From Confluentibacter lentus (lineage in GTDB: Bacteria > Bacteroidota > Bacteroidia > Flavobacteriales > Flavobacteriaceae): a stretch of 64,000 nt of DNA. Positions 1-64,000 of the stretch are shown here, piece after piece. The notes under the pieces are model-generated. The model did no database searches. It saw only the letters and a program-made list of their open reading frames with translations, and was not told where the DNA came from. A program made the position numbers and the translations under genes. Each line of letters opens with the position of its first letter. Positions within the stretch are counted from its first letter, which is position 1. Location: assembly GCF_002806995.1 (NCBI RefSeq), contig NZ_NIHE01000001.1:558001-622000 (forward strand). Reading direction: 5' to 3'.

Positions 1-536
1 AAAAGCTTTGGTTCGCCCTTTCTATAAATCTTAAGATTTACTTTGGAATTTATTTCACCTTTGAGTTTCTCTAAAATTTCTTTATTCTGTAATCGTTTCC
101 CTGTCAAAGAATCATTATTTGCCATAACAATTCTGTCCCCTCCTTTAATACCAGCTCGTGCACTTGGGCCATTTTCAATGGGTCTAATAACCACAATAGT
201 ATCTTTATAAGTATAAAAACTGATACCTATGCCCACAAAATCGCCCTTCATGTTTTCGGCAACACGATCCATATCTTCTTTTGGGATATAAACGGAATGT
301 GGATCGAGATTATCTAAAATCCCATTAACGGTAACATCTACAATACTATCTGTATTTATATCATCAACATAGTCATAATCGATATAATCGATGAGTCTGT
401 TAATTTTATCCTTCTTACTATTTTTAGAAAAGAGCCTATCGGAAGAATCCATAAAATTTAGTTTTCCTCCAATATAAATTCCTGCTGCAATGGCAGCACC
501 CAAAATAAGGGGCAAATATTTTTTTTGAAACTGCAT
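1..536 (-). CDS. S41 family C-terminal processing peptidase, N-terminal part
   Basis: Partial gene cut by the left window edge; about 178 residues are visible. My translation from the ATG at 536 begins MQFQKKYLPLILGAAIAAG, a single N-terminal membrane or signal segment. A segment with DNLDPHSVYIPKED follows, typical of the region before the PDZ domain in CtpA-type proteases, then a PDZ domain (GDFVGIGISF, GPSARAGIKGGDRI). The Ser/Lys catalytic domain would lie beyond the window. Members cleave periplasmic proteins near their C-termini. The start overlaps the dCMP deaminase stop by one base (TAATG), so the two genes are very probably co-transcribed and translationally coupled. Family assignment is firm; the substrate is unknown. 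Confidence 0.9.
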   Translation of the reverse strand, partial: MQFQKKYLPLILGAAIAAGIYIGGKLNFMDSSDRLFSKNSKKDKINRLIDYIDYDYVDDINTDSIVDVTVNGILDNLDPHSVYIPKEDMDRVAENMKGDFVGIGISFYTYKDTIVVIRPIENGPSARAGIKGGDRIVMANNDSLTGKRLQNKEILEKLKGEINSKVNLKIYRKGEPKL

Positions 537-967
537 TATGGGGTTAAATCTTCTATTAATTTAAGTTTTATTCCAGCTTTCTCTAAAAACCGTAAACCAG
601 AATCATCTTTGTAGGCTTGGTTATAAACTACTTTTACAATACCTGCTTGATGAATAAGTTTACTGCACTCTTTACAAGGAGACATCGTAATATATAATGT
701 AGCACCTTTACAAGATTGCGTAGAAGCTGCTACCTTTAAAATAGCGTTTGCTTCTGCATGTAACACATACCATTTGGTATAGCCTTCTTCATCTTCGCAA
801 AAATTCTCAAATCCAGATGGTGTGCCATTATAACCATCAGAAATTATCATTCGGTCTTTAACAATAAGTGCTCCTACTTGTCTGCGTTTGCAATAGGACA
901 ACTTACCCCACTCTTGCGCTATCCGTAAGTAAGCTTTATCATATTTTAATTGTTTAGTTTCCGACAT
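536..967 (-). CDS. Deoxycytidylate (dCMP) deaminase family protein
   Basis: A 143-residue zinc-dependent deaminase that would convert dCMP to dUMP in the cytoplasm, feeding dTMP synthesis. The zinc-binding and catalytic motif HAE lies at residues 70-72 and the second zinc motif PCKEC at 97-101. An N-terminal segment with CKRRQVGALIVKD and DGYNGTPSG is typical of the dCMP deaminase/ComEB family, and the length is normal. The gene precedes the S41 protease gene with a one-base overlap. Promoter elements were not recognised in the 116-base gap upstream. A role in competence, as suggested by the ComEB name, is not implied. Confidence 0.9.
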   Translation of the reverse strand: MSETKQLKYDKAYLRIAQEWGKLSYCKRRQVGALIVKDRMIISDGYNGTPSGFENFCEDEEGYTKWYVLHAEANAILKVAASTQSCKGATLYITMSPCKECSKLIHQAGIVKVVYNQAYKDDSGLRFLEKAGIKLKLIEDLTP

Positions 968-1083
968 TAATAAAATTTAATATAGTCTATTAAAAAATTG
1001 TATAACGAATATAAATGGTTGGTATTTTAATTACAATGCAAGTTCGTTAAAGTTTTACCAAATTTGATAGGATTGGCTTCTTT

Positions 1084-1674
1084 TTAGACCAAATAATCAC
1101 TTTTAAGTATCATAGGTATGACAAGGCCAACCACCACCGCTGAAATTACCATGGCCCAATCGCGTTTAGAGAACCTAAATAATGTTTGTACCAAATAGCC
1201 CAAAAACAAAACGATGAACACAATGATGACTTGAGCAATTTCTATGCCTAAAGCAAATTCTATCAGCAAAATTAGTTTAGAATCGGTATCGCTCAATAAA
1301 ATTTTAAATTCTCTTGCAAAACCCAAACCATGAATCAATCCAAAAAACAAAGCAGATAGAAACAAAACCCCTACTTTTCCTTTTTGTGGCCCCTTGCCTG
1401 CCGTAAATACATTAAAAATAGCCGCAATTAGAATAGTTATCGGAATTAAAAGCTCGACTAAGGCTGCTTTTACATTAATAAGATTATAAACTGCCAAAAC
1501 CAAAGTGAGCGTATGGCCTAAAGTAAACATAGTTACCAACAAAAAAACCCGTTTCCAATCTTTAAAAACATAGGGGACAGTTAAAGCAATTAGAAATAAA
1601 ACATGGTCGTAGGCGTTAATATCAAGAACATGATTGATTCCATACTGTATATTAAACCAGATATTTTCAAGCAT
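1084..1674 (-). CDS. HupE/UreJ-like membrane protein
   Basis: A 196-residue protein with about six hydrophobic helices. Conserved histidines sit at helix edges: YGINHVLDINAYDHVLF near the N-terminus, FTLGHTLTL in the middle and FGLIHGLGFA after it. This is the pattern of the HupE/UreJ family (the second Pfam family of that name), often linked to nickel or cobalt handling, although the Bacteroidota members are mostly uncharacterised. No urease or hydrogenase genes are in the window, so the metal role is only a family-level guess. The gene is divergent from the lipoprotein gene at 1781. Confidence 0.75.
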   Translation of the reverse strand: MLENIWFNIQYGINHVLDINAYDHVLFLIALTVPYVFKDWKRVFLLVTMFTLGHTLTLVLAVYNLINVKAALVELLIPITILIAAIFNVFTAGKGPQKGKVGVLFLSALFFGLIHGLGFAREFKILLSDTDSKLILLIEFALGIEIAQVIIVFIVLFLGYLVQTLFRFSKRDWAMVISAVVVGLVIPMILKSDYLV

Positions 1675-1747
1675 TTTAATTAGATTTCAGGGAACGATTC
1701 AAATATATACAATTATTTGAAATGATATAAAAAATAAACTATTGCCA

Positions 1748-1755
1748 TATATTTG
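1748..1755 (+). promoter_or_regulatory. -7 promoter element
   Basis: TATATTTG matches the Bacteroidota TAnnTTTG element and lies 26 bases upstream of the ATG at 1781. A TTTG at 1716 is too far upstream (28 bases) for a normal -33 partner, so only half of the promoter is supported. Confidence 0.4.
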
Positions 1756-1780
1756 TGCCATAGGTTTTAAAATATTTAGA

Positions 1781-2305
1781 ATGACTGTAAAGTTTTTAGT
1801 TACATGTGTATTACTAATGTGCTTGTCTTGCAAAAAGACAAGCCAAACGAGTTTAGAAAATGGTGATGACAAAACCAAAAAGAGCCAAGTTATTACCGAA
1901 AAAGATATATCTAAATTAAATTATTTGGATTTTGCTATAGACGATAGAGTGGAGCCGATTATTGAATCTTGGCAAGAATTCAATCAATTAGAAGCGATTA
2001 TAGAAAACACCAAAAGGGGCGATTTATCATATTTTAAAACGGATGCCAAAAAAAATTTAAGAACTTTGTTAAGTGACATTAAGGAAACCATTCCAGACAC
2101 CATAAACACACCTGCCATTTTGGCTAGAATTAAGGTTGTAGAAACCAAACTTTATAAAACAGAAAGTTTATCAAATCTTTCTACTACTAAAAAAGACGAG
2201 TTATTAGAAACCTTAAAAGAGCTTTTGGTATCATTTTCCAACCTAAGCTTTCAGCTGAACAAGAAAATGGAGAATGATTCCCAAAACATTCAAAAGCCTA
2301 TTTAG
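1781..2305 (+). CDS. Hypothetical lipoprotein
   Basis: A 174-residue protein of unknown function. I chose the ATG at 1781 over an in-frame TTG at 1742 because it gives a clean lipoprotein signal: a basic start, a hydrophobic stretch and the lipobox CLSC, with the mature Cys at residue 17. The mature part is charged, predicted helical and free of recognisable domains. It is probably anchored in a membrane facing the periplasm. It is followed by a strong hairpin shared with the convergent TPR gene. I do not recognise the family. Confidence 0.75.
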   Translation: MTVKFLVTCVLLMCLSCKKTSQTSLENGDDKTKKSQVITEKDISKLNYLDFAIDDRVEPIIESWQEFNQLEAIIENTKRGDLSYFKTDAKKNLRTLLSDIKETIPDTINTPAILARIKVVETKLYKTESLSNLSTTKKDELLETLKELLVSFSNLSFQLNKKMENDSQNIQKPI

Positions 2306-2318
2306 TGGTTAGTTTAAA

Positions 2319-2361
2319 ATAAAAAAAGGGCTTGTTCAATGATTGAAAAAGCCCTTTTTTT
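2319..2361. terminator. Bidirectional rho-independent terminator
   Basis: An A-run, GGGCTT, a 12-base loop, AAGCCC and a T-run form a stem that works on both strands. It separates the convergent lipoprotein (+) and TPR (-) genes. Confidence 0.85.
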
Positions 2362-2376
2362 ATTTATTTTTTATGA

Positions 2377-3087
2377 TTAATTACCTTGTGCTGGTTGTGC
2401 CTGTAATGCTTGTTTTTGTCTTAACAATTCATTTTTAGTTAACTGTGTTAAGTTAAAATTTGGTGATGCTTTTAAAGCGGCATCCAAAATATCAACAGCT
2501 GCGTCAATGTTAGCTTTTTTGTCTTTATTATAAACCAACAAAGCATTCAAATACATAAAACCACTTTTTAATGCCACTTGATAAGGTGATTGTTGCTCAT
2601 AATAAGTATGTTTCATATCATCCTTTGAATTCACCAATCCGTAATTAATGTGTTTTTCTGCTTCACTTAGTTTATTTAACTGTAAAGTAAGTTCTGCCAA
2701 TTCGTAAGCAACTGATGGATTTGGTTCGCGCTTAAAAAGTTCTTCAAATTGAACAAGAGCTAACTCTGGTTCGTTTACAGATTTTAATGATATCGCCTTT
2801 ACCTGAACTGCAATATCAGAATCATCAACCTTTTTATCTACTCCAATTGTATTTAATGCTTGCAAATATTTACCTTCTGTCATGTAAATGTATGCCAATG
2901 TATCTGTTCTTGCTACAGAAGGGGATAGTACATTTAAATGCGTCATTCCATTAATTATACCTTGAATATCACCTTGCGCTCTCATTTGCTTATTGTAAGC
3001 TTCAAAATGTTTTATTAATTCAGAATTGCTCTGCGCACCTAATTGAATTCCACTAATTAATAAAACCAATAGTAATAATTGTTTCAT
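2377..3087 (-). CDS. Exported tetratricopeptide-repeat protein
   Basis: A 236-residue protein with a clear signal peptide (MKQLLLLVLLISGIQLGAQ, cleavage probably after GAQ). The rest is helical with degenerate TPR-like pairs, for example YIYMTEGKYLQALNTIG and EELFKREPNPSVAYELAELTLQLNKLSEAEKHI. TPRs are protein-interaction scaffolds, so a periplasmic assembly or binding role is likely, but no partner is evident. It ends in a Q/A-rich tail. It stands alone, with a shared terminator downstream and 277 bases of AT-rich sequence upstream in which I see no gene. Confidence 0.8.
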   Translation of the reverse strand: MKQLLLLVLLISGIQLGAQSNSELIKHFEAYNKQMRAQGDIQGIINGMTHLNVLSPSVARTDTLAYIYMTEGKYLQALNTIGVDKKVDDSDIAVQVKAISLKSVNEPELALVQFEELFKREPNPSVAYELAELTLQLNKLSEAEKHINYGLVNSKDDMKHTYYEQQSPYQVALKSGFMYLNALLVYNKDKKANIDAAVDILDAALKASPNFNLTQLTKNELLRQKQALQAQPAQGN

Positions 3088-3364
3088 TTTTTTATGTTTA
3101 ATTTATTTAACGGGCTAAATCTATAAAATTTTAACATTTAATATATTAAAACTTCCTTAATTCTTTCAAAAAACATGCTAATTAAAACAAGAATGGACTT
3201 ATACTATGCATACAATAAATTTTTAAACATTTTAATGTATTATAAAGAACCTTGTTAATAATATAAGAATACGGAAAGTTTAGTGCTTTTTAATTATTAA
3301 AAATAGGATTATAGGAAAAATAGAAAATATTTGCTACATTTAGTAATCTTAAAATTTTAACACT

Positions 3365-3832
3365 ATGGGAATTAAAAGTTTTTTAGCCGCACGGAAAAAT
3401 CAAAACAAGATGACCACCGAAGTCCCTCTTAAGGTTAGCGATTATATGAGCAAGAAACTCATAACTTTTAAATCTGATGACAAGATTGAAACCGTTATAG
3501 ACTCCCTAATTAAGCATCGGATTTCTGGTGGCCCTGTAGTAAACAGTAAAAATGAATTGATTGGCATCATATCTGAAGGGGATTGCATAAAACAATTGAG
3601 TGAAAGCAGATACCACAATTTACCTATGACCAACAATACTGTTGAAAAATGCATGGTGAAAAATGTTGAAACCATTGATGGCAATATGAATATTTTCGAT
3701 GCTGCCAATAAATTTTTGGAATCTAAACGCCGTCGGTTTCCTATTCTTCAAGACGGTAAATTGGTTGGTCAAATAAGTCAAAAAGACATCCTTAAGGCAG
3801 CTTTGGCATTAAAAGGTCACGATTGGAAATAA
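3365..3832 (+). CDS. CBS-domain protein
   Basis: A 155-residue cytoplasmic protein made almost entirely of two CBS motifs: VSDYMSKKLITFKSDDKIETVIDSLIKHRISGGPVVN (about residues 24-65) and VEKCMVKNVETIDGNMNIFDAANKFLESKRRRFPIL (about 90-130). A tandem CBS pair usually binds adenine nucleotides as an energy or ligand sensor. There is no fused enzyme or channel, so it may act in trans on an unknown partner. Its stop is only four bases from the convergent zinc-ribbon gene, with no terminator between them. Confidence 0.85.
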   Translation: MGIKSFLAARKNQNKMTTEVPLKVSDYMSKKLITFKSDDKIETVIDSLIKHRISGGPVVNSKNELIGIISEGDCIKQLSESRYHNLPMTNNTVEKCMVKNVETIDGNMNIFDAANKFLESKRRRFPILQDGKLVGQISQKDILKAALALKGHDWK

Positions 3833-3836
3833 TAGA

Positions 3837-4187
3837 TTAACTTTCTCTTTTTACCAAAGCAAAATAATCGCCTTCTATCGGTAAATATCCTTGGTCGTAC
3901 ACAAAGTAATAAACCGTCCCTGCTTTTGTGGTGTAAATACTTGTGAAGTAATTAAAATCAAAACCCTTTTCAATAAGTTTCGCTCTAGAAATGGTGGTTT
4001 TTTTATCTGGGTTAACGTCTTCTAATATACGATGGTTTTTTCGTAACCTGTTATTGGTATTACGAATGAGGTTTTTGCTATCCTTATTTACATTGTTATT
4101 ATAGGCATTTCTACAGCCATCACTACAGAATTTTTTATCAATTCTGCCTACAATAGTATCGCCACATTCTAGACATTGTTTTGCCAT
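3837..4187 (-). CDS. Small zinc-ribbon protein
   Basis: A 116-residue protein that starts with a treble-clef type zinc motif, CLECGD then FCSDGCRNAYNN (Cys near residues 5, 8, 21 and 25). A basic, Asn/Arg-rich stretch and a C-terminal alpha/beta segment of unknown role follow. The zinc motif resembles short DUF2116-like ribbons that bind nucleic acid or protein. It lies 16 bases after the DinB-family gene on the same strand, so the two probably form an operon. Function unknown; the family is conserved in flavobacteria from memory only. Confidence 0.7.
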   Translation of the reverse strand: MAKQCLECGDTIVGRIDKKFCSDGCRNAYNNNVNKDSKNLIRNTNNRLRKNHRILEDVNPDKKTTISRAKLIEKGFDFNYFTSIYTTKAGTVYYFVYDQGYLPIEGDYFALVKRES

Positions 4188-4203
4188 ATTCAGTTATTAA
4201 AAT

Positions 4204-4713
4204 TTACCAATTGCCTGCATATTGGAGATCTATATTAATTTTTTCTTTAAAATAAAGATATTGATGCCTATTAATTTGCCTGAAATGTAAATAATCATGA
4301 GCTAACCAATTACTTAAAAATAGTTTTGCTGACATAGGACCTAATTTAGGGTGTTGATAAATATTATTCCATTTCGCATCAACACTTTTTTTTAACCAAA
4401 TAACCGATTTATTTCGTTCATTTAAAAAAGCCTGCAGTATATCTGTATAATTTTGTGATATATAATCATGTTCTAAAACCCAATCTTCCGGATTAATTGA
4501 AGGCATTTCAACTAAAGGAGTTTCCAGAGTATGTTTAACTCGAGCTCTAAAATCGTCTCTTTCCTCATCAAATAAATGGCAAACTATTTCAAGAATACAC
4601 CATTTTTTTGGTTCTGGTCTCCACAAATATTCATCCTTACTTTTTGATGACAATAAACCCTTAAATATCTCTTTGTTTATTTCTAATTGATTAATAATCT
4701 GTAAAATAGTCAT
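4204..4713 (-). CDS. DinB/YfiT-like metal-dependent hydrolase family protein
   Basis: A 169-residue four-helix bundle protein. The three expected metal-binding histidines are visible in EIVCHLFDEE (about residue 46) and LAHDYLHFRQI (about residues 139 and 143). WRPEPKKWCILEI matches the usual DinB_2 pattern in which the substrate pocket is framed by W and P. Some family members are thiol-S-transferases; this one has no assigned substrate. It heads a likely two-gene unit with the zinc-ribbon gene and is divergent from ssb. Confidence 0.8.
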   Translation of the reverse strand: MTILQIINQLEINKEIFKGLLSSKSKDEYLWRPEPKKWCILEIVCHLFDEERDDFRARVKHTLETPLVEMPSINPEDWVLEHDYISQNYTDILQAFLNERNKSVIWLKKSVDAKWNNIYQHPKLGPMSAKLFLSNWLAHDYLHFRQINRHQYLYFKEKINIDLQYAGNW

Positions 4714-4755
4714 TTATATTTTTGTATATAGGTGCTAATATATGAAATATTATCC

Positions 4756-4805
4756 ATTTACAAACGACTACAAACATTTACAAACGATTTTAAATATTTA
4801 TCAAC
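4756..4805. repeat. Helically phased TACAAAC repeats upstream of ssb
   Basis: TACAAAC occurs at 4759, 4769 and 4779, a period of exactly 10 bp, with a degenerate fourth copy (TATCAAC) at 4799, again in phase. ATTTACAAACGA is repeated at 4756 and 4776. It lies about 90-140 bases upstream of the ssb start. Confidence 0.5.
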
Positions 4806-4828
4806 CGAATAACATTTGGAAGCAGTCG

Positions 4829-4836
4829 CATCTTTG
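4829..4836 (+). promoter_or_regulatory. Possible -7 element of ssb
   Basis: CATCTTTG differs from TAnnTTTG at one position and lies 59 bases upstream of the ssb ATG. No convincing -33 element is present at the usual spacing. Confidence 0.3.
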
Positions 4837-4895
4837 CCTTGTCGAAACATAAGAACTCGATAGTATTAACTGTTTAACATTAAAAATTTAAAATT

Positions 4896-5228
4896 ATGAG
4901 CGCAATTAAAAACAAAGTACAGTTGATTGGTAACTTAGGAAATGATCCAGAAATCATCAATTTAGAATCGGGAAAAAGGCTTGCTAAATTCACCATAGCA
5001 ACCAATGAGAGTTATAAAAATAATAAAGGTGAAAAAGTAACGGACACCCAATGGCACAATGTGGTTGCTTGGGGAAAAACCGCTGAAATCATTGAAAAAT
5101 ATCTAACAAAGGGAAAAGAAGTTGCTGTTGAAGGCAAGCTAACTTCTAGAAGCTACGAAACCAAAGAAGGTGAAAAACGTTACATTACTGAAGTAATTTG
5201 TAACGAATTACTAATGTTAGGAAAATAA
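4896..5228 (+). CDS. ssb: Single-stranded DNA-binding protein, short form
   Basis: A 110-residue OB-fold protein beginning MSAIKNKVQLIGNLGNDPEI, followed by FTIATNESYKN and TQWHNVVAWGKTAEI, all hallmarks of bacterial SSB. It would coat single-stranded DNA as an oligomer during replication, repair or recombination. Unusually it ends at ICNELLMLGK right after the OB fold. The disordered linker and acidic tail (DDDIPF-like) that recruit partner proteins in standard SSB are absent. That suggests a second, tail-less SSB alongside a full-length one elsewhere. Upstream phased repeats may be regulatory. A strong terminator follows. Confidence 0.92.
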   Translation: MSAIKNKVQLIGNLGNDPEIINLESGKRLAKFTIATNESYKNNKGEKVTDTQWHNVVAWGKTAEIIEKYLTKGKEVAVEGKLTSRSYETKEGEKRYITEVICNELLMLGK

Positions 5229-5248
5229 ACACTTAACCTATCTATTAT

Positions 5249-5291
5249 TTAAATGAGACTGAAGCCTAATTTTTTGCTTCAGTCTCATTTT
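5249..5291. terminator. Bidirectional terminator overlapping the nadB 3' end
   Basis: AATGAGACTGAAGC pairs perfectly with GCTTCAGTCTCATT around a loop of about ten bases, with T-rich flanks. The nadB stop (5266-5268) falls in the loop, so one arm encodes the last residues of NadB. Confidence 0.85.
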
Positions 5292-6846
5292 CTTTTATAT
5301 TATCCAATTTATAAAAACCGCCTTTATTTTCTTTTCTGGCAATGGATTGATTGATAATTAAATGTGCCACATTAATCATGTTCCTTAATTCACATAGCGA
5401 CGTGGATACTTTAGCTTGCTTGTAAAATTCTTCAACCTCATCGGCTATTAAATCTAAATGTTTAATCGCTTTTGTTAATCGGCTATCGCTTCTTACAATA
5501 CCAACATAATCACGCATTAAAGCTTGTAGTTGCTTCAAATTATACTGAATGATAACATGTTCTCTTGGTACACTGGTGCCTTCATCATTCCATTCTGGAA
5601 TATTTAATTCTAAAGTATCATATGTATGTTCAGAATGATATTTAAAAATATTGTGGGCATAAACCAAAGCTTCCAACAAGGAATTTGAAGCTAATCTATT
5701 CGCTCCATGCAATCCTGTTCTAGTGCATTCTCCGCAAGCGAATAAATTATTAATGGTTGTTTTCCCATCCATATCTACATCTATACCGCCACATAGATAA
5801 TGGGACGCGGGAACCACTGGAATCCAATCGGTTTCAACATCAATATGGTTTTGTTTGCATTTTTTATAAATATTCGGGAAATGCTTTTTAAATGCTTCAA
5901 TATCTATATGGGTACAATCTAAGAACACATTGGTATCTCCAGTTTTCTTTAATTCACTGTCTATACTTTGTGACACAATATCCCTGGAAGCTAATTCAGC
6001 TCGCTCATCATAATCAAGCATAAACCTGTAGCCGCTTTTGTTTCTTAAATAAGCCCCCATACCTCTTACGGCTTCAGAAATTAAAAAAGACGATTGGTCG
6101 CCTCTAGCATCGTAAAGTGCCGTTGGATGGAATTGTATAAATTCCATATCGGAAATCTTTGCCTTTGCTCTATAAGCCATGGCTATACCATCGCCCGTAG
6201 CAATTACAGGATTGGTAGTGTGCCCATATACTTTGCCGATACCGCCTGATGCCAATAAGGTACTATCTGCTTTAATGGTGAATATGGTCCCTTTTTTTTG
6301 GTCGAAAACATAAGCACCATAACAGGTATTATCCTTAGCTTGAGGATCTGTAATATGATGTTTGGTTATTAAATCGATGGCAAAATGATGGGACCACAAG
6401 GTTACATTTTTTAGTTCGTGCACTTTTTTAAGCAAAGCGCGTTCAATTTCGTAACCAGTAATGTCTTTATGATGTACAATTCTATATTCTGAATGCCCAC
6501 CTTCTTTTCCCAAATTGAATTCGCCACTAGCATCGGTATCAAAATTAGCCCCCCAAAGCAATAGCTCTTCAAGGCGCTTAGGCCCTTCCTTTACAACCAT
6601 TTTCACAACAGCTTCATCGCAAAGTCCATCGCCAGCAACAAGTGTGTCTTTAACGTGCTTTGTAAAGGAGTCCTTACCATCTAGAACAATAGCGACACCG
6701 CCTTGGGCATACTTCGTATTAGATTCATCTTCATTGGATTTGGTAATGATGGTGACCTTCCTGTCTGGAAATTTTTCAGCAATTTTAACAGCGAATGTTA
6801 GCCCTGCAATACCAGAACCTATAACCAAATAGTTTGTTGAAATCAT
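5266..6846 (-). CDS. nadB: L-aspartate oxidase
   Basis: A 526-residue FAD enzyme oxidising L-aspartate to iminoaspartate, the first step of de novo NAD synthesis. The dinucleotide-binding motif GSGIAGLTFA lies at residues 8-17. NTKYAQGGVA, HHKDITGYEIE, ASGGIGKVYGHTTNP and FIQFHPTAL follow, then HGANRLASNSLLEA near 380, all typical of NadB and the succinate dehydrogenase flavoprotein fold. The C-terminal helical domain is complete. The start lies one base after the nadA stop, so nadA-nadB is an operon and the product can be passed to NadA. The last codons lie inside a terminator hairpin shared with ssb. Confidence 0.96.
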   Translation of the reverse strand: MISTNYLVIGSGIAGLTFAVKIAEKFPDRKVTIITKSNEDESNTKYAQGGVAIVLDGKDSFTKHVKDTLVAGDGLCDEAVVKMVVKEGPKRLEELLLWGANFDTDASGEFNLGKEGGHSEYRIVHHKDITGYEIERALLKKVHELKNVTLWSHHFAIDLITKHHITDPQAKDNTCYGAYVFDQKKGTIFTIKADSTLLASGGIGKVYGHTTNPVIATGDGIAMAYRAKAKISDMEFIQFHPTALYDARGDQSSFLISEAVRGMGAYLRNKSGYRFMLDYDERAELASRDIVSQSIDSELKKTGDTNVFLDCTHIDIEAFKKHFPNIYKKCKQNHIDVETDWIPVVPASHYLCGGIDVDMDGKTTINNLFACGECTRTGLHGANRLASNSLLEALVYAHNIFKYHSEHTYDTLELNIPEWNDEGTSVPREHVIIQYNLKQLQALMRDYVGIVRSDSRLTKAIKHLDLIADEVEEFYKQAKVSTSLCELRNMINVAHLIINQSIARKENKGGFYKLDNIKENETEAKN

Positions 6847-6847
6847 A

Positions 6848-7774
6848 TTATTTAGACAGTTCTAACATACGTTCAATGGGCACTAACGCTTTTTTTCTAA
6901 TATGCTCAGGCACTTCAATCTGTGGACTTTCATTAAGCAAACAATCGTATAATTTTTGAAGTGTGTTCATTTTCATGAAATGACATTCGCTACAAGCACA
7001 AGTATTATCTTCAACAGCAGGTGCAGGTATCAATTCCGTTTCTGGCATTTCCTGCTGCATTTTGTGTAAAATCCCTGCTTCGGTAGCTACAATAAATTTA
7101 TCTTTTGGATGTGTTTTTACATAATTTATCATCCCAGAAGTAGAACCAATATAAGTGGCCGTATTTAAAATATGCTCTTCAGATTCTGGGTGCGCTATAA
7201 TTTTATAATCTGGATGTTTTTTGTGTAATTCTATCAGTTTATCGATCGAAAAAGCTTCGTGAACAATACAACTCCCATCCCAAAGCAACATGTCCCGACC
7301 TGTTTTTTTCATGATATATCTGCCAAGATTTTTATCCGGCGCGAAAATAATAGGGGTATCTTTTGGAATGGATTCTACGATTTTAACGGCATTGGAAGAC
7401 GTACAAACAATATCGGTCAATGCTTTTATTTCTGCCGAACAGTTTACATAAGTAATCACCACATGGTCTGGATGAGCTTTTGTGAATGCCTCGAATAAAT
7501 CTGGCGGACAAGAATCTGCCAACGAGCAACCGGCTTTTAAATCGGGTAATACAACAGTTTTTGTTGGATTCAATATTTTGGCAGTTTCTGCCATAAAATG
7601 CACCCCAGCAAACACAATAATGTCGGCATCAGTCTCAGCAGCTTTTTGGGATAAACCTAAGCTATCGCCTACATAATCTGCTATATCCTGTATCTCTGGC
7701 ACTTGATAATAATGTGCCAAAATAACAGCGTTTTTCTCCTTTTTTAATCTTTTTATTTCTTTTACTAAATCCAT
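6848..7774 (-). CDS. nadA: Quinolinate synthase
   Basis: A 308-residue [4Fe-4S] enzyme that condenses iminoaspartate with dihydroxyacetone phosphate to quinolinate. I start at the ATG at 7774 ([10 protein letters not shown]); an in-frame TTG three codons upstream is less likely. Candidate cluster cysteines are seen in [21 protein letters not shown] and [12 protein letters not shown] near residue 258. The substrate motifs [11 protein letters not shown] near the N-terminus and [11 protein letters not shown] are also present. It is first in the nadA-nadB operon. nadC is not in this window. An inverted repeat GGCA-N7-TGCC at 7801-7815 lies just upstream and could be regulatory. Confidence 0.96.
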
Positions 7775-7894
7775 TTCAACCAAAATTTTACAAATAAATA
7801 GGCAAAACTTATGCCAATATAAATTTGTTATTAATTACAAATATCTTAATTAAAATTTTATTGAAATGAGATTATCATAAAAAATACCATGTCA

Positions 7895-7916
7895 TATAAA
7901 ACAATGGCGTTTTATA
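7895..7916 (-). terminator. Weak hairpin after the 601-residue gene
   Basis: TATAAAAC and GTTTTATA form an 8-bp stem with a 6-base loop 44 bases after the stop at 7960. There is no long T-run, so it is only a possible terminator. Confidence 0.3.
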
Positions 7917-7959
7917 AAGAAAGTTGCTTAATGATTTAGTGACAATATGCTTTATAATT

Positions 7960-9765
7960 TCAATTTAAAACTGCCATATTCTCAATCTCTGAATTAATAG
8001 TATTTAAAATCTTTTCGCCCTTATCCAATTCTTTTAAAACAACCTCTTTAACATCTTGAAAAGCATTTTTGGATTCTTGAAATAAATGTTTGTAATATGA
8101 AATGCCTTCATTAAGGTTGTTAGTAAAGGTCAATAAGTGTTTTTCATCTTTTTTATTCATTGAAAATTTAAAACTTTCCAATTTATTTTTTAAATAATCT
8201 ATATAGATGTAAAGTTCTTTTATGAATACATTAGGCCGATCTGTTCTCGTTATCATATCATCCCTTCCATAAATATGGTCTGTGATATTTTTTAAACTCA
8301 TGATCTTCGAATAATACGCCATATTGGGTCCGGGACAAATAGATACGCCTTCGCCTTCAATTTTTGTATCCAAATTGTAAGCCAACAAGGCCGAAGTGCC
8401 CAATCCTACGCAAGTACATGATTTTTCAACTATTTCATGATATTTTATTTCATAGTCATTTGAAGGCAACCCCATAGCGCCTAACTCTTTTATTTTTAAA
8501 TGTTGATACTCTCTCGAGGCTGTACATATACCATTTTCCTTGAACTCTTTATTTAAAGCAACAAATTTTTTAGGGCAAGAACTTCCTGGCCTTCCTTTGT
8601 TAATCAACACATCCCTCTCGGTATCTTTTGTATTATTTCTTAAGTTGTTAAATGGCACTCCTAATGGGGAAATATTACTTAAATATAGGTCTTCTTCTTT
8701 GGCGTCAACTAATCTATTTAAGGTTTTCTCATCAACTGTTGTGGCTTCTGGAACCAATAAAAAAGGCGTTCCCCAACCTACAGAATCTAAATGGTATTCC
8801 TTAATTAAAAACTCATGCTCTTCGTGGGTACCAACACCTCCTTGGGCAGATATTTTTATTGATAAATTCTCAGGGAAAATACGATTCTGATTCAAAAATT
8901 CTTGTTGCACCAATTCCTGAAGCGTTGTTTTAAGTTCTTCTCTCTTTTCCCTAAACTCCGCCAAAACAGGCCCTAAAAGATAGCCATCAGTTGCAAAAGC
9001 ATGACCCCCACAATTGAGTCCGGATTCAATTCTAAATTCTGAGATCCATAATCCTTTTTTTGCCAAAAATTTACCTTGGATTAATGCCGACCTGTAATCG
9101 CTTACTTTTAAGATAATTTTCTTTTTAAATACCCCATTTTCATTAGGATAGAAATCTTCAAACTGAGACATATAACTATAAAGTCGAGGATTTAAACCAG
9201 CAGACAACACAACCGATGAATTTAATTTACTGTTTGCAAAACCTCTTAACGCCGCATGGGCATCATTATATTCTACAGGTAATTTTTCATTTTTCAAATA
9301 GTTGTCTTTATCAACTTTAGTCATGATATTAACATCAATGCTTCCTAACTTCAAATTTTTATTAACCCAATTTTTTATTTCAGTAAAATTGTGTCCGTTT
9401 GAGGTTATTCTTTTAAAATCGGCTTTAATGGATGAGTTTTCAGGAAGCATATTTACGTAAGTATAAATAGCGTCCATTTTTTCGGCACTAACTTGTTTTA
9501 AAGCTTCGAATTTCTTTTCTATTAAATCATGTATTAAATCTAAATAAGATGTAATTCTTTTTGCTCTGTAATCATCCATCTTATTCGTAATTTCTTGGTA
9601 AGGAACTGCAAAGGTGTCGCTATACATTTTTCTTAGTTTCTCAAGCAATATATCATCCACCAAAGAAATTACAGAATCTATGCCATACTGAGCCACTTTT
9701 AAAGGTGAATCTATAGTAAATCCAATGCCCATTACTGGAATGTGGAATGCGTGTAATTTATTCAT
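7960..9765 (-). CDS. Uncharacterised 601-residue protein with nitronate-monooxygenase-like segments
   Basis: I do not recognise a characterised family. Seen: the start FHIPVMGIGFTIDSPLKVAQYGI looks like the first strand of a TIM-barrel flavoenzyme. SGLNCGGHAFATDG near residue 250 resembles the GGH region of nitronate monooxygenases. ISAQGGVGTHEEHEF followed by SVGWGTPFLLVPEA resembles their phosphate-binding glycine loop and the GT-x-F-L-x-x-E strand. The C-terminal part adds Cys397, Cys414, Cys450, Cys452 and Cys477 (SSCPKK, GICTAS, SCTCVG, SICPGPN), suggesting a metal or iron-sulfur site, then a helical tail. Inferred: a two-part FMN-type oxidoreductase. It is a single-gene unit with a Crp/Fnr-like palindrome upstream. 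Confidence 0.6.
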   Translation of the reverse strand: MNKLHAFHIPVMGIGFTIDSPLKVAQYGIDSVISLVDDILLEKLRKMYSDTFAVPYQEITNKMDDYRAKRITSYLDLIHDLIEKKFEALKQVSAEKMDAIYTYVNMLPENSSIKADFKRITSNGHNFTEIKNWVNKNLKLGSIDVNIMTKVDKDNYLKNEKLPVEYNDAHAALRGFANSKLNSSVVLSAGLNPRLYSYMSQFEDFYPNENGVFKKKIILKVSDYRSALIQGKFLAKKGLWISEFRIESGLNCGGHAFATDGYLLGPVLAEFREKREELKTTLQELVQQEFLNQNRIFPENLSIKISAQGGVGTHEEHEFLIKEYHLDSVGWGTPFLLVPEATTVDEKTLNRLVDAKEEDLYLSNISPLGVPFNNLRNNTKDTERDVLINKGRPGSSCPKKFVALNKEFKENGICTASREYQHLKIKELGAMGLPSNDYEIKYHEIVEKSCTCVGLGTSALLAYNLDTKIEGEGVSICPGPNMAYYSKIMSLKNITDHIYGRDDMITRTDRPNVFIKELYIYIDYLKNKLESFKFSMNKKDEKHLLTFTNNLNEGISYYKHLFQESKNAFQDVKEVVLKELDKGEKILNTINSEIENMAVLN

Positions 9766-9794
9766 ATATTCAGTTTATTTTTGAAAACAATTTG

Positions 9795-9802
9795 TAAATG
9801 TA
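9795..9802 (-). promoter_or_regulatory. Possible -7 element of the 601-residue gene
   Basis: On the minus strand TACATTTA matches TAnnTTTG except for the last base and lies 29 bases upstream of the ATG. No good -33 element is visible, as expected for an activator-dependent promoter. Confidence 0.4.
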
Positions 9803-9821
9803 GACTGTTGTATTATTGCAG

Positions 9822-9841
9822 AATATGACATATGTCATATT
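9822..9841. promoter_or_regulatory. Perfect 20-bp palindrome, Crp/Fnr-like operator
   Basis: AATATGACATATGTCATATT is fully self-complementary and has the form TGAC-N4-GTCA used by several Crp/Fnr-family regulators. Its centre (9831.5) lies about 41 bases upstream of the start site expected from the -7 element at 9795-9802, the standard position for a class II activator. It sits in the 303-base gap between the 601-residue gene and ppc. The rest of that gap shows no gene. Confidence 0.55.
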
Positions 9842-10068
9842 AAAAAAAAGGATTCCTTTCTTGAAAATTCTTGGTGCCATTTAGTATTGAAATAAAATCT
9901 TGATTTTAAAAGATTATTCCAATTAAAAAGATTCAACAATAGTGGCTGTTTATTTAATAATTCATAATTTGAATTCATCAAACAATAAAAATTAATAAAT
10001 CTTTTGAGAGCCTGCCAAGGTTAATTATAGCTTTAGTACATTTATAACTAATTTTAACTGTAAGAATT

Positions 10069-12660
10069 ATGCCTGTAGAGCCTAAATTAACCCGTTTCAA
10101 GCAAAACGTGCTGTCTAAATATCAAATTTACAATAGTATATTTATGACCTTGCCTTTTGATGCCATAACAAAAACTGGTGTGCTACTTCCTTTATTTCAC
10201 GAAACATGTAAAAAAGGCTTTGCCAGTGGTGATGACCCTACAACCATAGTTGACACCTTCTTCAAAAAATACCAAGCGAGACGTAATAGGGAAAGTCAAA
10301 TAAATTTACTTTTTAGGTTTATTCAATATATTGAAAGACAAGTGGTGTTGTTTGATGCCATTGAAGATGCCGCTTTCCCCATCGTAAATAATATGGAAGG
10401 CATTGGTACTTTAAGAAACCTTAAGGAATCAACCATTTCTCAAAATAAATTGGATGAATTAAAAGATTATTTGGAGCATTTTAAAGTTCGTATCGTATTA
10501 ACGGCGCATCCTACTCAATTTTACCCAGGATCTGTATTAGGTATTATTACCGATTTAACCGAAGCCATCAAAACCAACAATTTAAATGACATTAACAATC
10601 TGTTTGGACAATTGGGAAAAACACCTTTTTTCAAACATAAAAAGCCAACACCTTATGATGAAGCTGTGAGCCTTATTTGGTATTTGGAAAATGTGTTTTA
10701 TAAATCTTTTGGTGAAATCTATAACTACATTCAGCAAAACATTTTTAGTGATAATGAAGCCCACAACGACATGATAAATATTGGATTTTGGCCAGGTGGT
10801 GATAGAGATGGAAATCCGTTTGTCAAACCAAAAACAACCATAAAAGTTGCTAAACGTTTAAAGCAATCTATTTTAGCAAGTTATCATAAAGATTTGAAAG
10901 TTTTAAGCAGAAAATTAACTTTTAGGAATGTTGAAGAGCGCATTATCAAACTAGAAGAAACCATTTATAATTACAGTATCGATTTAGATTATAAAGATGC
11001 CATAACGTTGCCAGAATTGAAAAAAGAACTTATCGAAATTCGTGATATCGTTGTGAATGATCATCAGTCCTTATATCTAACAGAGATAAACAGTTTAATA
11101 AACAGGATCCATTTGTTTGGTTATAATTTTGCAACACTTGATATTAGACAAGACAGTAGAATTCATCATGATGTGTTTACAACGGTTATCGATAATTTAA
11201 TAAAAGTTGAACACCCGTCGTTTCCAAAAAATTATCATGATTTAACTGAGGAAGAACAAATCGACATATTATCAACCGTTGATACAACAAACCTGATTGA
11301 AATTGATGTTTTTGAAGACGAAATGGTAAGCAATACGTTAAAAACTATTAAAGCCATCAAGCAAATTCAAGAGTCTAATGGAGAATTAGGTGCCAATAGA
11401 TACATTATTAGCAATAATCAAACGGCATTGAATGTCATTCAATTATTCGCCATGCTGAAAATGGTTGCGTTTAAAGATAATTTAACCGTAGATGTTGTTC
11501 CACTTTTTGAAACCATAACCGATTTGGAAAATGCACCCATTGTCATGGAACAACTTTACAGCAATCCTGCTTATATAACCCATTTGAAAAATCGTGGCAA
11601 CAAACAAACCATCATGCTAGGTTTTTCTGATGGTACAAAAGACGGTGGCTATTTAATGGCCAATTGGGGAATTTACACAGCCAAAGAAAAGCTTACTGAA
11701 ATTTCCAGAAAATATGATATTACAGCCATTTTCTTTGATGGTCGTGGTGGACCACCAGCTAGAGGCGGTGGTAAAACACATCAATTTTATGCCTCGTTAG
11801 GACCAACTATTGAAGATAAAGAAGTACAACTTACCATTCAAGGGCAAACCATTAGTTCTAACTTTGGAACATTGGATTCATCGCAGTATAATTTAGAGCA
11901 ATTGATTAGTTCTGGCATTTTCAATAGAATGGGTAAAGACCAACACGCCATGTGTGATGAAGACAGAATTGTTATGAATGACTTGGCCGGAACCAGTTAT
12001 CAAGCTTATAAAGACTTTAAAAATCACCCGATGTTCATTCCGTACTTAGAGCGCATGAGCACCTTAAAATATTATGCTAAAACCAATATTGGCAGTAGAC
12101 CATCTAAAAGAGGTAGTTCAGATAAATTGGTGTTTTCAGATTTAAGGGCCATTCCTTTTGTGGGTTCTTGGAGCCAATTAAAACAAAATGTTCCTGGTTT
12201 TTATGGAGTTGGTACCGCTTTAAAAGTATATGAAGAAAAAGGAGAGTTTTATAAAGTAGAACAGCTTTATAACAATTCTAAATTCTTTAAAACATTATTA
12301 GAAAACAGTATGATGTCCTTAACAAAATCGTTTTTCGATTTAACCATGTACATGGCAAAAGATCCTGAATTTGGAGCTTTTTGGACGATTATTTATAACG
12401 AGTATCTTACAACAAAATCGTTATTGCTAAAATTGACTGGTTACAAAGTTTTAATGGAAAATGAACCTAGTGTTAAAGCATCTATTGAAGTAAGGGAATC
12501 TATTGTACTTCCATTGCTAACCATCCAACAGTACGCATTAAAGAAAATTCAGGAACTTGAAAAAGAGGAAGTGAAAGATACCGAACTAATTGAGATTTAT
12601 GAAAAGATTGTCACACGTTCTTTATTTGGCAACATTAATGCCAGTAGAAATTCGGCATAA
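10069..12660 (+). CDS. ppc: Phosphoenolpyruvate carboxylase
   Basis: An 863-residue anaplerotic enzyme adding bicarbonate to phosphoenolpyruvate to give oxaloacetate. Catalytic motifs are visible: VLTAHPTQ near residue 145, GFWPGGDRDGNPF near 240, LGFSDGTKDGGYLMANW near 520 and FFDGRGGPPARGGG near 560. The protein ends NASRNSA rather than the usual NTG, so the terminal glycine that helps close the active site elsewhere is not present in its standard form. I believe this is a lineage trait of Bacteroidota, from memory. It stands alone, upstream of the PII/ammonium genes (convergent), and has its own strong terminator. Confidence 0.96.
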   Translation: MPVEPKLTRFKQNVLSKYQIYNSIFMTLPFDAITKTGVLLPLFHETCKKGFASGDDPTTIVDTFFKKYQARRNRESQINLLFRFIQYIERQVVLFDAIEDAAFPIVNNMEGIGTLRNLKESTISQNKLDELKDYLEHFKVRIVLTAHPTQFYPGSVLGIITDLTEAIKTNNLNDINNLFGQLGKTPFFKHKKPTPYDEAVSLIWYLENVFYKSFGEIYNYIQQNIFSDNEAHNDMINIGFWPGGDRDGNPFVKPKTTIKVAKRLKQSILASYHKDLKVLSRKLTFRNVEERIIKLEETIYNYSIDLDYKDAITLPELKKELIEIRDIVVNDHQSLYLTEINSLINRIHLFGYNFATLDIRQDSRIHHDVFTTVIDNLIKVEHPSFPKNYHDLTEEEQIDILSTVDTTNLIEIDVFEDEMVSNTLKTIKAIKQIQESNGELGANRYIISNNQTALNVIQLFAMLKMVAFKDNLTVDVVPLFETITDLENAPIVMEQLYSNPAYITHLKNRGNKQTIMLGFSDGTKDGGYLMANWGIYTAKEKLTEISRKYDITAIFFDGRGGPPARGGGKTHQFYASLGPTIEDKEVQLTIQGQTISSNFGTLDSSQYNLEQLISSGIFNRMGKDQHAMCDEDRIVMNDLAGTSYQAYKDFKNHPMFIPYLERMSTLKYYAKTNIGSRPSKRGSSDKLVFSDLRAIPFVGSWSQLKQNVPGFYGVGTALKVYEEKGEFYKVEQLYNNSKFFKTLLENSMMSLTKSFFDLTMYMAKDPEFGAFWTIIYNEYLTTKSLLLKLTGYKVLMENEPSVKASIEVRESIVLPLLTIQQYALKKIQELEKEEVKDTELIEIYEKIVTRSLFGNINASRNSA

Positions 12661-12688
12661 ATTTTTTGAAATAAATCTTAAATAAAAT

Positions 12689-12721
12689 AAAGGCTGTCTC
12701 TTAAGTAAGGCAGCCTTTTTC
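12689..12721. terminator. Terminator between ppc and the PII gene
   Basis: AAAGGCTGTCT pairs with AGGCAGCCTTT (one G-T wobble) around an 8-base loop, followed by a T-run on the + strand and T-rich sequence on the - strand. It serves the convergent pair. Confidence 0.8.
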
Positions 12722-12747
12722 ATTATCAAACTTATAAACCACAAAAG

Positions 12748-13086
12748 CTATCTTAAAGTATCCCCTCCTTTTTCTCCTGTTCGTATTCTATAAGATTCTT
12801 CAATATGTGATACAAATATTTTTCCATCACCTACCTCGCCAGTTGCGGCCGATTTAAGAATTGCCTGTATTGTTGCTTCTTCAAAATTATCGTTTACAAC
12901 AATGGATAAATATCTGCGTTGAATATCGCTTGTACTATATGATACGCCTCTATATACATGTCCCTCCTTTTCATTTCCAATTCCTGTAACATCCCAGTAA
13001 GAGAAAAAATTTACTCCAACTTCATGCAACGCTTCTTTGACTATTCGATATTTCGATTTTCTGATAATTGCTTCAATTTTCTTCAT
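12748..13086 (-). CDS. PII nitrogen-regulatory protein, copy 2
   Basis: A 112-residue PII protein, the trimeric sensor of 2-oxoglutarate and ATP/ADP that gates AmtB and other targets. The N-terminus MKKIEAIIRKSKY, the T-loop GHVYRGVSY with the potentially modified Tyr at residue 50, and TGEVGDGKIFV plus RIRTGEKGG at the C-terminus are all standard. It differs from the copy at 14487 at only 13 of 112 positions by my count. It follows amt1 after a terminator-like hairpin, so it may be transcribed at a lower level or from its own promoter. Confidence 0.93.
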   Translation of the reverse strand: MKKIEAIIRKSKYRIVKEALHEVGVNFFSYWDVTGIGNEKEGHVYRGVSYSTSDIQRRYLSIVVNDNFEEATIQAILKSAATGEVGDGKIFVSHIEESYRIRTGEKGGDTLR

Positions 13087-13165
13087 AACAACTTTATTTA
13101 ATAGTTCTCTATCAAAATTAAAGAAATATTAGCAGTATTTTTATACTAATCTGTTATATAACAAA

Positions 13166-13205
13166 AAAAAGACGCTTTGTTAATACAACAAAACGTCTCT
13201 TTTGA
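13166..13205 (-). terminator. Terminator after the first ammonium transporter gene
   Basis: On the minus strand a stem of AGACG plus TTTGTT against AACAAA plus CGTCT with one mismatch is followed by a run of eight T. It lies 26 bases after the transporter stop and before the second PII gene. Confidence 0.75.
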
Positions 13206-13230
13206 ATACTATAATTTTTATATTTATGGT

Positions 13231-14463
13231 TTAATGCTCATTCAATCTAAAGTCTGGATACGCATCCATACCATGTTCATGACCATCCAATCCTTCTAAT
13301 TCTTCTATTTCGGATACTCTAATACCCATTGTTATTTTCAATACATAAAGTATAATGAACGAAGTAACAATACAAAATACGGCATAAGACCCAACACCAA
13401 TCAATTGGCTAATAAATTGATCCATTCCTGCTAAAGAACCAAATATTCCAACAGCTAATGTTCCCCAAACACCACAAATAAGGTGTACTGCAATAGCTCC
13501 AACTGGATCATCTAGTTTAATTTTATCAACAAAAGCCACGGCTAAAACAATAAGTACGCCCGCGATAGAACCAATCAAGATAGCATCAGTAGGACTCATT
13601 TGGTCTGCACCAGCAGTAATACCAACCAAACCTCCAAGAATACCATTTAAAAACATGGTAAGATCAAGATTTTTATCTTTAATAGCCGAAGCAAGCATAG
13701 CTACAACACCTCCAGCGGCAGCAGCTAAACACGTTGTTACAAGTGTTAGAGAAGTTAAAGCCGGATCTGCAGAAAGCACAGAGCCACCATTAAATCCGAA
13801 CCATCCTAACCATAATATCAATACCCCAGCAGTTGCCAAAGGCAAGTTATGCCCAGGGATAGCTTGCGGTTTACCATCTTTAAATTTACCTATTCTTGCT
13901 CCAAGCAACCAAACAGCAACTAAGGCTGCCCATCCACCAACTGAGTGAACTAATGTAGAACCTGCAAAATCATAAAAAGGGGTTTCCATGTCTTGTAAAA
14001 ATCCACCGCCCCATTTCCATGAACCAGCAATTGGATAAACCAATCCTACATATACTACTGTAAAAATCATGAAAGGAATAATTTTAACACGTTCTGCAAC
14101 AGCTCCAGAAACAATAGTTGCTGCTGTAGCAGCGAACATCCCTTGGAACAAGAAATCTGTCCAATACGTATAACCTCCATTATAAGTTAAATCTAAAGCA
14201 CCTTCCGCTGTTAAAGGAGAACTTAAGCCAAACCCAGCGAATCCTAAAAATCCATTAAAATCGCCTGGGTACATTAAATTAAAACCTACAAAGCAATAAA
14301 GAAGCAATCCAATTGTTATTATAAAAACATTTTTAAACAAAATGTTTATTGTATTTTTTTGTCTTGTTAATCCAATTTCTAGGAACGAAAATCCTAAATG
14401 CATAAAGAATACAAGTGCTGTACAGATCATCATCCATACATTATTAGTAGTTAGTAATTCCAT
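13231..14463 (-). CDS. amtB: Ammonium transporter (Amt family), copy 1
   Basis: A 410-residue inner-membrane protein with about eleven helices that moves ammonium/ammonia. The twin histidines of the pore are present in STLVHSVGGWAALV and IAVHLICGVWGTL. LWLGWFGFNGGS is a signature of the family. The C-terminal cytoplasmic tail contains EIEELEGLDGHEHGMDAYPDF, the segment that interacts with PII in characterised members. Copy 1 begins only 23 bases after the stop of the PII gene at 14487, giving a classical glnK-amtB operon. Its N-terminus lacks a cleavable signal. Confidence 0.95.
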   Translation of the reverse strand: MELLTTNNVWMMICTALVFFMHLGFSFLEIGLTRQKNTINILFKNVFIITIGLLLYCFVGFNLMYPGDFNGFLGFAGFGLSSPLTAEGALDLTYNGGYTYWTDFLFQGMFAATAATIVSGAVAERVKIIPFMIFTVVYVGLVYPIAGSWKWGGGFLQDMETPFYDFAGSTLVHSVGGWAALVAVWLLGARIGKFKDGKPQAIPGHNLPLATAGVLILWLGWFGFNGGSVLSADPALTSLTLVTTCLAAAAGGVVAMLASAIKDKNLDLTMFLNGILGGLVGITAGADQMSPTDAILIGSIAGVLIVLAVAFVDKIKLDDPVGAIAVHLICGVWGTLAVGIFGSLAGMDQFISQLIGVGSYAVFCIVTSFIILYVLKITMGIRVSEIEELEGLDGHEHGMDAYPDFRLNEH

Positions 14464-14486
14464 AATATTAATTTATTTGATGGTTA

Positions 14487-14825
14487 TTATTTTAAGGTTT
14501 CCCCTCCTTTTTCTCCAGTTCGTATTCTATAACATTCTTGTATATCTGACACAAAAATTTTACCGTCACCAACCTCTCCTGTACCAGCTGAACTAAGTAT
14601 GGCATTAATTGTTGCTTCAGCAAAATCATCGTTTACAACAATAGATAAATACCTACGTTGAATATCACTGGTACTGTAAGACACCCCTCTGTAAACATGC
14701 CCTTCTTTTTCATTTCCTAAACCGGTAACATCCCAGTAAGAAAAGAAATTAACCCCAACCGCATGCAAAGCTTCCTTCACTACACGATATTTGGATTTTC
14801 TAATAATTGCTTCGATTTTTTTCAT
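14487..14825 (-). CDS. glnK: PII nitrogen-regulatory protein, copy 1
   Basis: A 112-residue PII protein in front of amtB, the arrangement that defines glnK. T-loop, Tyr50 and the TGEVGDGKIFV and RTGEKGG motifs are intact. It would block the AmtB pore when nitrogen is plentiful and release it at high 2-oxoglutarate. About 85-120 bases upstream are a CCCCCT-AT-AGGG box and a weak promoter (TTTG and TACTTTCA with 17 bases between), so this operon probably has its own nitrogen-responsive start. The near-identical copy at 12748 suggests a recent local duplication or specialisation for the two transporters. Confidence 0.94.
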   Translation of the reverse strand: MKKIEAIIRKSKYRVVKEALHAVGVNFFSYWDVTGLGNEKEGHVYRGVSYSTSDIQRRYLSIVVNDDFAEATINAILSSAGTGEVGDGKIFVSDIQECYRIRTGEKGGETLK

Positions 14826-14893
14826 GATATGATTTTAATAATTAAAGTTTAAAAATATAAAATAAAATTAATAGTGTATAAATTTAAAGGGGT

Positions 14894-14901
14894 TGAAAGT
14901 A
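14894..14901 (-). promoter_or_regulatory. Possible -7 element of the glnK-amtB operon
   Basis: TACTTTCA on the minus strand is a two-mismatch version of TAnnTTTG, with a TTTG about 17 bases upstream. Weak on its own; supported by the box at 14927-14944 placed behind it. Confidence 0.3.
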
Positions 14902-14926
14902 TATATATATCAAAATATCAAAATAA

Positions 14927-14944
14927 CCCCCTTAAAATTTAGGG
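14927..14944. promoter_or_regulatory. CCCCCT/AGGG box (i), upstream of glnK
   Basis: CCCCCTTAAAATTTAGGG has inverted CCCT and AGGG halves separated by 8 AT bases. It resembles the two boxes at 17657 and 17711 upstream of the porin. It lies in the 353-base gap 14826-15178, which otherwise holds only the terminator at 15123 and no gene. Confidence 0.45.
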
Positions 14945-15122
14945 ATATTAATATAATTGTACATATTTATAATAATTTTTAATACTGGCGATCTTCAATT
15001 TAAAATCAAAAAAAATGCAGTATAGTACTTTACTTTCTAAAAACCCTTAGCTCTAGAGCACCTAACAAATACTAATGACACTTTAAAAATAACATTTATA
15101 CCTTCTTTGTAATATTTGAGAA

Positions 15123-15157
15123 AAAAATGCCTTAGATTTATATCTCTAAGGCATTCT
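15123..15157 (-). terminator. Terminator of the second ammonium transporter gene
   Basis: AATGCCTTAGA and TCTAAGGCATT form a perfect 11-bp stem with a T-run on the minus strand, 22 bases after the transporter stop. Confidence 0.85.
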
Positions 15158-15178
15158 AAATTTATAATATTGAAGATA

Positions 15179-16471
15179 TTATTCCATTTCTCTTTGTCTC
15201 TTACCTGCGTAAGCAATCGTTCCATGTTCAGAAATATCAAGACCAGCAATTTCTTCTGCCTCAGTAACTCTTAAGCCACATATTTTCTTCAAAATAAACA
15301 AGAAAATAAATGATGTTCCAATAGCCCATGCAGCATATGATAAAACCCCAATGGATTGAGCGGCTAACTGAGCAACACCTCCTCCATTAAATATACCAAT
15401 ACCAGTGTCACCATCCACACCCCAAAGACCAATAACTAAAGTCCCCCAGGCACCACAAATACCATGTACAGATATAGCACCAACAGCATCGTCAATCTTT
15501 AATGTTTTCTCAACAAATCCTATAGCATAAACCACTAGAATACCTCCTAATAATCCAGCTAACACTGAACCACCTTCACTCATATTTCCGCAACCAGCTG
15601 TTATACTAACCAAACCAGCTAACGCACCGTTTAAAGTCATACTCAAATTTGGCTTTCCATTTTTAATCCATGTTAGTAATAACGCCCCACATGCACCAGC
15701 AGAAGCAGCTAAATTGGTTACAAGCACGACTTGAGATGCAGCAATAGCATCGTCACCACCCCAAGCTAATTGAGAACCACCATTAAAACCAAACCAGCCC
15801 AGCCAAAGGATAAACACCCCTAAAGTTGCATACATTTGGTTATGACCATGCATCTCAATTGGTTTACCATTTAAGAATTTTCCAATTCTAGGGCCAACCA
15901 TCCAGGCAGCTACAAGTGCCGCCCATCCACCAACAGAGTGAACAATAGAAGAACCTGCAAAATCAATAAATTCAGCTGGCATGATTCCATCTGTATTATT
16001 CAACCAACCACCATTCCATTCCCAACCACCAGCAATAGGATAAATTAAAGCAGTCATAATGATACTGAAAATAGCATACGTTGTATATTTAGTTCTACCC
16101 GCAATAGCTCCCGACACAATAGTTGCAGCAGTTGCAGCAAATACAGTTTGAAAGAATAAATCAGCAGCACCTTGAGAAAAGATAAAACCTCCCCAATGCA
16201 AGAATCCTCCACCCGCATCTGCGCCATACATTAATGAATAACCAACAAACCAGAAGGCTAGAGAGCCAACAGCAATGTCTAGGAAATTTTTCATGGCAAT
16301 GTTAACAGCATTTTTTGAATCGGTCATTCCAGATTCTACCAAGAAAAATCCTGCTTGCATAAAGAATACGAGGATACCTGAAATAAGCATCCATAGCATA
16401 CCCATATCGCCTTCAACTGCGGCGGTGTCCTGTAGTAAGATAAGGGGAGTGTTTAAAATAGACATAATCAT
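15179..16471 (-). CDS. Ammonium transporter (Amt family), copy 2
   Basis: A 430-residue Amt channel. Unlike copy 1 it has an extra N-terminal hydrophobic segment and a hydrophilic stretch (LLQDTAAVEGDMGM), which may be a cleaved signal as in E. coli AmtB. Pore histidines occur in SSIVHSVGGWAALV and ISVHGICGAWGTL, and LWLGWFGFNGGS is conserved. The tail VTEAEEIAGLDISEHGTIAYAG is the usual PII-contact region. An ATG two codons downstream (16465) is an equally good start. The gene follows the porin gene, with a hairpin between them. Confidence 0.94.
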   Translation of the reverse strand: MIMSILNTPLILLQDTAAVEGDMGMLWMLISGILVFFMQAGFFLVESGMTDSKNAVNIAMKNFLDIAVGSLAFWFVGYSLMYGADAGGGFLHWGGFIFSQGAADLFFQTVFAATAATIVSGAIAGRTKYTTYAIFSIIMTALIYPIAGGWEWNGGWLNNTDGIMPAEFIDFAGSSIVHSVGGWAALVAAWMVGPRIGKFLNGKPIEMHGHNQMYATLGVFILWLGWFGFNGGSQLAWGGDDAIAASQVVLVTNLAASAGACGALLLTWIKNGKPNLSMTLNGALAGLVSITAGCGNMSEGGSVLAGLLGGILVVYAIGFVEKTLKIDDAVGAISVHGICGAWGTLVIGLWGVDGDTGIGIFNGGGVAQLAAQSIGVLSYAAWAIGTSFIFLFILKKICGLRVTEAEEIAGLDISEHGTIAYAGKRQREME

Positions 16472-16496
16472 TTAGTTTTAAGGGTTAGTTAAATGA

Positions 16497-16530
16497 AGAT
16501 AAAAAAGCAATGTGACTTGCTTTTTTATCT
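16497..16530 (-). terminator. Hairpin between porin and amt genes
   Basis: AGATAAAAAAGCAA and TTGCTTTTTTATCT are perfectly complementary (14 bp, 6-base loop). On the minus strand the GC part is followed by TTTTTT, so it is a terminator or attenuator that would lower transporter expression relative to the porin. Confidence 0.7.
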
Positions 16531-16552
16531 TTTTAAATTTTATTCTTAACTC

Positions 16553-17572
16553 TTAGAAAGAGTAGATTGCAGCTAACACGAATGAGCCTAAGCTTTTTGT
16601 TGGCATTAAATCGTTATCGATAAATGAATCATCAGAAGCACTATCCAATCTTATCTCTGGCTTGATAGTTAAATTATCGATTGCAAAGCTTCCTGTTAAA
16701 GTTAAAGCAAGAACACTTGTATCATCTACACCACTACCTATAGCCCCAAAATCACCATCTTCTGCAAAATACTCACCTCTTAAACCAAGCGTGAACGTAT
16801 CAGATACAGAATATTGTGGGTATAAAGCGGCTCCCATAAATCCACCACCATCATCTTCTAGGCTATAATAAGCAGCATTAATTCCTAAATAGAAAGAATC
16901 AGACAAATCAAATCCTCCTGTATAGTCGATTTCAAAGAATGAAGGATCAACCAATACATTTAAGTACTGACCAACAAAACCTAATTGAGCACCAAATGCA
17001 TAATCACCAGTTGGGTTAAACTCTGTTAAATCAGTATCATTCATAACACCAACCATTAAGCTGAAATCATCAGATAACGTAAAATCCGCTTTTAAACCTG
17101 TATGGCTAAATGGCCCATAAGAGAATAAATAAGATGTACTATAGTTAAAATTAGCCGTTGGAGATATAACCTCGTACCCTAAGAAAGTATTAAAGTTACC
17201 CATAGTAAGTTTTACGGATGGACTAACATTCCAGTAAGCATACAATTGGTTTACAATATTTCCAGTTGCAGAGTACATTGGAGATAAAAAAACAGCATCT
17301 GTACCTCTTGGTCCAAAAACTAAATCGGCAACAAAACCAACTTTTTCGCCCTCGTAAGAAGCAACCACATTGGCCATACCTAAAGCAAAACCAGGCAAAT
17401 TAGCAAATGATGATCCTGGCGCAATGGCATTTTCATCATTTGGAGCTGTGAAGTTAGCTCTATAATAAGCATCTATACTACCACTAAGAGTAAATGTTGG
17501 CGGAGCTGGTTCTTCTTGAGCAAATAAAGCCGTTGCAACAAAAAGCATTGAAAGGGTAATAAATTTTTTCAT
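16553..17572 (-). CDS. Outer-membrane beta-barrel porin linked to ammonium uptake
   Basis: A 339-residue protein with a clear signal peptide (MKKFITLSMLFVATALFAQ). The body alternates polar and hydrophobic residues in many short strands and ends with an aromatic residue (LAAIYSF), as outer-membrane barrels do. It resembles flavobacterial porins of the BBP2 type. It sits directly upstream of a second Amt gene on the same strand, with PII and Amt genes beyond, so a role in passage of small nitrogen compounds through the outer membrane is a reasonable inference. It is not similar to TonB receptors. Two CCCCT/AGGGG boxes lie upstream. Confidence 0.8.
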   Translation of the reverse strand: MKKFITLSMLFVATALFAQEEPAPPTFTLSGSIDAYYRANFTAPNDENAIAPGSSFANLPGFALGMANVVASYEGEKVGFVADLVFGPRGTDAVFLSPMYSATGNIVNQLYAYWNVSPSVKLTMGNFNTFLGYEVISPTANFNYSTSYLFSYGPFSHTGLKADFTLSDDFSLMVGVMNDTDLTEFNPTGDYAFGAQLGFVGQYLNVLVDPSFFEIDYTGGFDLSDSFYLGINAAYYSLEDDGGGFMGAALYPQYSVSDTFTLGLRGEYFAEDGDFGAIGSGVDDTSVLALTLTGSFAIDNLTIKPEIRLDSASDDSFIDNDLMPTKSLGSFVLAAIYSF

Positions 17573-17656
17573 AATGTTTAAATTTTGGTTATTAAATGTT
17601 TAAAGCTTGAGTTAATTTGCCATTAAGACACCGTAAAACTATATAAAAAAGTTTTA

Positions 17657-17675
17657 CCCCCTAAAAAAAAGGGGG
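17657..17675. promoter_or_regulatory. CCCCCT/AGGGGG box (ii), upstream of the porin
   Basis: CCCCCTAAAAAAAAGGGGG: inverted C and G runs separated by A residues. Its centre is about 36 bases upstream of the expected porin start site. It matches boxes (i) and (iii). Confidence 0.5.
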
Positions 17676-17710
17676 TCAATCGAGTTACTTTTATCAATAT
17701 TTGAATTTTA

Positions 17711-17728
17711 CCCCTATTTTTTTAGAGG
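17711..17728. promoter_or_regulatory. CCCCT/AGAGG box (iii), upstream of the porin
   Basis: CCCCTATTTTTTTAGAGG resembles box (ii); the centres are about 53.5 bp apart, close to five helical turns, so both would face the same side of the DNA. Confidence 0.45.
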
Positions 17729-17972
17729 TATGATGTTAATTTTTAATTTTTCTGATTTTTTGACAAACCATTTATTTGAATTATTGTCAGCATTATATTA
17801 TGTTTAATTGCATTATTTCTTGTTATTGTGCTAATTTGTTGATATTAATGCAGAATTCCTTAATTTTACTAATTATAAGCGATTGAGTATTTATTAAAAT
17901 ATCCCATAATAATTGATATTATATTATTTTTATAATGGCTTAGGTTATAAAATCGAAATAATGAATTAGCCA

Positions 17973-18005
17973 TTGTTATTATTTAAAATCTAGTGCATAT
18001 CTTCG
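17973..18005 (+). promoter_or_regulatory. Promoter of gltBD
   Basis: A TTG at 17973-17975 and TATCTTCG at 17998-18005 (one mismatch to TAnnTTTG) are separated by 22 bases. The -7 element ends 40 bases before the ATG. Confidence 0.5.
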
Positions 18006-18045
18006 CTTATTAAGTCAAGTTTTTAAATCAAATATTTAGTTGATT

Positions 18046-21000
18046 ATGCTGAAGAAACAAGGAATGTATTTACCTGAATTTGAACACGATAATTGTGGGG
18101 CAGGTTTTATTTGTAGTCTTAAAGGAATTAAATCTAATGACATTATACACAAAGCATTAGAAATTCTTGAAAAATTAGAACATAGAGGTGCTGTAAGTGC
18201 TGATGGAAGAACTGGAGATGGTGCTGGTATTTTAATTGATATTCCCCACGATTTCTTTGTTGCGAATTGTAAATTCAAACTCCCCGAAGCTGGTAATTAC
18301 GCCGTTAGTAATGTGTTTTTGCCTAAAAAAACAAATCAACAAGTATACTCTATTGGAATTCTTGAAAAACATATCAAGGAACAAGGCCTGAAGATTATTG
18401 GCTGGAGAGATGTGCCTCTTGATGAATCTGTATTAGGTGAAATAGCCGCAAAAACGCAACCGGCTGTTAAACAGATATTTGTTGGAAAAGAAGATGATGC
18501 TCAAGATGAATTTCAATTCAACTTGAAAATATTTATTGCCAGAAAAAAAGCAGAGCATGAAATTTATAGTTCCAAACTTTCTGAAAGCTCTTATTTCTAC
18601 TTACCAAGTTTATCAACTAAAATCCTTATATATAAAGGACTGTTAGTTCCAGAAGATATCAAGCTTTTCTATAAAGATTTAAACGATCCTTTGTTTGTAA
18701 CCAGATTGGCTTTGGTGCACCAACGCTTTTCAACAAATACATTCCCAACATGGGATTTGGCACAACCGTTTAGATATATGTGCCATAACGGCGAAATAAA
18801 CACCTTAAGAGGAAATGTTGCCAGAATGTTTTCGCGTCAGGAACTCATGGAAAGCAAATGGTTTGGTAGTGAAATAAAAAACATTTTACCTATTGTACTT
18901 CCAGGAAAATCTGATTCCGCTTCCATGGATATGGTTGTGGAATTGTTAATAATGACAGGCCGTTCGTTGCCAGAAGTGATGATGATGCTTGTTCCAGAAG
19001 CTTGGGAGAAAAACCCTGACATGTCTGAGGCTAAAAAAGCATTTTACGAATTTAACTCTTGCCTCATGGAGCCTTGGGATGGCCCAGCGTCTATTCCGTT
19101 TACAGATGGCACCTATATTGGCGCTGTGTTAGACAGAAATGGTCTTCGTCCCTCCAGATATACCGTAACAAAAGATGGCTATGTTATCATGTCATCTGAA
19201 ACAGGGGTTATTGAAGTGGAACCAAAAAATGTACAACATCACGGCAGATTGGAACCAGGAAAAATGTTCTTGGTAAACATGAATGAAGGTCGTATTGTTA
19301 ATGATGAAGAAATAAAAGAAAACATAGCATCAAAACACCCATATAAAAAATGGTTAGATGATAATTTAGTACATCTTAGAAATATTCCTTATAATGATTG
19401 CCCAGTATTCTTCAATGAAGAAAACTTAACAAAAAGACAGGTTATTTTCGGGTATACTGAAGAAGATATCAATACCATTATATTACCAATGGCAAAAAGT
19501 GCTTACGAACCTATTGGTTCTATGGGTACAGATACGCCTATTGCCGTGCTTTCTGAAAAACCTCAATTAATCTATAACTATTTCAAACAGTTATTTGCTC
19601 AAGTTACTAATCCTCCGTTGGATGGTATTCGTGAAGAGTTAATTACAGATATTAGTTTAACATTAGGTAGTGACACCAATATTTTTGATGTTAACGAAAA
19701 ACACGCCAGAAAATTAAAAATCAAGAATCCTGTAATTTCTAAGCAGGATTTAGATAAAATAAAAAGCTTTACCAAAAATGGATTTAAAGCAACATCCATC
19801 TCTATTTTATACGATGTAAAAAGAGGCCATAACGGATTGGAAGAAGCATTGGAAAATGTTTTAGACGCTGTATCAAAAGCCATTGATGGAGGCACAAACA
19901 TCGTAATTTTATCCGACAGGGATGTCAATAAAGATAAAGCTCCTATTCCTGCATTACTAGCTTGTTCATATGTAAACAGTGCATTAAGAACCTTAGGGAA
20001 ACGTTCAAAAGTAAGCCTTATTGTTGAATCTGCTGAACCTCGTGAGGTTCATCATTTTGCACTATTATTCGGCTACGGTGCTAGTGCTATTAACCCATAC
20101 ATGGTAAATGAAATTATTGAAGATAAAATCAGTGAATTTGACGCTACTATTGATGCCGAAAAAGCTGTTGAAAATTACAACAAAGCCGTTGGAAAAGGTA
20201 TTTTAAAAGTCATGAATAAAATAGGAATTTCCACGCTTAACTCGTACAGAGGTTCTCAATTATTTGAATGTATTGGCATTAATACCAATGTTGTAAACAA
20301 ATATTTCCCAAACACGGCAACCAGAATTCAAGGTATCGGTTTGCATGAGATTGAAAAGGAAATTAACAAGCGTTATTCAAACGCTTATAAAGAAAGGGAG
20401 ATTGCTGCCGACTTGGAATTAGAAGTTGGCGGACAATACAGATGGAGACGAAATGGCGAAGCGCACATGTTTAATCCGCTAACCATCGCCAAACTTCAAG
20501 AATCCGTAAGAGATAATAAGCCTAGTTCTTATAAAGAATATTCAGAACTTGTAAACAATCAAGCAAAACAATTAATGACTATTAGAGGTTTGTTTGAATT
20601 TACAAATTACGACCCTATATCTATTGACGAGGTAGAGCCTTGGACCAATATTGTAAAACGATTCAAAACGGGCGCCATGTCTTATGGTTCCATAAGCAAA
20701 GAAGCACATGAGAATTTAGCGATTGCCATGAATAGAATTGGTGGTAAAAGTAATTCCGGTGAAGGTGGTGAAGATGAAGAGCGTTTTTATAAAGATGCCA
20801 ATGGCGATTGGAAAAATAGTGCTATTAAGCAAGTAGCCTCTGGTCGATTTGGAGTGACTTCAAATTACCTTACCAATGCTTCTGAAATACAAATTAAGAT
20901 GGCTCAAGGTGCTAAACCTGGTGAAGGTGGACAATTACCTGGGCCAAAAGTAAACCCAAGTATTGCCAAAACAAGAAATTCAACACCTTATGTTGGGTTA

Positions 21001-22545
21001 ATTTCACCTCCACCTCATCACGATATTTATTCTATTGAAGATTTATCCCAATTAATTTACGATTTGAAATCGGCTAACAGAGATGCTCGAATCAATGTAA
21101 AATTAGTATCCGAAGTTGGTGTTGGTACTGTTGCTGCCGGTGTGGCAAAAGCAAAAGCTGATGTGGTATTGATTTCTGGACACGATGGTGGAACAGGAGC
21201 ATCGCCTTTAACATCTTTAAAACATGCGGGGTTACCTTGGGAATTAGGACTTGCCGAAGCCCAACAAACGTTGGTTATGAACAACCTAAGAAACCGTATC
21301 GTTGTTGAATGCGATGGTCAATTAAAAACAGGAAGAGATGTTGCCATTGCATGTTTGCTTGGTGCTGAAGAATTTGGATTTGCTACCGCTCCTTTAGTGG
21401 CTTCTGGTTGTATTATGATGCGTGTTTGCCATTTAAATACTTGTCCAGTAGGTATTGCAACCCAAAATCCAGAGTTACGTAAAAAATTCAAAGGGCAACC
21501 TGAGCATGTGGTTAACTTCATGTATTTTGTAGCTCAAGAATTAAGGGAAATCATGGCGCAACTGGGCTTTAAAACGGTTGATGACATGGTTGGTCAAGTA
21601 CAAAAACTTAACCGAAATAAAACTATAAACCACTATAAAGCTCTAGGCATAGATTTATCGCCTATTCTTTATCAAATTCCTGTAGCAAAAGGAACTGTTC
21701 TGCATAATACCGAACAACAAGATCATCAGTTAGAGAAAGCCTTGGATTTTAAAATCATAAACCAAGCACATCCTGCTATTTTTAGAAAGGAAAAAATAGT
21801 TCTGGATTCTAAAATCAATAACATGGATCGTGCCTTTGGTGCCATTTTAAGTAACGAGATTTCAAAAATTTATGGCGCACAAGGATTACCAGAAAACACA
21901 TTAAAAGTCAATTTCACGGGGTCTGCGGGTCAAAGTTTCGGAGCATTTGCAACCAATGGATTGACATTGGTAGTTAGTGGAAACACAAATGATTATCTTG
22001 GCAAAGGACTTTCAGGCGCAAAATTAATTGTTAAAGTTCCTGAAGAAGCCACTATTGTTCCCGAAGATAATGTCATTATTGGGAACGTTGCCTTATATGG
22101 TGCAACATCTGGAGAAATTTACATAAATGGTAAAGCTGGCGAGCGTTTTTGCGTAAGAAATTCAGGAGCTAAAGCGGTTGTTGAAGGTATTGGAGATCAT
22201 GGTTGTGAGTATATGACTGGAGGTATCGCAGTCATTCTTGGAGAAGTTGGAAGAAATTTTGGTGCTGGTATGAGCGGTGGTATTGCTTATATCTACGATT
22301 CTAAAAACACATTCAAAAAGCAATGTAACACTGAAGGTTTGAATTTAGACCCGGTTATAGAACCTGCTGATATTACAATACTAAAAGGACTGATTGAAAA
22401 TCATTATAACTATACTTTGAGTCCTCAAGCACAACGTATCCTTGAAAAATGGGAAACTGAATTACCAAAATTCATTAAAGTACTTCCAGAAGAATACAGA
22501 CAGGCTTTAATTAGATTAGAAAAAGAAAACCTTATAACACTTTAA
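18046..22545 (+). CDS. gltB: Glutamate synthase, large (alpha) subunit
   Basis: A 1499-residue GOGAT large subunit converting glutamine and 2-oxoglutarate to two glutamates. I take the ATG at 18046; an in-frame TTG two codons upstream is less likely. Cys17 (in HDNCGAGF) is the expected N-terminal nucleophile after removal of a 16-residue propeptide. Order: class II glutaminase (17-430), central domain, FMN/synthase domain (about 810-1180) with the cluster ligands Cys1122, Cys1128 and Cys1133 spaced C-x5-C-x4-C, then a glycine-rich GXGXG helix domain. gltD follows after six bases. It is divergent from the porin. Confidence 0.97.
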   Translation: MLKKQGMYLPEFEHDNCGAGFICSLKGIKSNDIIHKALEILEKLEHRGAVSADGRTGDGAGILIDIPHDFFVANCKFKLPEAGNYAVSNVFLPKKTNQQVYSIGILEKHIKEQGLKIIGWRDVPLDESVLGEIAAKTQPAVKQIFVGKEDDAQDEFQFNLKIFIARKKAEHEIYSSKLSESSYFYLPSLSTKILIYKGLLVPEDIKLFYKDLNDPLFVTRLALVHQRFSTNTFPTWDLAQPFRYMCHNGEINTLRGNVARMFSRQELMESKWFGSEIKNILPIVLPGKSDSASMDMVVELLIMTGRSLPEVMMMLVPEAWEKNPDMSEAKKAFYEFNSCLMEPWDGPASIPFTDGTYIGAVLDRNGLRPSRYTVTKDGYVIMSSETGVIEVEPKNVQHHGRLEPGKMFLVNMNEGRIVNDEEIKENIASKHPYKKWLDDNLVHLRNIPYNDCPVFFNEENLTKRQVIFGYTEEDINTIILPMAKSAYEPIGSMGTDTPIAVLSEKPQLIYNYFKQLFAQVTNPPLDGIREELITDISLTLGSDTNIFDVNEKHARKLKIKNPVISKQDLDKIKSFTKNGFKATSISILYDVKRGHNGLEEALENVLDAVSKAIDGGTNIVILSDRDVNKDKAPIPALLACSYVNSALRTLGKRSKVSLIVESAEPREVHHFALLFGYGASAINPYMVNEIIEDKISEFDATIDAEKAVENYNKAVGKGILKVMNKIGISTLNSYRGSQLFECIGINTNVVNKYFPNTATRIQGIGLHEIEKEINKRYSNAYKEREIAADLELEVGGQYRWRRNGEAHMFNPLTIAKLQESVRDNKPSSYKEYSELVNNQAKQLMTIRGLFEFTNYDPISIDEVEPWTNIVKRFKTGAMSYGSISKEAHENLAIAMNRIGGKSNSGEGGEDEERFYKDANGDWKNSAIKQVASGRFGVTSNYLTNASEIQIKMAQGAKPGEGGQLPGPKVNPSIAKTRNSTPYVGLISPPPHHDIYSIEDLSQLIYDLKSANRDARINVKLVSEVGVGTVAAGVAKAKADVVLISGHDGGTGASPLTSLKHAGLPWELGLAEAQQTLVMNNLRNRIVVECDGQLKTGRDVAIACLLGAEEFGFATAPLVASGCIMMRVCHLNTCPVGIATQNPELRKKFKGQPEHVVNFMYFVAQELREIMAQLGFKTVDDMVGQVQKLNRNKTINHYKALGIDLSPILYQIPVAKGTVLHNTEQQDHQLEKALDFKIINQAHPAIFRKEKIVLDSKINNMDRAFGAILSNEISKIYGAQGLPENTLKVNFTGSAGQSFGAFATNGLTLVVSGNTNDYLGKGLSGAKLIVKVPEEATIVPEDNVIIGNVALYGATSGEIYINGKAGERFCVRNSGAKAVVEGIGDHGCEYMTGGIAVILGEVGRNFGAGMSGGIAYIYDSKNTFKKQCNTEGLNLDPVIEPADITILKGLIENHYNYTLSPQAQRILEKWETELPKFIKVLPEEYRQALIRLEKENLITL

Positions 22546-22551
22546 TAGAAT

Positions 22552-24018
22552 ATGGGAAAGATCACGGGATTTTTGGAATATGAAAGAGAGGTTGAACAGT
22601 ATGATGCTGTAGAAAACAGACTTAAAAATTATAAGGAATTTACCATTCCTATGGACGAAAAAGCCTTGAAAAACCAAGGTGCTCGTTGTATGGATTGCGG
22701 TATTCCGTTTTGCCACAGTGGCTGTCCGTTAGGAAATTTAATTCCTGATTTTAACGACAACGTTTACAAAGGCAAATGGAAAGAAGCTGCCAAAATATTG
22801 CATTCAACCAATAATTTTCCTGAGTTTACAGGTAGGTTATGTCCGGCGCCTTGCGAGGAAGCTTGCGTGCTTGGCATTAATGAAGATCCTGTAACTATAG
22901 AGAATATTGAAAAAAACATTGTTGAAACCGCTTTCAAAGAAGGTTGGATTACAGCAAAACCACCACAAACCAGAACAGGAAAATCTGTTGCTGTTATTGG
23001 TTCTGGGCCATCTGGATTGGCTGCCGCTCAGCAATTAAATAGAGCAGGCCATTTAGTAACTGTTTTTGAGCGAGATGCTAAAGTTGGTGGTTTGCTACGT
23101 TACGGCATTCCAGATTTTAAATTGGAAAAGCATATTATTGATAGAAGAATTGCTGTTTTAGAAGAAGAAGGTATTACGTTTAAAACTAATACACATGTTG
23201 GTGTAGATATTGATGCCAACACCTTAAAAGAAACGTTTGATGCTATTGTGCTTTGTGGTGGCGCAACCGTAAGAAGAGGCATGCCAATTAAAGGTGCTGA
23301 CCTAAAAGGGGTACATCAAGCTATGGACTTCTTAAAACAAAACAATAAACGTGTTGATGGCATTACCGAATTTGATGAAATTCTAACAGCTAAAGATAAA
23401 AATGTTATTGTTATTGGTGGTGGAGATACTGGTTCAGATTGCATAGGAACATCTAATAGACATGGAGCAAAATCGGTGGTAAATTTTGAAATCCTTCCTA
23501 AACCAACCACTGGAAGACCAGCCGAACAACCATGGCCTTATTGGCCCATGCGTTTACGTACTAGCTCTTCCCACAAAGAAGGTGTGGAACGTTTCTTCAG
23601 TATTTCAACAAAAGAATTTTTGGGGGATAAAAACGGTAATTTAACAGGCCTAGTTACAACCGAAGTAGAATGGGTTTTCAAACCTGGGCAAAGACCAGAA
23701 CTAAAAGAAATTCCTAATACCGAAAAAACCTGGGATTGTGAATTGGCTTTATTGGCATTAGGTTTTACTGGTGCTGAAAAAACCATCGCAGAGCAGCTTG
23801 GTATAGATATGGATTTTAGAACCAATATTCAAGCAACAACTAAAGATTATGCAACAAATGTGCCTGGTGTTTTTGCTGCAGGTGATATGCGCCGTGGACA
23901 ATCGTTAATTGTTTGGGCCATTTCTGAAGGCAGGCAAGCCGCACATTATGTGGACACTTACCTTATGGGATATTCCGATTTACCATTAAAAGACGATAAC
24001 GATTTACCTAGAGTATAA
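22552..24018 (+). CDS. gltD: Glutamate synthase, small (beta) subunit
   Basis: A 488-residue NAD(P)H-oxidising partner of GltB that passes electrons through FAD and [4Fe-4S] clusters. The N-terminus carries two cysteine groups, CMDCGIPFCHSGCP and LCPAPCEEAC. The FAD motif VIGSGPSGLAAA and the nucleotide motif VIGGGDTGSDC follow, and the protein ends with the AAGDMRRGQSLIVWAI segment typical of this family. It is joined to gltB with a 6-base gap, so the two are made in equal amounts. A long AT-rich hairpin follows 42 bases downstream. Confidence 0.96.
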   Translation: MGKITGFLEYEREVEQYDAVENRLKNYKEFTIPMDEKALKNQGARCMDCGIPFCHSGCPLGNLIPDFNDNVYKGKWKEAAKILHSTNNFPEFTGRLCPAPCEEACVLGINEDPVTIENIEKNIVETAFKEGWITAKPPQTRTGKSVAVIGSGPSGLAAAQQLNRAGHLVTVFERDAKVGGLLRYGIPDFKLEKHIIDRRIAVLEEEGITFKTNTHVGVDIDANTLKETFDAIVLCGGATVRRGMPIKGADLKGVHQAMDFLKQNNKRVDGITEFDEILTAKDKNVIVIGGGDTGSDCIGTSNRHGAKSVVNFEILPKPTTGRPAEQPWPYWPMRLRTSSSHKEGVERFFSISTKEFLGDKNGNLTGLVTTEVEWVFKPGQRPELKEIPNTEKTWDCELALLALGFTGAEKTIAEQLGIDMDFRTNIQATTKDYATNVPGVFAAGDMRRGQSLIVWAISEGRQAAHYVDTYLMGYSDLPLKDDNDLPRV

Positions 24019-24060
24019 TTTACTTTCAATTATACTTTGTATATTTAGTAGAACCATTTT

Positions 24061-24100
24061 AGATAATATTTAACATTTTTTGGAATGTTAAATATTATCT
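24061..24100 (+). terminator. Perfect 17-bp inverted repeat after gltD
   Basis: AGATAATATTTAACATT and AATGTTAAATATTATCT are exact complements around a 6-base loop, with AACCA and TGGTT extending the symmetry imperfectly. No long T-run follows, so it may be a terminator, or the leader of the next gene. Confidence 0.45.
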
Positions 24101-24122
24101 TTGGTTGTTATAACCCTTTTAG

Positions 24123-24416
24123 ATGTATAAAAAAGCAATTGCAATATTTTTTATGTTCATATTTATGTCGCTTATAGTAGCGCCATCAATAATTGCTGCC
24201 ATAGATGATTCAATTGATACTTCCATTGTATATTCTTTAACTGAAGAAGAAGAACATTCAAAAACAAAAATAGTAATTAATTTCTCATTGCATTACCATG
24301 ATGCTTTAAGTGATTTTATCTTAAATTCGAACGAGTATTTTAGCTACCAGTTTAAAAGCTATTCCAAACCTCATCTTAATTTAATTTCCCCTCCTCCAGA
24401 CCAAATCATATTATAA
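24123..24416 (+). CDS. Small membrane-anchored protein before sulP
   Basis: A 97-residue protein of unknown function with one strong N-terminal hydrophobic segment (IAIFFMFIFMSLIVAPSII, about residues 7-25). An acidic EEEE cluster, a polar region and a Pro-rich end (SPPPDQ) follow. It is probably a single-pass or exported peptide. It starts 22 bases after the long inverted repeat and is followed 86 bases later by sulP on the same strand. Similar small genes seem to recur at this position in flavobacteria, but that is memory rather than a search. Confidence 0.55.
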   Translation: MYKKAIAIFFMFIFMSLIVAPSIIAAIDDSIDTSIVYSLTEEEEHSKTKIVINFSLHYHDALSDFILNSNEYFSYQFKSYSKPHLNLISPPPDQIIL

Positions 24417-24502
24417 TTTCTGTTTTACGGACTTTTAAAAAGTCAATTAATCAAGTTTAACAACTTTTGGTTATACATCCAAAAGTAAATTAATATTATA
24501 AT

Positions 24503-26104
24503 ATGTTTAAAACTATTAAAAACGACTTGCCCGCAAGTATCGTTGTATTCTTTGTTGCTTTACCTTTATGTTTAGGTATTGCTTTGGCAAGTGGAGCCCC
24601 TTTATTTTCAGGTTTAATTGCTGGTATAATTGGAGGTATTGTTGTTGGAAGCCTAAGTGGTTCGAAAGTCGGCGTAAGTGGTCCTGCAGCAGGTTTGGCC
24701 GCCATCGTTTTAACTGCCATTGGCACTTTAGGTGGTTATGAAAACTTTCTTGTGGCTGTTGTTTTAGGAGGTATTATACAATTACTTTTTGGTGTTTTAA
24801 GAGCAGGAATTATAGGGTATTATTTCCCTTCATCAGTTATTAAAGGGATGTTAACCGGCATTGGTATTATTATCATTTTAAAGCAAATTCCTCACTTTTT
24901 TGGTTATGATGCTGAACCTGAAGGAGCAGACAGTTTTATTGAACCATCAGGTGAAAATACATTTTCAGCCATTTTGCATATTAAGAATAATATTGCGGTT
25001 GGATCTATGATTGTTGGATTTATAGGATTAGGGATTATTCTTTTATGGGATAAAGTTCTTTCAAAAAAAGGAAAAATATTTCAAGTTATACAAGGCCCTC
25101 TGGTAGCTGTAGCTATAGGCATTGTTTATTTTCTAACAACTAGTGATATGGGAAATTTAGCTATTTCAGCAAAACATTTAGTAAGTGTTCCTATTCCAGA
25201 AGATGCCACTTCATTTATCGGCCAATTTAGTTTTCCAAATTTTTCAGCAATTACAAGTACCGGAGTTTGGGTAACTGCCTTTACCATCGCTTTAGTTGCA
25301 AGTTTAGAAACTTTGTTATGTGTAGAAGCTACTGATAAATTAGATCCTCACAAAAATGTAACGCCTACTAACAGAGAGTTATTGGCACAAGGAACAGGAA
25401 ATATTATATCTGGTTTAATTGGGGGTTTACCCATTACCCAGGTTATCGTAAGAAGTTCAGCTAACATTCAATCAGGAGGAACAAGTAAACTATCAACTAT
25501 TTTACATGGCTTTTTTCTTTTAATCTCTGTTATTTTAATCCCCCGTCTCCTTAATATGATCCCTTTATCTGTTTTGGCGGCCATTTTATTAATTGTGGGC
25601 TATAAACTTGCTAAACCAGAATTATTCAAAAAAATGTACAAACTAGGATGGAAGCAATCCATCCCATTTTTTGTAACCGTTATAGGGATTATTTTTACCG
25701 ATTTACTGGTTGGAATAGGTTTAGGGCTTTTAGTAGGTATTGTGGTGATTTTAATAAAGAGCTATCAAAACTCCCATTTTTTACATAAAGAAGGTGAAGA
25801 TATAGATGACGGAAGAATGAAAATGACATTGGCTGAAGAAGTTACATTTATCAACAAAGGAGCCATACTTAATGAGTTGGAAAAACTACCTAACAACTCA
25901 TTTTTAGAACTCGATGTTAGAAAAACAAGATATCTTGATTATGATATTATTGAAATATTAGATGATTTTGCATTTAAAGCCAAAGAAAGAAACATTACTG
26001 TTAAGTTAGTATCTGAGCGCGGCATTGTTGAAAATCCACCTAGTTATATAGAATTTTTTACAACAAGACCAAAATTAGAAGAATTAAAATATAAGGCACA
26101 ATAG
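24503..26104 (+). CDS. SulP family anion transporter with STAS domain
   Basis: A 533-residue inner-membrane transporter. The N-terminal part has the SulP pattern of about twelve helices (FFVALPLCLGIALASGAP, VGVSGPAAGLAAIV). The last 100 residues form a STAS domain with LELDVRKTRYLDYDIIEILDDFA. SulP proteins carry sulfate, bicarbonate or dicarboxylates. The gene is followed after three bases by a beta-carbonic anhydrase, which favours bicarbonate, as proposed for other SulP-carbonic anhydrase pairs. Substrate is inferred from neighbours only. Confidence 0.88.
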   Translation: MFKTIKNDLPASIVVFFVALPLCLGIALASGAPLFSGLIAGIIGGIVVGSLSGSKVGVSGPAAGLAAIVLTAIGTLGGYENFLVAVVLGGIIQLLFGVLRAGIIGYYFPSSVIKGMLTGIGIIIILKQIPHFFGYDAEPEGADSFIEPSGENTFSAILHIKNNIAVGSMIVGFIGLGIILLWDKVLSKKGKIFQVIQGPLVAVAIGIVYFLTTSDMGNLAISAKHLVSVPIPEDATSFIGQFSFPNFSAITSTGVWVTAFTIALVASLETLLCVEATDKLDPHKNVTPTNRELLAQGTGNIISGLIGGLPITQVIVRSSANIQSGGTSKLSTILHGFFLLISVILIPRLLNMIPLSVLAAILLIVGYKLAKPELFKKMYKLGWKQSIPFFVTVIGIIFTDLLVGIGLGLLVGIVVILIKSYQNSHFLHKEGEDIDDGRMKMTLAEEVTFINKGAILNELEKLPNNSFLELDVRKTRYLDYDIIEILDDFAFKAKERNITVKLVSERGIVENPPSYIEFFTTRPKLEELKYKAQ

Positions 26105-26107
26105 AAA

Positions 26108-26737
26108 ATGAAAGCACATACAAGAGAAACACAGGCAACAATGACACCTCAAAAGTCATTACAATATTTAAAAGAAGGTAATCAAAGATTTCAAAATAAT
26201 TTAAAAGCCAATCGTAACTTATTAGAACAAGTTAACGATACAAGTGAAGGGCAATTCCCTTTTGCGACCATTCTGAGTTGTATAGATTCAAGGGTATCGG
26301 CAGAACTGGTTTTTGACCAAGGTTTGGGAGATATTTTTAGCGTTAGAATCGCTGGAAATTTTGTAAATGAAGATATTTTAGGAAGTATGGAATTTGCGTG
26401 CAAATTAGCTGGAACTAAGCTAATTGTTGTCTTGGGCCATACCAGTTGTGGGGCTATTAAAGGTGCATGTGACAATGCTAAAATGGGAAACCTTACCAAA
26501 CTAATAGAAAAAATAACCCCCGCAGTTAATGCTGTTTCTGAGCCTTCGGATGTTAACAAAAGAAACTCAAAAAATGGAGAGTTTGTAGATACCGTTGCTA
26601 AAAAAAATGTAGAACTTACAATAGATAGAATTCATGCCGAAAGCCCCATTCTTTCTGAAATGGAAAAGAATGGAGAAATAATGATAATCGGAGCTATGTA
26701 TGATATCAATACAGGAGAAGTAACATTCTTTGAATAA
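26108..26737 (+). CDS. Beta-carbonic anhydrase paired with SulP
   Basis: A 209-residue zinc enzyme interconverting carbon dioxide and bicarbonate. Zinc and catalytic residues are visible in ILSCIDSRVSAE and VVLGHTSCGAIKGA (Cys, Asp, His, Cys). GDIFSVRIAGNFVNE is the usual core. It starts three bases after sulP, so the pair is co-transcribed and may couple hydration or dehydration to bicarbonate transport. It has CIDSR where the second beta-carbonic anhydrase in this window (59148) has CSDSR, so the two belong to different branches. Confidence 0.92.
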   Translation: MKAHTRETQATMTPQKSLQYLKEGNQRFQNNLKANRNLLEQVNDTSEGQFPFATILSCIDSRVSAELVFDQGLGDIFSVRIAGNFVNEDILGSMEFACKLAGTKLIVVLGHTSCGAIKGACDNAKMGNLTKLIEKITPAVNAVSEPSDVNKRNSKNGEFVDTVAKKNVELTIDRIHAESPILSEMEKNGEIMIIGAMYDINTGEVTFFE

Positions 26738-26852
26738 AGACAAAGTAGATTTTAAACATATTATGAAATCGCTCCAACTAAGTTTATTTTTAGTACAAAC
26801 CAATAAACTTGAGTGATTGCATGTGACCATTGAAAAACAATAAAATTTACAC

Positions 26853-27509
26853 ATGAAAAAGAAAATAGGTATGGTAGCGTTAATGTTATTTTTAACGCTA
26901 CCTAACTTTTTAAAGGCACAAGACAGTGATTTTGGTAATTGGTTAATTTATTTTGGGAATAAAAAATTAGACTCAAAATGGAATATACATCATGAAGTTC
27001 AATACCGAAACTACAATGCTATAGGTGATTTAGAACAATTACTTTTAAGAACTGGTTTAGGATATACTTTTAATGAGGGAAAAAATAATGTTTTATTAGG
27101 ATATGGGTATATTCTCTCTGAAAATTACATAAATAATACCAATGACAAGTTAAGCATTAATGAACATAGAATTTTTCAGCAATTTATTTCCACTCAAAAC
27201 ATAGGTTCTGTTAAGTTGAGCCATAGGTACCGTTTTGAACAACGTTTTATAGAAGATGATTTTAAAATGCGTTTTCGCTATTTTCTAGGTTTAAATATTC
27301 CTTTTAAAAGCACCAGTCCGTTTTATTTTTCGGCTTATAATGAAATCTTTTTAAATACTAAAAGTGCTATTTTTGATAGAAACCGATTATATGGTGGCAT
27401 TGGTTATCAATTAAGTGAGAACATAAGATTGGAAGCTGGATATATGAACCAATATTTTGAGACCTCTGGTAGAGATCAACTAAATTTAATGGCATTTGTT
27501 ACACTATGA
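26853..27509 (+). CDS. DUF2490 outer-membrane beta-barrel protein
   Basis: A 218-residue exported protein with signal peptide MKKKIGMVALMLFLTLPNFLKAQ, then alternating strand pattern (GNWLIYFGNKKLDSKWNIHHEVQYRNYN, LLLRTGLGYTFNEG). It ends in an aromatic or hydrophobic C-terminus (FVTL), as expected for the DUF2490 family. Function is unknown. It lies 115 bases after the carbonic anhydrase on the same strand and may extend the SulP cluster to the outer membrane. A perfect 11-bp inverted repeat lies within the signal-peptide codons. Confidence 0.75.
   Translation: MKKKIGMVALMLFLTLPNFLKAQDSDFGNWLIYFGNKKLDSKWNIHHEVQYRNYNAIGDLEQLLLRTGLGYTFNEGKNNVLLGYGYILSENYINNTNDKLSINEHRIFQQFISTQNIGSVKLSHRYRFEQRFIEDDFKMRFRYFLGLNIPFKSTSPFYFSAYNEIFLNTKSAIFDRNRLYGGIGYQLSENIRLEAGYMNQYFETSGRDQLNLMAFVTL
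26873..26902 (+). repeat. Inverted repeat within the DUF2490 signal-peptide codons
   Basis: GGTAGCGTTAA and TTAACGCTACC are perfect complements separated by 8 bases, starting 20 bases after the ATG. It is strong enough to form an mRNA hairpin in the early coding region. Confidence 0.6.
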
Positions 27510-27520
27510 TAAAAAATCAC

Positions 27521-27551
27521 AAAAAAGCGAACTTCTCAGTTCGCTTTTTTT
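27521..27551. terminator. Bidirectional terminator between DUF2490 and fbp
   Basis: AAAAAAGCGAACT and AGTTCGCTTTTTTT pair around a TCTC loop, serving convergent genes; the fbp stop begins at 27550. Confidence 0.88.
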
Positions 27552-28557
27552 ATTTAGTTTCTCTCATAAATTCTTCTACCTTTTCAACCATATTTTTACT
27601 TCCGCAAATAAACGGCACACGTTCATGCAATTCGGTGGGTTGTATGTCTAAAATTCTATTAAAACCATCACTAGCTTTTCCTTTGGCTTGTTCTGCTATA
27701 AATGCCATGGGATTACATTCGTACAACAAACGTAATTTTCCATTGGGATTTTTAGAACCTTGTGGATACAAATAAATGCCTCCTTTAATCATATTTCTAT
27801 GAAAATCGGATACTAAAGAGCCAATATATCGTGATGTATAAGGTCTATCATCTTCCTCTCTTTGGCAATATTTAATGTAATTTTTTATGCCTTGAGGAAA
27901 CTGAAGATAGTTGCCTTCATTCACAGAATAAATATAGCCGTTTTCTGGAAATTGCATATTTGGGTGTGATAAATAAAAAGAGCCAATGGCAGGATTTAAA
28001 GTAAACCCGTTGACCCCATCTCCCGTGGTGTAAACAAGCATCGTAGACGTACCATAAATAATATAACCAGCAGCAACCTGTTTACTGCCCTTTTGTAAAA
28101 AATCTTCAAGGGTTACAGGTGTTCCAACTGGCGTGATACGCCTGTAAATAGAAAAAATAGTCCCTACAGATACATTCACGTCAATATTTGAAGAACCATC
28201 CAATGGGTCTATCAACACCACATATTTATTTTGATGGTTTTCATCTTGGCTATTCACCGAAATAAAATCGTCTTCCTCTTCACTGGCAATACCACAAACG
28301 ATGTTTCTTTTTATTAACGTTTGAATAAACTTTTCGTTAGCATAAACATCTAATTTTTGTTGGTTTTCTCCTTGAATATTGACATCTCCAGCCGCTCCAA
28401 TTATATCAACCAATCCTGCCTTATTAACATCATGATTTACTATTTTTGCGGCTAGTCTGATGGAGTTGAGAAGGCTTGATAATTCGCCTGAAGAATATTT
28501 AAAAGAGGTTTGGTTTTCAATAATAAATTCTCCTAAAGTTTGTATTTTTTGAGACAT
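27550..28557 (-). CDS. fbp: Fructose-1,6-bisphosphatase, class I
   Basis: A 335-residue gluconeogenic phosphatase producing fructose 6-phosphate. I use the ATG at 28557 ([12 protein letters not shown]); an upstream in-frame ATG adds ten residues with no family precedent. Metal and substrate motifs: [10 protein letters not shown], then [22 protein letters not shown] with the DPLDGSSN signature, and GLY-type sugar contacts near [25 protein letters not shown] at the C-terminus. Length is normal. It stands alone with a bidirectional terminator downstream. It is not obviously co-regulated with neighbours. Confidence 0.95.
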
Positions 28558-28651
28558 GGATTGGTTTTTTAGTACTACAAATATCAACTATTTCTTTATG
28601 AACTACAACGTTTTCGCTACAGATTCATCTCTAACATATTCAAGTTTAAAC

Positions 28652-28659
28652 TATCTTTG
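28652..28659 (+). promoter_or_regulatory. -7 element of the GNAT-lysC operon
   Basis: TATCTTTG matches TAnnTTTG perfectly and lies 18 bases upstream of the GNAT ATG. No clear -33 element. Confidence 0.5.
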
Positions 28660-28677
28660 AATTAATAGAAAAATATT

Positions 28678-29157
28678 ATGGGTTTCACAATTAGAAAGGC
28701 AAAAAAAGAAGATATGGCAGAAGTTTTTCAACTAATTAATGAGTTGGCTATCTTCGAAAAAGAACCTGATGCCGTACAAATTACCATTGCCGATTTAGAA
28801 AATGATGGCTTTGGCGACTTTCCTCAATTCGACTGTTTTGTTGGTGAAATAGATTCTAAAATTGAAGGCATTGCATTATTTTACAATAGATACTCCACTT
28901 GGAAAGGCAGAGCTTTACATTTGGAAGATTTAATAGTAAGAGAAAACAAAAGAGGCACTGGATTGGGCACGGCACTTTTAGATGAAGTTGTAAAATATGG
29001 TCACCTATTAGGCGTAAAACGAATTAATTGGGAAGTATTGGATTGGAATGAGCCAGCCATCACTTTTTACGAAAAAAAAGGCGCTAACGTGATGCGCGAT
29101 TGGAATGTGGTTCATCTTAATGAACAAGGTATAAAAGATTATATTTCAAAATTATAA
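28678..29157 (+). CDS. GNAT family N-acetyltransferase
   Basis: A 159-residue acetyl-CoA-dependent transferase of the diamine/spermidine acetyltransferase-like type. It has the usual order: FTIRKAKKEDMAEVFQLI at the N-terminus, LHLEDLIVRENKRGTGLGTALLDEVVKYG as the acetyl-CoA loop (RGTGLG) and NWEVLDWNEPAITFYEKKGA as the last motif. The substrate is not shown by the sequence; ALHLEDLIV and NEPAITFYEKKGA are shared with polyamine or thialysine acetyltransferases. It is joined to lysC by a one-base gap, so it may modify a lysine-pathway or polyamine compound, which is inference. Confidence 0.87.
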   Translation: MGFTIRKAKKEDMAEVFQLINELAIFEKEPDAVQITIADLENDGFGDFPQFDCFVGEIDSKIEGIALFYNRYSTWKGRALHLEDLIVRENKRGTGLGTALLDEVVKYGHLLGVKRINWEVLDWNEPAITFYEKKGANVMRDWNVVHLNEQGIKDYISKL

Positions 29158-29158
29158 T

Positions 29159-30409
29159 ATGCAAGTATTTAAGTTTGGTGGTGCTTCTGTAAAAGATGCC
29201 AATGGCGTTAAAAATGTGGCGTCGGTTTTACAAAAAGTAGGTTATAAAAACACCTTGATTGTGGTTTCTGCCATGGGAAAAACAACCAATGCACTAGAGG
29301 TTGTTATCAATAATTATTTCAACAATAAAAAAGAGCTTCAAAGCGCCATTCAAGACGTAAAAAAATACCATAATGCTATTTTATTGGATTTATTTGATGA
29401 TGAAAAGCATCCTTCATTTAAAAAAATAGCGGCTCTTTTTGATGCATTACGCAGCTTTTTAGAGATCAATAAATCGCCTGATTACAGCTTTGTTTACGAC
29501 CAAGTGATTGGTTATGGCGAGTTGGTTTCTACCGTGATTATAAGTGAATACTTCAATCATATTGGTATAAAAAATAATTGGGTTGATGCTAGGGAGCACA
29601 TTAAAACCGATAATTATTACAGAAGAGGCAACGTGAATTGGGAAGAAACCCAAACCCTCATTACAAAACATTTTAATAAGTCCGTTTTAAACATTACGCA
29701 AGGATTTATAGGTAGCGATGCCAACAATTTCACCACGACGCTTGGAAGAGAAGGAAGTGATTACACCGCTGCTATTTATGCGTATTGCTTAAATGCAGAT
29801 AGTGTGACGATATGGAAAGATGTCCCCGGTGTTTTAAATGCCGACCCGCGTTATTTTGAGAATGCTCAATTGCTTAATAAAATATCCTATAGAGAAGCCA
29901 TAGAATTGGCGTTTTATGGTGCTTCGGTGATTCATCCAAAAACATTGCAACCTTTACAACAAAAGGAAATCCCTTTATATGTTAAGTCATTTTTAAATCC
30001 GGAAGCCCCTGGAACGATGGTTGGAAAAGAGCTTATTTTAGAACCTAATATTCCATGTTTCATTGTTAAAAAAGACCAAGTTTTAATTTCATTATCGTCA
30101 TTGGATTTTTCATATATTGTTGAAGAAAACATCAGCGAAATTTTCAGTCTGTTGCATACTTATAAAATGAAAGTGGATGTCATTCAAAATTCGGCCATTA
30201 GTTTTTCTGTTTGTGTGGATAATATTTATAATAATCTTGACAAATTATTACTTCATTTAAAAGCGAAATTCAAAGTAACCTGCCATGAACATGTATCGCT
30301 TTATACCATCAGGCATTATAATGAAAACGCCATCAATCAGTTAGAAAAAGGCAAAACCATTTTATTAAAACAACTCACCGAGGGCACAGTTCAAATGGTT
30401 ACTACATAG
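29159..30409 (+). CDS. lysC: Aspartate kinase
   Basis: A 416-residue monofunctional aspartokinase catalysing the first step from aspartate to lysine, threonine and methionine. The nucleotide motif KFGGASVKD is at residues 5-13, and GREGSDYTAAIYAYCLNADSVTIWKDVPGV gives the aspartate-binding region. The C-terminal part (from about 300) looks like degenerate ACT regulatory domains (VLISLSSLDFSYI, MKVDVIQNSAISFSVCVDN). The start follows the GNAT stop by one base (TAATATG). Feedback control by lysine or threonine is expected from the family but cannot be read from sequence alone. Confidence 0.93.
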   Translation: MQVFKFGGASVKDANGVKNVASVLQKVGYKNTLIVVSAMGKTTNALEVVINNYFNNKKELQSAIQDVKKYHNAILLDLFDDEKHPSFKKIAALFDALRSFLEINKSPDYSFVYDQVIGYGELVSTVIISEYFNHIGIKNNWVDAREHIKTDNYYRRGNVNWEETQTLITKHFNKSVLNITQGFIGSDANNFTTTLGREGSDYTAAIYAYCLNADSVTIWKDVPGVLNADPRYFENAQLLNKISYREAIELAFYGASVIHPKTLQPLQQKEIPLYVKSFLNPEAPGTMVGKELILEPNIPCFIVKKDQVLISLSSLDFSYIVEENISEIFSLLHTYKMKVDVIQNSAISFSVCVDNIYNNLDKLLLHLKAKFKVTCHEHVSLYTIRHYNENAINQLEKGKTILLKQLTEGTVQMVTT

Positions 30410-30519
30410 GCTTTTTGTAGATTTTTATTCTCTAATACTAACTGGTTTTGTAGAATAAAAACTAATATAGTGTAGTGCCATGAAGTGATAAAAATGAAAA
30501 AAAATGATTAGGTTTGTGC

Positions 30520-32349
30520 ATGTCTAAAAAAGAAGATATAGGTTTAGTTTCGGCAAAGGAAATAGCCAAAGTCATAAACGTTGATAACTATGGTTTTATA
30601 GGAACGTTTATTGGTTGGATATTAATGAAGGTTTTAAAAATATCTACACTAAACAAATTTTACACCCGAAATATGCATCTTAAAGATGTTGAATTTCTGG
30701 ATAGTATTTTAGATGAGTTCCAAATTAAATTTGAAATCCCCGAAGAAGATTTAAAGCGTTTACCAAAAGATGGTGCGTATATCACGGTTTCCAACCATCC
30801 GCTTGGTGGTATTGATGGTATTTTACTTTTAAAATTAATGTTGGAAAGGCGAAAGGATTTTAAAATTATTGCCAATTTTTTACTGCATCGTATAGAGCCC
30901 ATGAAGCCTTATATTATGCCCGTAAATCCTTTTGAAGACAGGAAAGATGTAAAATCCAGTGTCTCTGGTTTTAAGAATGCTATTTTACATTTAAGAAATG
31001 GTTCGCCTCTGGGTATTTTCCCTGCTGGAGAAGTTTCAACATATAGAGATGGGAAATTAGTGGTTGATAGACCATGGGAAGAAGCCGCTATGAAATTGGT
31101 AAAAAAAGCTGAAGTCCCAGTGGTTCCTATTTATTTCCATGCTAAAAACAGTCGTTTGTTTTATAAACTTTCCAAGATTAGCGACACCTTAAGAACCGCT
31201 AAATTACCTTCGGAAGTATTATCACAAAAACGTCGGGTTATTAAAGTGAGGATTGGAAAACCTATTTCGGTTGCCGATCAAAAAGAATACACAACCCTTG
31301 AAGAATTTTCAGAATTCTTAAGGCGAAAAACCTATATGCTTTCTAATTCTTTTGAAGATAAATCGAAAATTCTAGACAACATTTCATCTACATTAAAAAC
31401 ACCTAAAATTCCGAAACGTATCGTGACCCCTGTGAATGTGGATGTTATGGAAAAAGAAGTTGAAGTGCTTCGTAAAAACGATTCCAGACTTTTACAAAGT
31501 AAAAACTATGAGGTGTTTTTTGCCAAACCAGATGATATCCCAAATATTTTAAGGGAAATTGGTAGGTTACGTGAAATCACCTTTAGGGAGGTGGGCGAAG
31601 GCACTAATGAGTCTATAGATTTAGATGCGTTTGACACTTATTATTACCACATGTTCCTTTGGGATAACGACCATAAATTAATAGCTGGTGCTTACAGAAT
31701 GGGCTTGGGCTCTAAAATTTTTGAACGCTATGGTATCAACGGTTTTTATTTGCAGGATTTGTTTAGGTTCGAGCCGGAGCTTTATAAAATGATGAGCCAA
31801 TCCATAGAAATGGGTCGTGCATTCATCATTAAAGATTATCAACAAAAACCCATGCCTTTATTTTTACTGTGGAAAGGTATTGTGCATATCACGTTGCGAC
31901 ATCCAGAACATAAATTTTTAATTGGTGGTGTAAGTATCAGCAATCAGTTTTCAAATTTCTCAAAATCGTTGATGATTGAGTTTATGAAATCGCATTATTA
32001 CGACCCCTATATTGCCCAATATGTGCATCCTAAAAAGGAGTTTAAAGTGAAGCTGAAGGATGCCGATAAAGATTTTGTTTTTGATGAAACCGAAGCCGAT
32101 TTAAACAAATTCGATAAGGTTATTGATGAAATAGAACCAGGTGCGTTACGTTTGCCTGTACTACTCAAAAAATATATTAAACAAAATGCACGCTTGGTCG
32201 CATTTAATGTCGACCCTTTATTTAACAATGCGGTAGATGGCTTAATGTACATTAAAATAGCCGACTTGCCCGAAAGTACCGTACGCCCTGTTATGGAAGA
32301 GTTTCAAGCAGAATTGGAACGTAAGTTTATGGAGAATACCGAAGGTTAA
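30520..32349 (+). CDS. olsF: Bifunctional OlsF-type acyltransferase (PlsC plus GNAT)
   Basis: A 609-residue fusion. The N-terminal half is a PlsC-like O-acyltransferase (NHPLGGID near residue 93, then FPAGEVST). The C-terminal half has an OlsB-like GNAT domain (LREITFREVGEG, LIAGAYRMGLG, EMGRAFI). The same two-domain plan occurs in OlsF of Serratia and in glycine-lipid synthases, which attach two acyl chains to an amino acid. Inferred: synthesis of an ornithine or glycine lipid. I use the ATG at 30520 over an in-frame TTG two codons upstream. TAGGTTTG at 30509-30516 is a perfect -7 element only three bases before the ATG, so the message may be leaderless. Confidence 0.72.
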   Translation: MSKKEDIGLVSAKEIAKVINVDNYGFIGTFIGWILMKVLKISTLNKFYTRNMHLKDVEFLDSILDEFQIKFEIPEEDLKRLPKDGAYITVSNHPLGGIDGILLLKLMLERRKDFKIIANFLLHRIEPMKPYIMPVNPFEDRKDVKSSVSGFKNAILHLRNGSPLGIFPAGEVSTYRDGKLVVDRPWEEAAMKLVKKAEVPVVPIYFHAKNSRLFYKLSKISDTLRTAKLPSEVLSQKRRVIKVRIGKPISVADQKEYTTLEEFSEFLRRKTYMLSNSFEDKSKILDNISSTLKTPKIPKRIVTPVNVDVMEKEVEVLRKNDSRLLQSKNYEVFFAKPDDIPNILREIGRLREITFREVGEGTNESIDLDAFDTYYYHMFLWDNDHKLIAGAYRMGLGSKIFERYGINGFYLQDLFRFEPELYKMMSQSIEMGRAFIIKDYQQKPMPLFLLWKGIVHITLRHPEHKFLIGGVSISNQFSNFSKSLMIEFMKSHYYDPYIAQYVHPKKEFKVKLKDADKDFVFDETEADLNKFDKVIDEIEPGALRLPVLLKKYIKQNARLVAFNVDPLFNNAVDGLMYIKIADLPESTVRPVMEEFQAELERKFMENTEG

Positions 32350-32429
32350 CTTTTGCTTTCATCTGTTCTTTATAAGAAAATCCCTTAACAATTCTTTTTT
32401 TACTATATTGCTTTGATTTTCAGATAATA

Positions 32430-33449
32430 ATGAGGTATTTTATTTTCACTTTATTAATCTTTTCTATAGGCAATTTTTATTGCCATTCTCAAACTATTAC
32501 AGGTACCGTCATTGATTATAACACCCAACAGCCTCTTGAAGCTGTTTCTATTTATTTTGATAATACAACCATTGGAGCCACCACCAATGCTGAAGGAAAG
32601 TTTAGCATTTCGTATAATGATGCCATACAATCCGTTTTAATAATCTCTTATTTGGGTTATCAAAAAGAAGTGATTTCAGATTATAGAGCTCAAAATAACA
32701 TCACTGTATTACTTAAGGAATCCATCGATTTATTGGATGAAGTCGTTATAAACGCAGATGACGGTTTAACCAGAGAACAAAAACTTAAAATTTTTAGAAG
32801 GGAATTTTTGGGGAAATCAACATTTGCCAATTCGTGCAACATATTAAACGAGAAAGATTTGATTTTGCGCTATTACAAAAATGAACGGAAATTGAACGCG
32901 AGCTCAAAAGTTCCTATTATTATTCGAAATAACAGTCTTCAATATGAAGTGTCTTATGATATAAATGTGTTCGAAATTGATTTTATAAATGTGAAAGTAA
33001 CAAACGATTATGAAGTTTTCGATGTGAAAACCGTAATCTACGAAGGCTCCGTTTTTTATAAAGATCTTGAAAATTATAATGAGCGAACTGCTAAAAGAAA
33101 TAGAGACAAAGCCTATAAAGGCTCCGTATTAGAATTTATTAGAGCCATTTACAACGACGAACTAAATACTAAAGGCTACCAAATTTTTGATAAAAAATTT
33201 CTAGTGTCTCCAAGTGACCTCATCATCATTACCCCAAGTGAAAATCCCGATTTAAAAAAGCTGACTTTAAAAAAACCAATTACAATTGTGCAGAATAAAG
33301 AACGCTCTACTATGACCTTGCATATTCCTGAAATTCTAATAGATAAATATGGGAATTTTTCGAATTCTACCAAGGTTGAGTTTGCAGGATATATGGCAAA
33401 TCAACGCGTGGGCGACTTGGTGCCATTAGATTATAATTTGGGAAAATAA
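32430..33449 (+). CDS. Carboxypeptidase-regulatory-like domain protein
   Basis: A 339-residue exported protein. The signal peptide runs to about residue 20 (ending CHSQ). A carboxypeptidase D regulatory-like beta-sandwich (about 22-100) shows TITGTVIDYNTQQPLEAVSIYFDNTTIGATTNAEGKF and YLGYQKEVI. The remaining two thirds have no domain I recognise. The same sandwich is found at the N-terminus of many Bacteroidota TonB receptors, but no barrel follows here. The C-terminal part probably forms a beta-rich surface or periplasmic domain. It has its own promoter gap of 80 bases and a terminator downstream. Confidence 0.8.
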   Translation: MRYFIFTLLIFSIGNFYCHSQTITGTVIDYNTQQPLEAVSIYFDNTTIGATTNAEGKFSISYNDAIQSVLIISYLGYQKEVISDYRAQNNITVLLKESIDLLDEVVINADDGLTREQKLKIFRREFLGKSTFANSCNILNEKDLILRYYKNERKLNASSKVPIIIRNNSLQYEVSYDINVFEIDFINVKVTNDYEVFDVKTVIYEGSVFYKDLENYNERTAKRNRDKAYKGSVLEFIRAIYNDELNTKGYQIFDKKFLVSPSDLIIITPSENPDLKKLTLKKPITIVQNKERSTMTLHIPEILIDKYGNFSNSTKVEFAGYMANQRVGDLVPLDYNLGK

Positions 33450-33484
33450 AAAAACCGCTGAAACTAATTTCAACGGTTTTTTTT
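33448..33484. terminator. Bidirectional terminator between convergent genes
   Basis: AAAAACCGCTGAAA and TTTCAACGGTTTTT pair with one mismatch around CTAA, with T-runs on both sides. Confidence 0.85.
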
Positions 33485-33506
33485 ATTATTCTTAAAATCT
33501 TTTTTA

Positions 33507-33839
33507 TTAAAACCAAGGTTTTCTACCTACCTGATATGTTCTGTAAAATTCTTCATCAGATTTGGTTAGGTAAATAATACCTTCAATAAAAGGTATTATT
33601 CCAGCAATGCCACATGTTACAATACTAATAATTATCTGTATAATCCCTTCTTTGGTATACCCTAAAATAAATTTATGGATTCCTAAAGAACCTATCAAAA
33701 TAGCTAGAATTCCTGCAACAAGTTTTTTATTCTCGGCCGAAACAACTCTATCCGCTTCGTGAACAAACTCTTTAGCACTTTCTTTAGCATCATTTACCAT
33801 CTCGTTGATATCGTCTTTTAAATTTTTTTCGTCAGACAT
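33507..33839 (-). CDS. TM2 domain protein
   Basis: A 110-residue membrane protein. The N-terminal third is acidic and helical (KNLKDDINEMVNDAKESAKEFVHEADRV). A TM2 domain follows: LVAGILAILIGSLGIHKFILGYTKEGIIQIIISIVTCGIAGIIPFIEGIIYL, two helices joined by the conserved glycine-rich turn. The tail ends YRTYQVGRKPWF. TM2 proteins have no agreed molecular function. Start MSDEK is clear. It is monocistronic by spacing, with the shared terminator downstream. Confidence 0.85.
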   Translation of the reverse strand: MSDEKNLKDDINEMVNDAKESAKEFVHEADRVVSAENKKLVAGILAILIGSLGIHKFILGYTKEGIIQIIISIVTCGIAGIIPFIEGIIYLTKSDEEFYRTYQVGRKPWF

Positions 33840-33905
33840 GTTTTTTGGTTTTTTGGTTAGACATATAAAGGTAATAAAAAATCGAATTGGTTTGTAAACT
33901 ACTCA

Positions 33906-34667
33906 TTATCTTAATAATAAAATAATACCTCCAATGGCCGTAACAATAAAAATAAAACGCCTGTAATTCACATTAGATATTAGTTTAACAATGTAAGCGC
34001 CTATAAAAAATCCTATCACTACTGCTGGAACCAACACCGAATTCAACACCAATGTTTCCACAGTTACGGTATTCCAAATGAATATATGAAAGGGCAGTTT
34101 AAACACATTGATGATGAAAAATAGCCACGCACCCGTACCAATAAACTCATTTTTTGGCAACCTGATAGCTAAAAAATAAATATCGGCAATCGGGCCAGCC
34201 AAATTGCCAATCATACTGGCAACGCCGGCCATAAAACCAGAGCTATAGGCGAATAATCTATTATTGGGGATACTGGTTTTTCGGTTTTCCGTATAGACCA
34301 TAATAAGTACAGAAAATATGATAATAATGGCCATGATTCTTTTAAAAACCAGCTCTGAAATATCATTACCCAACCAAACACCTACCAATACGCCAATGAC
34401 CATAGATGGCAATAACTTGATGATGTATTTCCATTGCACGTGTTTATTATAATAAATAACCGCTAAAATATCGGCAACTATCAACATAGGAAGCAAAACA
34501 CCTGTAGACGCTTTTTCACCAAAAACAAAGGCCAATATTAAGATGATAACAATCCCAATGCCTTTTATCCCCGATTTTGAAGCCCCTAATAAAATACCTG
34601 CTAAGCCAATGGCTAGCCATTGAAAAACTGATAACTGGAAGGACTGAAGAATGTGTGTGTAATCCAA
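33906..34667 (-). CDS. TauE/SafE family exporter, copy 1
   Basis: A 253-residue inner-membrane protein with about eight helices of the TauE/SafE (TSUP) family, which exports sulfite, sulfoacetate or related organosulfur anions. Two similar halves are visible, each opening with a glycine-rich helix (AGILLGASKSGIKGIGI and ASMIGNLAGPIADIYFL). The start is a TTG at 34667, because no in-frame ATG exists before residue 61 and the DUF1801 stop is 13 bases upstream. The gene probably forms an operon with DUF1801. A second family member is at 46714. Confidence 0.82.
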   Translation of the reverse strand: MDYTHILQSFQLSVFQWLAIGLAGILLGASKSGIKGIGIVIILILAFVFGEKASTGVLLPMLIVADILAVIYYNKHVQWKYIIKLLPSMVIGVLVGVWLGNDISELVFKRIMAIIIIFSVLIMVYTENRKTSIPNNRLFAYSSGFMAGVASMIGNLAGPIADIYFLAIRLPKNEFIGTGAWLFFIINVFKLPFHIFIWNTVTVETLVLNSVLVPAVVIGFFIGAYIVKLISNVNYRRFIFIVTAIGGIILLLR

Positions 34668-34679
34668 TAGGACGTTTAA

Positions 34680-35135
34680 TTATTTTTTAAATGTTTTTTC
34701 ATAGATTGAAATCCATTCTTCTGATGTTATTTTTTTGCATAATGCTGCCAACAATTCATAAGGAATATCATCAACGTATTTAAAACGAATACAGCTTTTA
34801 CCCATATCGAGTTTACGTTTGCTGTGTTTAGGAAATTCAGCCACAAACCAATCGTGCAATTCAGGGTTTGCATACATGCCCATGTGATAAAAATTAATGG
34901 CATTTTTTTGTGACGCGATGCTCAAAAAAGGTAACGGTAATTTTGGGTCGCAATGGTACCCTTTTGGATACAGCGTATGTGGCACATAATAACCAATCAT
35001 CCCATAACTGATGCCTTCTTCAAAACCATTTGGCAAATTATTTTTAATAACCTGTCTTAACTGGCTAATAGGTTCTTTCCTGTCTTCTGGCAGCTGGTTG
35101 ATGTAATCCTCTGGTGAATCTGCTTGATACTGCAT
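34680..35135 (-). CDS. DUF1801 family protein
   Basis: A 151-residue cytoplasmic protein of the DUF1801/YdhG-like alpha-beta fold. Its core is YINQLPEDRKEPISQLRQVIKNNLP followed by EEGISYGMIGYYVPH and FLSIASQKNAINFYHMGMY. KSCIRFKYVDDIPYELLAALC closes the domain. The fold resembles a small-molecule or iron-chaperone (frataxin-like) family, but no function is established. It is placed 12 bases before the TauE/SafE gene. Confidence 0.8.
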   Translation of the reverse strand: MQYQADSPEDYINQLPEDRKEPISQLRQVIKNNLPNGFEEGISYGMIGYYVPHTLYPKGYHCDPKLPLPFLSIASQKNAINFYHMGMYANPELHDWFVAEFPKHSKRKLDMGKSCIRFKYVDDIPYELLAALCKKITSEEWISIYEKTFKK

Positions 35136-35358
35136 GTTAATATTTCTGCTGAAATAAAGGTATAATAAATCCGGGCATTAAAAAAACGGCTTTATTATTT
35201 ATTGTAGGATGTTTGTGTTTGTGGGAAAATTTGTTGAACTTCGCTTAATGCTCGAAACATTAAAGCGATTTCATATCATTATAGTTGACTGTTATGTTAA
35301 AGAACTACAATGAGACATTCAAACATTAGTATTTACATAAACCCGACCTTAAAATTTG

Positions 35359-35366
35359 TATTTTTG
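35359..35366 (+). promoter_or_regulatory. -7 element of the XRE/ImmA gene
   Basis: TATTTTTG is a perfect TAnnTTTG only eight bases before the ATG, leaving a leader of about four to five bases. A TTTA at 35332 is a weak -33 candidate. Confidence 0.5.
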
Positions 35367-35374
35367 AGACCTAA

Positions 35375-36553
35375 ATGGCAAACAAAGCATTCATAACACC
35401 AAATGTTCTAAAATGGGCAAGAGAATCGGCAAGAATGACCGAAGAAACTGCTGCTGCGAAAGTTTCTGTGCCTGTTGAGAAGTTTAAGGAATGGGAAGAA
35501 GGAACCAATCAACCAACCATTCGTCAAGCACAGACATTAGCCAAAGCATATAAAAGACCTTTTGCGTTGTTTTTTTTACCTGAAATTCCTCGTGACTTTC
35601 AGCCACTTCAAGATTTCAGAAAATCAGGTTCAAAGACATTGACAACTTCATCCATTTTTATCATTCGAGAAATTCAACAAAAGCAAGCTTGGATTAGTGA
35701 TGTATATTCAGAAAATCACGAAGAAAAATTGTCCTTTGTTGGTCGCTTCTCAATAAAAGACAATCCTCAAGTAGTTGCAAAAGATATTCTTGACACTTTA
35801 AAGATAAATCCTTCATTATACAAAACAGAAAATCCTATTAAAGAATGGATTGATGCCGCAGAGAAAAACGGTGTTTTCGTTTCAAGAACAAGCTTTATAC
35901 ACTCTCGACTTAAATTAGATTCAGAAGAGCTGCAAGGTTTTGCAATTGCAGACTACCTTGCTCCTTTTATTTTTCTAAATTCTGATGATTGGAATGCTCC
36001 ACAACTTTTTACACTAGTTCATGAATTAGCACACATTTGGATTGCTGAAACTGGCATTTCCAACGAAGTTGAACCTAACTTAAAGCACAAAGACAAATTT
36101 CATCCCGTAGAATTGTTCTGCAATGAAGTAGCAGCAAATGCTTTAATGCCAAAAGAAACAGTTTTCAGTTTTGATATATCATCATTTCAAAATTCAAAAG
36201 ATATTTTCAAAATCGCCAAACAGTTAGGCGTTAGTTCTTTTGCTTTATTGGTTAGAGCTTTAAATCTTAATATTATTTCAACTCCTACTTATCAGAAACT
36301 CAAAAAACAAGCAGATATTGATTATGCTCAATACTTAAAAAAAGAAGCAGAGAAAAAAGAAAAACAAAAGGAAAAAGATAAACCGGGTGGACCGAATTAT
36401 TTTTTGCTTCAATTAAATAGAAACAGTAGACTCTTTACCCAAACTGTTTTAGATGCTTTTCGTGGTGGGTTTATTGAGCCGACATTGGCAAGCAACTTAT
36501 TAAATGTTCAAGTAAATAAATTTCAAAAACTAGAATCCCAATTATTTAGATGA
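35375..36553 (+). CDS. HTH-XRE and ImmA/IrrE metallopeptidase protein (antitoxin-like)
   Basis: A 392-residue protein. The N-terminal 65 residues form an XRE-type helix-turn-helix (LKWARESARMTEETAAAKVSVPVEKFKEWEEGTNQP). The middle contains an ImmA/IrrE zinc-peptidase motif, HELAH at residues 216-220, with the downstream acidic region ELFCNEVAANALMP supplying the third ligand. The last 90 residues include a charged KEAEKKEKQKEKDK stretch. In similar loci this protein is the antitoxin or processing partner of a PIN-like gene. It overlaps the DUF4411 gene by four bases (ATGA), so expression is coupled. No mobile element flanks were found. Confidence 0.82.
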   Translation: MANKAFITPNVLKWARESARMTEETAAAKVSVPVEKFKEWEEGTNQPTIRQAQTLAKAYKRPFALFFLPEIPRDFQPLQDFRKSGSKTLTTSSIFIIREIQQKQAWISDVYSENHEEKLSFVGRFSIKDNPQVVAKDILDTLKINPSLYKTENPIKEWIDAAEKNGVFVSRTSFIHSRLKLDSEELQGFAIADYLAPFIFLNSDDWNAPQLFTLVHELAHIWIAETGISNEVEPNLKHKDKFHPVELFCNEVAANALMPKETVFSFDISSFQNSKDIFKIAKQLGVSSFALLVRALNLNIISTPTYQKLKKQADIDYAQYLKKEAEKKEKQKEKDKPGGPNYFLLQLNRNSRLFTQTVLDAFRGGFIEPTLASNLLNVQVNKFQKLESQLFR

Positions 36554-37056
36554 GCATGACGGCAAACAAATATTGTTTGGATGCCAATGTGTTAATCCAA
36601 GCATGGCAAAAATATTACAATCCAAAATTTTGCCCCGATTATTGGAAATTATTGATAGAACTTGGCAAACAAAATAGAATTTTTATTCCCGAATTGGTTT
36701 ATTTAGAAATAACGAGAACAGAAGACGACCTTTCAAAATGGTTAAAAGGAAGTAAAATTTCAATCAACAAAATAAGTGAGCCTATTACTATATGCTTACA
36801 AAAAATTTATTCAGCTGATCCAGCACATAAAAACTTGGTTGACAACACTAAAGCTCGGTCATTGGCAGACCCTTGGGTAATTGCACATGCTCTGCATGAA
36901 AATGCAACAGTTGTAACAAAAGAAGAAAAGGTTACAGCTTTAAATTCTAACAGAATTAAAATCCCTAACGTTTGTGACAATATGGGAATTAGATGGATAA
37001 ATGACTTTCAATTTATTGACGAGTTAGACATCAAATTCCAATGTTCATTACCTTAA
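36550..37056 (+). CDS. DUF4411 PIN-like protein, putative toxin
   Basis: A 168-residue protein with the PIN-like acidic arrangement: YCLDANVLIQAW (Asp near residue 10), LVYLEITRTEDDLSKWLKG and SLADPWVIAHALHENATVVTKE (second acidic pair). PIN domains are metal-dependent RNases. DUF4411 is a family I associate with XRE/ImmA partners in type II-like toxin-antitoxin modules. It overlaps its upstream partner by four bases. RNase activity is inferred, and the family is only recognised from its sequence pattern. Confidence 0.75.
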   Translation: MSMTANKYCLDANVLIQAWQKYYNPKFCPDYWKLLIELGKQNRIFIPELVYLEITRTEDDLSKWLKGSKISINKISEPITICLQKIYSADPAHKNLVDNTKARSLADPWVIAHALHENATVVTKEEKVTALNSNRIKIPNVCDNMGIRWINDFQFIDELDIKFQCSLP

Positions 37057-37086
37057 ATAACACTCGAAGATTAGAACCAAAAATGA

Positions 37087-37123
37087 AAACCGCCTAAAGA
37101 AATAATATCTTTAAACGGTTTCC
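37087..37123 (-). terminator. Terminator of the lipoprotein gene
   Basis: AAACCG with TAAAGA and TCTTTA with CGGTTT form a stem with a short internal loop. On the minus strand TTTTC and ATTTTT follow, so it probably belongs to the gene at 37154. Confidence 0.55.
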
Positions 37124-37153
37124 AAAACTAAATAACCAACCAAAAATTTATGC

Positions 37154-38095
37154 TTAAACCCGTGTACTCTCTCTAGGGTTATCAACTTTATCGTTTTTAA
37201 ACTTACGCAACTTCTCTTTTTCTGTCGCTGTTTTACCTTTAGTGTCACCTTCTTTTAAATATTGAATGTAACCTCTACCAACAAACTCATATACCGTTCC
37301 AGAACTTGGGTGATATAATTCTATCTTTCCATCATTAATAACGCTCAATTCAAAATGTTCATTGTTGAAGAAATCATAATCTAATGTTAAAGTTTTTAAA
37401 TAGAAATTACCACTAATGTTTCCAACGCCATACAGTCCGGTGTAATCCCAATACAAATTATTAACATTTCTACCATTGGCATCTTGTGAACTTCTAAATT
37501 CCGAGTCATTTCCGCCAGCTAAAAATTGTAAATAATTTTCGTTATCAAATTCGTTGATGACTCCAAAATTACTGGTATATACTTTTTCCCAAGCTACGTA
37601 TTCTTGCAAGAAGTAATGAATGTTATCATAAAACACAAAATCATAATCAAAATTGCTACGTTGGTAGCCATCTAAAAAGTAAGATGTGTCGTTATTTGGG
37701 TTATATAATTCTATGGTATTATTATCTATTTGAAACACATCAAACGTTTCAAACCCATCAATATCATGGTAAACATCTAAAATCATATTATAAGCATCGT
37801 AACTTGCTACATCTATACCAAATCCATTTCCGCTAGAGCCAATCCCCACTAAATTATTGTTGGCAAACATGGTTCCATTTCTAAAAGATATGGTGAATGC
37901 CTTTTGTAAAAACGGTGTGGTTCCGTAGCCTATGGTTCTATTAATATCTACATACCACAATTCATAAGAATTCAATAATTGGTTTATAGATATGGTTGGT
38001 TGTGGATTATAATCATCAACGATCACATCCGTAGAACACGAAGTAAAAAGGGTTGTTGCCAGAGCAACGCTTAAAAGTAATTTTATAGTCTTCAT
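37154..38095 (-). CDS. Hypothetical lipoprotein
   Basis: A 313-residue protein. I prefer the ATG at 38095 (MKTIKLLLSVAL); an ATG two codons upstream also works. The lipobox is LFTSCSTD. The mature part contains two similar halves, each with a FIXFRNG-like beta segment and a repeated pattern ENNTIELYNPNNDTSYFLDGYQ and DGKIELYHPSSGTVYEFVGRGY, so an internal duplication of a beta domain is likely. The tail is rich in Lys, Glu and Asp (KEGDTKGKTATEKEKLRKFKNDK is a long basic stretch). No catalytic motif. In some flavobacteria this family has been mis-annotated as a nucleotidyltransferase; I see no such motif. Confidence 0.7.
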   Translation of the reverse strand: MKTIKLLLSVALATTLFTSCSTDVIVDDYNPQPTISINQLLNSYELWYVDINRTIGYGTTPFLQKAFTISFRNGTMFANNNLVGIGSSGNGFGIDVASYDAYNMILDVYHDIDGFETFDVFQIDNNTIELYNPNNDTSYFLDGYQRSNFDYDFVFYDNIHYFLQEYVAWEKVYTSNFGVINEFDNENYLQFLAGGNDSEFRSSQDANGRNVNNLYWDYTGLYGVGNISGNFYLKTLTLDYDFFNNEHFELSVINDGKIELYHPSSGTVYEFVGRGYIQYLKEGDTKGKTATEKEKLRKFKNDKVDNPRESTRV

Positions 38096-38194
38096 AACCA
38101 TACATTTTAGGAATTATACTAACTAGATTTCAAAACGCGTGCCAAAAATTTTTCGTTAATACTATCTTCATCTGCCTCTCAATAATATTTTATG

Positions 38195-38202
38195 TATTTT
38201 TG
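38195..38202 (+). promoter_or_regulatory. -7 element of gpsA
   Basis: TATTTTTG is a perfect TAnnTTTG 24 bases before the gpsA ATG. No clear -33 element. Confidence 0.45.
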
Positions 38203-38226
38203 AAGTATTGTGAATTAAACTATGTT

Positions 38227-39228
38227 ATGGAAACGCCTTTAAAATATGCTGTTTTTGGTGCTGGTAGTTGGGCCACGGCGATTGTGAAAATGCTTTGTGA
38301 AAATTTAGATGAAGTGGGTTGGTACATGCGTAGCGTGTCTACCAAAGAGCATTTGCTGCGCGAACAGCATAATCCTAATTATTTAAGTTCGGTGGAATTT
38401 CATTTGGAACAACTGAAACTGAGCAATGATATTAACGAAATGGCAAATTATGCCGATGTGTTGATTTTTGTGATTCCTTCTGCCTTTATGCATAGCGAAT
38501 TGGAAAAACTGACTGTTGATATTTCTGAAAAAACCATCGTGTCGGCCGTTAAAGGGATTATGCCTGAAAGTGGCTTGTTGGTAGGTGAACATTTTCATGA
38601 ATTTTATAAAGTACCTTACGATAATATTGCCGTGATTGCCGGACCTTGCCATGCCGAAGAGGTGGCGTTGGAACGTTTATCATACCTAACCATTTCATGT
38701 TCGGATGCCAAAAAAGCAAAAGCCATTGCCAAAAACTTAGCAAGCGATTATATAAAAACAAAAATTAGCGATGATATTATTGGTGTTGAATATGCCGTAA
38801 TGCTAAAGAATATTTATGCCATTGCTGCCGGCATTGCTCACGGATTGGGTTATGGAGATAATTTCCAGAGTGTGCTAATGAGTAACTCGATACGTGAAAT
38901 GAAACGCTTTATTAGGAAAATGCATAAGATGAAACGTAATATTAATAATTCGGCGTATTTGGGCGATTTGTTGGTTACTGGCTATTCCATTTTTTCTAGG
39001 AATCGCATGTTTGGCAATATGATTGGCAAGGGTTATACGGTTAAATCGGCAATGATGGAAATGAGTATGGTTGCCGAAGGATATTATGCTACCAAAAGTG
39101 CGCATTTACTCAATGAAAAGAACAAACAAAAAACTAAACTTCCTATTATAGATGCGGTTTATGAGATTTTATATGAAAATAAAAATCCGAAAAAAGTGTT
39201 TAAAAAGTTGACTGAGAAGTTGGATTGA
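38227..39228 (+). CDS. gpsA: NAD(P)H-dependent glycerol-3-phosphate dehydrogenase
   Basis: A 333-residue enzyme reducing dihydroxyacetone phosphate to glycerol 3-phosphate for phospholipid synthesis. I use the ATG at 38227; nine codons upstream in frame lack family support. The nucleotide-binding motif FGAGSWATAIVKML lies at residues 10-23. VSAVKGI, GPCHAEEVA and EYAVMLKNIYAIAAGIAHGLGYGDN form the substrate and catalytic region. No neighbour suggests co-transcription. A repeat element follows directly after the stop. Confidence 0.94.
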   Translation: METPLKYAVFGAGSWATAIVKMLCENLDEVGWYMRSVSTKEHLLREQHNPNYLSSVEFHLEQLKLSNDINEMANYADVLIFVIPSAFMHSELEKLTVDISEKTIVSAVKGIMPESGLLVGEHFHEFYKVPYDNIAVIAGPCHAEEVALERLSYLTISCSDAKKAKAIAKNLASDYIKTKISDDIIGVEYAVMLKNIYAIAAGIAHGLGYGDNFQSVLMSNSIREMKRFIRKMHKMKRNINNSAYLGDLLVTGYSIFSRNRMFGNMIGKGYTVKSAMMEMSMVAEGYYATKSAHLLNEKNKQKTKLPIIDAVYEILYENKNPKKVFKKLTEKLD

Positions 39229-39230
39229 TT

Positions 39231-39314
39231 CGTCATTGCGAACGGAGTGAAGCAATCTTTTAAATACAAAACAATAAGATTACCACGTCTCAAAAAATAT
39301 TCCTGGTAATGACG
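39231..39314. repeat. REP-like dispersed repeat, copy 1
   Basis: The element opens with CGTCATTGCGAACGGAGTG and AAGCAATCTT, then AAGATTACCACG and ends with TCCTGGTAATGACG. Inverted CGTCATT and AATGACG ends frame it. It matches a repeat seen in many bacteria. A degenerate copy is at 53410. Confidence 0.7.
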
Positions 39315-39323
39315 TTTAAATAA

Positions 39324-39719
39324 TCATTTTACTAAAACACCCCTAACCTCCATCAAAGGAATAGATTGCAACGCTTTTAAATTAATCGTGTTTTTTCTAA
39401 ACAGATAGGTTTTATCAAACATCTTGTTTCCTTCAAAAAAGGACACTTTAAATGTGTTGTTTAAGGCAAATAATTCTTCTTGCATCAATTCGATTTTAGC
39501 GTAACTTTTTTTAGGCAATACATCTAGTTTCTTTCTGAATGTGGAAGTAATTTTTTCTTCACTATAGCCAGTGGTAACAATAAGCACCATATCTAAATCG
39601 ACTTCCTTATCGTTTATGATGTAGGCATTCCAATCGTTGGTTTTGTAAATGTCGTTATATTCGTAAACAACAGCCACATACACGCCTTCGACTTTTGGAA
39701 TTTCAATATCTTTTTTCAT
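39324..39719 (-). CDS. Conserved hypothetical protein
   Basis: A 131-residue protein with no signal, no membrane segment and no motif I recognise. It is predicted to be mixed alpha/beta, with EKITSTFRKKLDVLPKKSYAKIELM near the centre. The gene starts 18 bases after the TetR stop and so is probably the last gene of the efflux operon. Whether it is functionally linked to efflux or only transcribed with it is not visible. Confidence 0.55.
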   Translation of the reverse strand: MKKDIEIPKVEGVYVAVVYEYNDIYKTNDWNAYIINDKEVDLDMVLIVTTGYSEEKITSTFRKKLDVLPKKSYAKIELMQEELFALNNTFKVSFFEGNKMFDKTYLFRKNTINLKALQSIPLMEVRGVLVK

Positions 39720-39737
39720 GCCACAAAAATAGACGAA

Positions 39738-40328
39738 TTATTCAAAATAAGCATTGGTGTAATTCGCACTCGAAATACCTTTTAAATTATGAATTATTAA
39801 ATGCTGCAATAAAGCTTCATTTGTATATTTTTCAAATAAATTATTGATTTTATAAGCGATGTTATCTATTCTTAAAAAGTATAATTCGCAAACCAAATTT
39901 AAATCCACATCTTTTCTAATGAATCCATTATGTTGCGCTTCCACCAATAAATTATAAACGTTATCAAAAACCACGTTGTTTCTAAACATTTCAAACACCT
40001 CACTTGCTTTCGGATAATATTTTTTCAATCCGAATATAAATGAGGGTTTAAAACATTTAAAATACCCAAATCCGATTCTATAAATTTCTATAATCTTCAC
40101 AATCGGGTCTGTTTCTTGAAGTAAAGCCGAATCCATATCGTATTTGATTTTTTCAATCAAAAACCCCACACTTTCCGATACTAAATCTTCCTTATTCTTG
40201 AAATAATTGTAAATCGTTTTTTTGGACATGCCCATTTCACTCGCCAGTTCATCCAACGTGAAACTCTTGCTACCAAACTTGGTGAAGTTTGTAATGGAAC
40301 ATTCCAAAAGTTCTGATTTACTAATCAT
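39738..40328 (-). CDS. TetR family transcriptional regulator
   Basis: A 196-residue DNA-binding regulator. The helix-turn-helix is SFTLDELASEMGMSKKTIYNYFKNKEDLV (about residues 21-49), followed by a variable ligand-binding helical domain with YFRI-type aromatic residues. It begins ten bases after the outer-membrane efflux gene stops, so it is co-transcribed with the RND pump and probably controls it or a related target. The ligand cannot be read from sequence. Confidence 0.9.
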   Translation of the reverse strand: MISKSELLECSITNFTKFGSKSFTLDELASEMGMSKKTIYNYFKNKEDLVSESVGFLIEKIKYDMDSALLQETDPIVKIIEIYRIGFGYFKCFKPSFIFGLKKYYPKASEVFEMFRNNVVFDNVYNLLVEAQHNGFIRKDVDLNLVCELYFLRIDNIAYKINNLFEKYTNEALLQHLIIHNLKGISSANYTNAYFE

Positions 40329-40338
40329 CTTTTAGTTT

Positions 40339-41754
40339 TTATTTCCAACCACCACCAAGGGCTTCATATAAATTAACAACCGAAAGTAATTGCTGTAATT
40401 TACTGTCTATAACATTTAATTCGGCACTCAACTCGCTTTGTCTGGCGGTTAATAAATCCAAATAATTAGCATACCCATTTTTTAATAATTCTTCGGAATT
40501 GCTTTCGGCATTTCGCAAAGCCTCTACTTCATTTTGTCTGTACTCGAACTTTTTAGTTTCAGCAGTATAAGTATATAATGCATTCGATACTTCATTTCCA
40601 GCCACTAAAAGTGATTTTTTGAAGTTCAACAAGGCTTGTTCTTGTTGGGCTTTGGCGACTTCGTTTTGTGTTTTAATACGTCGCTGGTTAAAAATAGGTT
40701 GCGTTAAACCACCAACCAACGTAGCGAATAATGAATTGGCACTAAGCAATTCATCTAACTCCAAACTTTGAAAACCACCAGAACCCGTTAATGTTAATGA
40801 GGGATAGAAATTACTTCTTGCCACATTTGCTAACTCAAACGACTCGATTAAACCGTATTCGGCTGCCATAACATCGGGTCGATTACGCAATAAAGTTGCA
40901 GGTACGCCCAATTTTAAATCAGTATCAATAACTTGCACATCTATTTCACTTCTTTCAAAATGCTGCGGTGCTTTCCCCAACAAAATACTTAAGGTGTTTT
41001 CTGTTCTAAAAATAGCGGCTTCCAAATCCACTTGAAGGGCTTTGGCATTATTGTACTGCGCAATATTTTGGTCGACCGCTACCTGTGTGACTTGTCCGGC
41101 ATCTTTTAAAGCTTTAATGGTTTCTACACTACTTTCACGAGTTGCAATCGTTTTTTCCGTGATGGCCAATTGGGCATCTAAAGCCAATAATTGATAATAG
41201 GTTGCGGCAATACTGGATATTAATTGGGTTTTCACGGCTTGATGTGCTGCGACACTTTGTAAATAGCCTGCTTGAAACGCGCGTTTATTGCTTCTAATTT
41301 TACCCCAGATATCGGCTTCCCAAGAAAGTGAACCAGATAGTTCATATTGGTCGATAGCACCATTAAAAAAAGAACCAAACTGACTGTTTCTTGCCAATTC
41401 TTGATGCGTCATCGTCGCCTTTGCTGTTAAGGTTGGCAAATAACCCGCTTTACCTTGTTTGAAATACGCTTCTGCAGAAATTATTTGTTGCAAAGCCACA
41501 CGAATATCAATATTGTTCTGAAGGCCTTCTTCAATATATTGGTTTAAATAACTATCTGTAAATAGTGTTTTCCAAGATACATCTGCCATCGATATACTAT
41601 CGGTTGGCAAATTATCCGTTCTGAATAAATTTTGGGTTTCAGCCAACTCTGGTCGCTCATATTCTTTGGCTACAAAACAACTTTGCAATGTAAAAGCCAT
41701 GACAATAATGAGTATGGTCTTGCCAAAAAATGTGTGTTTTATTATAGATTTCAT
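40339..41754 (-). CDS. Outer-membrane efflux lipoprotein (NodT-like)
   Basis: A 471-residue TolC-like channel. I use the ATG at 41754; a longer in-frame reading starts inside the transporter gene and is spurious. The signal ends in a lipobox, FTLQSCFVA, so the channel is lipidated. Two similar coiled-coil halves with long Ala/Gln/Leu helices (TIATRESSVETIKALKDAGQVTQVAVDQ and FKKSLLVAGNEVSNALYTYTAETKKFEYRQ) are typical. It lies four bases after the RND gene and completes the tripartite pump. Confidence 0.92.
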   Translation of the reverse strand: MKSIIKHTFFGKTILIIVMAFTLQSCFVAKEYERPELAETQNLFRTDNLPTDSISMADVSWKTLFTDSYLNQYIEEGLQNNIDIRVALQQIISAEAYFKQGKAGYLPTLTAKATMTHQELARNSQFGSFFNGAIDQYELSGSLSWEADIWGKIRSNKRAFQAGYLQSVAAHQAVKTQLISSIAATYYQLLALDAQLAITEKTIATRESSVETIKALKDAGQVTQVAVDQNIAQYNNAKALQVDLEAAIFRTENTLSILLGKAPQHFERSEIDVQVIDTDLKLGVPATLLRNRPDVMAAEYGLIESFELANVARSNFYPSLTLTGSGGFQSLELDELLSANSLFATLVGGLTQPIFNQRRIKTQNEVAKAQQEQALLNFKKSLLVAGNEVSNALYTYTAETKKFEYRQNEVEALRNAESNSEELLKNGYANYLDLLTARQSELSAELNVIDSKLQQLLSVVNLYEALGGGWK

Positions 41755-41758
41755 AGTG

Positions 41759-44700
41759 TTATTCTTCAATAGTTTTAATAGCTGGTTTACTTGAAATTCT
41801 TTCTTGTAACCATTGAAATAAAATAAATAGAATGGGGATGACAAATACACCCAAAATAGTACCAATAAGCATCCCTCCGGCAGCTCCCGTACCAATGGAC
41901 TTGTTTCCTTCGGCACCAACACCTTTAGCCAAAGCCAATGGCATCAATCCTAAAATAAAGGCGAAAGAAGTCATTAAAATAGGTCGTAACCGTGTTTTGG
42001 CTCCAAGTATGGCAGCGCTGACAATTGCTTGTCCATTTTGCCTTCTTTGACGCGCAAATTCCACAATAAGAATCGCATTCTTCGCCAATAATCCAATAAG
42101 CATGATTAGGGCAATTTGGAAGTAAATATTATTTTCCAATCCTAAGAATTTCGTGCTTATATAAGCTCCAAATACACCGAAAGGTATTGAAAACACCACC
42201 GCAAGTGGCAAAATATAACTTTCATATTGCGCGCACAACAAGAAATAAACAAACAGAATACTTAACACAAATATGAATGTTGTTTGACTTCCTGCATTCA
42301 CTTCTTCACGTGTTAAACCAGAATAGGAAACGGTATAATTATTTGGTAATTTAACCGCTTCTTCCTCAATGACTCTAATGGCATCACCGGTGCTATAGCC
42401 TGGATTTATAGCACCACTGATTGTTGCAGAATTAAATAAATTAAAACGCGTCACCGATTGTGGCCCATACACACGCTTTAATGTTATGAACTGGGTAATA
42501 GGTGTCATCTCACCAGAATTTGTTCTAACATACATGCTGTTTAATGAATTAACATCGGTTCTATCGTCTGGTAATGATTGGATATAGACACGAAATTGTT
42601 TTCCGAATCTTGAAAAATCAGATGCATAAACCCCTCCTATATAACCTTGTAGCGTAGAAAAAATGCTGTTAATAGGCACTCCCTTTTCCTTGGCTAAAGG
42701 TACATTCACTTCCATTTCATATTGAGGGTAGTTTGTGTTGAAAGCCGACTGTGCATATTGTATTTCTGGATGCTTCATTAAAGCACCCATAAACTCCTGA
42801 TTGTAGTTACTCAATGCTGTAAAATCACCGCCAAATTTGTCTAGTAAATTGACTTCAAAACCAGCAGAATTACCAAATCCTTGAATACTAGGTGGAGCAA
42901 AAAACACAATATTTGCTCCCGGAATGGTTGCTGCAATCCCAAATAATTGTCCTGTGATGGCTGTGGTTGATAATGATGGGTCTTCACGCTCTTTCCAATC
43001 TTTCAATTTAACAAATCCTATCGCATAATTACTTCCATTACCGCTTAACAAACTTCGTCCCCTAACAAACGAAACCCCTTCTACTCCAGATATACTGTAT
43101 GTTTTATTGTATAATTCTTGGGTTATTTCATTCGTTCTATCTAAAGAAGCGCCTGCTGGCAATTCAATATTAGCAAAAATGATTCCTCTATCCTCATTAG
43201 GAACAAATCCTGCTGGCGTTGTTTTAGATGCCCAAAAAATACCAACAACAACCAATATTAGCAAAACAGCTGAAATCCATTTTTGTTTATACAAAAATTG
43301 AAGTGATCTTCCATATTTTTCGACCGTAGCGTTAAATCCGCGATTAAAAAGGGCATGGAATCGTTGAATAGGGGTTTTATTTTTTAATTCCTCATCTTCA
43401 CTATGGGATTTTAAAAGAAGAGCACACAAAGCTGGACTCAATGTTAAGGCGTTTACTGCGGAAATAAGAATGGCAATAATTAAAGTGACTCCAAACTGTT
43501 TATAAAAAACACCTGTTGGTCCTTCCACAAATGTCACGGGAATAAAAACCGCCGCCATAACAAGGGTGATGGATACAATGGCCCCAGATATTTCGTGCAT
43601 AGCCTCCAAGGTTGCTTTTTTGGCATCTTTCTCGCCGTGATCTAACTTGGCGTGTACTGCTTCAACTACCACAATGGCATCATCTACCACAATACCAATG
43701 GCTAAAACCACGGCAAATAAGGTTAACAAGTTGATGGAATAGCCAAATAAATTCAGGAAGAAAAACGTTCCAATAATCGATACCGGTACCGCAATAGCTG
43801 GTATTAAAGTCGATCTGAAATCCTGTAAAAAAAGAAACACCACCAAGAATACCAACAAAAAGGCTTCTACTAGAGTGCTTACCACTTTATCTATCGATGC
43901 CGTTAAAAACAAACTGGTGTCGTATGGAATAAAAATATCCAATCCTTTTGGCAGGTCTTTTTTAACCTCATCTAAAGTGATTTTTATATTTTCAATAATC
44001 TCTTGAGCATTCGAGCCTTTTGTTTGAAAAACACCCATAAAAACGGCTGGTTTTCCTAAACTCATCGCTCCAGAGCCATAAGATTGTGCATCTAATTCAA
44101 TAGAAGCCACATCGCTTAATCGCAACAACTCGCCATTCGGAAGTGCTTTTACAACAATATCGGCATATTGTTTTTCTTCCTTGAAACGGCCTTTATATTT
44201 TACGACATACGAGAACGCTTCACCACTATTTTCACCTAAAGCTCCAGCGGCTGCTTCTAAGTTTTGTTCTCTTAAAACCTCCGTAATATCTGAAGGAATT
44301 AAATTATGCGCCGCTAATTTTTCTGGTTTCAACCAAATACGCATGGCATAATCTTGTTGTGAAAACACACTCACATCGCCAACACCATTGATTCGTTGAA
44401 GTGCAGGAATCACATTAATCCTTAAATAATTCTGAATAAACGTAGCGTCATAATCCTCGTTATCTGAATAAAGCGACAAAAACATCAACGCACTGGTTTG
44501 TTGCTTTTGAGTAATGACACCAATTTGTTTTACTTCTTGGGGCAATAAAGCATTCGCCCTAGATACGCGGTTTTGAACGTTTACGGCGGCCACATCGGCA
44601 TCTACATTTTGTTCAAAGTATACGGTAATATCCGCTCCTCCGTTATTGGATGCCGTAGAGGTAATGTAGGTCATGCCTTCAACCCCATTTATTTGCTCTT

Positions 44701-44896
44701 CAATGGGAATGATGACACTTTCTAAAACTGTCTCCGCATTGGCCCCAGGATAGGACGTCGTTACCTTTATGGTTGGTGGCGCAATATCTGGATATTGTTC
44801 TATGGGCAAGCTTGAAATACTTATAAATCCAAGCAATAATATTAGGATAGAAATAACCGTAGAAAGTACAGGTCTTTCAATAAATGTTTTTAACAT
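41759..44896 (-). CDS. RND family multidrug efflux transporter (AcrB-like)
   Basis: A 1045-residue inner-membrane proton antiporter. The N-terminal helix FIERPVLSTVISILILLLGFISI and the middle FAVVLAIGIVVDDAIVVVEAVHAKL, with the conserved Asp pair of helix 4, are standard. Two periplasmic porter domains follow the usual order, and GFVPNEDRGIIFANIELPAGASLDR is the family signature at the loop. The length fits AcrB. Substrates are likely hydrophobic drugs or bile-like compounds by family, not shown here. It sits between the membrane-fusion and outer-membrane genes. Confidence 0.95.
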   Translation of the reverse strand: MLKTFIERPVLSTVISILILLLGFISISSLPIEQYPDIAPPTIKVTTSYPGANAETVLESVIIPIEEQINGVEGMTYITSTASNNGGADITVYFEQNVDADVAAVNVQNRVSRANALLPQEVKQIGVITQKQQTSALMFLSLYSDNEDYDATFIQNYLRINVIPALQRINGVGDVSVFSQQDYAMRIWLKPEKLAAHNLIPSDITEVLREQNLEAAAGALGENSGEAFSYVVKYKGRFKEEKQYADIVVKALPNGELLRLSDVASIELDAQSYGSGAMSLGKPAVFMGVFQTKGSNAQEIIENIKITLDEVKKDLPKGLDIFIPYDTSLFLTASIDKVVSTLVEAFLLVFLVVFLFLQDFRSTLIPAIAVPVSIIGTFFFLNLFGYSINLLTLFAVVLAIGIVVDDAIVVVEAVHAKLDHGEKDAKKATLEAMHEISGAIVSITLVMAAVFIPVTFVEGPTGVFYKQFGVTLIIAILISAVNALTLSPALCALLLKSHSEDEELKNKTPIQRFHALFNRGFNATVEKYGRSLQFLYKQKWISAVLLILVVVGIFWASKTTPAGFVPNEDRGIIFANIELPAGASLDRTNEITQELYNKTYSISGVEGVSFVRGRSLLSGNGSNYAIGFVKLKDWKEREDPSLSTTAITGQLFGIAATIPGANIVFFAPPSIQGFGNSAGFEVNLLDKFGGDFTALSNYNQEFMGALMKHPEIQYAQSAFNTNYPQYEMEVNVPLAKEKGVPINSIFSTLQGYIGGVYASDFSRFGKQFRVYIQSLPDDRTDVNSLNSMYVRTNSGEMTPITQFITLKRVYGPQSVTRFNLFNSATISGAINPGYSTGDAIRVIEEEAVKLPNNYTVSYSGLTREEVNAGSQTTFIFVLSILFVYFLLCAQYESYILPLAVVFSIPFGVFGAYISTKFLGLENNIYFQIALIMLIGLLAKNAILIVEFARQRRQNGQAIVSAAILGAKTRLRPILMTSFAFILGLMPLALAKGVGAEGNKSIGTGAAGGMLIGTILGVFVIPILFILFQWLQERISSKPAIKTIEE

Positions 44897-44908
44897 AATG
44901 AGAAGGTT

Positions 44909-46042
44909 CTAGTTTTTAAATAATGGACTAATCGGCTTAATAATACTATCAAACGGAACGCTTTGTGGCGTAATAGGCATATCGTTTCTCAACTTTCCAA
45001 TGCCACTTACCACAATTTTATCACCTGCTTTAACGCCTGATTCCACAACATATAAATTATCAACACGGCCTTTAATAGTGATTAAAGCAGAGGTAATGGT
45101 ATTATTTTCACCCACTTTAAAAAGCACAATATGACCTTGTTGATCTAGGGTTGCAGCTTGTGGTACCACTATGGCATTTTCATAAACTACAGGGATTTGA
45201 ATCCTTCCACTATTGCCATTGGTTAATAATTGATTCGGATTATTAAACACCGCCCTAAAACTTACTGTTCCGGTATTTCGGTTGATTTGTCCCGTGCTTG
45301 TTTGGATTTTTCCTTTTTCAGGATATACATTTCCGTTGGCCAATAATAAACTTACCTCTGGGAAATTGTTGATTTTTTCATCCAAGTTTTTCCCCTTTGT
45401 ATTTTGTAAAAAGTTTAAATAATCGGACTCATTCAAATTAAAAAACGCATATACCTTTTGTATATCGCTAACGGTGGTTAAGGGCGTTTCATCATTTGGA
45501 CTTACCAAAGAACCTTCCCTAAAATTAATAGCACCTACATAACCGTTAACAGGACTTTTTACCGTGGCATAATCAATATTGGCTGAAATACTGCTATAAT
45601 TCGCTTTGGCTTGTGCTAAATTGGCTTTAGCAGTTTCCAATTGAACAGGGCTTATGATGTTTTTTTCAACTAGAGGAATTAATTTATCAACCTCAACTTG
45701 TGCGACATTAATTCGTGCTTTGGCAGCACCCGCATCCTGACTTAAAGATTGTGTTTCAAGCTTAAATAAAATTTGTCCTTTTTGCACTTTTTGCCCTTCG
45801 TCTACATATACTTTTTGAATGTAACCCGATACTTTTGCTCGCACATCACTATTTACGATGCCTTCTATATTGGTTGGATATTCCTGACTTCCCGTTACTG
45901 TTTTACTTTCTAATTGAGATACTGGAAACGGAGCAGCTTGCGTTTGTGCTGCTTGTTGGTTTCCATCTTTATTTCCACAGCTAGCTAATATAAACACTGT
46001 TAAACTTGGAATTATAATTGATTTTAGGTTGATTCTTTTCAT
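44909..46042 (-). CDS. Membrane-fusion protein of the RND pump
   Basis: A 377-residue periplasmic adaptor, lipidated (VFILASCGN). It has the HlyD/AcrA order: YPTNIEGIVNSDVRAKVSGYIQKVYVDEGQKVQKGQIL (lipoyl half), a helical hairpin, then NYATVKSPVNGYVGAINFREGSLVS and the beta-barrel. It bridges the RND transporter and the outer-membrane channel. It begins nine bases after the regulator gene stop and ends 12 bases before the transporter gene, so the operon is tight. Confidence 0.93.
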   Translation of the reverse strand: MKRINLKSIIIPSLTVFILASCGNKDGNQQAAQTQAAPFPVSQLESKTVTGSQEYPTNIEGIVNSDVRAKVSGYIQKVYVDEGQKVQKGQILFKLETQSLSQDAGAAKARINVAQVEVDKLIPLVEKNIISPVQLETAKANLAQAKANYSSISANIDYATVKSPVNGYVGAINFREGSLVSPNDETPLTTVSDIQKVYAFFNLNESDYLNFLQNTKGKNLDEKINNFPEVSLLLANGNVYPEKGKIQTSTGQINRNTGTVSFRAVFNNPNQLLTNGNSGRIQIPVVYENAIVVPQAATLDQQGHIVLFKVGENNTITSALITIKGRVDNLYVVESGVKAGDKIVVSGIGKLRNDMPITPQSVPFDSIIKPISPLFKN

Positions 46043-46051
46043 TTTATAGCG

Positions 46052-46552
46052 TTAAATTTTACTTATGTTATTGGTGATTTTTGTTTTTAATTTTAAAATG
46101 GATTTTGTGGCTTCATCTAAAAACTGGATGTAATTATCATGAAACTCTAAATCGAATTTTGACGTTTCATCAGTCGTTTTGGAATTCATAGCTTCTTTAT
46201 AATCCTTGATTTCCATGTGTAATTGTTTTTGTGTGGACCATGTTTCAATCATCGCATCAATGTTTTGAATGATGTTATCACTGTTCATGACAAAATACTT
46301 TTTACGGTCTCCCGCCTTAGTGAAATAGACAATTTTCTTTAAATCCTGTAGATGATTTAAATGAGTGGAGATGGTACTTTTGCTGGCACATAATATGGTT
46401 ACTAAATCTTCAAAGGTGGTTCCTCGCTTTCCTGTTAATATAATGTATGATAAAATACGAGCAGCAACGGGAGCCAATTGGTCTTTGTTTTCAATAAAAA
46501 CCCCAAGTTTTTCAACTAAAGCCTGTTTTTGTACGCATACGTTTTGGTTCAT
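46052..46552 (-). CDS. GbsR/MarR-like transcriptional regulator
   Basis: A 166-residue winged-helix regulator. I use the ATG at 46552 (MNQNVCVQKQALVEKLG). The DNA-binding part is LSYIILTGKRGTTFEDLVTILCASKSTISTHLNHLQDLKKIVYFTKAGDRKKYF, followed by a helical dimerisation domain, the usual order for GbsR-type MarR proteins. It is the first gene of the efflux operon and probably represses it. An inverted repeat GTTCG-N8-CGAAC lies within the promoter between the -7 element and an upstream TTCG. Confidence 0.88.
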   Translation of the reverse strand: MNQNVCVQKQALVEKLGVFIENKDQLAPVAARILSYIILTGKRGTTFEDLVTILCASKSTISTHLNHLQDLKKIVYFTKAGDRKKYFVMNSDNIIQNIDAMIETWSTQKQLHMEIKDYKEAMNSKTTDETSKFDLEFHDNYIQFLDEATKSILKLKTKITNNISKI

Positions 46553-46570
46553 AATAAAAAAACTTAACCG

Positions 46571-46578
46571 CAAAATTA
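46571..46578 (-). promoter_or_regulatory. -7 element of the efflux operon
   Basis: TAATTTTG on the minus strand is a perfect TAnnTTTG, 18 bases before the ATG of the GbsR/MarR gene. A TTCG lies 19 bases upstream as a weak -33. Confidence 0.55.
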
Positions 46579-46584
46579 ATAAAG

Positions 46585-46602
46585 GTTCGTTTTTATCCGA
46601 AC
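46585..46602. promoter_or_regulatory. Candidate operator of the efflux operon
   Basis: GTTCGTTTTTATCCGAAC has inverted GTTCG and CGAAC halves around 8 bases, in the spacer of the promoter at 46571. This position suits autorepression by the first gene of the operon. Confidence 0.5.
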
Positions 46603-46628
46603 TAAACGAAGTTAAATAATTGTTAAAT

Positions 46629-46660
46629 AAAAAAACCGATAGGATTATCGGTTTTTTTAT
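46629..46660 (-). terminator. Terminator of TauE/SafE copy 2
   Basis: AAAAACCGATA and TATCGGTTTTT form a perfect stem around a short loop, with T-runs both ways. Confidence 0.85.
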
Positions 46661-46713
46661 TTAAGTATTTCAAAATTATAAAAGCTATAGCTTAATAGTA
46701 TTTTTATAATTTA

Positions 46714-47577
46714 TTAAGAAAATATAATATTTGAAAGCGTATATAAAGATGTCAATATAATTAAAACTCCCACAATAATCATCATGGTTTTAGTCGGCAA
46801 TCGTTTAGCAATATAAGCTCCGAAAGGTGCCGCCAATGTGCCACCAACAATAAGACCTAGAATAATTTGCCAACTTTGTATCCCCGTAAAATAGATGAGG
46901 ATTCCAGCACTGAAATAAGTTACAAAAAATTCTGCCGTATTTACTGTTCCAACAACGATATTTGGCGTATTTCCTTGTTTTATAAGATTGGAAGTTACAA
47001 TAGGCCCCCAACCGCCGCCGCCAATAGCATCTAAAAAACCCCCAAATGCAGCATAAACTGAGGCGTTTTTCAAATTAGTTTCAGTTTTTATGGCTTTCTT
47101 GAAAGCTTTTAAAAGAATAATAATACCTAAAATCATTAAATATACATTCACATAAGGCTTTATAATATTGCCATCTATAACCGAACCCAATAAATAGGCT
47201 CCGAGAGAAGCACTCAATACACCGGGAACTACAATCTTTAAAAACAATGCCTTATTGAAATTACCAAACCTGATATGGGACAATCCAGACACTCCAGTAG
47301 TAAACACTTCTGCAGTATGTACAGCGGCAGAAGCTAGTTTCGGTGATAATCCGAACCCTAATAAAACAGAATTTGAAGTGACGCCATAAGCCATTCCTAA
47401 AGCACCATCCACTGTCTGTGCCAAAAACCCAGCCAACAAAAACCAAAAAAATGTTTCATTGAATGTCAAATCTTCTGGCGATGCATTTGGCAAATACTTA
47501 ATAAGCACAATAGCTATTAATAGAAGTTTTAAAGCAACAATAACAAGCGTAATGTGTCTTAATTTAATTTTTTCCAT
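46714..47577 (-). CDS. TauE/SafE family exporter, copy 2
   Basis: A 287-residue membrane protein of the TSUP family with about eight helices. The signature half FLAQTVDGALGMAYGVTSNSVLLGFGLSPKLASAAVHTAEV and the second half ASVYAAFGGFLDAIGGGGWGPIVTSNLI are present. The family handles sulfite, sulfonates or related organosulfur anions. It has its own promoter (TACTTTTG at 47628) flanked by two operator-like palindromes that match those upstream of the TonB receptor, so it probably belongs to the same regulon. No other gene is fused. Confidence 0.87.
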   Translation of the reverse strand: MEKIKLRHITLVIVALKLLLIAIVLIKYLPNASPEDLTFNETFFWFLLAGFLAQTVDGALGMAYGVTSNSVLLGFGLSPKLASAAVHTAEVFTTGVSGLSHIRFGNFNKALFLKIVVPGVLSASLGAYLLGSVIDGNIIKPYVNVYLMILGIIILLKAFKKAIKTETNLKNASVYAAFGGFLDAIGGGGWGPIVTSNLIKQGNTPNIVVGTVNTAEFFVTYFSAGILIYFTGIQSWQIILGLIVGGTLAAPFGAYIAKRLPTKTMMIIVGVLIILTSLYTLSNIIFS

Positions 47578-47604
47578 GGAGTGCTTATTTAATTTATCCT
47601 AATC

Positions 47605-47619
47605 ATACCTTTTTAGTAT
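47605..47619. promoter_or_regulatory. Rrf2-type operator, downstream site of TauE promoter
   Basis: ATACCTTTTTAGTAT is identical to the site at 51857. It starts 8 bases downstream of the -7 element at 47628-47635, so repressor binding would block initiation. Confidence 0.5.
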
Positions 47620-47627
47620 AATTTAAG

Positions 47628-47635
47628 CAAAAGTA
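47628..47635 (-). promoter_or_regulatory. -7 element of TauE/SafE copy 2
   Basis: TACTTTTG on the minus strand, a perfect TAnnTTTG, 50 bases upstream of the ATG. Confidence 0.55.
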
Positions 47636-47650
47636 CACTTTTTTTAATTC

Positions 47651-47665
47651 CTACGAAATAAGTAG
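47651..47665. promoter_or_regulatory. Rrf2-type operator, upstream site of TauE promoter
   Basis: On the minus strand CTACTTATTTCGTAG, close to CTACCTATTTGGTAG at 51905. The distance to the -7 element is 15 bases, the same as at the TonB receptor promoter. Confidence 0.5.
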
Positions 47666-47788
47666 AGATTATTTTTTACTTAGAGTTTTATAATGCTTTC
47701 TTTAAACTGATATTATTCAGAAACTACATACTAACCGCTGAATCTCGGATAAGCTAATTATTCGTTAGACCTCTCTTCATTTCATCCT

Positions 47789-49105
47789 TTAAAGTAGGGT
47801 TACAAAGTAGGAAACAAGTCCAAAAACGGCGCTAATACAAATCCAAGTTATCATTCCAATTTTAAAGCGATACATCGCAATAAAGGAGATTATTGTCCAA
47901 CCTAATGTCATGCAGTCAAGTCCGTTAAGTGAAAGTTCTTTGGGAAATATGACGGCTTTACCTAAATAAATAGTGAGGTTGAGAACAACTCCCACAACTG
48001 CTGCCGTTACAAGCGAAAGTATTTCTTTTAATTTCTTATTTTCCTGAGTCCTTTCAATAAGGGGAGCTCCTGCAAATATGAACAGAAAGCATGGAAGAAA
48101 CGTGTAAAATGTTGTTGTAACCAGCCCGAGTGTTCCCATTGCAATAGAACTTCCAAAGTGGTTATGTCCTGCCATAAAGCCAACAAACACTAATACCATA
48201 ATTAAAGGACCGGGCGTTGTTTCGCCAAGTGCCAATCCGTCTATCATTTGAAGGTTTGTCAACCAATTGAATTCTTCAACGCTTACTTGTGCTACATAAG
48301 GTAAGACGGCATATGCGCCTCCAAAGGTTACAAAAGCCGCTTGCGTAAAAAACAATGATAATTTTTGCCAAAACTCAAAGTCAGACGTGAAAAAATAAAA
48401 AGCTATGATGGGTAATATCCAAAGCAAAGCACCTGTTAATACTTGTTTCCAAAATCGAAGTGGATTAAAACCAATGTTTTCAACAACCGTGTTTTTGTTA
48501 ATGTAATATTCACTTTCATCCATATCCTTTTTAACTGAAAAACTTTTGCTCGCCTTAAAGAATTTTGGGAATATGTGTCGACTTAATGCTGCCAAAATAA
48601 TAGCCCCCAATATGATTAAAGGAAATGACACATTAAAAAAGAAGATGCAAACAAAAGCTGCAAAAGCAACAAAATAGTGAAAAGGACTTAACAATGATTT
48701 TTTTCCAATCTTGATAAGCGCTAGGATTACAATGGCAATTACTGCCGGTTTAAGTCCGTTGAACATGGCATAAATCCATGGTACATTTCCATAAGAAACA
48801 TAAATAACACTCAATCCAAGAAGAATAAACATAGAAGGAAGTACAAATAAAATTCCTGCTGCCAATCCGCCGCGAATGCCGTGAAGCAACCAACCAATAT
48901 ATGCTGCTAACTGTTGCGCTTCAGGACCAGGCAAAATCATGCAATAATTTAAAGCATGTAGAAATTTACTATCGCTAATCCATTTCTTTTTGTCAACGAG
49001 GTATTCATGCATAATAGCAATTTGTCCCGCTGGACCCCCAAAACTTATAAAACCGAGTTTTGTCCAAAACCTTACCGCCTCTTTGAATGTTGGTTTATCA
49101 TTCAT
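47789..49105 (-). CDS. chrA: Chromate/sulfate transporter (CHR family, ChrA-like)
   Basis: A 438-residue membrane protein of two similar halves. The N-terminal half shows FWTKLGFISFGGPAGQIAIMHEYLVDKKKWISDSKFLHALNYCMILPGPEAQQLAAYIGW, the CHR signature. The second half repeats FTQAAFVTFGGAYAVLPYVAQVSVEEFNWLTNLQMIDGLALGETTPGPLIMVLVFVGFMAG. ChrA exports chromate, and sulfate can compete. In this setting between a TonB receptor and a TauE/SafE exporter, a sulfur-oxyanion role is plausible but not shown. A hairpin separates it from the receptor upstream. Confidence 0.88.
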   Translation of the reverse strand: MNDKPTFKEAVRFWTKLGFISFGGPAGQIAIMHEYLVDKKKWISDSKFLHALNYCMILPGPEAQQLAAYIGWLLHGIRGGLAAGILFVLPSMFILLGLSVIYVSYGNVPWIYAMFNGLKPAVIAIVILALIKIGKKSLLSPFHYFVAFAAFVCIFFFNVSFPLIILGAIILAALSRHIFPKFFKASKSFSVKKDMDESEYYINKNTVVENIGFNPLRFWKQVLTGALLWILPIIAFYFFTSDFEFWQKLSLFFTQAAFVTFGGAYAVLPYVAQVSVEEFNWLTNLQMIDGLALGETTPGPLIMVLVFVGFMAGHNHFGSSIAMGTLGLVTTTFYTFLPCFLFIFAGAPLIERTQENKKLKEILSLVTAAVVGVVLNLTIYLGKAVIFPKELSLNGLDCMTLGWTIISFIAMYRFKIGMITWICISAVFGLVSYFVTLL

Positions 49106-49132
49106 AAACTTATAAATATGTTAAATAGTCAA

Positions 49133-49169
49133 AACTTAGGATAGAAGAAGTTATCTTCTATCCTAAGTT
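49133..49169 (-). terminator. Strong hairpin between the TonB receptor and chrA
   Basis: AACTTAGGATAGAAGA and TCTTCTATCCTAAGTT are perfect 16-bp complements with a 5-base loop. Only TTTT follows on the minus strand, so it may terminate partially and lower chrA expression. Confidence 0.65.
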
Positions 49170-49188
49170 ATTAAATTTTAATGACTAA

Positions 49189-51738
49189 TTAAAAAGAATA
49201 TCTAAGTGTTACGCCATAAGTACCTGGGTCACCCAACACTGCTGCATAATGTCCTGCACTACCTCCCGCTGGTAATAATTGCTCATAATAATCCTTATCC
49301 AATAAATTACGTGCCCAAACAAATAGTGAAAGACCATCTGTTGCACGGAATCCAGCTCTTGCGTTTACAATGCCATAACCTTGAATATTTAAGAATTGTG
49401 ATGGTGATGCACTTGATGAGAATTCTGAACGGAAAAACGAATCAAATCCTAAGAAAAATTTACCTTGTTGACTTAAAAAATCTATGCTATTAGAGGTTAA
49501 TTCGCCTCCAAAAGAACCTGCCCACTTAGAAATACCCGGTAATCTACCACCAGAAATATCTTTGTATGCTTGTGCCCCTCCAACTTCTTCTAATGGTACT
49601 GGGGCATTAGTGAACTTTTCATATTTAGCATCGGTATAGGTTACCGCTAAGTTAAAACTCAAATTACTGTTAACCTTTACATTGGCATCAAGCTCAACTC
49701 CTTTTGAATTTACTTTTTCTGCATTGGAGATATAACCTCTGTTAACCCCTAACTGAGCTGCCTGTACGTTAGCTTGATAATCTTCAATATTGGTGTTAAA
49801 GAAAGTAGCATTTAAATTAATATTCTTTGCTGGTGATGTTTTTAAACCGACTTCTACATGTTTAACATACTCTGGTTTGATGGTTCCCAAATCTACCGCC
49901 ACGGCACCATCAATAACGGGTAACCCAGCAACGTTTACCCCCACTGGTTTGTAACTTGTGGAGTAGGTAGCATAGGCATTAATTTTATCGGTAACCTTAT
50001 AGGAAGCTGTTAATTGATAGGTAAAGTTCGTTTCATCTGCTCCTGTTTCAAAAAATTGATTGGTATAGACGACGCGTTTTAAAGCCAATAAAGCGGGATC
50101 GGTAGTCTCTAAACCTCCATAGGTGACTCTGTTATAATAGACCTGTTTTTCATCATAATTAAATCTGACCCCTGGTAATATGTGTAACTTATCTGTTACC
50201 GCCCAATCTATATTTGCGAAAACGGCAGCACTTGAAGATTTAATGGAGGCATCGGTTCTAATCCCATAACCTTCAAGCAAGCCCGGTGTTTCCCAAAGCT
50301 CGCTTGTTGAATTTTGTGAAAAACGCCACTGTGCGGTACCTGATTCTTCCGTCCCATCAATTTTCACTTCTTGGTCTATAAAAAACAACCCGACAACACC
50401 ACTTAATTTAGATGATATGTCACCTGCATATCTAATCTCTTGGGACCAATTTTCATGTTTAGCAGGATTTTGGGATTTTGCCAAAGCTTGCAATCCTGTA
50501 AAATCCCTATCGTTTGATGGCCCCCAATTCCAATACCTCCAAGCAGTTGTAGAAGTAAGGGTTCCTTTTCCTAATTCAAAATCGGCATTGAGCGACACAC
50601 CTCCCAATTCGTTAAGCGATCGCCAAGGGGTATCATGATCTATAACCCTATCAAAAGCATTGGTGCTTGGTAAGGTATAGTTCAAATCAGCAATGATATT
50701 ATTAAACTGACGATACGCAGCACGTTGGGTTTGAACCACACCCGCTACAACCTGTGCAAACCCATTCGGATTTTGTCTAGTATTATCACCAATAAAAGTG
50801 ATTTTTATTTTATCACTAGGCGTAAAAAGTAATTGCCCTCTAAAACCTAAATTATTGATGTCGTTAACATATTCATCTTTTGCGATGTTATAAATATTCC
50901 CATCCCTTTGTGTTCCAGAAAATGATACTCTAGCAGCAAGCTTGTCCTTAATGATACCTCCAGTGACAGAAGCTTTGGCTTGGATAAAGCCATAATTACC
51001 ATAACTTACCTCAAAATTTGCTCCAGGTGTAAAACTTGCTTTTCTTGTTGTGATGTTAAAAGCTCCAGCCGTGGTATTCTTTCCAAAAAGTGTTCCTTGA
51101 GGACCACGCAATACTTCAATACAATCAATATCAATAAAATCGAGTGTCGCTACAGCTGGACGTGCAAAATAAACACCATCTACATAAAAACCTACACCAG
51201 AATCAAGACCATCGTTGGTAAGGCCGAATGGTGATCCCAAACCTCTAATATTAATCCCTGTATTTCTTGGATTGGATGTGTAAAGTTGCACTGATGGAAC
51301 CAGTTCCTTCACCAAGTTTACGTTAAATGCACCCGCATCTTCTATCTTAGCGCCTCCAACAATCGATATGGGAATAGGTATGTTTTGGGCTGTTTCAGTT
51401 CGTCTTCTGGCTGTAACAGTAACTTCATTTAAATCAGCACTTTTTGGCTTTAAGGAAATTTCTATATTAATCCACTCTGTTAATTCTACAGCTTTGCTTT
51501 CAAAACCTAAATATGACACATCAAGAAATAATGGCAATGCGCCTCTGGTATCTATTTTAAAGCTTCCGTCAATGCCCGTAATTACGCCATTGGTAGTTTC
51601 TCTTATCAAAATATTTGCTCCAGACAGAGGTTCGTTCGTTGATTCATCATAAACATACCCTGAAATAGTGTGTTGAGGAAAAGCAAATTGTATTGTAAAA
51701 ATAAATGTAACCTGAATAATAATTTTTTTTGTTTTCAT
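49189..51738 (-). CDS. TonB-dependent receptor with carboxypeptidase-regulatory-like N-terminus
   Basis: An 849-residue outer-membrane transporter. A signal peptide is followed by a CarboxypepD-like sandwich (TISGYVYDESTNEPLSGANILIRETTNGVITGIDGSF), a plug with VEVLRGPQG-type motif (CIEVLRGPQGTLFGKNTTAGAFNITTRKA) and a 22-strand barrel ending ...GVTLRYSF. The start of the plug, VTARRRTETAQNIPIPISIV, resembles receptors of the sort used for small hydrophobic or organosulfur ligands, but the ligand is not known. Two palindromes frame its promoter, matching those before TauE/SafE copy 2, and the Rrf2 gene lies next upstream. Confidence 0.9.
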   Translation of the reverse strand: MKTKKIIIQVTFIFTIQFAFPQHTISGYVYDESTNEPLSGANILIRETTNGVITGIDGSFKIDTRGALPLFLDVSYLGFESKAVELTEWINIEISLKPKSADLNEVTVTARRRTETAQNIPIPISIVGGAKIEDAGAFNVNLVKELVPSVQLYTSNPRNTGINIRGLGSPFGLTNDGLDSGVGFYVDGVYFARPAVATLDFIDIDCIEVLRGPQGTLFGKNTTAGAFNITTRKASFTPGANFEVSYGNYGFIQAKASVTGGIIKDKLAARVSFSGTQRDGNIYNIAKDEYVNDINNLGFRGQLLFTPSDKIKITFIGDNTRQNPNGFAQVVAGVVQTQRAAYRQFNNIIADLNYTLPSTNAFDRVIDHDTPWRSLNELGGVSLNADFELGKGTLTSTTAWRYWNWGPSNDRDFTGLQALAKSQNPAKHENWSQEIRYAGDISSKLSGVVGLFFIDQEVKIDGTEESGTAQWRFSQNSTSELWETPGLLEGYGIRTDASIKSSSAAVFANIDWAVTDKLHILPGVRFNYDEKQVYYNRVTYGGLETTDPALLALKRVVYTNQFFETGADETNFTYQLTASYKVTDKINAYATYSTSYKPVGVNVAGLPVIDGAVAVDLGTIKPEYVKHVEVGLKTSPAKNINLNATFFNTNIEDYQANVQAAQLGVNRGYISNAEKVNSKGVELDANVKVNSNLSFNLAVTYTDAKYEKFTNAPVPLEEVGGAQAYKDISGGRLPGISKWAGSFGGELTSNSIDFLSQQGKFFLGFDSFFRSEFSSSASPSQFLNIQGYGIVNARAGFRATDGLSLFVWARNLLDKDYYEQLLPAGGSAGHYAAVLGDPGTYGVTLRYSF

Positions 51739-51855
51739 ATGTAAATATTTATTGTTTTTTAATTGTCATATGTTATCACCTTATTCTGATTGGTGCTTGT
51801 TTATACAAACTTGAAGTTAAAGGTGATTTCATGATAATTTTTAATTTATACTTAT

Positions 51856-51872
51856 CATACCTTTTTAGTATG
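51856..51872. promoter_or_regulatory. Rrf2-type operator, downstream site of TonB receptor promoter
   Basis: CATACCTTTTTAGTATG, a 5-bp inverted repeat with 7-base spacer, lies 9 bases downstream of the -7 element at 51882. Its 15-base core is identical to the one at 47605. Confidence 0.55.
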
Positions 51873-51881
51873 AATTATAGG

Positions 51882-51889
51882 CAAATATA
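51882..51889 (-). promoter_or_regulatory. -7 element of the TonB receptor
   Basis: TATATTTG on the minus strand, perfect TAnnTTTG, between two operator-like palindromes. Confidence 0.6.
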
Positions 51890-51898
51890 TAAATTAAA

Positions 51899-51925
51899 TT
51901 ATCCCTACCTATTTGGTAGGGATAA
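51899..51925. promoter_or_regulatory. Rrf2-type operator, upstream site (perfect 11-bp inverted repeat)
   Basis: TTATCCCTACC-TATTT-GGTAGGGATAA is a perfect inverted repeat with a 5-base spacer. Its core CTACCTATTTGGTAG (51905-51919) is 15 bases from the -7 element and matches the site at 47651. It lies just after the Rrf2 stop and so could also terminate that gene. Confidence 0.6.
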
Positions 51926-51935
51926 TTTTAAAATT

Positions 51936-52349
51936 TTATTTTTTAGATAAATCTACAATGGTTTCTTCAAGAACGGGAAGCATTTTATCTCGAAGGTCTC
52001 TGAATAAAAGTCTTAGTTTGCAGGTTTCTTCATCAATGCATTCATCACATTTTTGATAAAAATTTTCTGAAACACATGGAATAAGGGCGATGGGCCCATC
52101 AATGATTCGCATGACATCTGCAACAGTTATGGTATTAGCTGGTTTTAAAAAACGATAGCCTCCAACAGCGCCACGTTCACTTTTTATGAGTCGGTGCTGA
52201 CGTAATTCCCTGAGTATTTTCTCTAAAAACTTAAACGGTATGTTTTCATGCTCTGATATGGACTTCGCCGAAACAGGTTTGTTATCGACTTCATTTTCAT
52301 AAAGATATATCAAGGTTTTTATCGCATACTTTGTCCGTTTAGTGAGCAT
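51936..52349 (-). CDS. Rrf2 family transcriptional regulator
   Basis: A 137-residue winged-helix regulator (MLTKRTKYAIKTLIYLYEN, then KFLEKILRELRQHRLIKSERGAVGGY). Its C-terminal part carries four cysteines at 92, 101, 104 and 110 (C-x8-C-x2-C-x5-C), different from the three-Cys IscR layout but able to hold an iron-sulfur cluster or sense thiols. It begins three bases after the pheS stop, so it is read with pheS as well as possibly alone. It is the natural candidate to bind the palindromes at 51856, 51899, 47605 and 47651. Confidence 0.88.
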   Translation of the reverse strand: MLTKRTKYAIKTLIYLYENEVDNKPVSAKSISEHENIPFKFLEKILRELRQHRLIKSERGAVGGYRFLKPANTITVADVMRIIDGPIALIPCVSENFYQKCDECIDEETCKLRLLFRDLRDKMLPVLEETIVDLSKK

Positions 52350-52352
52350 AGT

Positions 52353-53372
52353 CTAAATGGATGATTTAAATTGTTCCAAAAACCGTACATCATTCTCGCT
52401 CAATAAACGAATATCCCCTATTTGATGAAGTAACATAGCAATACGGTCAATGCCCATACCAAAAGCAAAACCAGAATATATTTTAGAATCTATTTTGCAA
52501 TTTTCCAAAACATTCGGGTCAACCATACCGCAACCTCCAATTTCCAACCAACCAGTACCTTTTGTAATACGGTAATCGGTTTCGGTTGCCAAGCCCCAAT
52601 ACACATCAATTTCTGCGCTTGGTTCCGTAAATGGGAAGTAGGATGGACGTAAACGTATTTTAGATTTCCCAAACATTTGGGTTGTAAAATATTGTAATGT
52701 TTGTTTTAAGTCGGCAAAACTCACATCCTTATCAATATACAACCCTTCTACTTGATGAAAAAAACAATGTGACCGTGACGAAATAGCCTCATTTCTATAA
52801 ACACGCCCTGGTGAAATAGTACGAATGGGTGGTTGATTATTTTCCATGTAACGCACCTGAACCGAACTGGTGTGCGTACGCAATAAGATGTCTGGATTGG
52901 TTTGAATAAAAAACGTATCCTGCATATCACGTGCTGGGTGGTATTCTGGTAAGTTTAATGCGGTAAAATTATGCCAATCGTCTTCAATTTCTGGACCTTC
53001 ACTCACGTTAAATCCAATATTAGAAAAGATATCAATCATTTGATTTTTAACGATGGATATGGGATGACGCGCACCTATTTGGATAGGATCTCCCGGACGT
53101 GATAGATCTCCAAAGATACCTTTTACAACTTCTTTGCTTTCTAACTCTTCCTTTAAGGCATTAACTTTATCTTCAGCAGCTTTTTTAAGCGCATTAATGA
53201 CTTGTCCGAATTCCTTCTTTTGGTCGTTTGCCACATTTTTAAACTCAGCAAAATACTCGTTAAGCAATCCTTTTTTTCCTAAATATTTTATTCGGAAAGC
53301 TTCAATCTCTTCTTTAGATTGTGCTGTAAAAGCTTCGGCTTCAGCTATAAGTTCTTTTATCTTATCTATCAT
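52353..53372 (-). CDS. pheS: Phenylalanyl-tRNA synthetase, alpha subunit
   Basis: A 339-residue class II synthetase catalytic subunit. Class II motifs are visible: GPEIEDDWHNFTALNLPEYHPARDMQDTFFI, GRVYRNEAISSRSHCFFHQVEGLYID and FAFGMGIDRIAMLLHQIGDIR. The N-terminal coiled coil (residues 1-85) is the tRNA-binding arm. Length and order are normal. pheT is not next to it, so the alpha and beta genes are separated in this organism. The Rrf2 gene follows three bases downstream, which is a curious pairing. Confidence 0.96.
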   Translation of the reverse strand: MIDKIKELIAEAEAFTAQSKEEIEAFRIKYLGKKGLLNEYFAEFKNVANDQKKEFGQVINALKKAAEDKVNALKEELESKEVVKGIFGDLSRPGDPIQIGARHPISIVKNQMIDIFSNIGFNVSEGPEIEDDWHNFTALNLPEYHPARDMQDTFFIQTNPDILLRTHTSSVQVRYMENNQPPIRTISPGRVYRNEAISSRSHCFFHQVEGLYIDKDVSFADLKQTLQYFTTQMFGKSKIRLRPSYFPFTEPSAEIDVYWGLATETDYRITKGTGWLEIGGCGMVDPNVLENCKIDSKIYSGFAFGMGIDRIAMLLHQIGDIRLLSENDVRFLEQFKSSI

Positions 53373-53409
53373 AACATCCTTAAAATGATGGCAAATTTAA
53401 TTAAATTCT

Positions 53410-53510
53410 CGTCATTACGAGGAGGAACTGGCGAAGTAATGTATTAAAAAGTAATCTGATTACAATGACAAACTAAATTGCTAATGGATTCCTTCTCGAT
53501 AGCTATCGGG
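53410..53510. repeat. REP-like dispersed repeat, degenerate copy 2
   Basis: CGTCATTACGAGGAGGAACT and GGCGAAGTAATG, then AATCTGATTACAATGACA, then CTCGATAGCTATCGGG, a near-palindrome. Same family as the element at 39231. It fills most of the 154-base gap after the 53527 gene. Confidence 0.6.
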
Positions 53511-53526
53511 ATTCGCAGGACAAAAC

Positions 53527-53883
53527 CTAATCAATATACTCCGTTTCCAAAAAATAGTTAACAATAGCTTCTTTCATTAACACCGATTGTTCGCCTGCTT
53601 TTAAATGTGGCAAAGTTGCTAATGCTTTATAATGCGGCCAGCCTTCATCATCAACAAAATCGAGTTCATAATAGCCATAAGGCTTTAACAACTTGCAAAT
53701 AGCAATATGCATTAAATCCAACTTTTGGTCTTTTTTAAATGTCATACCTATCTGCCCAAGTTCTTGAACGCCTATGAGGTAAATAATGGCATCTAAATCT
53801 AACATGTCGCCATCTGCAAACTGATCGGACAGTTTTTTTACTACCAAATCCCAGCGTTCTTTTAATTGTTCGTCTCTTGCCAT
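53527..53883 (-). CDS. Conserved hypothetical protein
   Basis: A 118-residue soluble protein with no signal or membrane segment. It contains DLDAIIYLIGVQELGQIGMTFKKDQKLDLMHIAICKLLKPYGYYELDFVDDEGWPHYKAL, a compact acidic alpha/beta fold. No function known to me. It is divergent from cvpA with an 78-base gap that holds an inverted repeat and the cvpA promoter. Confidence 0.6.
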   Translation of the reverse strand: MARDEQLKERWDLVVKKLSDQFADGDMLDLDAIIYLIGVQELGQIGMTFKKDQKLDLMHIAICKLLKPYGYYELDFVDDEGWPHYKALATLPHLKAGEQSVLMKEAIVNYFLETEYID

Positions 53884-53902
53884 TTCGTTAGTTGCAAAGT
53901 TA

Positions 53903-53925
53903 AAAAGTTCAAAAGTTGAACTTTT
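53903..53925. repeat. Inverted repeat between two divergent genes
   Basis: AAAAGTTCAA-AAG-TTGAACTTTT is a perfect 10-bp inverted repeat, inside a direct repeat of TGCAAAGTTAA at 53893 and 53925. It lies upstream of the cvpA -7 element (TATATTTG, 53938-53945). Confidence 0.5.
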
Positions 53926-53937
53926 GCAAAGTTAAGT

Positions 53938-53945
53938 TATATTTG
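53938..53945 (+). promoter_or_regulatory. -7 element of cvpA
   Basis: TATATTTG with a TTG 19 bases upstream at 53916-53918; the -33 lies in the right arm of the inverted repeat, so a bound protein would cover it. Confidence 0.55.
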
Positions 53946-53961
53946 ATAAAATATTTGCATT

Positions 53962-54501
53962 ATGGGTATTTTGGATTTGATTTTACTTGCACTATTAATT
54001 TTAGGATTGGTGCGTGGATTTATAAACGGTTTTTTTGTGGAATTGGCTTCGGTAGTAGCTTTAATTGCTGGTATTTATGGGGCATTCCATTTTAGTAATT
54101 ATTTGTCATCTTTTTTAAAGGACAAAGTAGATTGGACTGAAAACACGGTTAATATGGTGGCGCTTGTTGGCACTTTTGCCATTATTGTATTAATCATTGC
54201 TTTAGCGGGAAGGGCACTCACTAAGATAGCCGATTTTGCTATGCTGGGACTTTTCAATAAAATATTAGGTGCTGCTTTTGGCGGATTGAAAGCGGCATTG
54301 ATATTAAGTGCTTTTTTAATTATATTAGATAAAATGAATGCCTATATTTTATTTGTGAAAGAAAAAGACAAGGAACAATCGGTGCTTTACAATCCTGTAA
54401 AATCTATAGTCCCCACTATTTTTCCTAATATTATTGTAAACGGTAAACCCATTGGGGAAGATCTTATTGATGATGAGCCAGACGACACTAATTCAGAATA
54501 A
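53962..54501 (+). CDS. cvpA: CvpA family membrane protein
   Basis: A 179-residue protein with four hydrophobic helices: LILLALLILGLVRGFINGFFVELASVVALIAGIYGAF, NMVALVGTFAIIVLIIALAGRAL and ILGAAFGGLKAALILSAFLIIL. The CvpA family is linked to envelope maintenance and, in E. coli, colicin V export. The tail is short and acidic. Convergent overlap of 14 bases with the 54488 gene. Role beyond the family name is not known. Confidence 0.88.
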   Translation: MGILDLILLALLILGLVRGFINGFFVELASVVALIAGIYGAFHFSNYLSSFLKDKVDWTENTVNMVALVGTFAIIVLIIALAGRALTKIADFAMLGLFNKILGAAFGGLKAALILSAFLIILDKMNAYILFVKEKDKEQSVLYNPVKSIVPTIFPNIIVNGKPIGEDLIDDEPDDTNSE

Positions 54502-54835
54502 ATTGGTAATCGATATCATCTACATTTAAAATCGCATCTGTTTGCTGTTTTAAAAGCAATGTTTTCAATTCCTCTATTTCATATCTATTAAACATTAAAA
54601 CAATGTTCTGATTTACTGAAGTAATTGGTATTTTTCGTTTAAAACTGGTATGGGCATAATTTCTTTCCCAATAGTCAACATCGATTTTCAAAAGAAAGTT
54701 TTTTAACTTTTTTAAATCGAATGCACTAAGCTCAAAATACAGATTATTAAATTCCAAATGGTAACAATTGCAGCTTTCACAGAATGTTAGTTCTCCGCTT
54801 CTCACTTTTGAAATTGTTTTTAAACTATGGCACAT
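54488..54835 (-). CDS. Conserved hypothetical protein (DUF6686-like)
   Basis: A 115-residue soluble protein with an N-terminal zinc-like motif CESCNCYHLEFNNLYFELSAFDL (Cys near 19, 22, 24) and LKTISKVRSGELTFC. I believe this is the DUF6686 family of Bacteroidota, from memory. Function unknown. Its 3' end overlaps that of cvpA by 14 bases on the opposite strand. Confidence 0.6.
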   Translation of the reverse strand: MCHSLKTISKVRSGELTFCESCNCYHLEFNNLYFELSAFDLKKLKNFLLKIDVDYWERNYAHTSFKRKIPITSVNQNIVLMFNRYEIEELKTLLLKQQTDAILNVDDIDYQFILN

Positions 54836-54873
54836 AATACGTTAATTTTGAGCTTAATTCATTCTAAAGAAAC

Positions 54874-55779
54874 CTATTTTACAAAGGCATCAATCATTTT
54901 GTTTATATCTTCCTCTTTATTTGAGAAATCTTCAGATAGTAAATAATCATACAACTGTTTACCTTCAACGGAGGTTTCTATACTCAAATCCCGTTTTCTG
55001 TTGAAAACAGTATCCCATTTGTCCCTGACTTTCGCCCAACTAGATTGATTTTTTTTCCACCAATCTTGAGCCGCTTTACAATAGCTATCTTCTACTTTGG
55101 TGTAAGTATCAAATCCTTTTTCTTCAGCTAGAACAACATCTTTTTCTCCTTCTTTTCTGACTACTTTTTTGTTGTCTTGGTCGTGAATCCAACCTTCCTT
55201 TACAATTGCGTGTTTATTGGTTCTTTCAATCACATTGTAATCTTTACGAATAGTATGTTCGCGTCTTGGCAACGGCGCATCGGTGGTGTTTTCCCAATAA
55301 CTTTTTCCATCGGCATGAATCCAAGTCGCCGTTCCTTCATATCTTGGACTATCATCTACCTGAAATACTTTTTGTGTCCACTGACCTTTTACACTTTCTT
55401 TAGGTAAGCTTGAATAGTTCCAAGTATTATCTACATCATAGGTGTATAAATCGGTATTTTCAAAAACCCAATCTTGTCTCCAGTGTTTTACAATGTATGG
55501 GCTGTCTGGTTTTCCGACTATTAAAAGATGTTGCATAACAATTTTATTATCTGAATCTTCTACTAATTGCACCCATTCCAATCCTTTTTCATGTTTTACA
55601 GGTGATGCTTTGTAATTGCTGTCGTTGGAATACTGAAATGTTTCAGCGAAGTTGAAACTCACATCATAGCATCCACACATACTTTTAATAGCTTTTTGAT
55701 CTTGATTTTTTTTGTTTTGGGCATGACTGTTACTCATTAATACCAATGCTAAAACAGCTAAAAGTGTTACTTGTTTCAT
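54874..55779 (-). CDS. DUF6607 family exported protein
   Basis: A 301-residue protein with signal peptide ending SNSHAQ. The mature part has KAIKSMCGCYDVSFNFAETFQY at its start, typical of DUF6607, and KGLEWVQLVEDSDNKIVMQHLLIVG and KHWRQDWVFENTDLYTYDVDNTW further on. Function unknown; it is divergent from the haem-receptor-like gene, and I associate DUF6607 with TonB-receptor/HmuY loci. It probably acts in the periplasm with the receptor, which is an inference from position. Confidence 0.75.
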   Translation of the reverse strand: MKQVTLLAVLALVLMSNSHAQNKKNQDQKAIKSMCGCYDVSFNFAETFQYSNDSNYKASPVKHEKGLEWVQLVEDSDNKIVMQHLLIVGKPDSPYIVKHWRQDWVFENTDLYTYDVDNTWNYSSLPKESVKGQWTQKVFQVDDSPRYEGTATWIHADGKSYWENTTDAPLPRREHTIRKDYNVIERTNKHAIVKEGWIHDQDNKKVVRKEGEKDVVLAEEKGFDTYTKVEDSYCKAAQDWWKKNQSSWAKVRDKWDTVFNRKRDLSIETSVEGKQLYDYLLSEDFSNKEEDINKMIDAFVK

Positions 55780-55831
55780 TTTTTTTTAAGTGTTAGATTA
55801 TAGTTGTTAAAATTTAAAATTTATTTTGTTC

Positions 55832-55848
55832 TTATTTAGATTAAATAA
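55832..55848. promoter_or_regulatory. Possible iron or haem regulator site
   Basis: TTATTTA-GAT-TAAATAA is a perfect 7-bp inverted repeat between DUF6607 and the receptor. It lies upstream of a -7 element, TATATTTG at 55859-55866, near the -33 position. Confidence 0.4.
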
Positions 55849-55858
55849 AAATAACTTA

Positions 55859-55866
55859 TATATTTG
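55859..55866 (+). promoter_or_regulatory. -7 element of the haem-receptor operon
   Basis: TATATTTG, perfect TAnnTTTG, 17 bases upstream of the receptor ATG at 55884. Confidence 0.55.
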
Positions 55867-55883
55867 TGGCAAATTTATATAGA

Positions 55884-57968
55884 ATGAGTCTAAATAAAAA
55901 TAATATTTTAATATTTTTTCTAATTTTTTTTAGCGGCGTTTCTTTTTCACAAGAAGAGATTATAACGATACAAGATTCAACTAAAACAAAAATTCTAGGA
56001 GATGTTATTATAACTGCAACTCGAACTATGCGACAGTTATCCTCACTACCGCTTCCTGTACAACTCATATCTAAAAAGGAAATTAGCAATGTTAATTCGA
56101 TGCGATTGAATGATATTCTAAATGAACAAACAGGACTTATTACAGTGCCAGATTTTGGAGGTGGAGAAGGCATACAATTACAAGGGTTAGATTCTCAATA
56201 CACACTTATTTTGGTTGATGGCGTGCCTCTCATTGGTCGATCTGCCGGCACCTTGGATATTAGTAGAATAACCGTTGGAAACATCAAACAAATTGAAATT
56301 GTAAAAGGTGCTTCCTCAAGTTTGTATGGTAGTGAAGCACTTGGCGGTGTTATCAATATCATTACTGAAACTCCTAAACATGGCCTTAACGGAAACATCC
56401 ATTCCCGGGTTGGTAGCTTTGATACGTATGATTCTAACTTAAACATAGGTTACAGAAAACAAAAATTAGCAATGAATGCCTTTGTGAATAGTTTTATAAG
56501 TGGGGGATATGATTTGAATGATAATGATGCACTTAATACGGTAGAGCCTTTTAAAAATTATACGTTCAACTCAAAATTGACCTATGATTTTACTAATAAA
56601 ACCAATCTATTTCTTTCTGGAAGATACTACGCTCAAAATCAAGATTATATAGCTTCAGAAGATTTAAAAGGAGATAGTAACATTAATGAATGGAATGCCC
56701 ATTTAAAATTAAGCCATATGTATAGTGATAAATGGAGTAGCTATTTTGAGTTTTACACAACACGCTACAAGGCAGATGAATATTTGAACAATCCAGACAA
56801 CTCCCGCTTTAGTGAAAGCAATTTTAATCAACTTTTATTGCGTCCAGAAATGAGGGCAACTTTTAGCCCAACCGATAAAAGTGCATTTATTGGTGGTTTG
56901 GGATGGAATCATGAAACATTGGTTAGAACTGACTTTTCTTCACAACCAGAATTCAATTCGCCTTACGCCTATTTGCAACATGATACCAATCCAACAGAAA
57001 AATTAAACCTGATTCTTGGAGCTCGTTTTGACAGCCATAGTGAATATGAATCACAGTTTAGTCCAAAGGCAGCCATTCGATATGAATTAACAGAAAAATT
57101 AGCAGTTAAAGGTTCTGTAGGTTATGGTTTTAAAGCCCCGGATTTTAGACAATTGTATTTTGATTTCTCAAATTCAACAGTTGGTTATACCGTTTTGGGA
57201 TACAATGCGGTGATTTCAAAGATCAATGAGTTGGAAGCACAAGGTCAAATTGCAAACAGCGTTGTGCCTCTTTCTGATTTTGATGACGAGTTGAAACCTG
57301 AAAATTCCGTAAGCATCAATATTGGAGCAGATTATAACCCTACTTCCAATTTAAAATTAAGTATTAACGCTTTCAGAAATAATATAGACGATTTAATTGA
57401 CACGCGTGTTATTGCCAATAAAACTAATGGGCAAAATGTGTTTAGTTACTACAACGTCCATAAAGTTTATACCCAAGGATTGGAGTTTAACAGCACTTTA
57501 AAATTAAGTAATCAATTAAAAATTTCGGGAGGTTATCAGTTGCTTTTTGCAAAAGATAAAGAAGCGGAAAGTGCATTTAAGAATGGTGATATATATGCGC
57601 GTTTAACACCAAGTTCCCCATCATTTAAACTTAAAAAAGAAGATTATTTCGGTTTGTATAATCGTTCTCGGCATATGGCAAATTTTAAGGTGTTTTATGA
57701 GTTCCCTCAATGGAATTTGGATGCTAATATTCGTGGAACGTATCGCAGTAAATATGGTTTGTTCGATACAAACGGCAATAACTATTTAGATGCTTATGAT
57801 GATTTTGTTGAAGGTTATTCGGTTTGGGATATCGCCATAAATAAAACCATCTACAAAAATTACCAATTGGGCTTTGGTATAGATAATCTATTTGGGTTTA
57901 CAGACACACAAAATATCAGCAATATATCTGGTAGAATCATTTACGGAAAACTTAATATTCAATTTTAA
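55884..57968 (+). CDS. TonB-dependent receptor, haem-type (HmuR-like)
   Basis: A 694-residue outer-membrane receptor. I use the ATG at 55884 rather than an upstream GTG, giving signal MSLNKNNILIFFLIFFSGVSFSQ. The plug has VVITATRTMRQLSSLPLPVQLISKKEI and IEIVKGASSSLYGSEALGGVINIITETPKHG. The barrel ends INIQF. It resembles haem/haemin receptors of the HmuR type. It begins a run of receptor, HmuY and DoxX genes on the + strand with 18 and 2 base gaps. Haem as ligand is inferred from the HmuY partner. Confidence 0.87.
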   Translation: MSLNKNNILIFFLIFFSGVSFSQEEIITIQDSTKTKILGDVIITATRTMRQLSSLPLPVQLISKKEISNVNSMRLNDILNEQTGLITVPDFGGGEGIQLQGLDSQYTLILVDGVPLIGRSAGTLDISRITVGNIKQIEIVKGASSSLYGSEALGGVINIITETPKHGLNGNIHSRVGSFDTYDSNLNIGYRKQKLAMNAFVNSFISGGYDLNDNDALNTVEPFKNYTFNSKLTYDFTNKTNLFLSGRYYAQNQDYIASEDLKGDSNINEWNAHLKLSHMYSDKWSSYFEFYTTRYKADEYLNNPDNSRFSESNFNQLLLRPEMRATFSPTDKSAFIGGLGWNHETLVRTDFSSQPEFNSPYAYLQHDTNPTEKLNLILGARFDSHSEYESQFSPKAAIRYELTEKLAVKGSVGYGFKAPDFRQLYFDFSNSTVGYTVLGYNAVISKINELEAQGQIANSVVPLSDFDDELKPENSVSINIGADYNPTSNLKLSINAFRNNIDDLIDTRVIANKTNGQNVFSYYNVHKVYTQGLEFNSTLKLSNQLKISGGYQLLFAKDKEAESAFKNGDIYARLTPSSPSFKLKKEDYFGLYNRSRHMANFKVFYEFPQWNLDANIRGTYRSKYGLFDTNGNNYLDAYDDFVEGYSVWDIAINKTIYKNYQLGFGIDNLFGFTDTQNISNISGRIIYGKLNIQF

Positions 57969-57986
57969 TAACTATAAATAAATATC

Positions 57987-58661
57987 ATGAACTTTTTTAA
58001 AAATCACGAACACAAAATGAACAATAGTAACTCTGTGAGTAAAACAATCAAATTTTTAACATTAGCATTACTTTTTATCGGTTTTACATCATGCAGTAAT
58101 GATAACGATGACACACCCCTTTTAGAAGTGGAATCTCAAACAATAAGCAATTTACAAGCCACACAAAGTGCGGATTACACAACAACTCCGCCCACTATAA
58201 TAGGTGATTATATTAAATTTTCTTTTGAAACTGGAAGCACTACAACTGGCAACGATTGGGATATTGCTTTTAGGGGTTCTACCATAATAGTAAATGGGGG
58301 CGAAGCAACAGCCCAAGATCAACCTGCAAGAACTTCTAGCACAGGCGCTTATATAGCTACAGGAACATTGGCTAGTATAACAACCGTGGATAATTCATTA
58401 TTAAAATCTGATAGCTCTACAAATGGTTTGGCAATTCCAACTGGCTCTGGAAATGGATGGTATAATTATGACCCAACCAATCATATAATATCTCCAATTC
58501 CCGGAAAAATTATTGTTGTAAAAACAAATTCAGGGAAATATGCCAAATTGGAGATATTGAGCTATTATGAAAACAGTACACCTAATGATGACTTGAGTAA
58601 TTCTCAATTTTATACTTTTAACTATGTATATCAACCAAATGAAGGTGTAACGACATTTTAA
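57987..58661 (+). CDS. hmuY: HmuY-like haem-binding lipoprotein
   Basis: A 224-residue lipoprotein (lipobox GFTSCSND). An ATG ten codons downstream (58017) also fits and gives a shorter signal. The mature part contains DYIKFSFETGSTTTGNDWDIAFRG and TIIVNGG followed by EATAQDQPARTS, matching the HmuY family that binds haem outside the cell and passes it to HmuR. Haem-coordinating residues are not certain. It sits 18 bases after the receptor gene and 2 bases before the DoxX gene, clearly one operon. Confidence 0.8.
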   Translation: MNFFKNHEHKMNNSNSVSKTIKFLTLALLFIGFTSCSNDNDDTPLLEVESQTISNLQATQSADYTTTPPTIIGDYIKFSFETGSTTTGNDWDIAFRGSTIIVNGGEATAQDQPARTSSTGAYIATGTLASITTVDNSLLKSDSSTNGLAIPTGSGNGWYNYDPTNHIISPIPGKIIVVKTNSGKYAKLEILSYYENSTPNDDLSNSQFYTFNYVYQPNEGVTTF

Positions 58662-58663
58662 TC

Positions 58664-59113
58664 ATGGAGAAATCAATCAGAATACTATTCATTATTCTTC
58701 GCTTATTTTTAGGCGGATTTATGATCTACGGAGGTATACAAAAATTTCAGTCGTCTCCCATTTCCCCCATTGAAGTATTGGAAAAAGCCAATAAATTTTG
58801 TTCGTCTGAAAGTGAACCTACACTTCAGAAGATACTCTATATAAGCGGTGCCAAACAAACAGGCTATTTTTGGCAAGTTTTAGGTATTTGCGAATTTATT
58901 TTTGGCTTGCTTTTAATCATTCAATTTACAGGATTTATAGCATCACTTTTTTTGCTCCCAATCACCTTACACATTTTTTTATTTCACTTATTTCTTGAAG
59001 CAGATGAAGTTAGTGAGCTCATTCAAACAGGCGCCTTGTTTCTGGTTAATATTGTGCTTGTTTTAAAAGAAAAAGAAAAATGGAAACATTTGCTTTGGAT
59101 AAAGCCTATATAA
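58664..59113 (+). CDS. DoxX family membrane protein
   Basis: A 149-residue protein with four hydrophobic segments: ILFIILRLFLGGFMIYGGIQKF, YFWQVLGICEFIFGLLLIIQFTGF and ASLFLLPITLHIFLFHLFL. This is the DoxX fold, described as part of quinone-linked or oxidative complexes. A DoxX gene in a haem-uptake operon is unusual to me and could help to reduce haem iron or couple to membrane redox, which is speculation. It is two bases after HmuY and is closed by a terminator. Confidence 0.78.
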   Translation: MEKSIRILFIILRLFLGGFMIYGGIQKFQSSPISPIEVLEKANKFCSSESEPTLQKILYISGAKQTGYFWQVLGICEFIFGLLLIIQFTGFIASLFLLPITLHIFLFHLFLEADEVSELIQTGALFLVNIVLVLKEKEKWKHLLWIKPI

Positions 59114-59147
59114 TAAAAAAGACCACTTAAAAGTGGTCTTTTTTTAT
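59114..59147. terminator. Bidirectional terminator after DoxX
   Basis: AAAAAAGACCACT and AGTGGTCTTTTTTT form a perfect hairpin with a TAAA loop, immediately before the convergent carbonic anhydrase stop. Confidence 0.88.
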
Positions 59148-59774
59148 TTAATCTAAATGATAAATCTCTCTGATGTTTTTAAGGATATCATCAAAATCTA
59201 TTTTTAAATCGATTATTTTTCCTGTATGGACATCAAAAACCCAACCGTGTACCGTTAAGCCTCGATTTCTGACTGCTTTTTGTACCGCTGCTGTTTTTAT
59301 AAGATTTACACATTGCTCTTGAACGTTCAATTCAACAAGTCGGTCATACTTTTTTTCTTCATCAGAAATCTGGTTCAATTCATTTTTATGAATTCTATAA
59401 ACATCCCGAATATTACGTAACCACGGATTTAAAATCCCTAAATCTACCGATTGCATAGCGGCTTTCACGCCTCCACAAGCATAATGTCCACAAACAATGA
59501 TGTGTTTTACTTTTAAAAAATCTACAGCATAATTAACAACAGACATCACGTTCAAATCGATACTAATGACCATATTCGCTATATTTCGGTGCACAAAAAC
59601 TTCGCCTGGTTTTGCTCCCATAAGCTCTTCGGTAGACACACGACTGTCTGAGCATCCTATATATAATAATTCTGGAGTTTGCCCTTTTCCTAGTTCCTCA
59701 AAATAATTAGCATCTACATCTAATTTATCTTGAATCCATTGTTTGTTGTTTTCGAATATGCTGTCTATGTTCAT
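59148..59774 (-). CDS. Beta-carbonic anhydrase, second copy
   Basis: A 208-residue zinc enzyme of the Can type. Zinc and catalytic residues are in LLYIGCSDSRVSTEE and HIIVCGHYACGGVKAA (Cys, Asp, His, Cys). GEVFVHRNIANMV is the conserved core. The rest is of normal length. It follows batE on the minus strand with a 35-base gap and could be read through from the Bat operon, although no promoter is excluded. It supplies bicarbonate to carboxylases, for instance Ppc in this window. Confidence 0.93.
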   Translation of the reverse strand: MNIDSIFENNKQWIQDKLDVDANYFEELGKGQTPELLYIGCSDSRVSTEELMGAKPGEVFVHRNIANMVISIDLNVMSVVNYAVDFLKVKHIIVCGHYACGGVKAAMQSVDLGILNPWLRNIRDVYRIHKNELNQISDEEKKYDRLVELNVQEQCVNLIKTAAVQKAVRNRGLTVHGWVFDVHTGKIIDLKIDFDDILKNIREIYHLD

Positions 59775-59809
59775 TAAAAATTTATTTCTCTAAAGATAAC
59801 CTAATTAAA

Positions 59810-60559
59810 TTAAAGAGACTTTATATCTTCTTCGGGAATCCAACCCGTTTTTCCGTCAGCCAATCTAATTTTTTTCCAGCTTTTAACGGTATCTAAAATC
59901 TGCACTTTTGTGCCTTCGTGAAGCGTAAACGATTCTTCGCTACGTAAATTAGGTTCGGCTTTCACTTTACTTTCCTGAACAAAAACAATAGCAGGTTTAT
60001 CATTCTTGTCTAAATTGAATTTATGAAAAGCCAATGTTAATGAGATTACTATTAAAAATACAGATACCATACTACCTATAAAAGCCAATCGCTTTCTTAA
60101 TGTAGAGTAGGCAAAATAATAAAATAGAAATAGGACAACAAAACAAAAAACTAAGATGACCGATGTTTTTGCCCACCCATCAAAGGTCATGTAATTCGTG
60201 ATATTTTTTATGAGTTTAGATAAGCCTGCTTCTGGAATGGCATCAATAGCATCAATCGTCATATTTCTAGCAAATGACAAATTATTTTTGATGTCATTAT
60301 CATTAGGAGCTAATTGCAACGCTTTTTCATAATAATAAATACTTGGGGCTACTTTGTTTAATTTATAATACGCATTTCCTAAATTATAATACAATTCGGC
60401 CGAATGGTTTTTTGAATCTAGAATCGTTTTGTATGCATCGATGGCTTCATTGTATTTTCCTTGATTATACAACGTATTACCTTTTTCAAATAAAGCGGTG
60501 TTTTGAGCAAAATTAATAGTGCTAAACAATAAGGCCAGAATGTAAAATAGATGCTTCAT
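59810..60559 (-). CDS. batE: BatE, TPR and SH3 protein
   Basis: A 249-residue membrane protein of the Bat (aerotolerance) system. I use the ATG at 60559 (MKHLFYILAL), which avoids overlap with batD. A signal or first helix, TPRs (FEKGNTLYNQGKYNEAIDAYKTIL, AELYYNLGNAYYKLNKVAPSIYYYEKAL), a transmembrane pair and a C-terminal SH3-like domain (VKAEPNLRSEESFTLHEGTKVQILDTVKSWKKIRLADGKTGWI) are in the expected order. It is four bases after batD. Confidence 0.88.
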   Translation of the reverse strand: MKHLFYILALLFSTINFAQNTALFEKGNTLYNQGKYNEAIDAYKTILDSKNHSAELYYNLGNAYYKLNKVAPSIYYYEKALQLAPNDNDIKNNLSFARNMTIDAIDAIPEAGLSKLIKNITNYMTFDGWAKTSVILVFCFVVLFLFYYFAYSTLRKRLAFIGSMVSVFLIVISLTLAFHKFNLDKNDKPAIVFVQESKVKAEPNLRSEESFTLHEGTKVQILDTVKSWKKIRLADGKTGWIPEEDIKSL

Positions 60560-60563
60560 TTTA

Positions 60564-62330
60564 TCAGGCTTGTTTATCAATTAATGAAATGGTTTTTGCA
60601 GCTTTTTCATAATCTTCCTGCATGGTCACAGCTGTAATAGGAGTATATCTTGCTAAATCGCAATTCAACATAATGTTGTTGAAGTCTGTCATCGTTTCTA
60701 CTTCTACGCCTCGTTCCAAAAGCAATTCGTTGATCCTATCTTTACTTAATTCACTAGTTTCTATATGCAGTTTGGCTTTTAAATAATTGTGTAATGCTTT
60801 TTCCATGGCAATGTAAAATTCTTCTTTTTTGCCGAGTGCTTTTTTGGCATGACTTAAATATTTTTTAGCTAATCTGTCCGCCATGCGTATTCTATTTCCA
60901 TAAACATCAGCATCTCTATCCGCTTTTTTTCTTCTGATAACAATCGCCAATGGAATCGCTAAAAAGGGCAATAATAATGTGCTCCAAAATAATGGCGTTT
61001 TGAGGAAATAACTTGATGTTGTAGATGAAAAATTGGTTTTTGTTTTAATGAATGCAAACTGGTCTTTGTTCAAAACTACTTGCTGCTTTGAAGTTCCCGA
61101 ATTTGAATTAGCTACCGAGCCAGAAGCCGGCCCTTCTAAAACATCAATCACAATTTCACTGGAATTTAATGTTTTATAGGTTTCGGTTTTTGGATCGAAA
61201 TACGAGAACGAAATGCTTGGAATAGGGTATTTTCCCTTAAACTGAGGCACTATCGTATATGTGTCTGCAATACGCCCTTGCATACCAGCCAAATCGGTTC
61301 TAACGCTTTCATTGTGCTCGGGTTCATAAACTTCCAACGAACTTGGCAAGGTCAATTTCGGTAAATTAAATAATTTTAAATTACCGTTTCCAGTTACCTC
61401 TACGGTTGCTTGTAAAGATTCTGATGCATCCAATTGTGTTTTTGTAGTAGATACTTTAAAATTGAAATTACCAACAGCCCCTGTAAAGTCAATAGGCTTT
61501 CCATTTTCAGGCAATGGCCTAACATTAATGGTCTTTTTGCCAGCAGATACCGTTTTATTTACGTTTGCCATCATTTGTCCACCAAATATATTACGCCTAT
61601 TTGTTGGTACTTGTACGGCTATATCTAACGTTAAAGGTTCAATATCTAACTTACCCGTTTTTTGAGGATATAATACGGTTTTACGCAATACTAAATAACG
61701 GTATTCTTCACCATTATAAGTACCCATTTGAACCTTTAAACCTTGCGTGTCAATATTTTGACTCCAAAAATCATTAAATCTAGGGCTATCTATTTCATTC
61801 CAATTAGTAACGCCCGTTGTTGGAGACACATAAAGTTTGTAAACAACCGTAATGGCTTCATTTAGATACGGGTTTGTTTTTGAAACTTCAGCTACTAAAT
61901 GAATGGTTTCATTCGCTACATACTCTGGATCGTTAGGGTCTTTAGGAATTTCAACCGCTGATGTTACTTCAACTTTTATTGGTGTGGTTTTATAAGTTTC
62001 TCCATTTATATTAATAGTGGCTTGACTTATGGTAAAATTTCCTTGCTTTTTTGGTGCTAAAAAATAACTATAGGTTTTGTGATACGATCTTACACCATTA
62101 ATCCACGAATTACTAACGGATTGATTCGGCCCACCTATAACCGTGAAATCTGAAAAAGTTGGCGGATTAAAATTATCGCCATCTTGGTTCATTTCAAAAT
62201 CAATGCGTAAACGCTCATTAACACCAAGCCTATTTTTACTAACTTTTGCCTCAAATTTTACTTGAGCAGACAGTATGCTTGTTGCTAGTAGAATAATTAA
62301 TAGTGATATGTGTTTTATTAGTTTCATCAT
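60564..62330 (-). CDS. batD: BatD, oxygen-tolerance protein
   Basis: A 588-residue protein with signal peptide (ending LSAQ), several beta-sandwich repeats such as FKVSTTKTQLDASESLQATVEVTGNGNLKLF, a single transmembrane helix near residue 450 (SYFLKTPLFWSTLLLPFLAIPLAIVIRR) and a cytoplasmic helical tail. This is the BatD family. It lies between batE and batC on the minus strand in the usual Bacteroidota order. Its role with BatA, BatB and other Bat proteins is in the envelope and has been linked to survival of oxygen stress, but the biochemical function is open. Confidence 0.9.
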   Translation of the reverse strand: MMKLIKHISLLIILLATSILSAQVKFEAKVSKNRLGVNERLRIDFEMNQDGDNFNPPTFSDFTVIGGPNQSVSNSWINGVRSYHKTYSYFLAPKKQGNFTISQATININGETYKTTPIKVEVTSAVEIPKDPNDPEYVANETIHLVAEVSKTNPYLNEAITVVYKLYVSPTTGVTNWNEIDSPRFNDFWSQNIDTQGLKVQMGTYNGEEYRYLVLRKTVLYPQKTGKLDIEPLTLDIAVQVPTNRRNIFGGQMMANVNKTVSAGKKTINVRPLPENGKPIDFTGAVGNFNFKVSTTKTQLDASESLQATVEVTGNGNLKLFNLPKLTLPSSLEVYEPEHNESVRTDLAGMQGRIADTYTIVPQFKGKYPIPSISFSYFDPKTETYKTLNSSEIVIDVLEGPASGSVANSNSGTSKQQVVLNKDQFAFIKTKTNFSSTTSSYFLKTPLFWSTLLLPFLAIPLAIVIRRKKADRDADVYGNRIRMADRLAKKYLSHAKKALGKKEEFYIAMEKALHNYLKAKLHIETSELSKDRINELLLERGVEVETMTDFNNIMLNCDLARYTPITAVTMQEDYEKAAKTISLIDKQA

Positions 62331-62347
62331 ACATTTACGATTTTTGA

Positions 62348-62410
62348 TTTACGAATTACGAAGATGACTTATAGAAAAATCCCAATTCGTAATTCGCAAA
62401 TCCCAATTCG
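62348..62410. repeat. Short repeats between batD and batC
   Basis: AAATCCCAATTCG occurs at 62377 and 62398 (period 21). TTTACGAATTACGAA (62348-62362) and TTCGTAATTCGCAAA (62386-62400) are inverted with one mismatch. The repeat resembles intergenic repeats seen between flavobacterial genes. Confidence 0.5.
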
Positions 62411-62412
62411 CT

Positions 62413-63216
62413 TTACCAATCTTTATCTGTTTTTACTTTAACGCCTTTTTGCTTTTCGGCATTTACTTTTTCCTGAACTTTTTGTTCTTGATTGTTCATC
62501 GCCTCTAAAAGGTTTTTTATTTGCTGAGGAGATAATTGGCCTGGTTGTGGTTTTGGTTGTTGTGGCTCTTTATTATCTTTTTCTTCTTTAGGCTTGCCTT
62601 GGTCATCTTTTTTGTCGTCGCCTTCTTTTTTATCTTGATCGCCTTTGTCCTTATTATCTTCTTTATTATCGCCCTTATCTTTGTTCTCGTCCTTTTTATC
62701 TTGGTCTTTTTTATCTTTGTCGTCTTTGTTCTCGTTGTCCTTATTTTGGTCTTTTTGCTGTTCGGCACACTCTTTTGCAATGGCTAAATTATAACGTGTT
62801 TCATCGTCTGTAGGATCATTTCTTAAAGCACTTTTATAAGCTTCAACAGCTTCCTTGCACTTTTTGTTTTTCATTAAAATGTTTCCCATATTATGAAACG
62901 CTTTGTGTTTCTCTTCTTTGGAAGTTGCTGTTTTTGAAGCCTGATCTAATCGATATAAAGCTTCATCGTAGTTTTTACTTTTATAATAAGAATTTCCTAG
63001 ATTATAGATGCCCGCAGTGGTGGTTGATTTAGCTGAAATAGCTTTTCTATATGCCATTTCGGCTGAAACAAAATCCTCTTTATCAGCCAATAATGTATTG
63101 CCTTCATAGACATAATTATTGGCCTTTCTTATCACTTTCTCATCTTCCTTCTCTTGTTCTTGTGCAAAAGAAAATGTTGTGACCAACAGTATTAATATAA
63201 AAATCGATTTGTTCAT
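62413..63216 (-). CDS. batC: BatC, TPR protein with long charged tail
   Basis: A 267-residue protein. A signal (MNKSIFILILLVTTFSFAQ) is followed by TPRs such as AGIYNLGNSYYKSKNYDEALYRLDQA and KAFHNMGNILMKNKKCKEAVEAYKSALRND. A long low-complexity Asp/Lys/Gln/Glu tract from about residue 158 to 225 precedes a proline/glutamine segment (EPQQPKPQPGQLSPQQ) and a short helical end. It is probably anchored or secreted and interacts with BatB and BatD. The repeat-rich codons may be prone to slippage. Confidence 0.87.
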   Translation of the reverse strand: MNKSIFILILLVTTFSFAQEQEKEDEKVIRKANNYVYEGNTLLADKEDFVSAEMAYRKAISAKSTTTAGIYNLGNSYYKSKNYDEALYRLDQASKTATSKEEKHKAFHNMGNILMKNKKCKEAVEAYKSALRNDPTDDETRYNLAIAKECAEQQKDQNKDNENKDDKDKKDQDKKDENKDKGDNKEDNKDKGDQDKKEGDDKKDDQGKPKEEKDNKEPQQPKPQPGQLSPQQIKNLLEAMNNQEQKVQEKVNAEKQKGVKVKTDKDW

Positions 63217-63340
63217 GTGTTTTTAAATCTTATACCAAGATATAAAACCTTGGTTTTTTGTTAGTTAAAAAATTTATAAAATATTTTACTAATCATTTTA
63301 ACCAGTGCTTTGAATTTATTGGGCTGTACTATTATAGAAA

Positions 63341-64000
63341 CTAAAAATTCTCATTGAATAAATTCAATTTCTTTAACCAAGCTGTTTTTCGTTCCAATAA
63401 GAAAATATCCAAAAACAAAAAGAAAATTCCTAAACCTAAAAACCATTGAAACTGACTTTTAAAATCGGCATATTGTTTGGTTTCAAACTCGGTTTTATCC
63501 ATTTCATTTAATATATCTCCTATGTTTTTTACAACATCATTGGTATTTTTTCCATTGATATAAATACCATTGGCAGCAGAAGCAATACCTTGTAATGTTT
63601 CTTCATTTAATTTTGTAATAACTGTTTGTCCGTTATTATCTTTTTTGTAATTTAAAACAATACCGTTCTTTTTTTCTGGAATGGGGCCGCCTTTTACATC
63701 ACCAACACCTATAGTAAAAATACGAATCCCTTCCTCGTTAGCTACTTCTGCCGTGGCAACAGCTTCTTCGCTATGGTCTTCGCCATCAGAAATAATGATG
63801 AGTACTTTATTGGTTTGACTTTCGTCATCAAAATAAGTTTGGGATAACTCGATGGCTTCATTAATGGCCGTTCCTTGGGACGACATCATGTCTGTGTTCA
63901 TGTTATTCAAAAACATTTTTGCTGCCGCATAGTCGGTTGTAATGGGCAATTGCGGAAATGCATTGGCTGCATAAGCAATAATCCCAATGCGGTCGCTTGC
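63341..64000 (-). CDS. batB: BatB, von Willebrand factor A domain protein (partial)
   Basis: The gene is cut by the right edge; the visible part is its C-terminal 219 residues. It contains SDRIGIIAYAANAFPQLP and VLIISDGEDHSEEAVATAE of a VWA domain with the metal-ion dependent adhesion-like site, then a transmembrane helix (FQWFLGLGIFFLFLDIFLL) and a short basic end. A short internal ATG at 63949 is not the real start because the reading frame runs on to 64000. It is the first Bat gene seen here on the minus strand. Confidence 0.85.
   Translation of the reverse strand, partial: ASDRIGIIAYAANAFPQLPITTDYAAAKMFLNNMNTDMMSSQGTAINEAIELSQTYFDDESQTNKVLIIISDGEDHSEEAVATAEVANEEGIRIFTIGVGDVKGGPIPEKKNGIVLNYKKDNNGQTVITKLNEETLQGIASAANGIYINGKNTNDVVKNIGDILNEMDKTEFETKQYADFKSQFQWFLGLGIFFLFLDIFLLERKTAWLKKLNLFNENF

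Follow-up and report, generated by a model that had tools for sequence, protein, structure and literature searches.

CymR of Bacillus subtilis and Staphylococcus aureus controls genes of sulfur acquisition, transporters included (PMC3828012), and is described as binding no cluster and as working together with CysK (PMC9338935, PMC3828012). For the related IscR of Escherichia coli, residue E43 is reported to contact the cytosine at -8 of the operator and Q44 the base at +4 (PMC9338935). Among transporters, proteins of the TauE family have been shown elsewhere to take up sulfate (PMC11535334). A search of the open PMC library returned no published account of a regulon like the one described below, or of the control of sulfur uptake in Bacteroidota. 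Here we describe a locus of Confluentibacter lentus, lying in a stretch of 64,000 nucleotides (the window), at which a local Rrf2-family protein probably acts like CymR as a sulfur repressor, controlling an uptake regulon of two promoters, those of a TonB-dependent receptor gene and of a TauE/SafE-family transporter gene.

Gene order and promoter layout

On the minus strand of the window the genes follow one another in the order pheS, rrf2, TonB receptor, ChrA, TauE, a regulator, a membrane-fusion protein and an RND pump. The features on which the argument turns are these:

51936..52349, minus strand: Rrf2-family regulator, 137 aa (Pfam PF02082, 119.7 bits; NCBIfam Rrf2 superfamily above cut-off)
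51904..51920, minus strand: candidate upstream operator of the receptor promoter, CCTACCAAATAGGTAGG, about -43 to -27, found at the same place in C. citreus (CCTACTTATTTGGCAGG)
51882..51889, minus strand: -7 box of the receptor promoter, TATATTTG, from the sequence and the TAnnTTTG consensus
51848..51872, minus strand: candidate downstream operator of the receptor promoter with its conserved extension, CATACTAAAAAGGTATGATAAGTAT, core about +6 to +22
49189..51738, minus strand: TonB-dependent receptor, 849 aa, predicted target (Pfam plug and barrel)
49134..49168, no strand assigned: strong hairpin that separates receptor and ChrA, probably a terminator (-26.2 kcal/mol, intergenic stretch)
47789..49105, minus strand: ChrA-type chromate transporter, judged to lie outside the regulon (TIGR00937 above cut-off)
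47650..47666, minus strand: candidate upstream operator of the TauE promoter, TCTACTTATTTCGTAGG, about -43 to -27
47628..47635, minus strand: -7 box of the TauE promoter, TACTTTTG, from the sequence
47596..47620, minus strand: candidate downstream operator of the TauE promoter with its conserved extension, TATACTAAAAAGGTATGATTAGGAT, core about +4 to +20
46714..47577, minus strand: TauE/SafE-family transporter, 287 aa, predicted target (Pfam PF01925, 118.2 bits)

Both -7 boxes fit the flavobacterial TAnnTTTG motif, and operator positions relative to the start assume that this box occupies -12 to -5, where PMC9723704 places it. The four palindromes named in a preliminary description of this DNA are indeed present: the downstream 15-mer is identical at 47605-47619 (TauE) and 51857-51871 (receptor), and the upstream 15-mers lie at 47651-47665 and 51905-51919, respectively. 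The identical spacing also claimed there holds for the upstream sites, which are equally far from the -7 box at both promoters, and fails for the downstream sites, which differ by 2 bp, the site centres being 48 bp apart at the receptor and 46 bp at TauE. Beyond the palindrome, the two downstream sites have the block ATACTAAAAAGGTATGATNAGNATAAATTAAA (coding, minus strand) in common, and the best ungapped alignment of the two promoter stretches scores 26, against a maximum of 14 in 300 dinucleotide-shuffled pairs. Scans with the 15-mers at 3 mismatches and no context gave 14 downstream matches against 8.0 expected and 3 upstream against 1.8, and relaxed 15-mer scans of window and genome gave counts near or below the control; what speaks for the sites is not the bare 15-mer count but an exact match over the extended block, their setting at promoters and their conservation. 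The regulator 3' of TauE is a weak match to MsvR. It and the RND pump were considered as further targets and rejected, the one 15-mer match between TauE and them (46687-46701, 3 mismatches) being at chance level.

The nearest named record is the congeneric Confluentibacter citreus XJNY (Flavobacteriaceae); its Rrf2 is 99% identical and its gene order is that of the window, ChrA excepted. All four sites occur at the same positions in C. citreus (CCTACTTATTTGGCAGG and CATACTAACAAGGTATG at the receptor, CCTACTTATTTTGTAGG and TATACTAAAAAGGTATG at TauE), and all eight sites of the two species carry C at -4 and G at +4. ChrA, which had been counted as a member of the regulon, has to be dropped: the 20-kb stretch of C. 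citreus contains no ChrA match, receptor and TauE being 109 bp apart there, the 15-mer scans found no site 5' of the gene, and in the window a terminator-like hairpin precedes it. An insertion, or loss of the gene from one species, appears to account for the difference. As only 3 nt separate the end of the pheS frame from the start of rrf2, the regulator gene has no room for an operator of its own, and to judge from this gap it is probably co-transcribed with pheS.

A repeated leader of ~95 bp lies directly 5' of the receptor start codon (window 51738-51830, minus strand). BLAST finds 11 copies in the genome, some of them partial (copies in L113-L122); at nine of the 11 an ORF of at least 100 aa begins at the end of the copy, and ATGAAA mostly bounds both sides. 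The leader is missing 5' of the C. citreus receptor, with eight matches elsewhere in that genome. It occurs in 5/5 genus genomes (4-25 matches), in 0/8 other genomes of the family and weakly in 1/7 of the order, and may be a small mobile element aimed at start codons.

Sites and predicted target genes in related genomes

The extended pattern ATACTNANNNGGTATGAWNAGKAT was searched at no more than one mismatch in 397 genomes of the family, of which five have a match; the reversed pattern, used as control, gave three matches in total. Exact matches are found in four genomes, namely our own (two), C. citreus (two) and two members of one other genus, G325 and G124 (one each), while a fifth genome (G279) has a single match with one mismatch. 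The same four genomes are those with an Rrf2 at least 66% identical to that of the window, the next best in the same draw being 58%. Because the pattern was written after the G325 and G124 sites were known, their lack of mismatches is partly by construction; the absence of a match in 392 genomes is unaffected. Within the C. lentus genome, the pattern at no more than one mismatch occurs at the receptor and TauE promoters and nowhere else, and these sites are conserved at the orthologous promoters of the same locus in one sister species. At 3 mismatches the genome has eight matches in total, equal to the control.

In G325 and G124 the single site lies between rrf2 and a 246-aa ORF followed by a PiT permease, just 5' of a -7 box, and ATACT-N5-GGTATGA was reached in none of 5000 shuffles of each short stretch. 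A leader RNA element as the cause of the conserved 3' extension was rejected, the extended sequence sitting upstream of the -7 box in these genomes. The 246-aa ORF is a DUF2490 protein in G325 and is matched by size in G124; no relatives of the receptor or of TauE were seen in the 20-kb stretches of either. Both permeases have CysP as best model (180 bits, below the cut-off of 400). The aspartates of the GANDVANA motif are given as marks of phosphate carriers in PMC5840216; by that criterion, both are replaced in the G325 permease (by V and N); the G124 permease has N in place of the second, and its first motif escaped recognition. An Rrf2 66% identical to that of the window is encoded on an uncultured Saprospirales contig (L032); no such site was found on this contig, and there was no sulfur gene among the six of its 12 other ORFs that were searched.

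The double-site layout was seen in two sister species, C. lentus and C. citreus. The expectation that the pair of palindromes would recur in related genomes is thus borne out at both promoters of C. citreus, and Rrf2-type sites accompany most receptor and TauE relatives, the double layout itself being confined to the sister species. In 14 of 17 upstream regions of such relatives the best site beats dinucleotide shuffles at p <=0.05 (the G342 receptor, G225 TauE and G034 TauE fail), p-values that are optimistic because the scoring template was drawn from some of the same regions. For the TauE genes of G153, G342 and G323, the top-scoring site is not the one nearest to the TauE promoter, and a nearer site is visible.

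Relatives of the receptor that are 52-93% identical occur in six other genomes of the 397, plus one at 30%, and an Rrf2 gene is adjacent or within a few kb in C. citreus, G121, G323, G153 and G342. TauE relatives were found in eight of 329 family genomes. If G198 is taken to be in both draws (397 and 329 genomes), six of the seven genomes with a receptor at least 50% identical, our own included, also have TauE. In G323 the receptor lies directly 3' of an O-acetylhomoserine sulfhydrylase gene, with TauE a few kb off beside Rrf2, and in G121 a gene of the YeiH family, a putative sulfate exporter by name (81 bits against a cut-off of 232.6), adjoins Rrf2. TauE comes first in G153, followed by two PAPS-reductase-domain genes and a sulfite reductase gene, with a cys-type Rrf2 nearby; G342 shows the same arrangement by ORF layout, and in G225 TauE is divergent from a PAPS-reductase/sulfite-reductase operon. 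Three of the six relatives outside the genus (G342 by ORF layout) are therefore in or beside cys operons, which supports the sulfur role first suggested for this locus. Two class-level genomes have a TauE match of 40-41% inside a longer ORF; in G496, the one tested, the match is fused to a siroheme-synthase domain. These contexts, together with the sulfate uptake published for the family, lead us to read TauE as an importer rather than an exporter, likely of sulfate or a similar anion.

Several further features were seen at these loci. Beside TauE and Rrf2 in G034 (L035, ~6353-6499) is a C-terminal receptor remnant, 48% identical to residues 788-849, which is probably a decayed copy of the same module. 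Short leader peptides ending in SSMMCMCW and a stop codon, conserved in two genomes (L060 and L061), lie between an Rrf2-type site and the receptor gene. In L082 and L083, near 9000-9100 and 9300-9450, the leaders MCSCCKTM and MMYSCSKTK (each followed by a stop) and a hairpin, identified by eye, precede a 694-aa ORF that is a sulfite reductase by size. Cysteine-dependent attenuation on top of the repressor is a possible reading of both sets of leaders. In G121 a tRNA-Cys gene (anticodon GCA; L058 10600-10671, minus strand) lies between an Rrf2-type site with a -7 box and the receptor, so that a sulfur-controlled promoter may also make tRNA-Cys.

The regulator, its paralog and the operator base at +/-4

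The window protein belongs to the Rrf2 family (PF02082, against a cut-off of 30 bits). Its best match in the PDB is 4cic, a BadM/Rrf2-family regulator, and the second and third are CymR of B. subtilis and S. aureus. The four cysteines noted in the preliminary description are present as Cys92-x8-Cys-x2-Cys-x5-Cys; they are not special to this protein, as 49 of the 51 Rrf2 proteins compared have the pattern. The related-locus search with this single protein as query gave four loci. Two proteins of Acidisoma (L033 and L034; Pseudomonadota), 48-49% identical, have the same four-cysteine pattern.

The genome encodes an Rrf2 paralog (C1:157662), 46% identical, whose neighbours are PAPS-reductase-type genes, a CysN-type GTPase, a sulfite reductase and Cys/Met PLP enzymes. 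In a tree of the 51 proteins, 33, this paralog included, group together (support 88/89); the window type lies outside this group, and the tree does not resolve it and the 66-67% identical proteins as a clade. The window protein is a diverged paralog of the cys-gene Rrf2. Clusters around relatives of the paralog, recognised by ORF layout except in L043, carry CCTAY-N7-RTAGG sites, read by eye as standing right after the -7 box in seven of 10 stretches. The paralog's own site, TCTATTAAATCGATAGG, has T:A at +/-4. Its pattern has one genomic match without mismatch and 20 more at 2 mismatches, against 21 in all for the control.

E43 and Q44 of IscR align with E43 and K44 in the recognition helix of the window protein, and site numbering from the centre was assumed to equal the IscR numbering of PMC9338935. 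For 49 Rrf2 loci (two outgroup rows excluded), the best site within 1500 bp having a -7 box at no more than 45 nt was taken; 37 loci gave such a promoter-linked site and 12 gave none. Where residue 44 is K or N, C:G stands on both sides at +/-4 in 5/5 cases, against 0/32 for other residues (Fisher p 2.3e-6, for rows that are related, not independent, and a site template built in part from the same sequences). Since G011, one of the five, belongs to the 33-protein group, the tree implies two or more origins of the link. Mutual information is as high for residue 5 as for residue 44 (0.57 each), and permutation z puts residue 5 first, 12 second and 44 tenth. At loci with other residues, C:G/C:G sites away from any -7 box occur in G006, where one has the top score, and at lower scores in G007 and others. 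Three N44 proteins have no promoter-linked site, among them that of G053, which has a C:G/C:G site without a -7 box. Residue 44 (K/N versus S) perhaps reads the operator base at +/-4.

Proposed mechanism and comparison with known systems

The layout is most simply read as that of a repressor covering the -33 region together with the start of the transcript. From the sites, their conservation, the co-occurrence of the genes and the gene contexts that we observed, we infer binding, repression, signal and substrates as follows. A dimer on the upstream site would cover the -33 region and another on the downstream site the first transcribed bases, and when sulfur is plentiful the two together would shut the promoter. 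In sulfur shortage Rrf2 would release the DNA, and the cell would make two uptake proteins: in the outer membrane a receptor for some sulfur source, in the inner membrane an importer whose likeliest substrate is sulfate. CymR serves as the model for the signal, since with CysK it is described as repressing when cysteine is present (PMC9338935, PMC3828012). Operator spelling, with C:G for the window protein and T:A for the cys paralog at +/-4, may keep the two regulators apart.

The sites could instead be bound by the cys paralog, not or not only by the local Rrf2, with the paralog as master of both promoters or with the upstream sites belonging to the paralog and the downstream sites to the local protein. 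The two types do share a site framework, the window's upstream sites being similar to the paralog-type CCTAY-N7-RTAGG, and in G198 the receptor and a sulfate-type site occur with no Rrf2 match in the 20-kb stretch. We nevertheless think such binding unlikely, given the T:A of the paralog's own site, a pattern unique in the genome at 0 mismatches, and the C at -4 and G at +4 in all eight window and C. citreus sites; the extended motif, moreover, follows the local Rrf2 type. This last observation, with the conservation in C. citreus, argues for a single Rrf2-type regulator on both promoters, as had been proposed. At least for the receptor, the upstream palindrome could be simply the terminator of pheS-rrf2: in the window it forms a fully paired 14-bp stem (-20.4 kcal/mol, z -6.2) that starts 7 nt 3' of the rrf2 stop, and the C. 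citreus TauE site closely follows the receptor stop. The same place in C. citreus, however, folds at -3.8 kcal/mol (z -0.2) with the half-sites kept except for one base, and the TauE counterpart, which in the window is at least 120 nt from the ChrA stop, folds weakly (-4.2, -6.5) and keeps its position. An operator explains a palindrome that loses its stem and keeps all but one base of its half-sites better than a terminator does, and a terminator without operator function is very improbable; in the window species the palindrome may be both.

The regulator might instead sense iron-sulfur, thiol oxidation or another stress, with a receptor that imports iron chelates; the link to sulfur would then be incidental. 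Clusters or iron are the signals of its relatives IscR, RirA and NsrR. For the receptor, the best-matching database model is that of a siderophore receptor, and its best solved relative is the pesticin receptor (over residues 104-286). Every receptor model is below cut-off, however, in four other genera the genes nearby are sulfur genes or members of sulfur-transporter families, and the cysteine spacing differs from the C-x6-C-x5-C of the genome's own third Rrf2. We give the iron or stress reading a low probability, although the cargo of the receptor may be an iron chelate.

The CymR-like sulfur repressor of receptor and TauE thus stays our preferred reading. A broader proposal, which we offer tentatively and with more doubt than belief, is that Bacteroidota have CymR-like Rrf2 sulfur repressors with a distinct four-cysteine sensor, in which a helix code at +/-4 (S reading T:A, K/N reading C:G, with residue 44 foremost) would limit cross-talk between paralogs, and that the window protein built a private double-operator sulfur-uptake regulon on this code. 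The locus gives sulfur uptake in Bacteroidota a candidate regulator, operators, target genes and a residue-base link, and it suggests that TauE-family proteins import sulfate and that a TonB receptor serves some sulfur source.

Among known systems, IscR, RirA and NsrR have the same DNA-binding domain, but the window protein is below the cut-off of all their named models (73 bits against 207.55 for IscR, TIGR02010). The ligand cysteines of IscR, NsrR and RirA number three, spaced C-x5-C-x5-C or near, whereas the window type has C-x8-C-x2-C-x4/5-C. The TauE protein is of the same family as the sulfate uptake transporters TK06_RS10770 and Ac3H11_578 (PMC11535334), which are from Pseudomonas and Acidovorax; the present protein is a putative importer, with sulfate as its predicted substrate. 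CymR of B. subtilis and S. aureus is alike in its Rrf2 domain; the window protein differs from it in scoring 76.3 bits on the NCBIfam CymR model NF047409 (cut-off 195), in having four clustered cysteines where CymR is described as being without a cluster (PMC9338935), and in a predicted regulon that comprises two promoters only and includes a TonB receptor.
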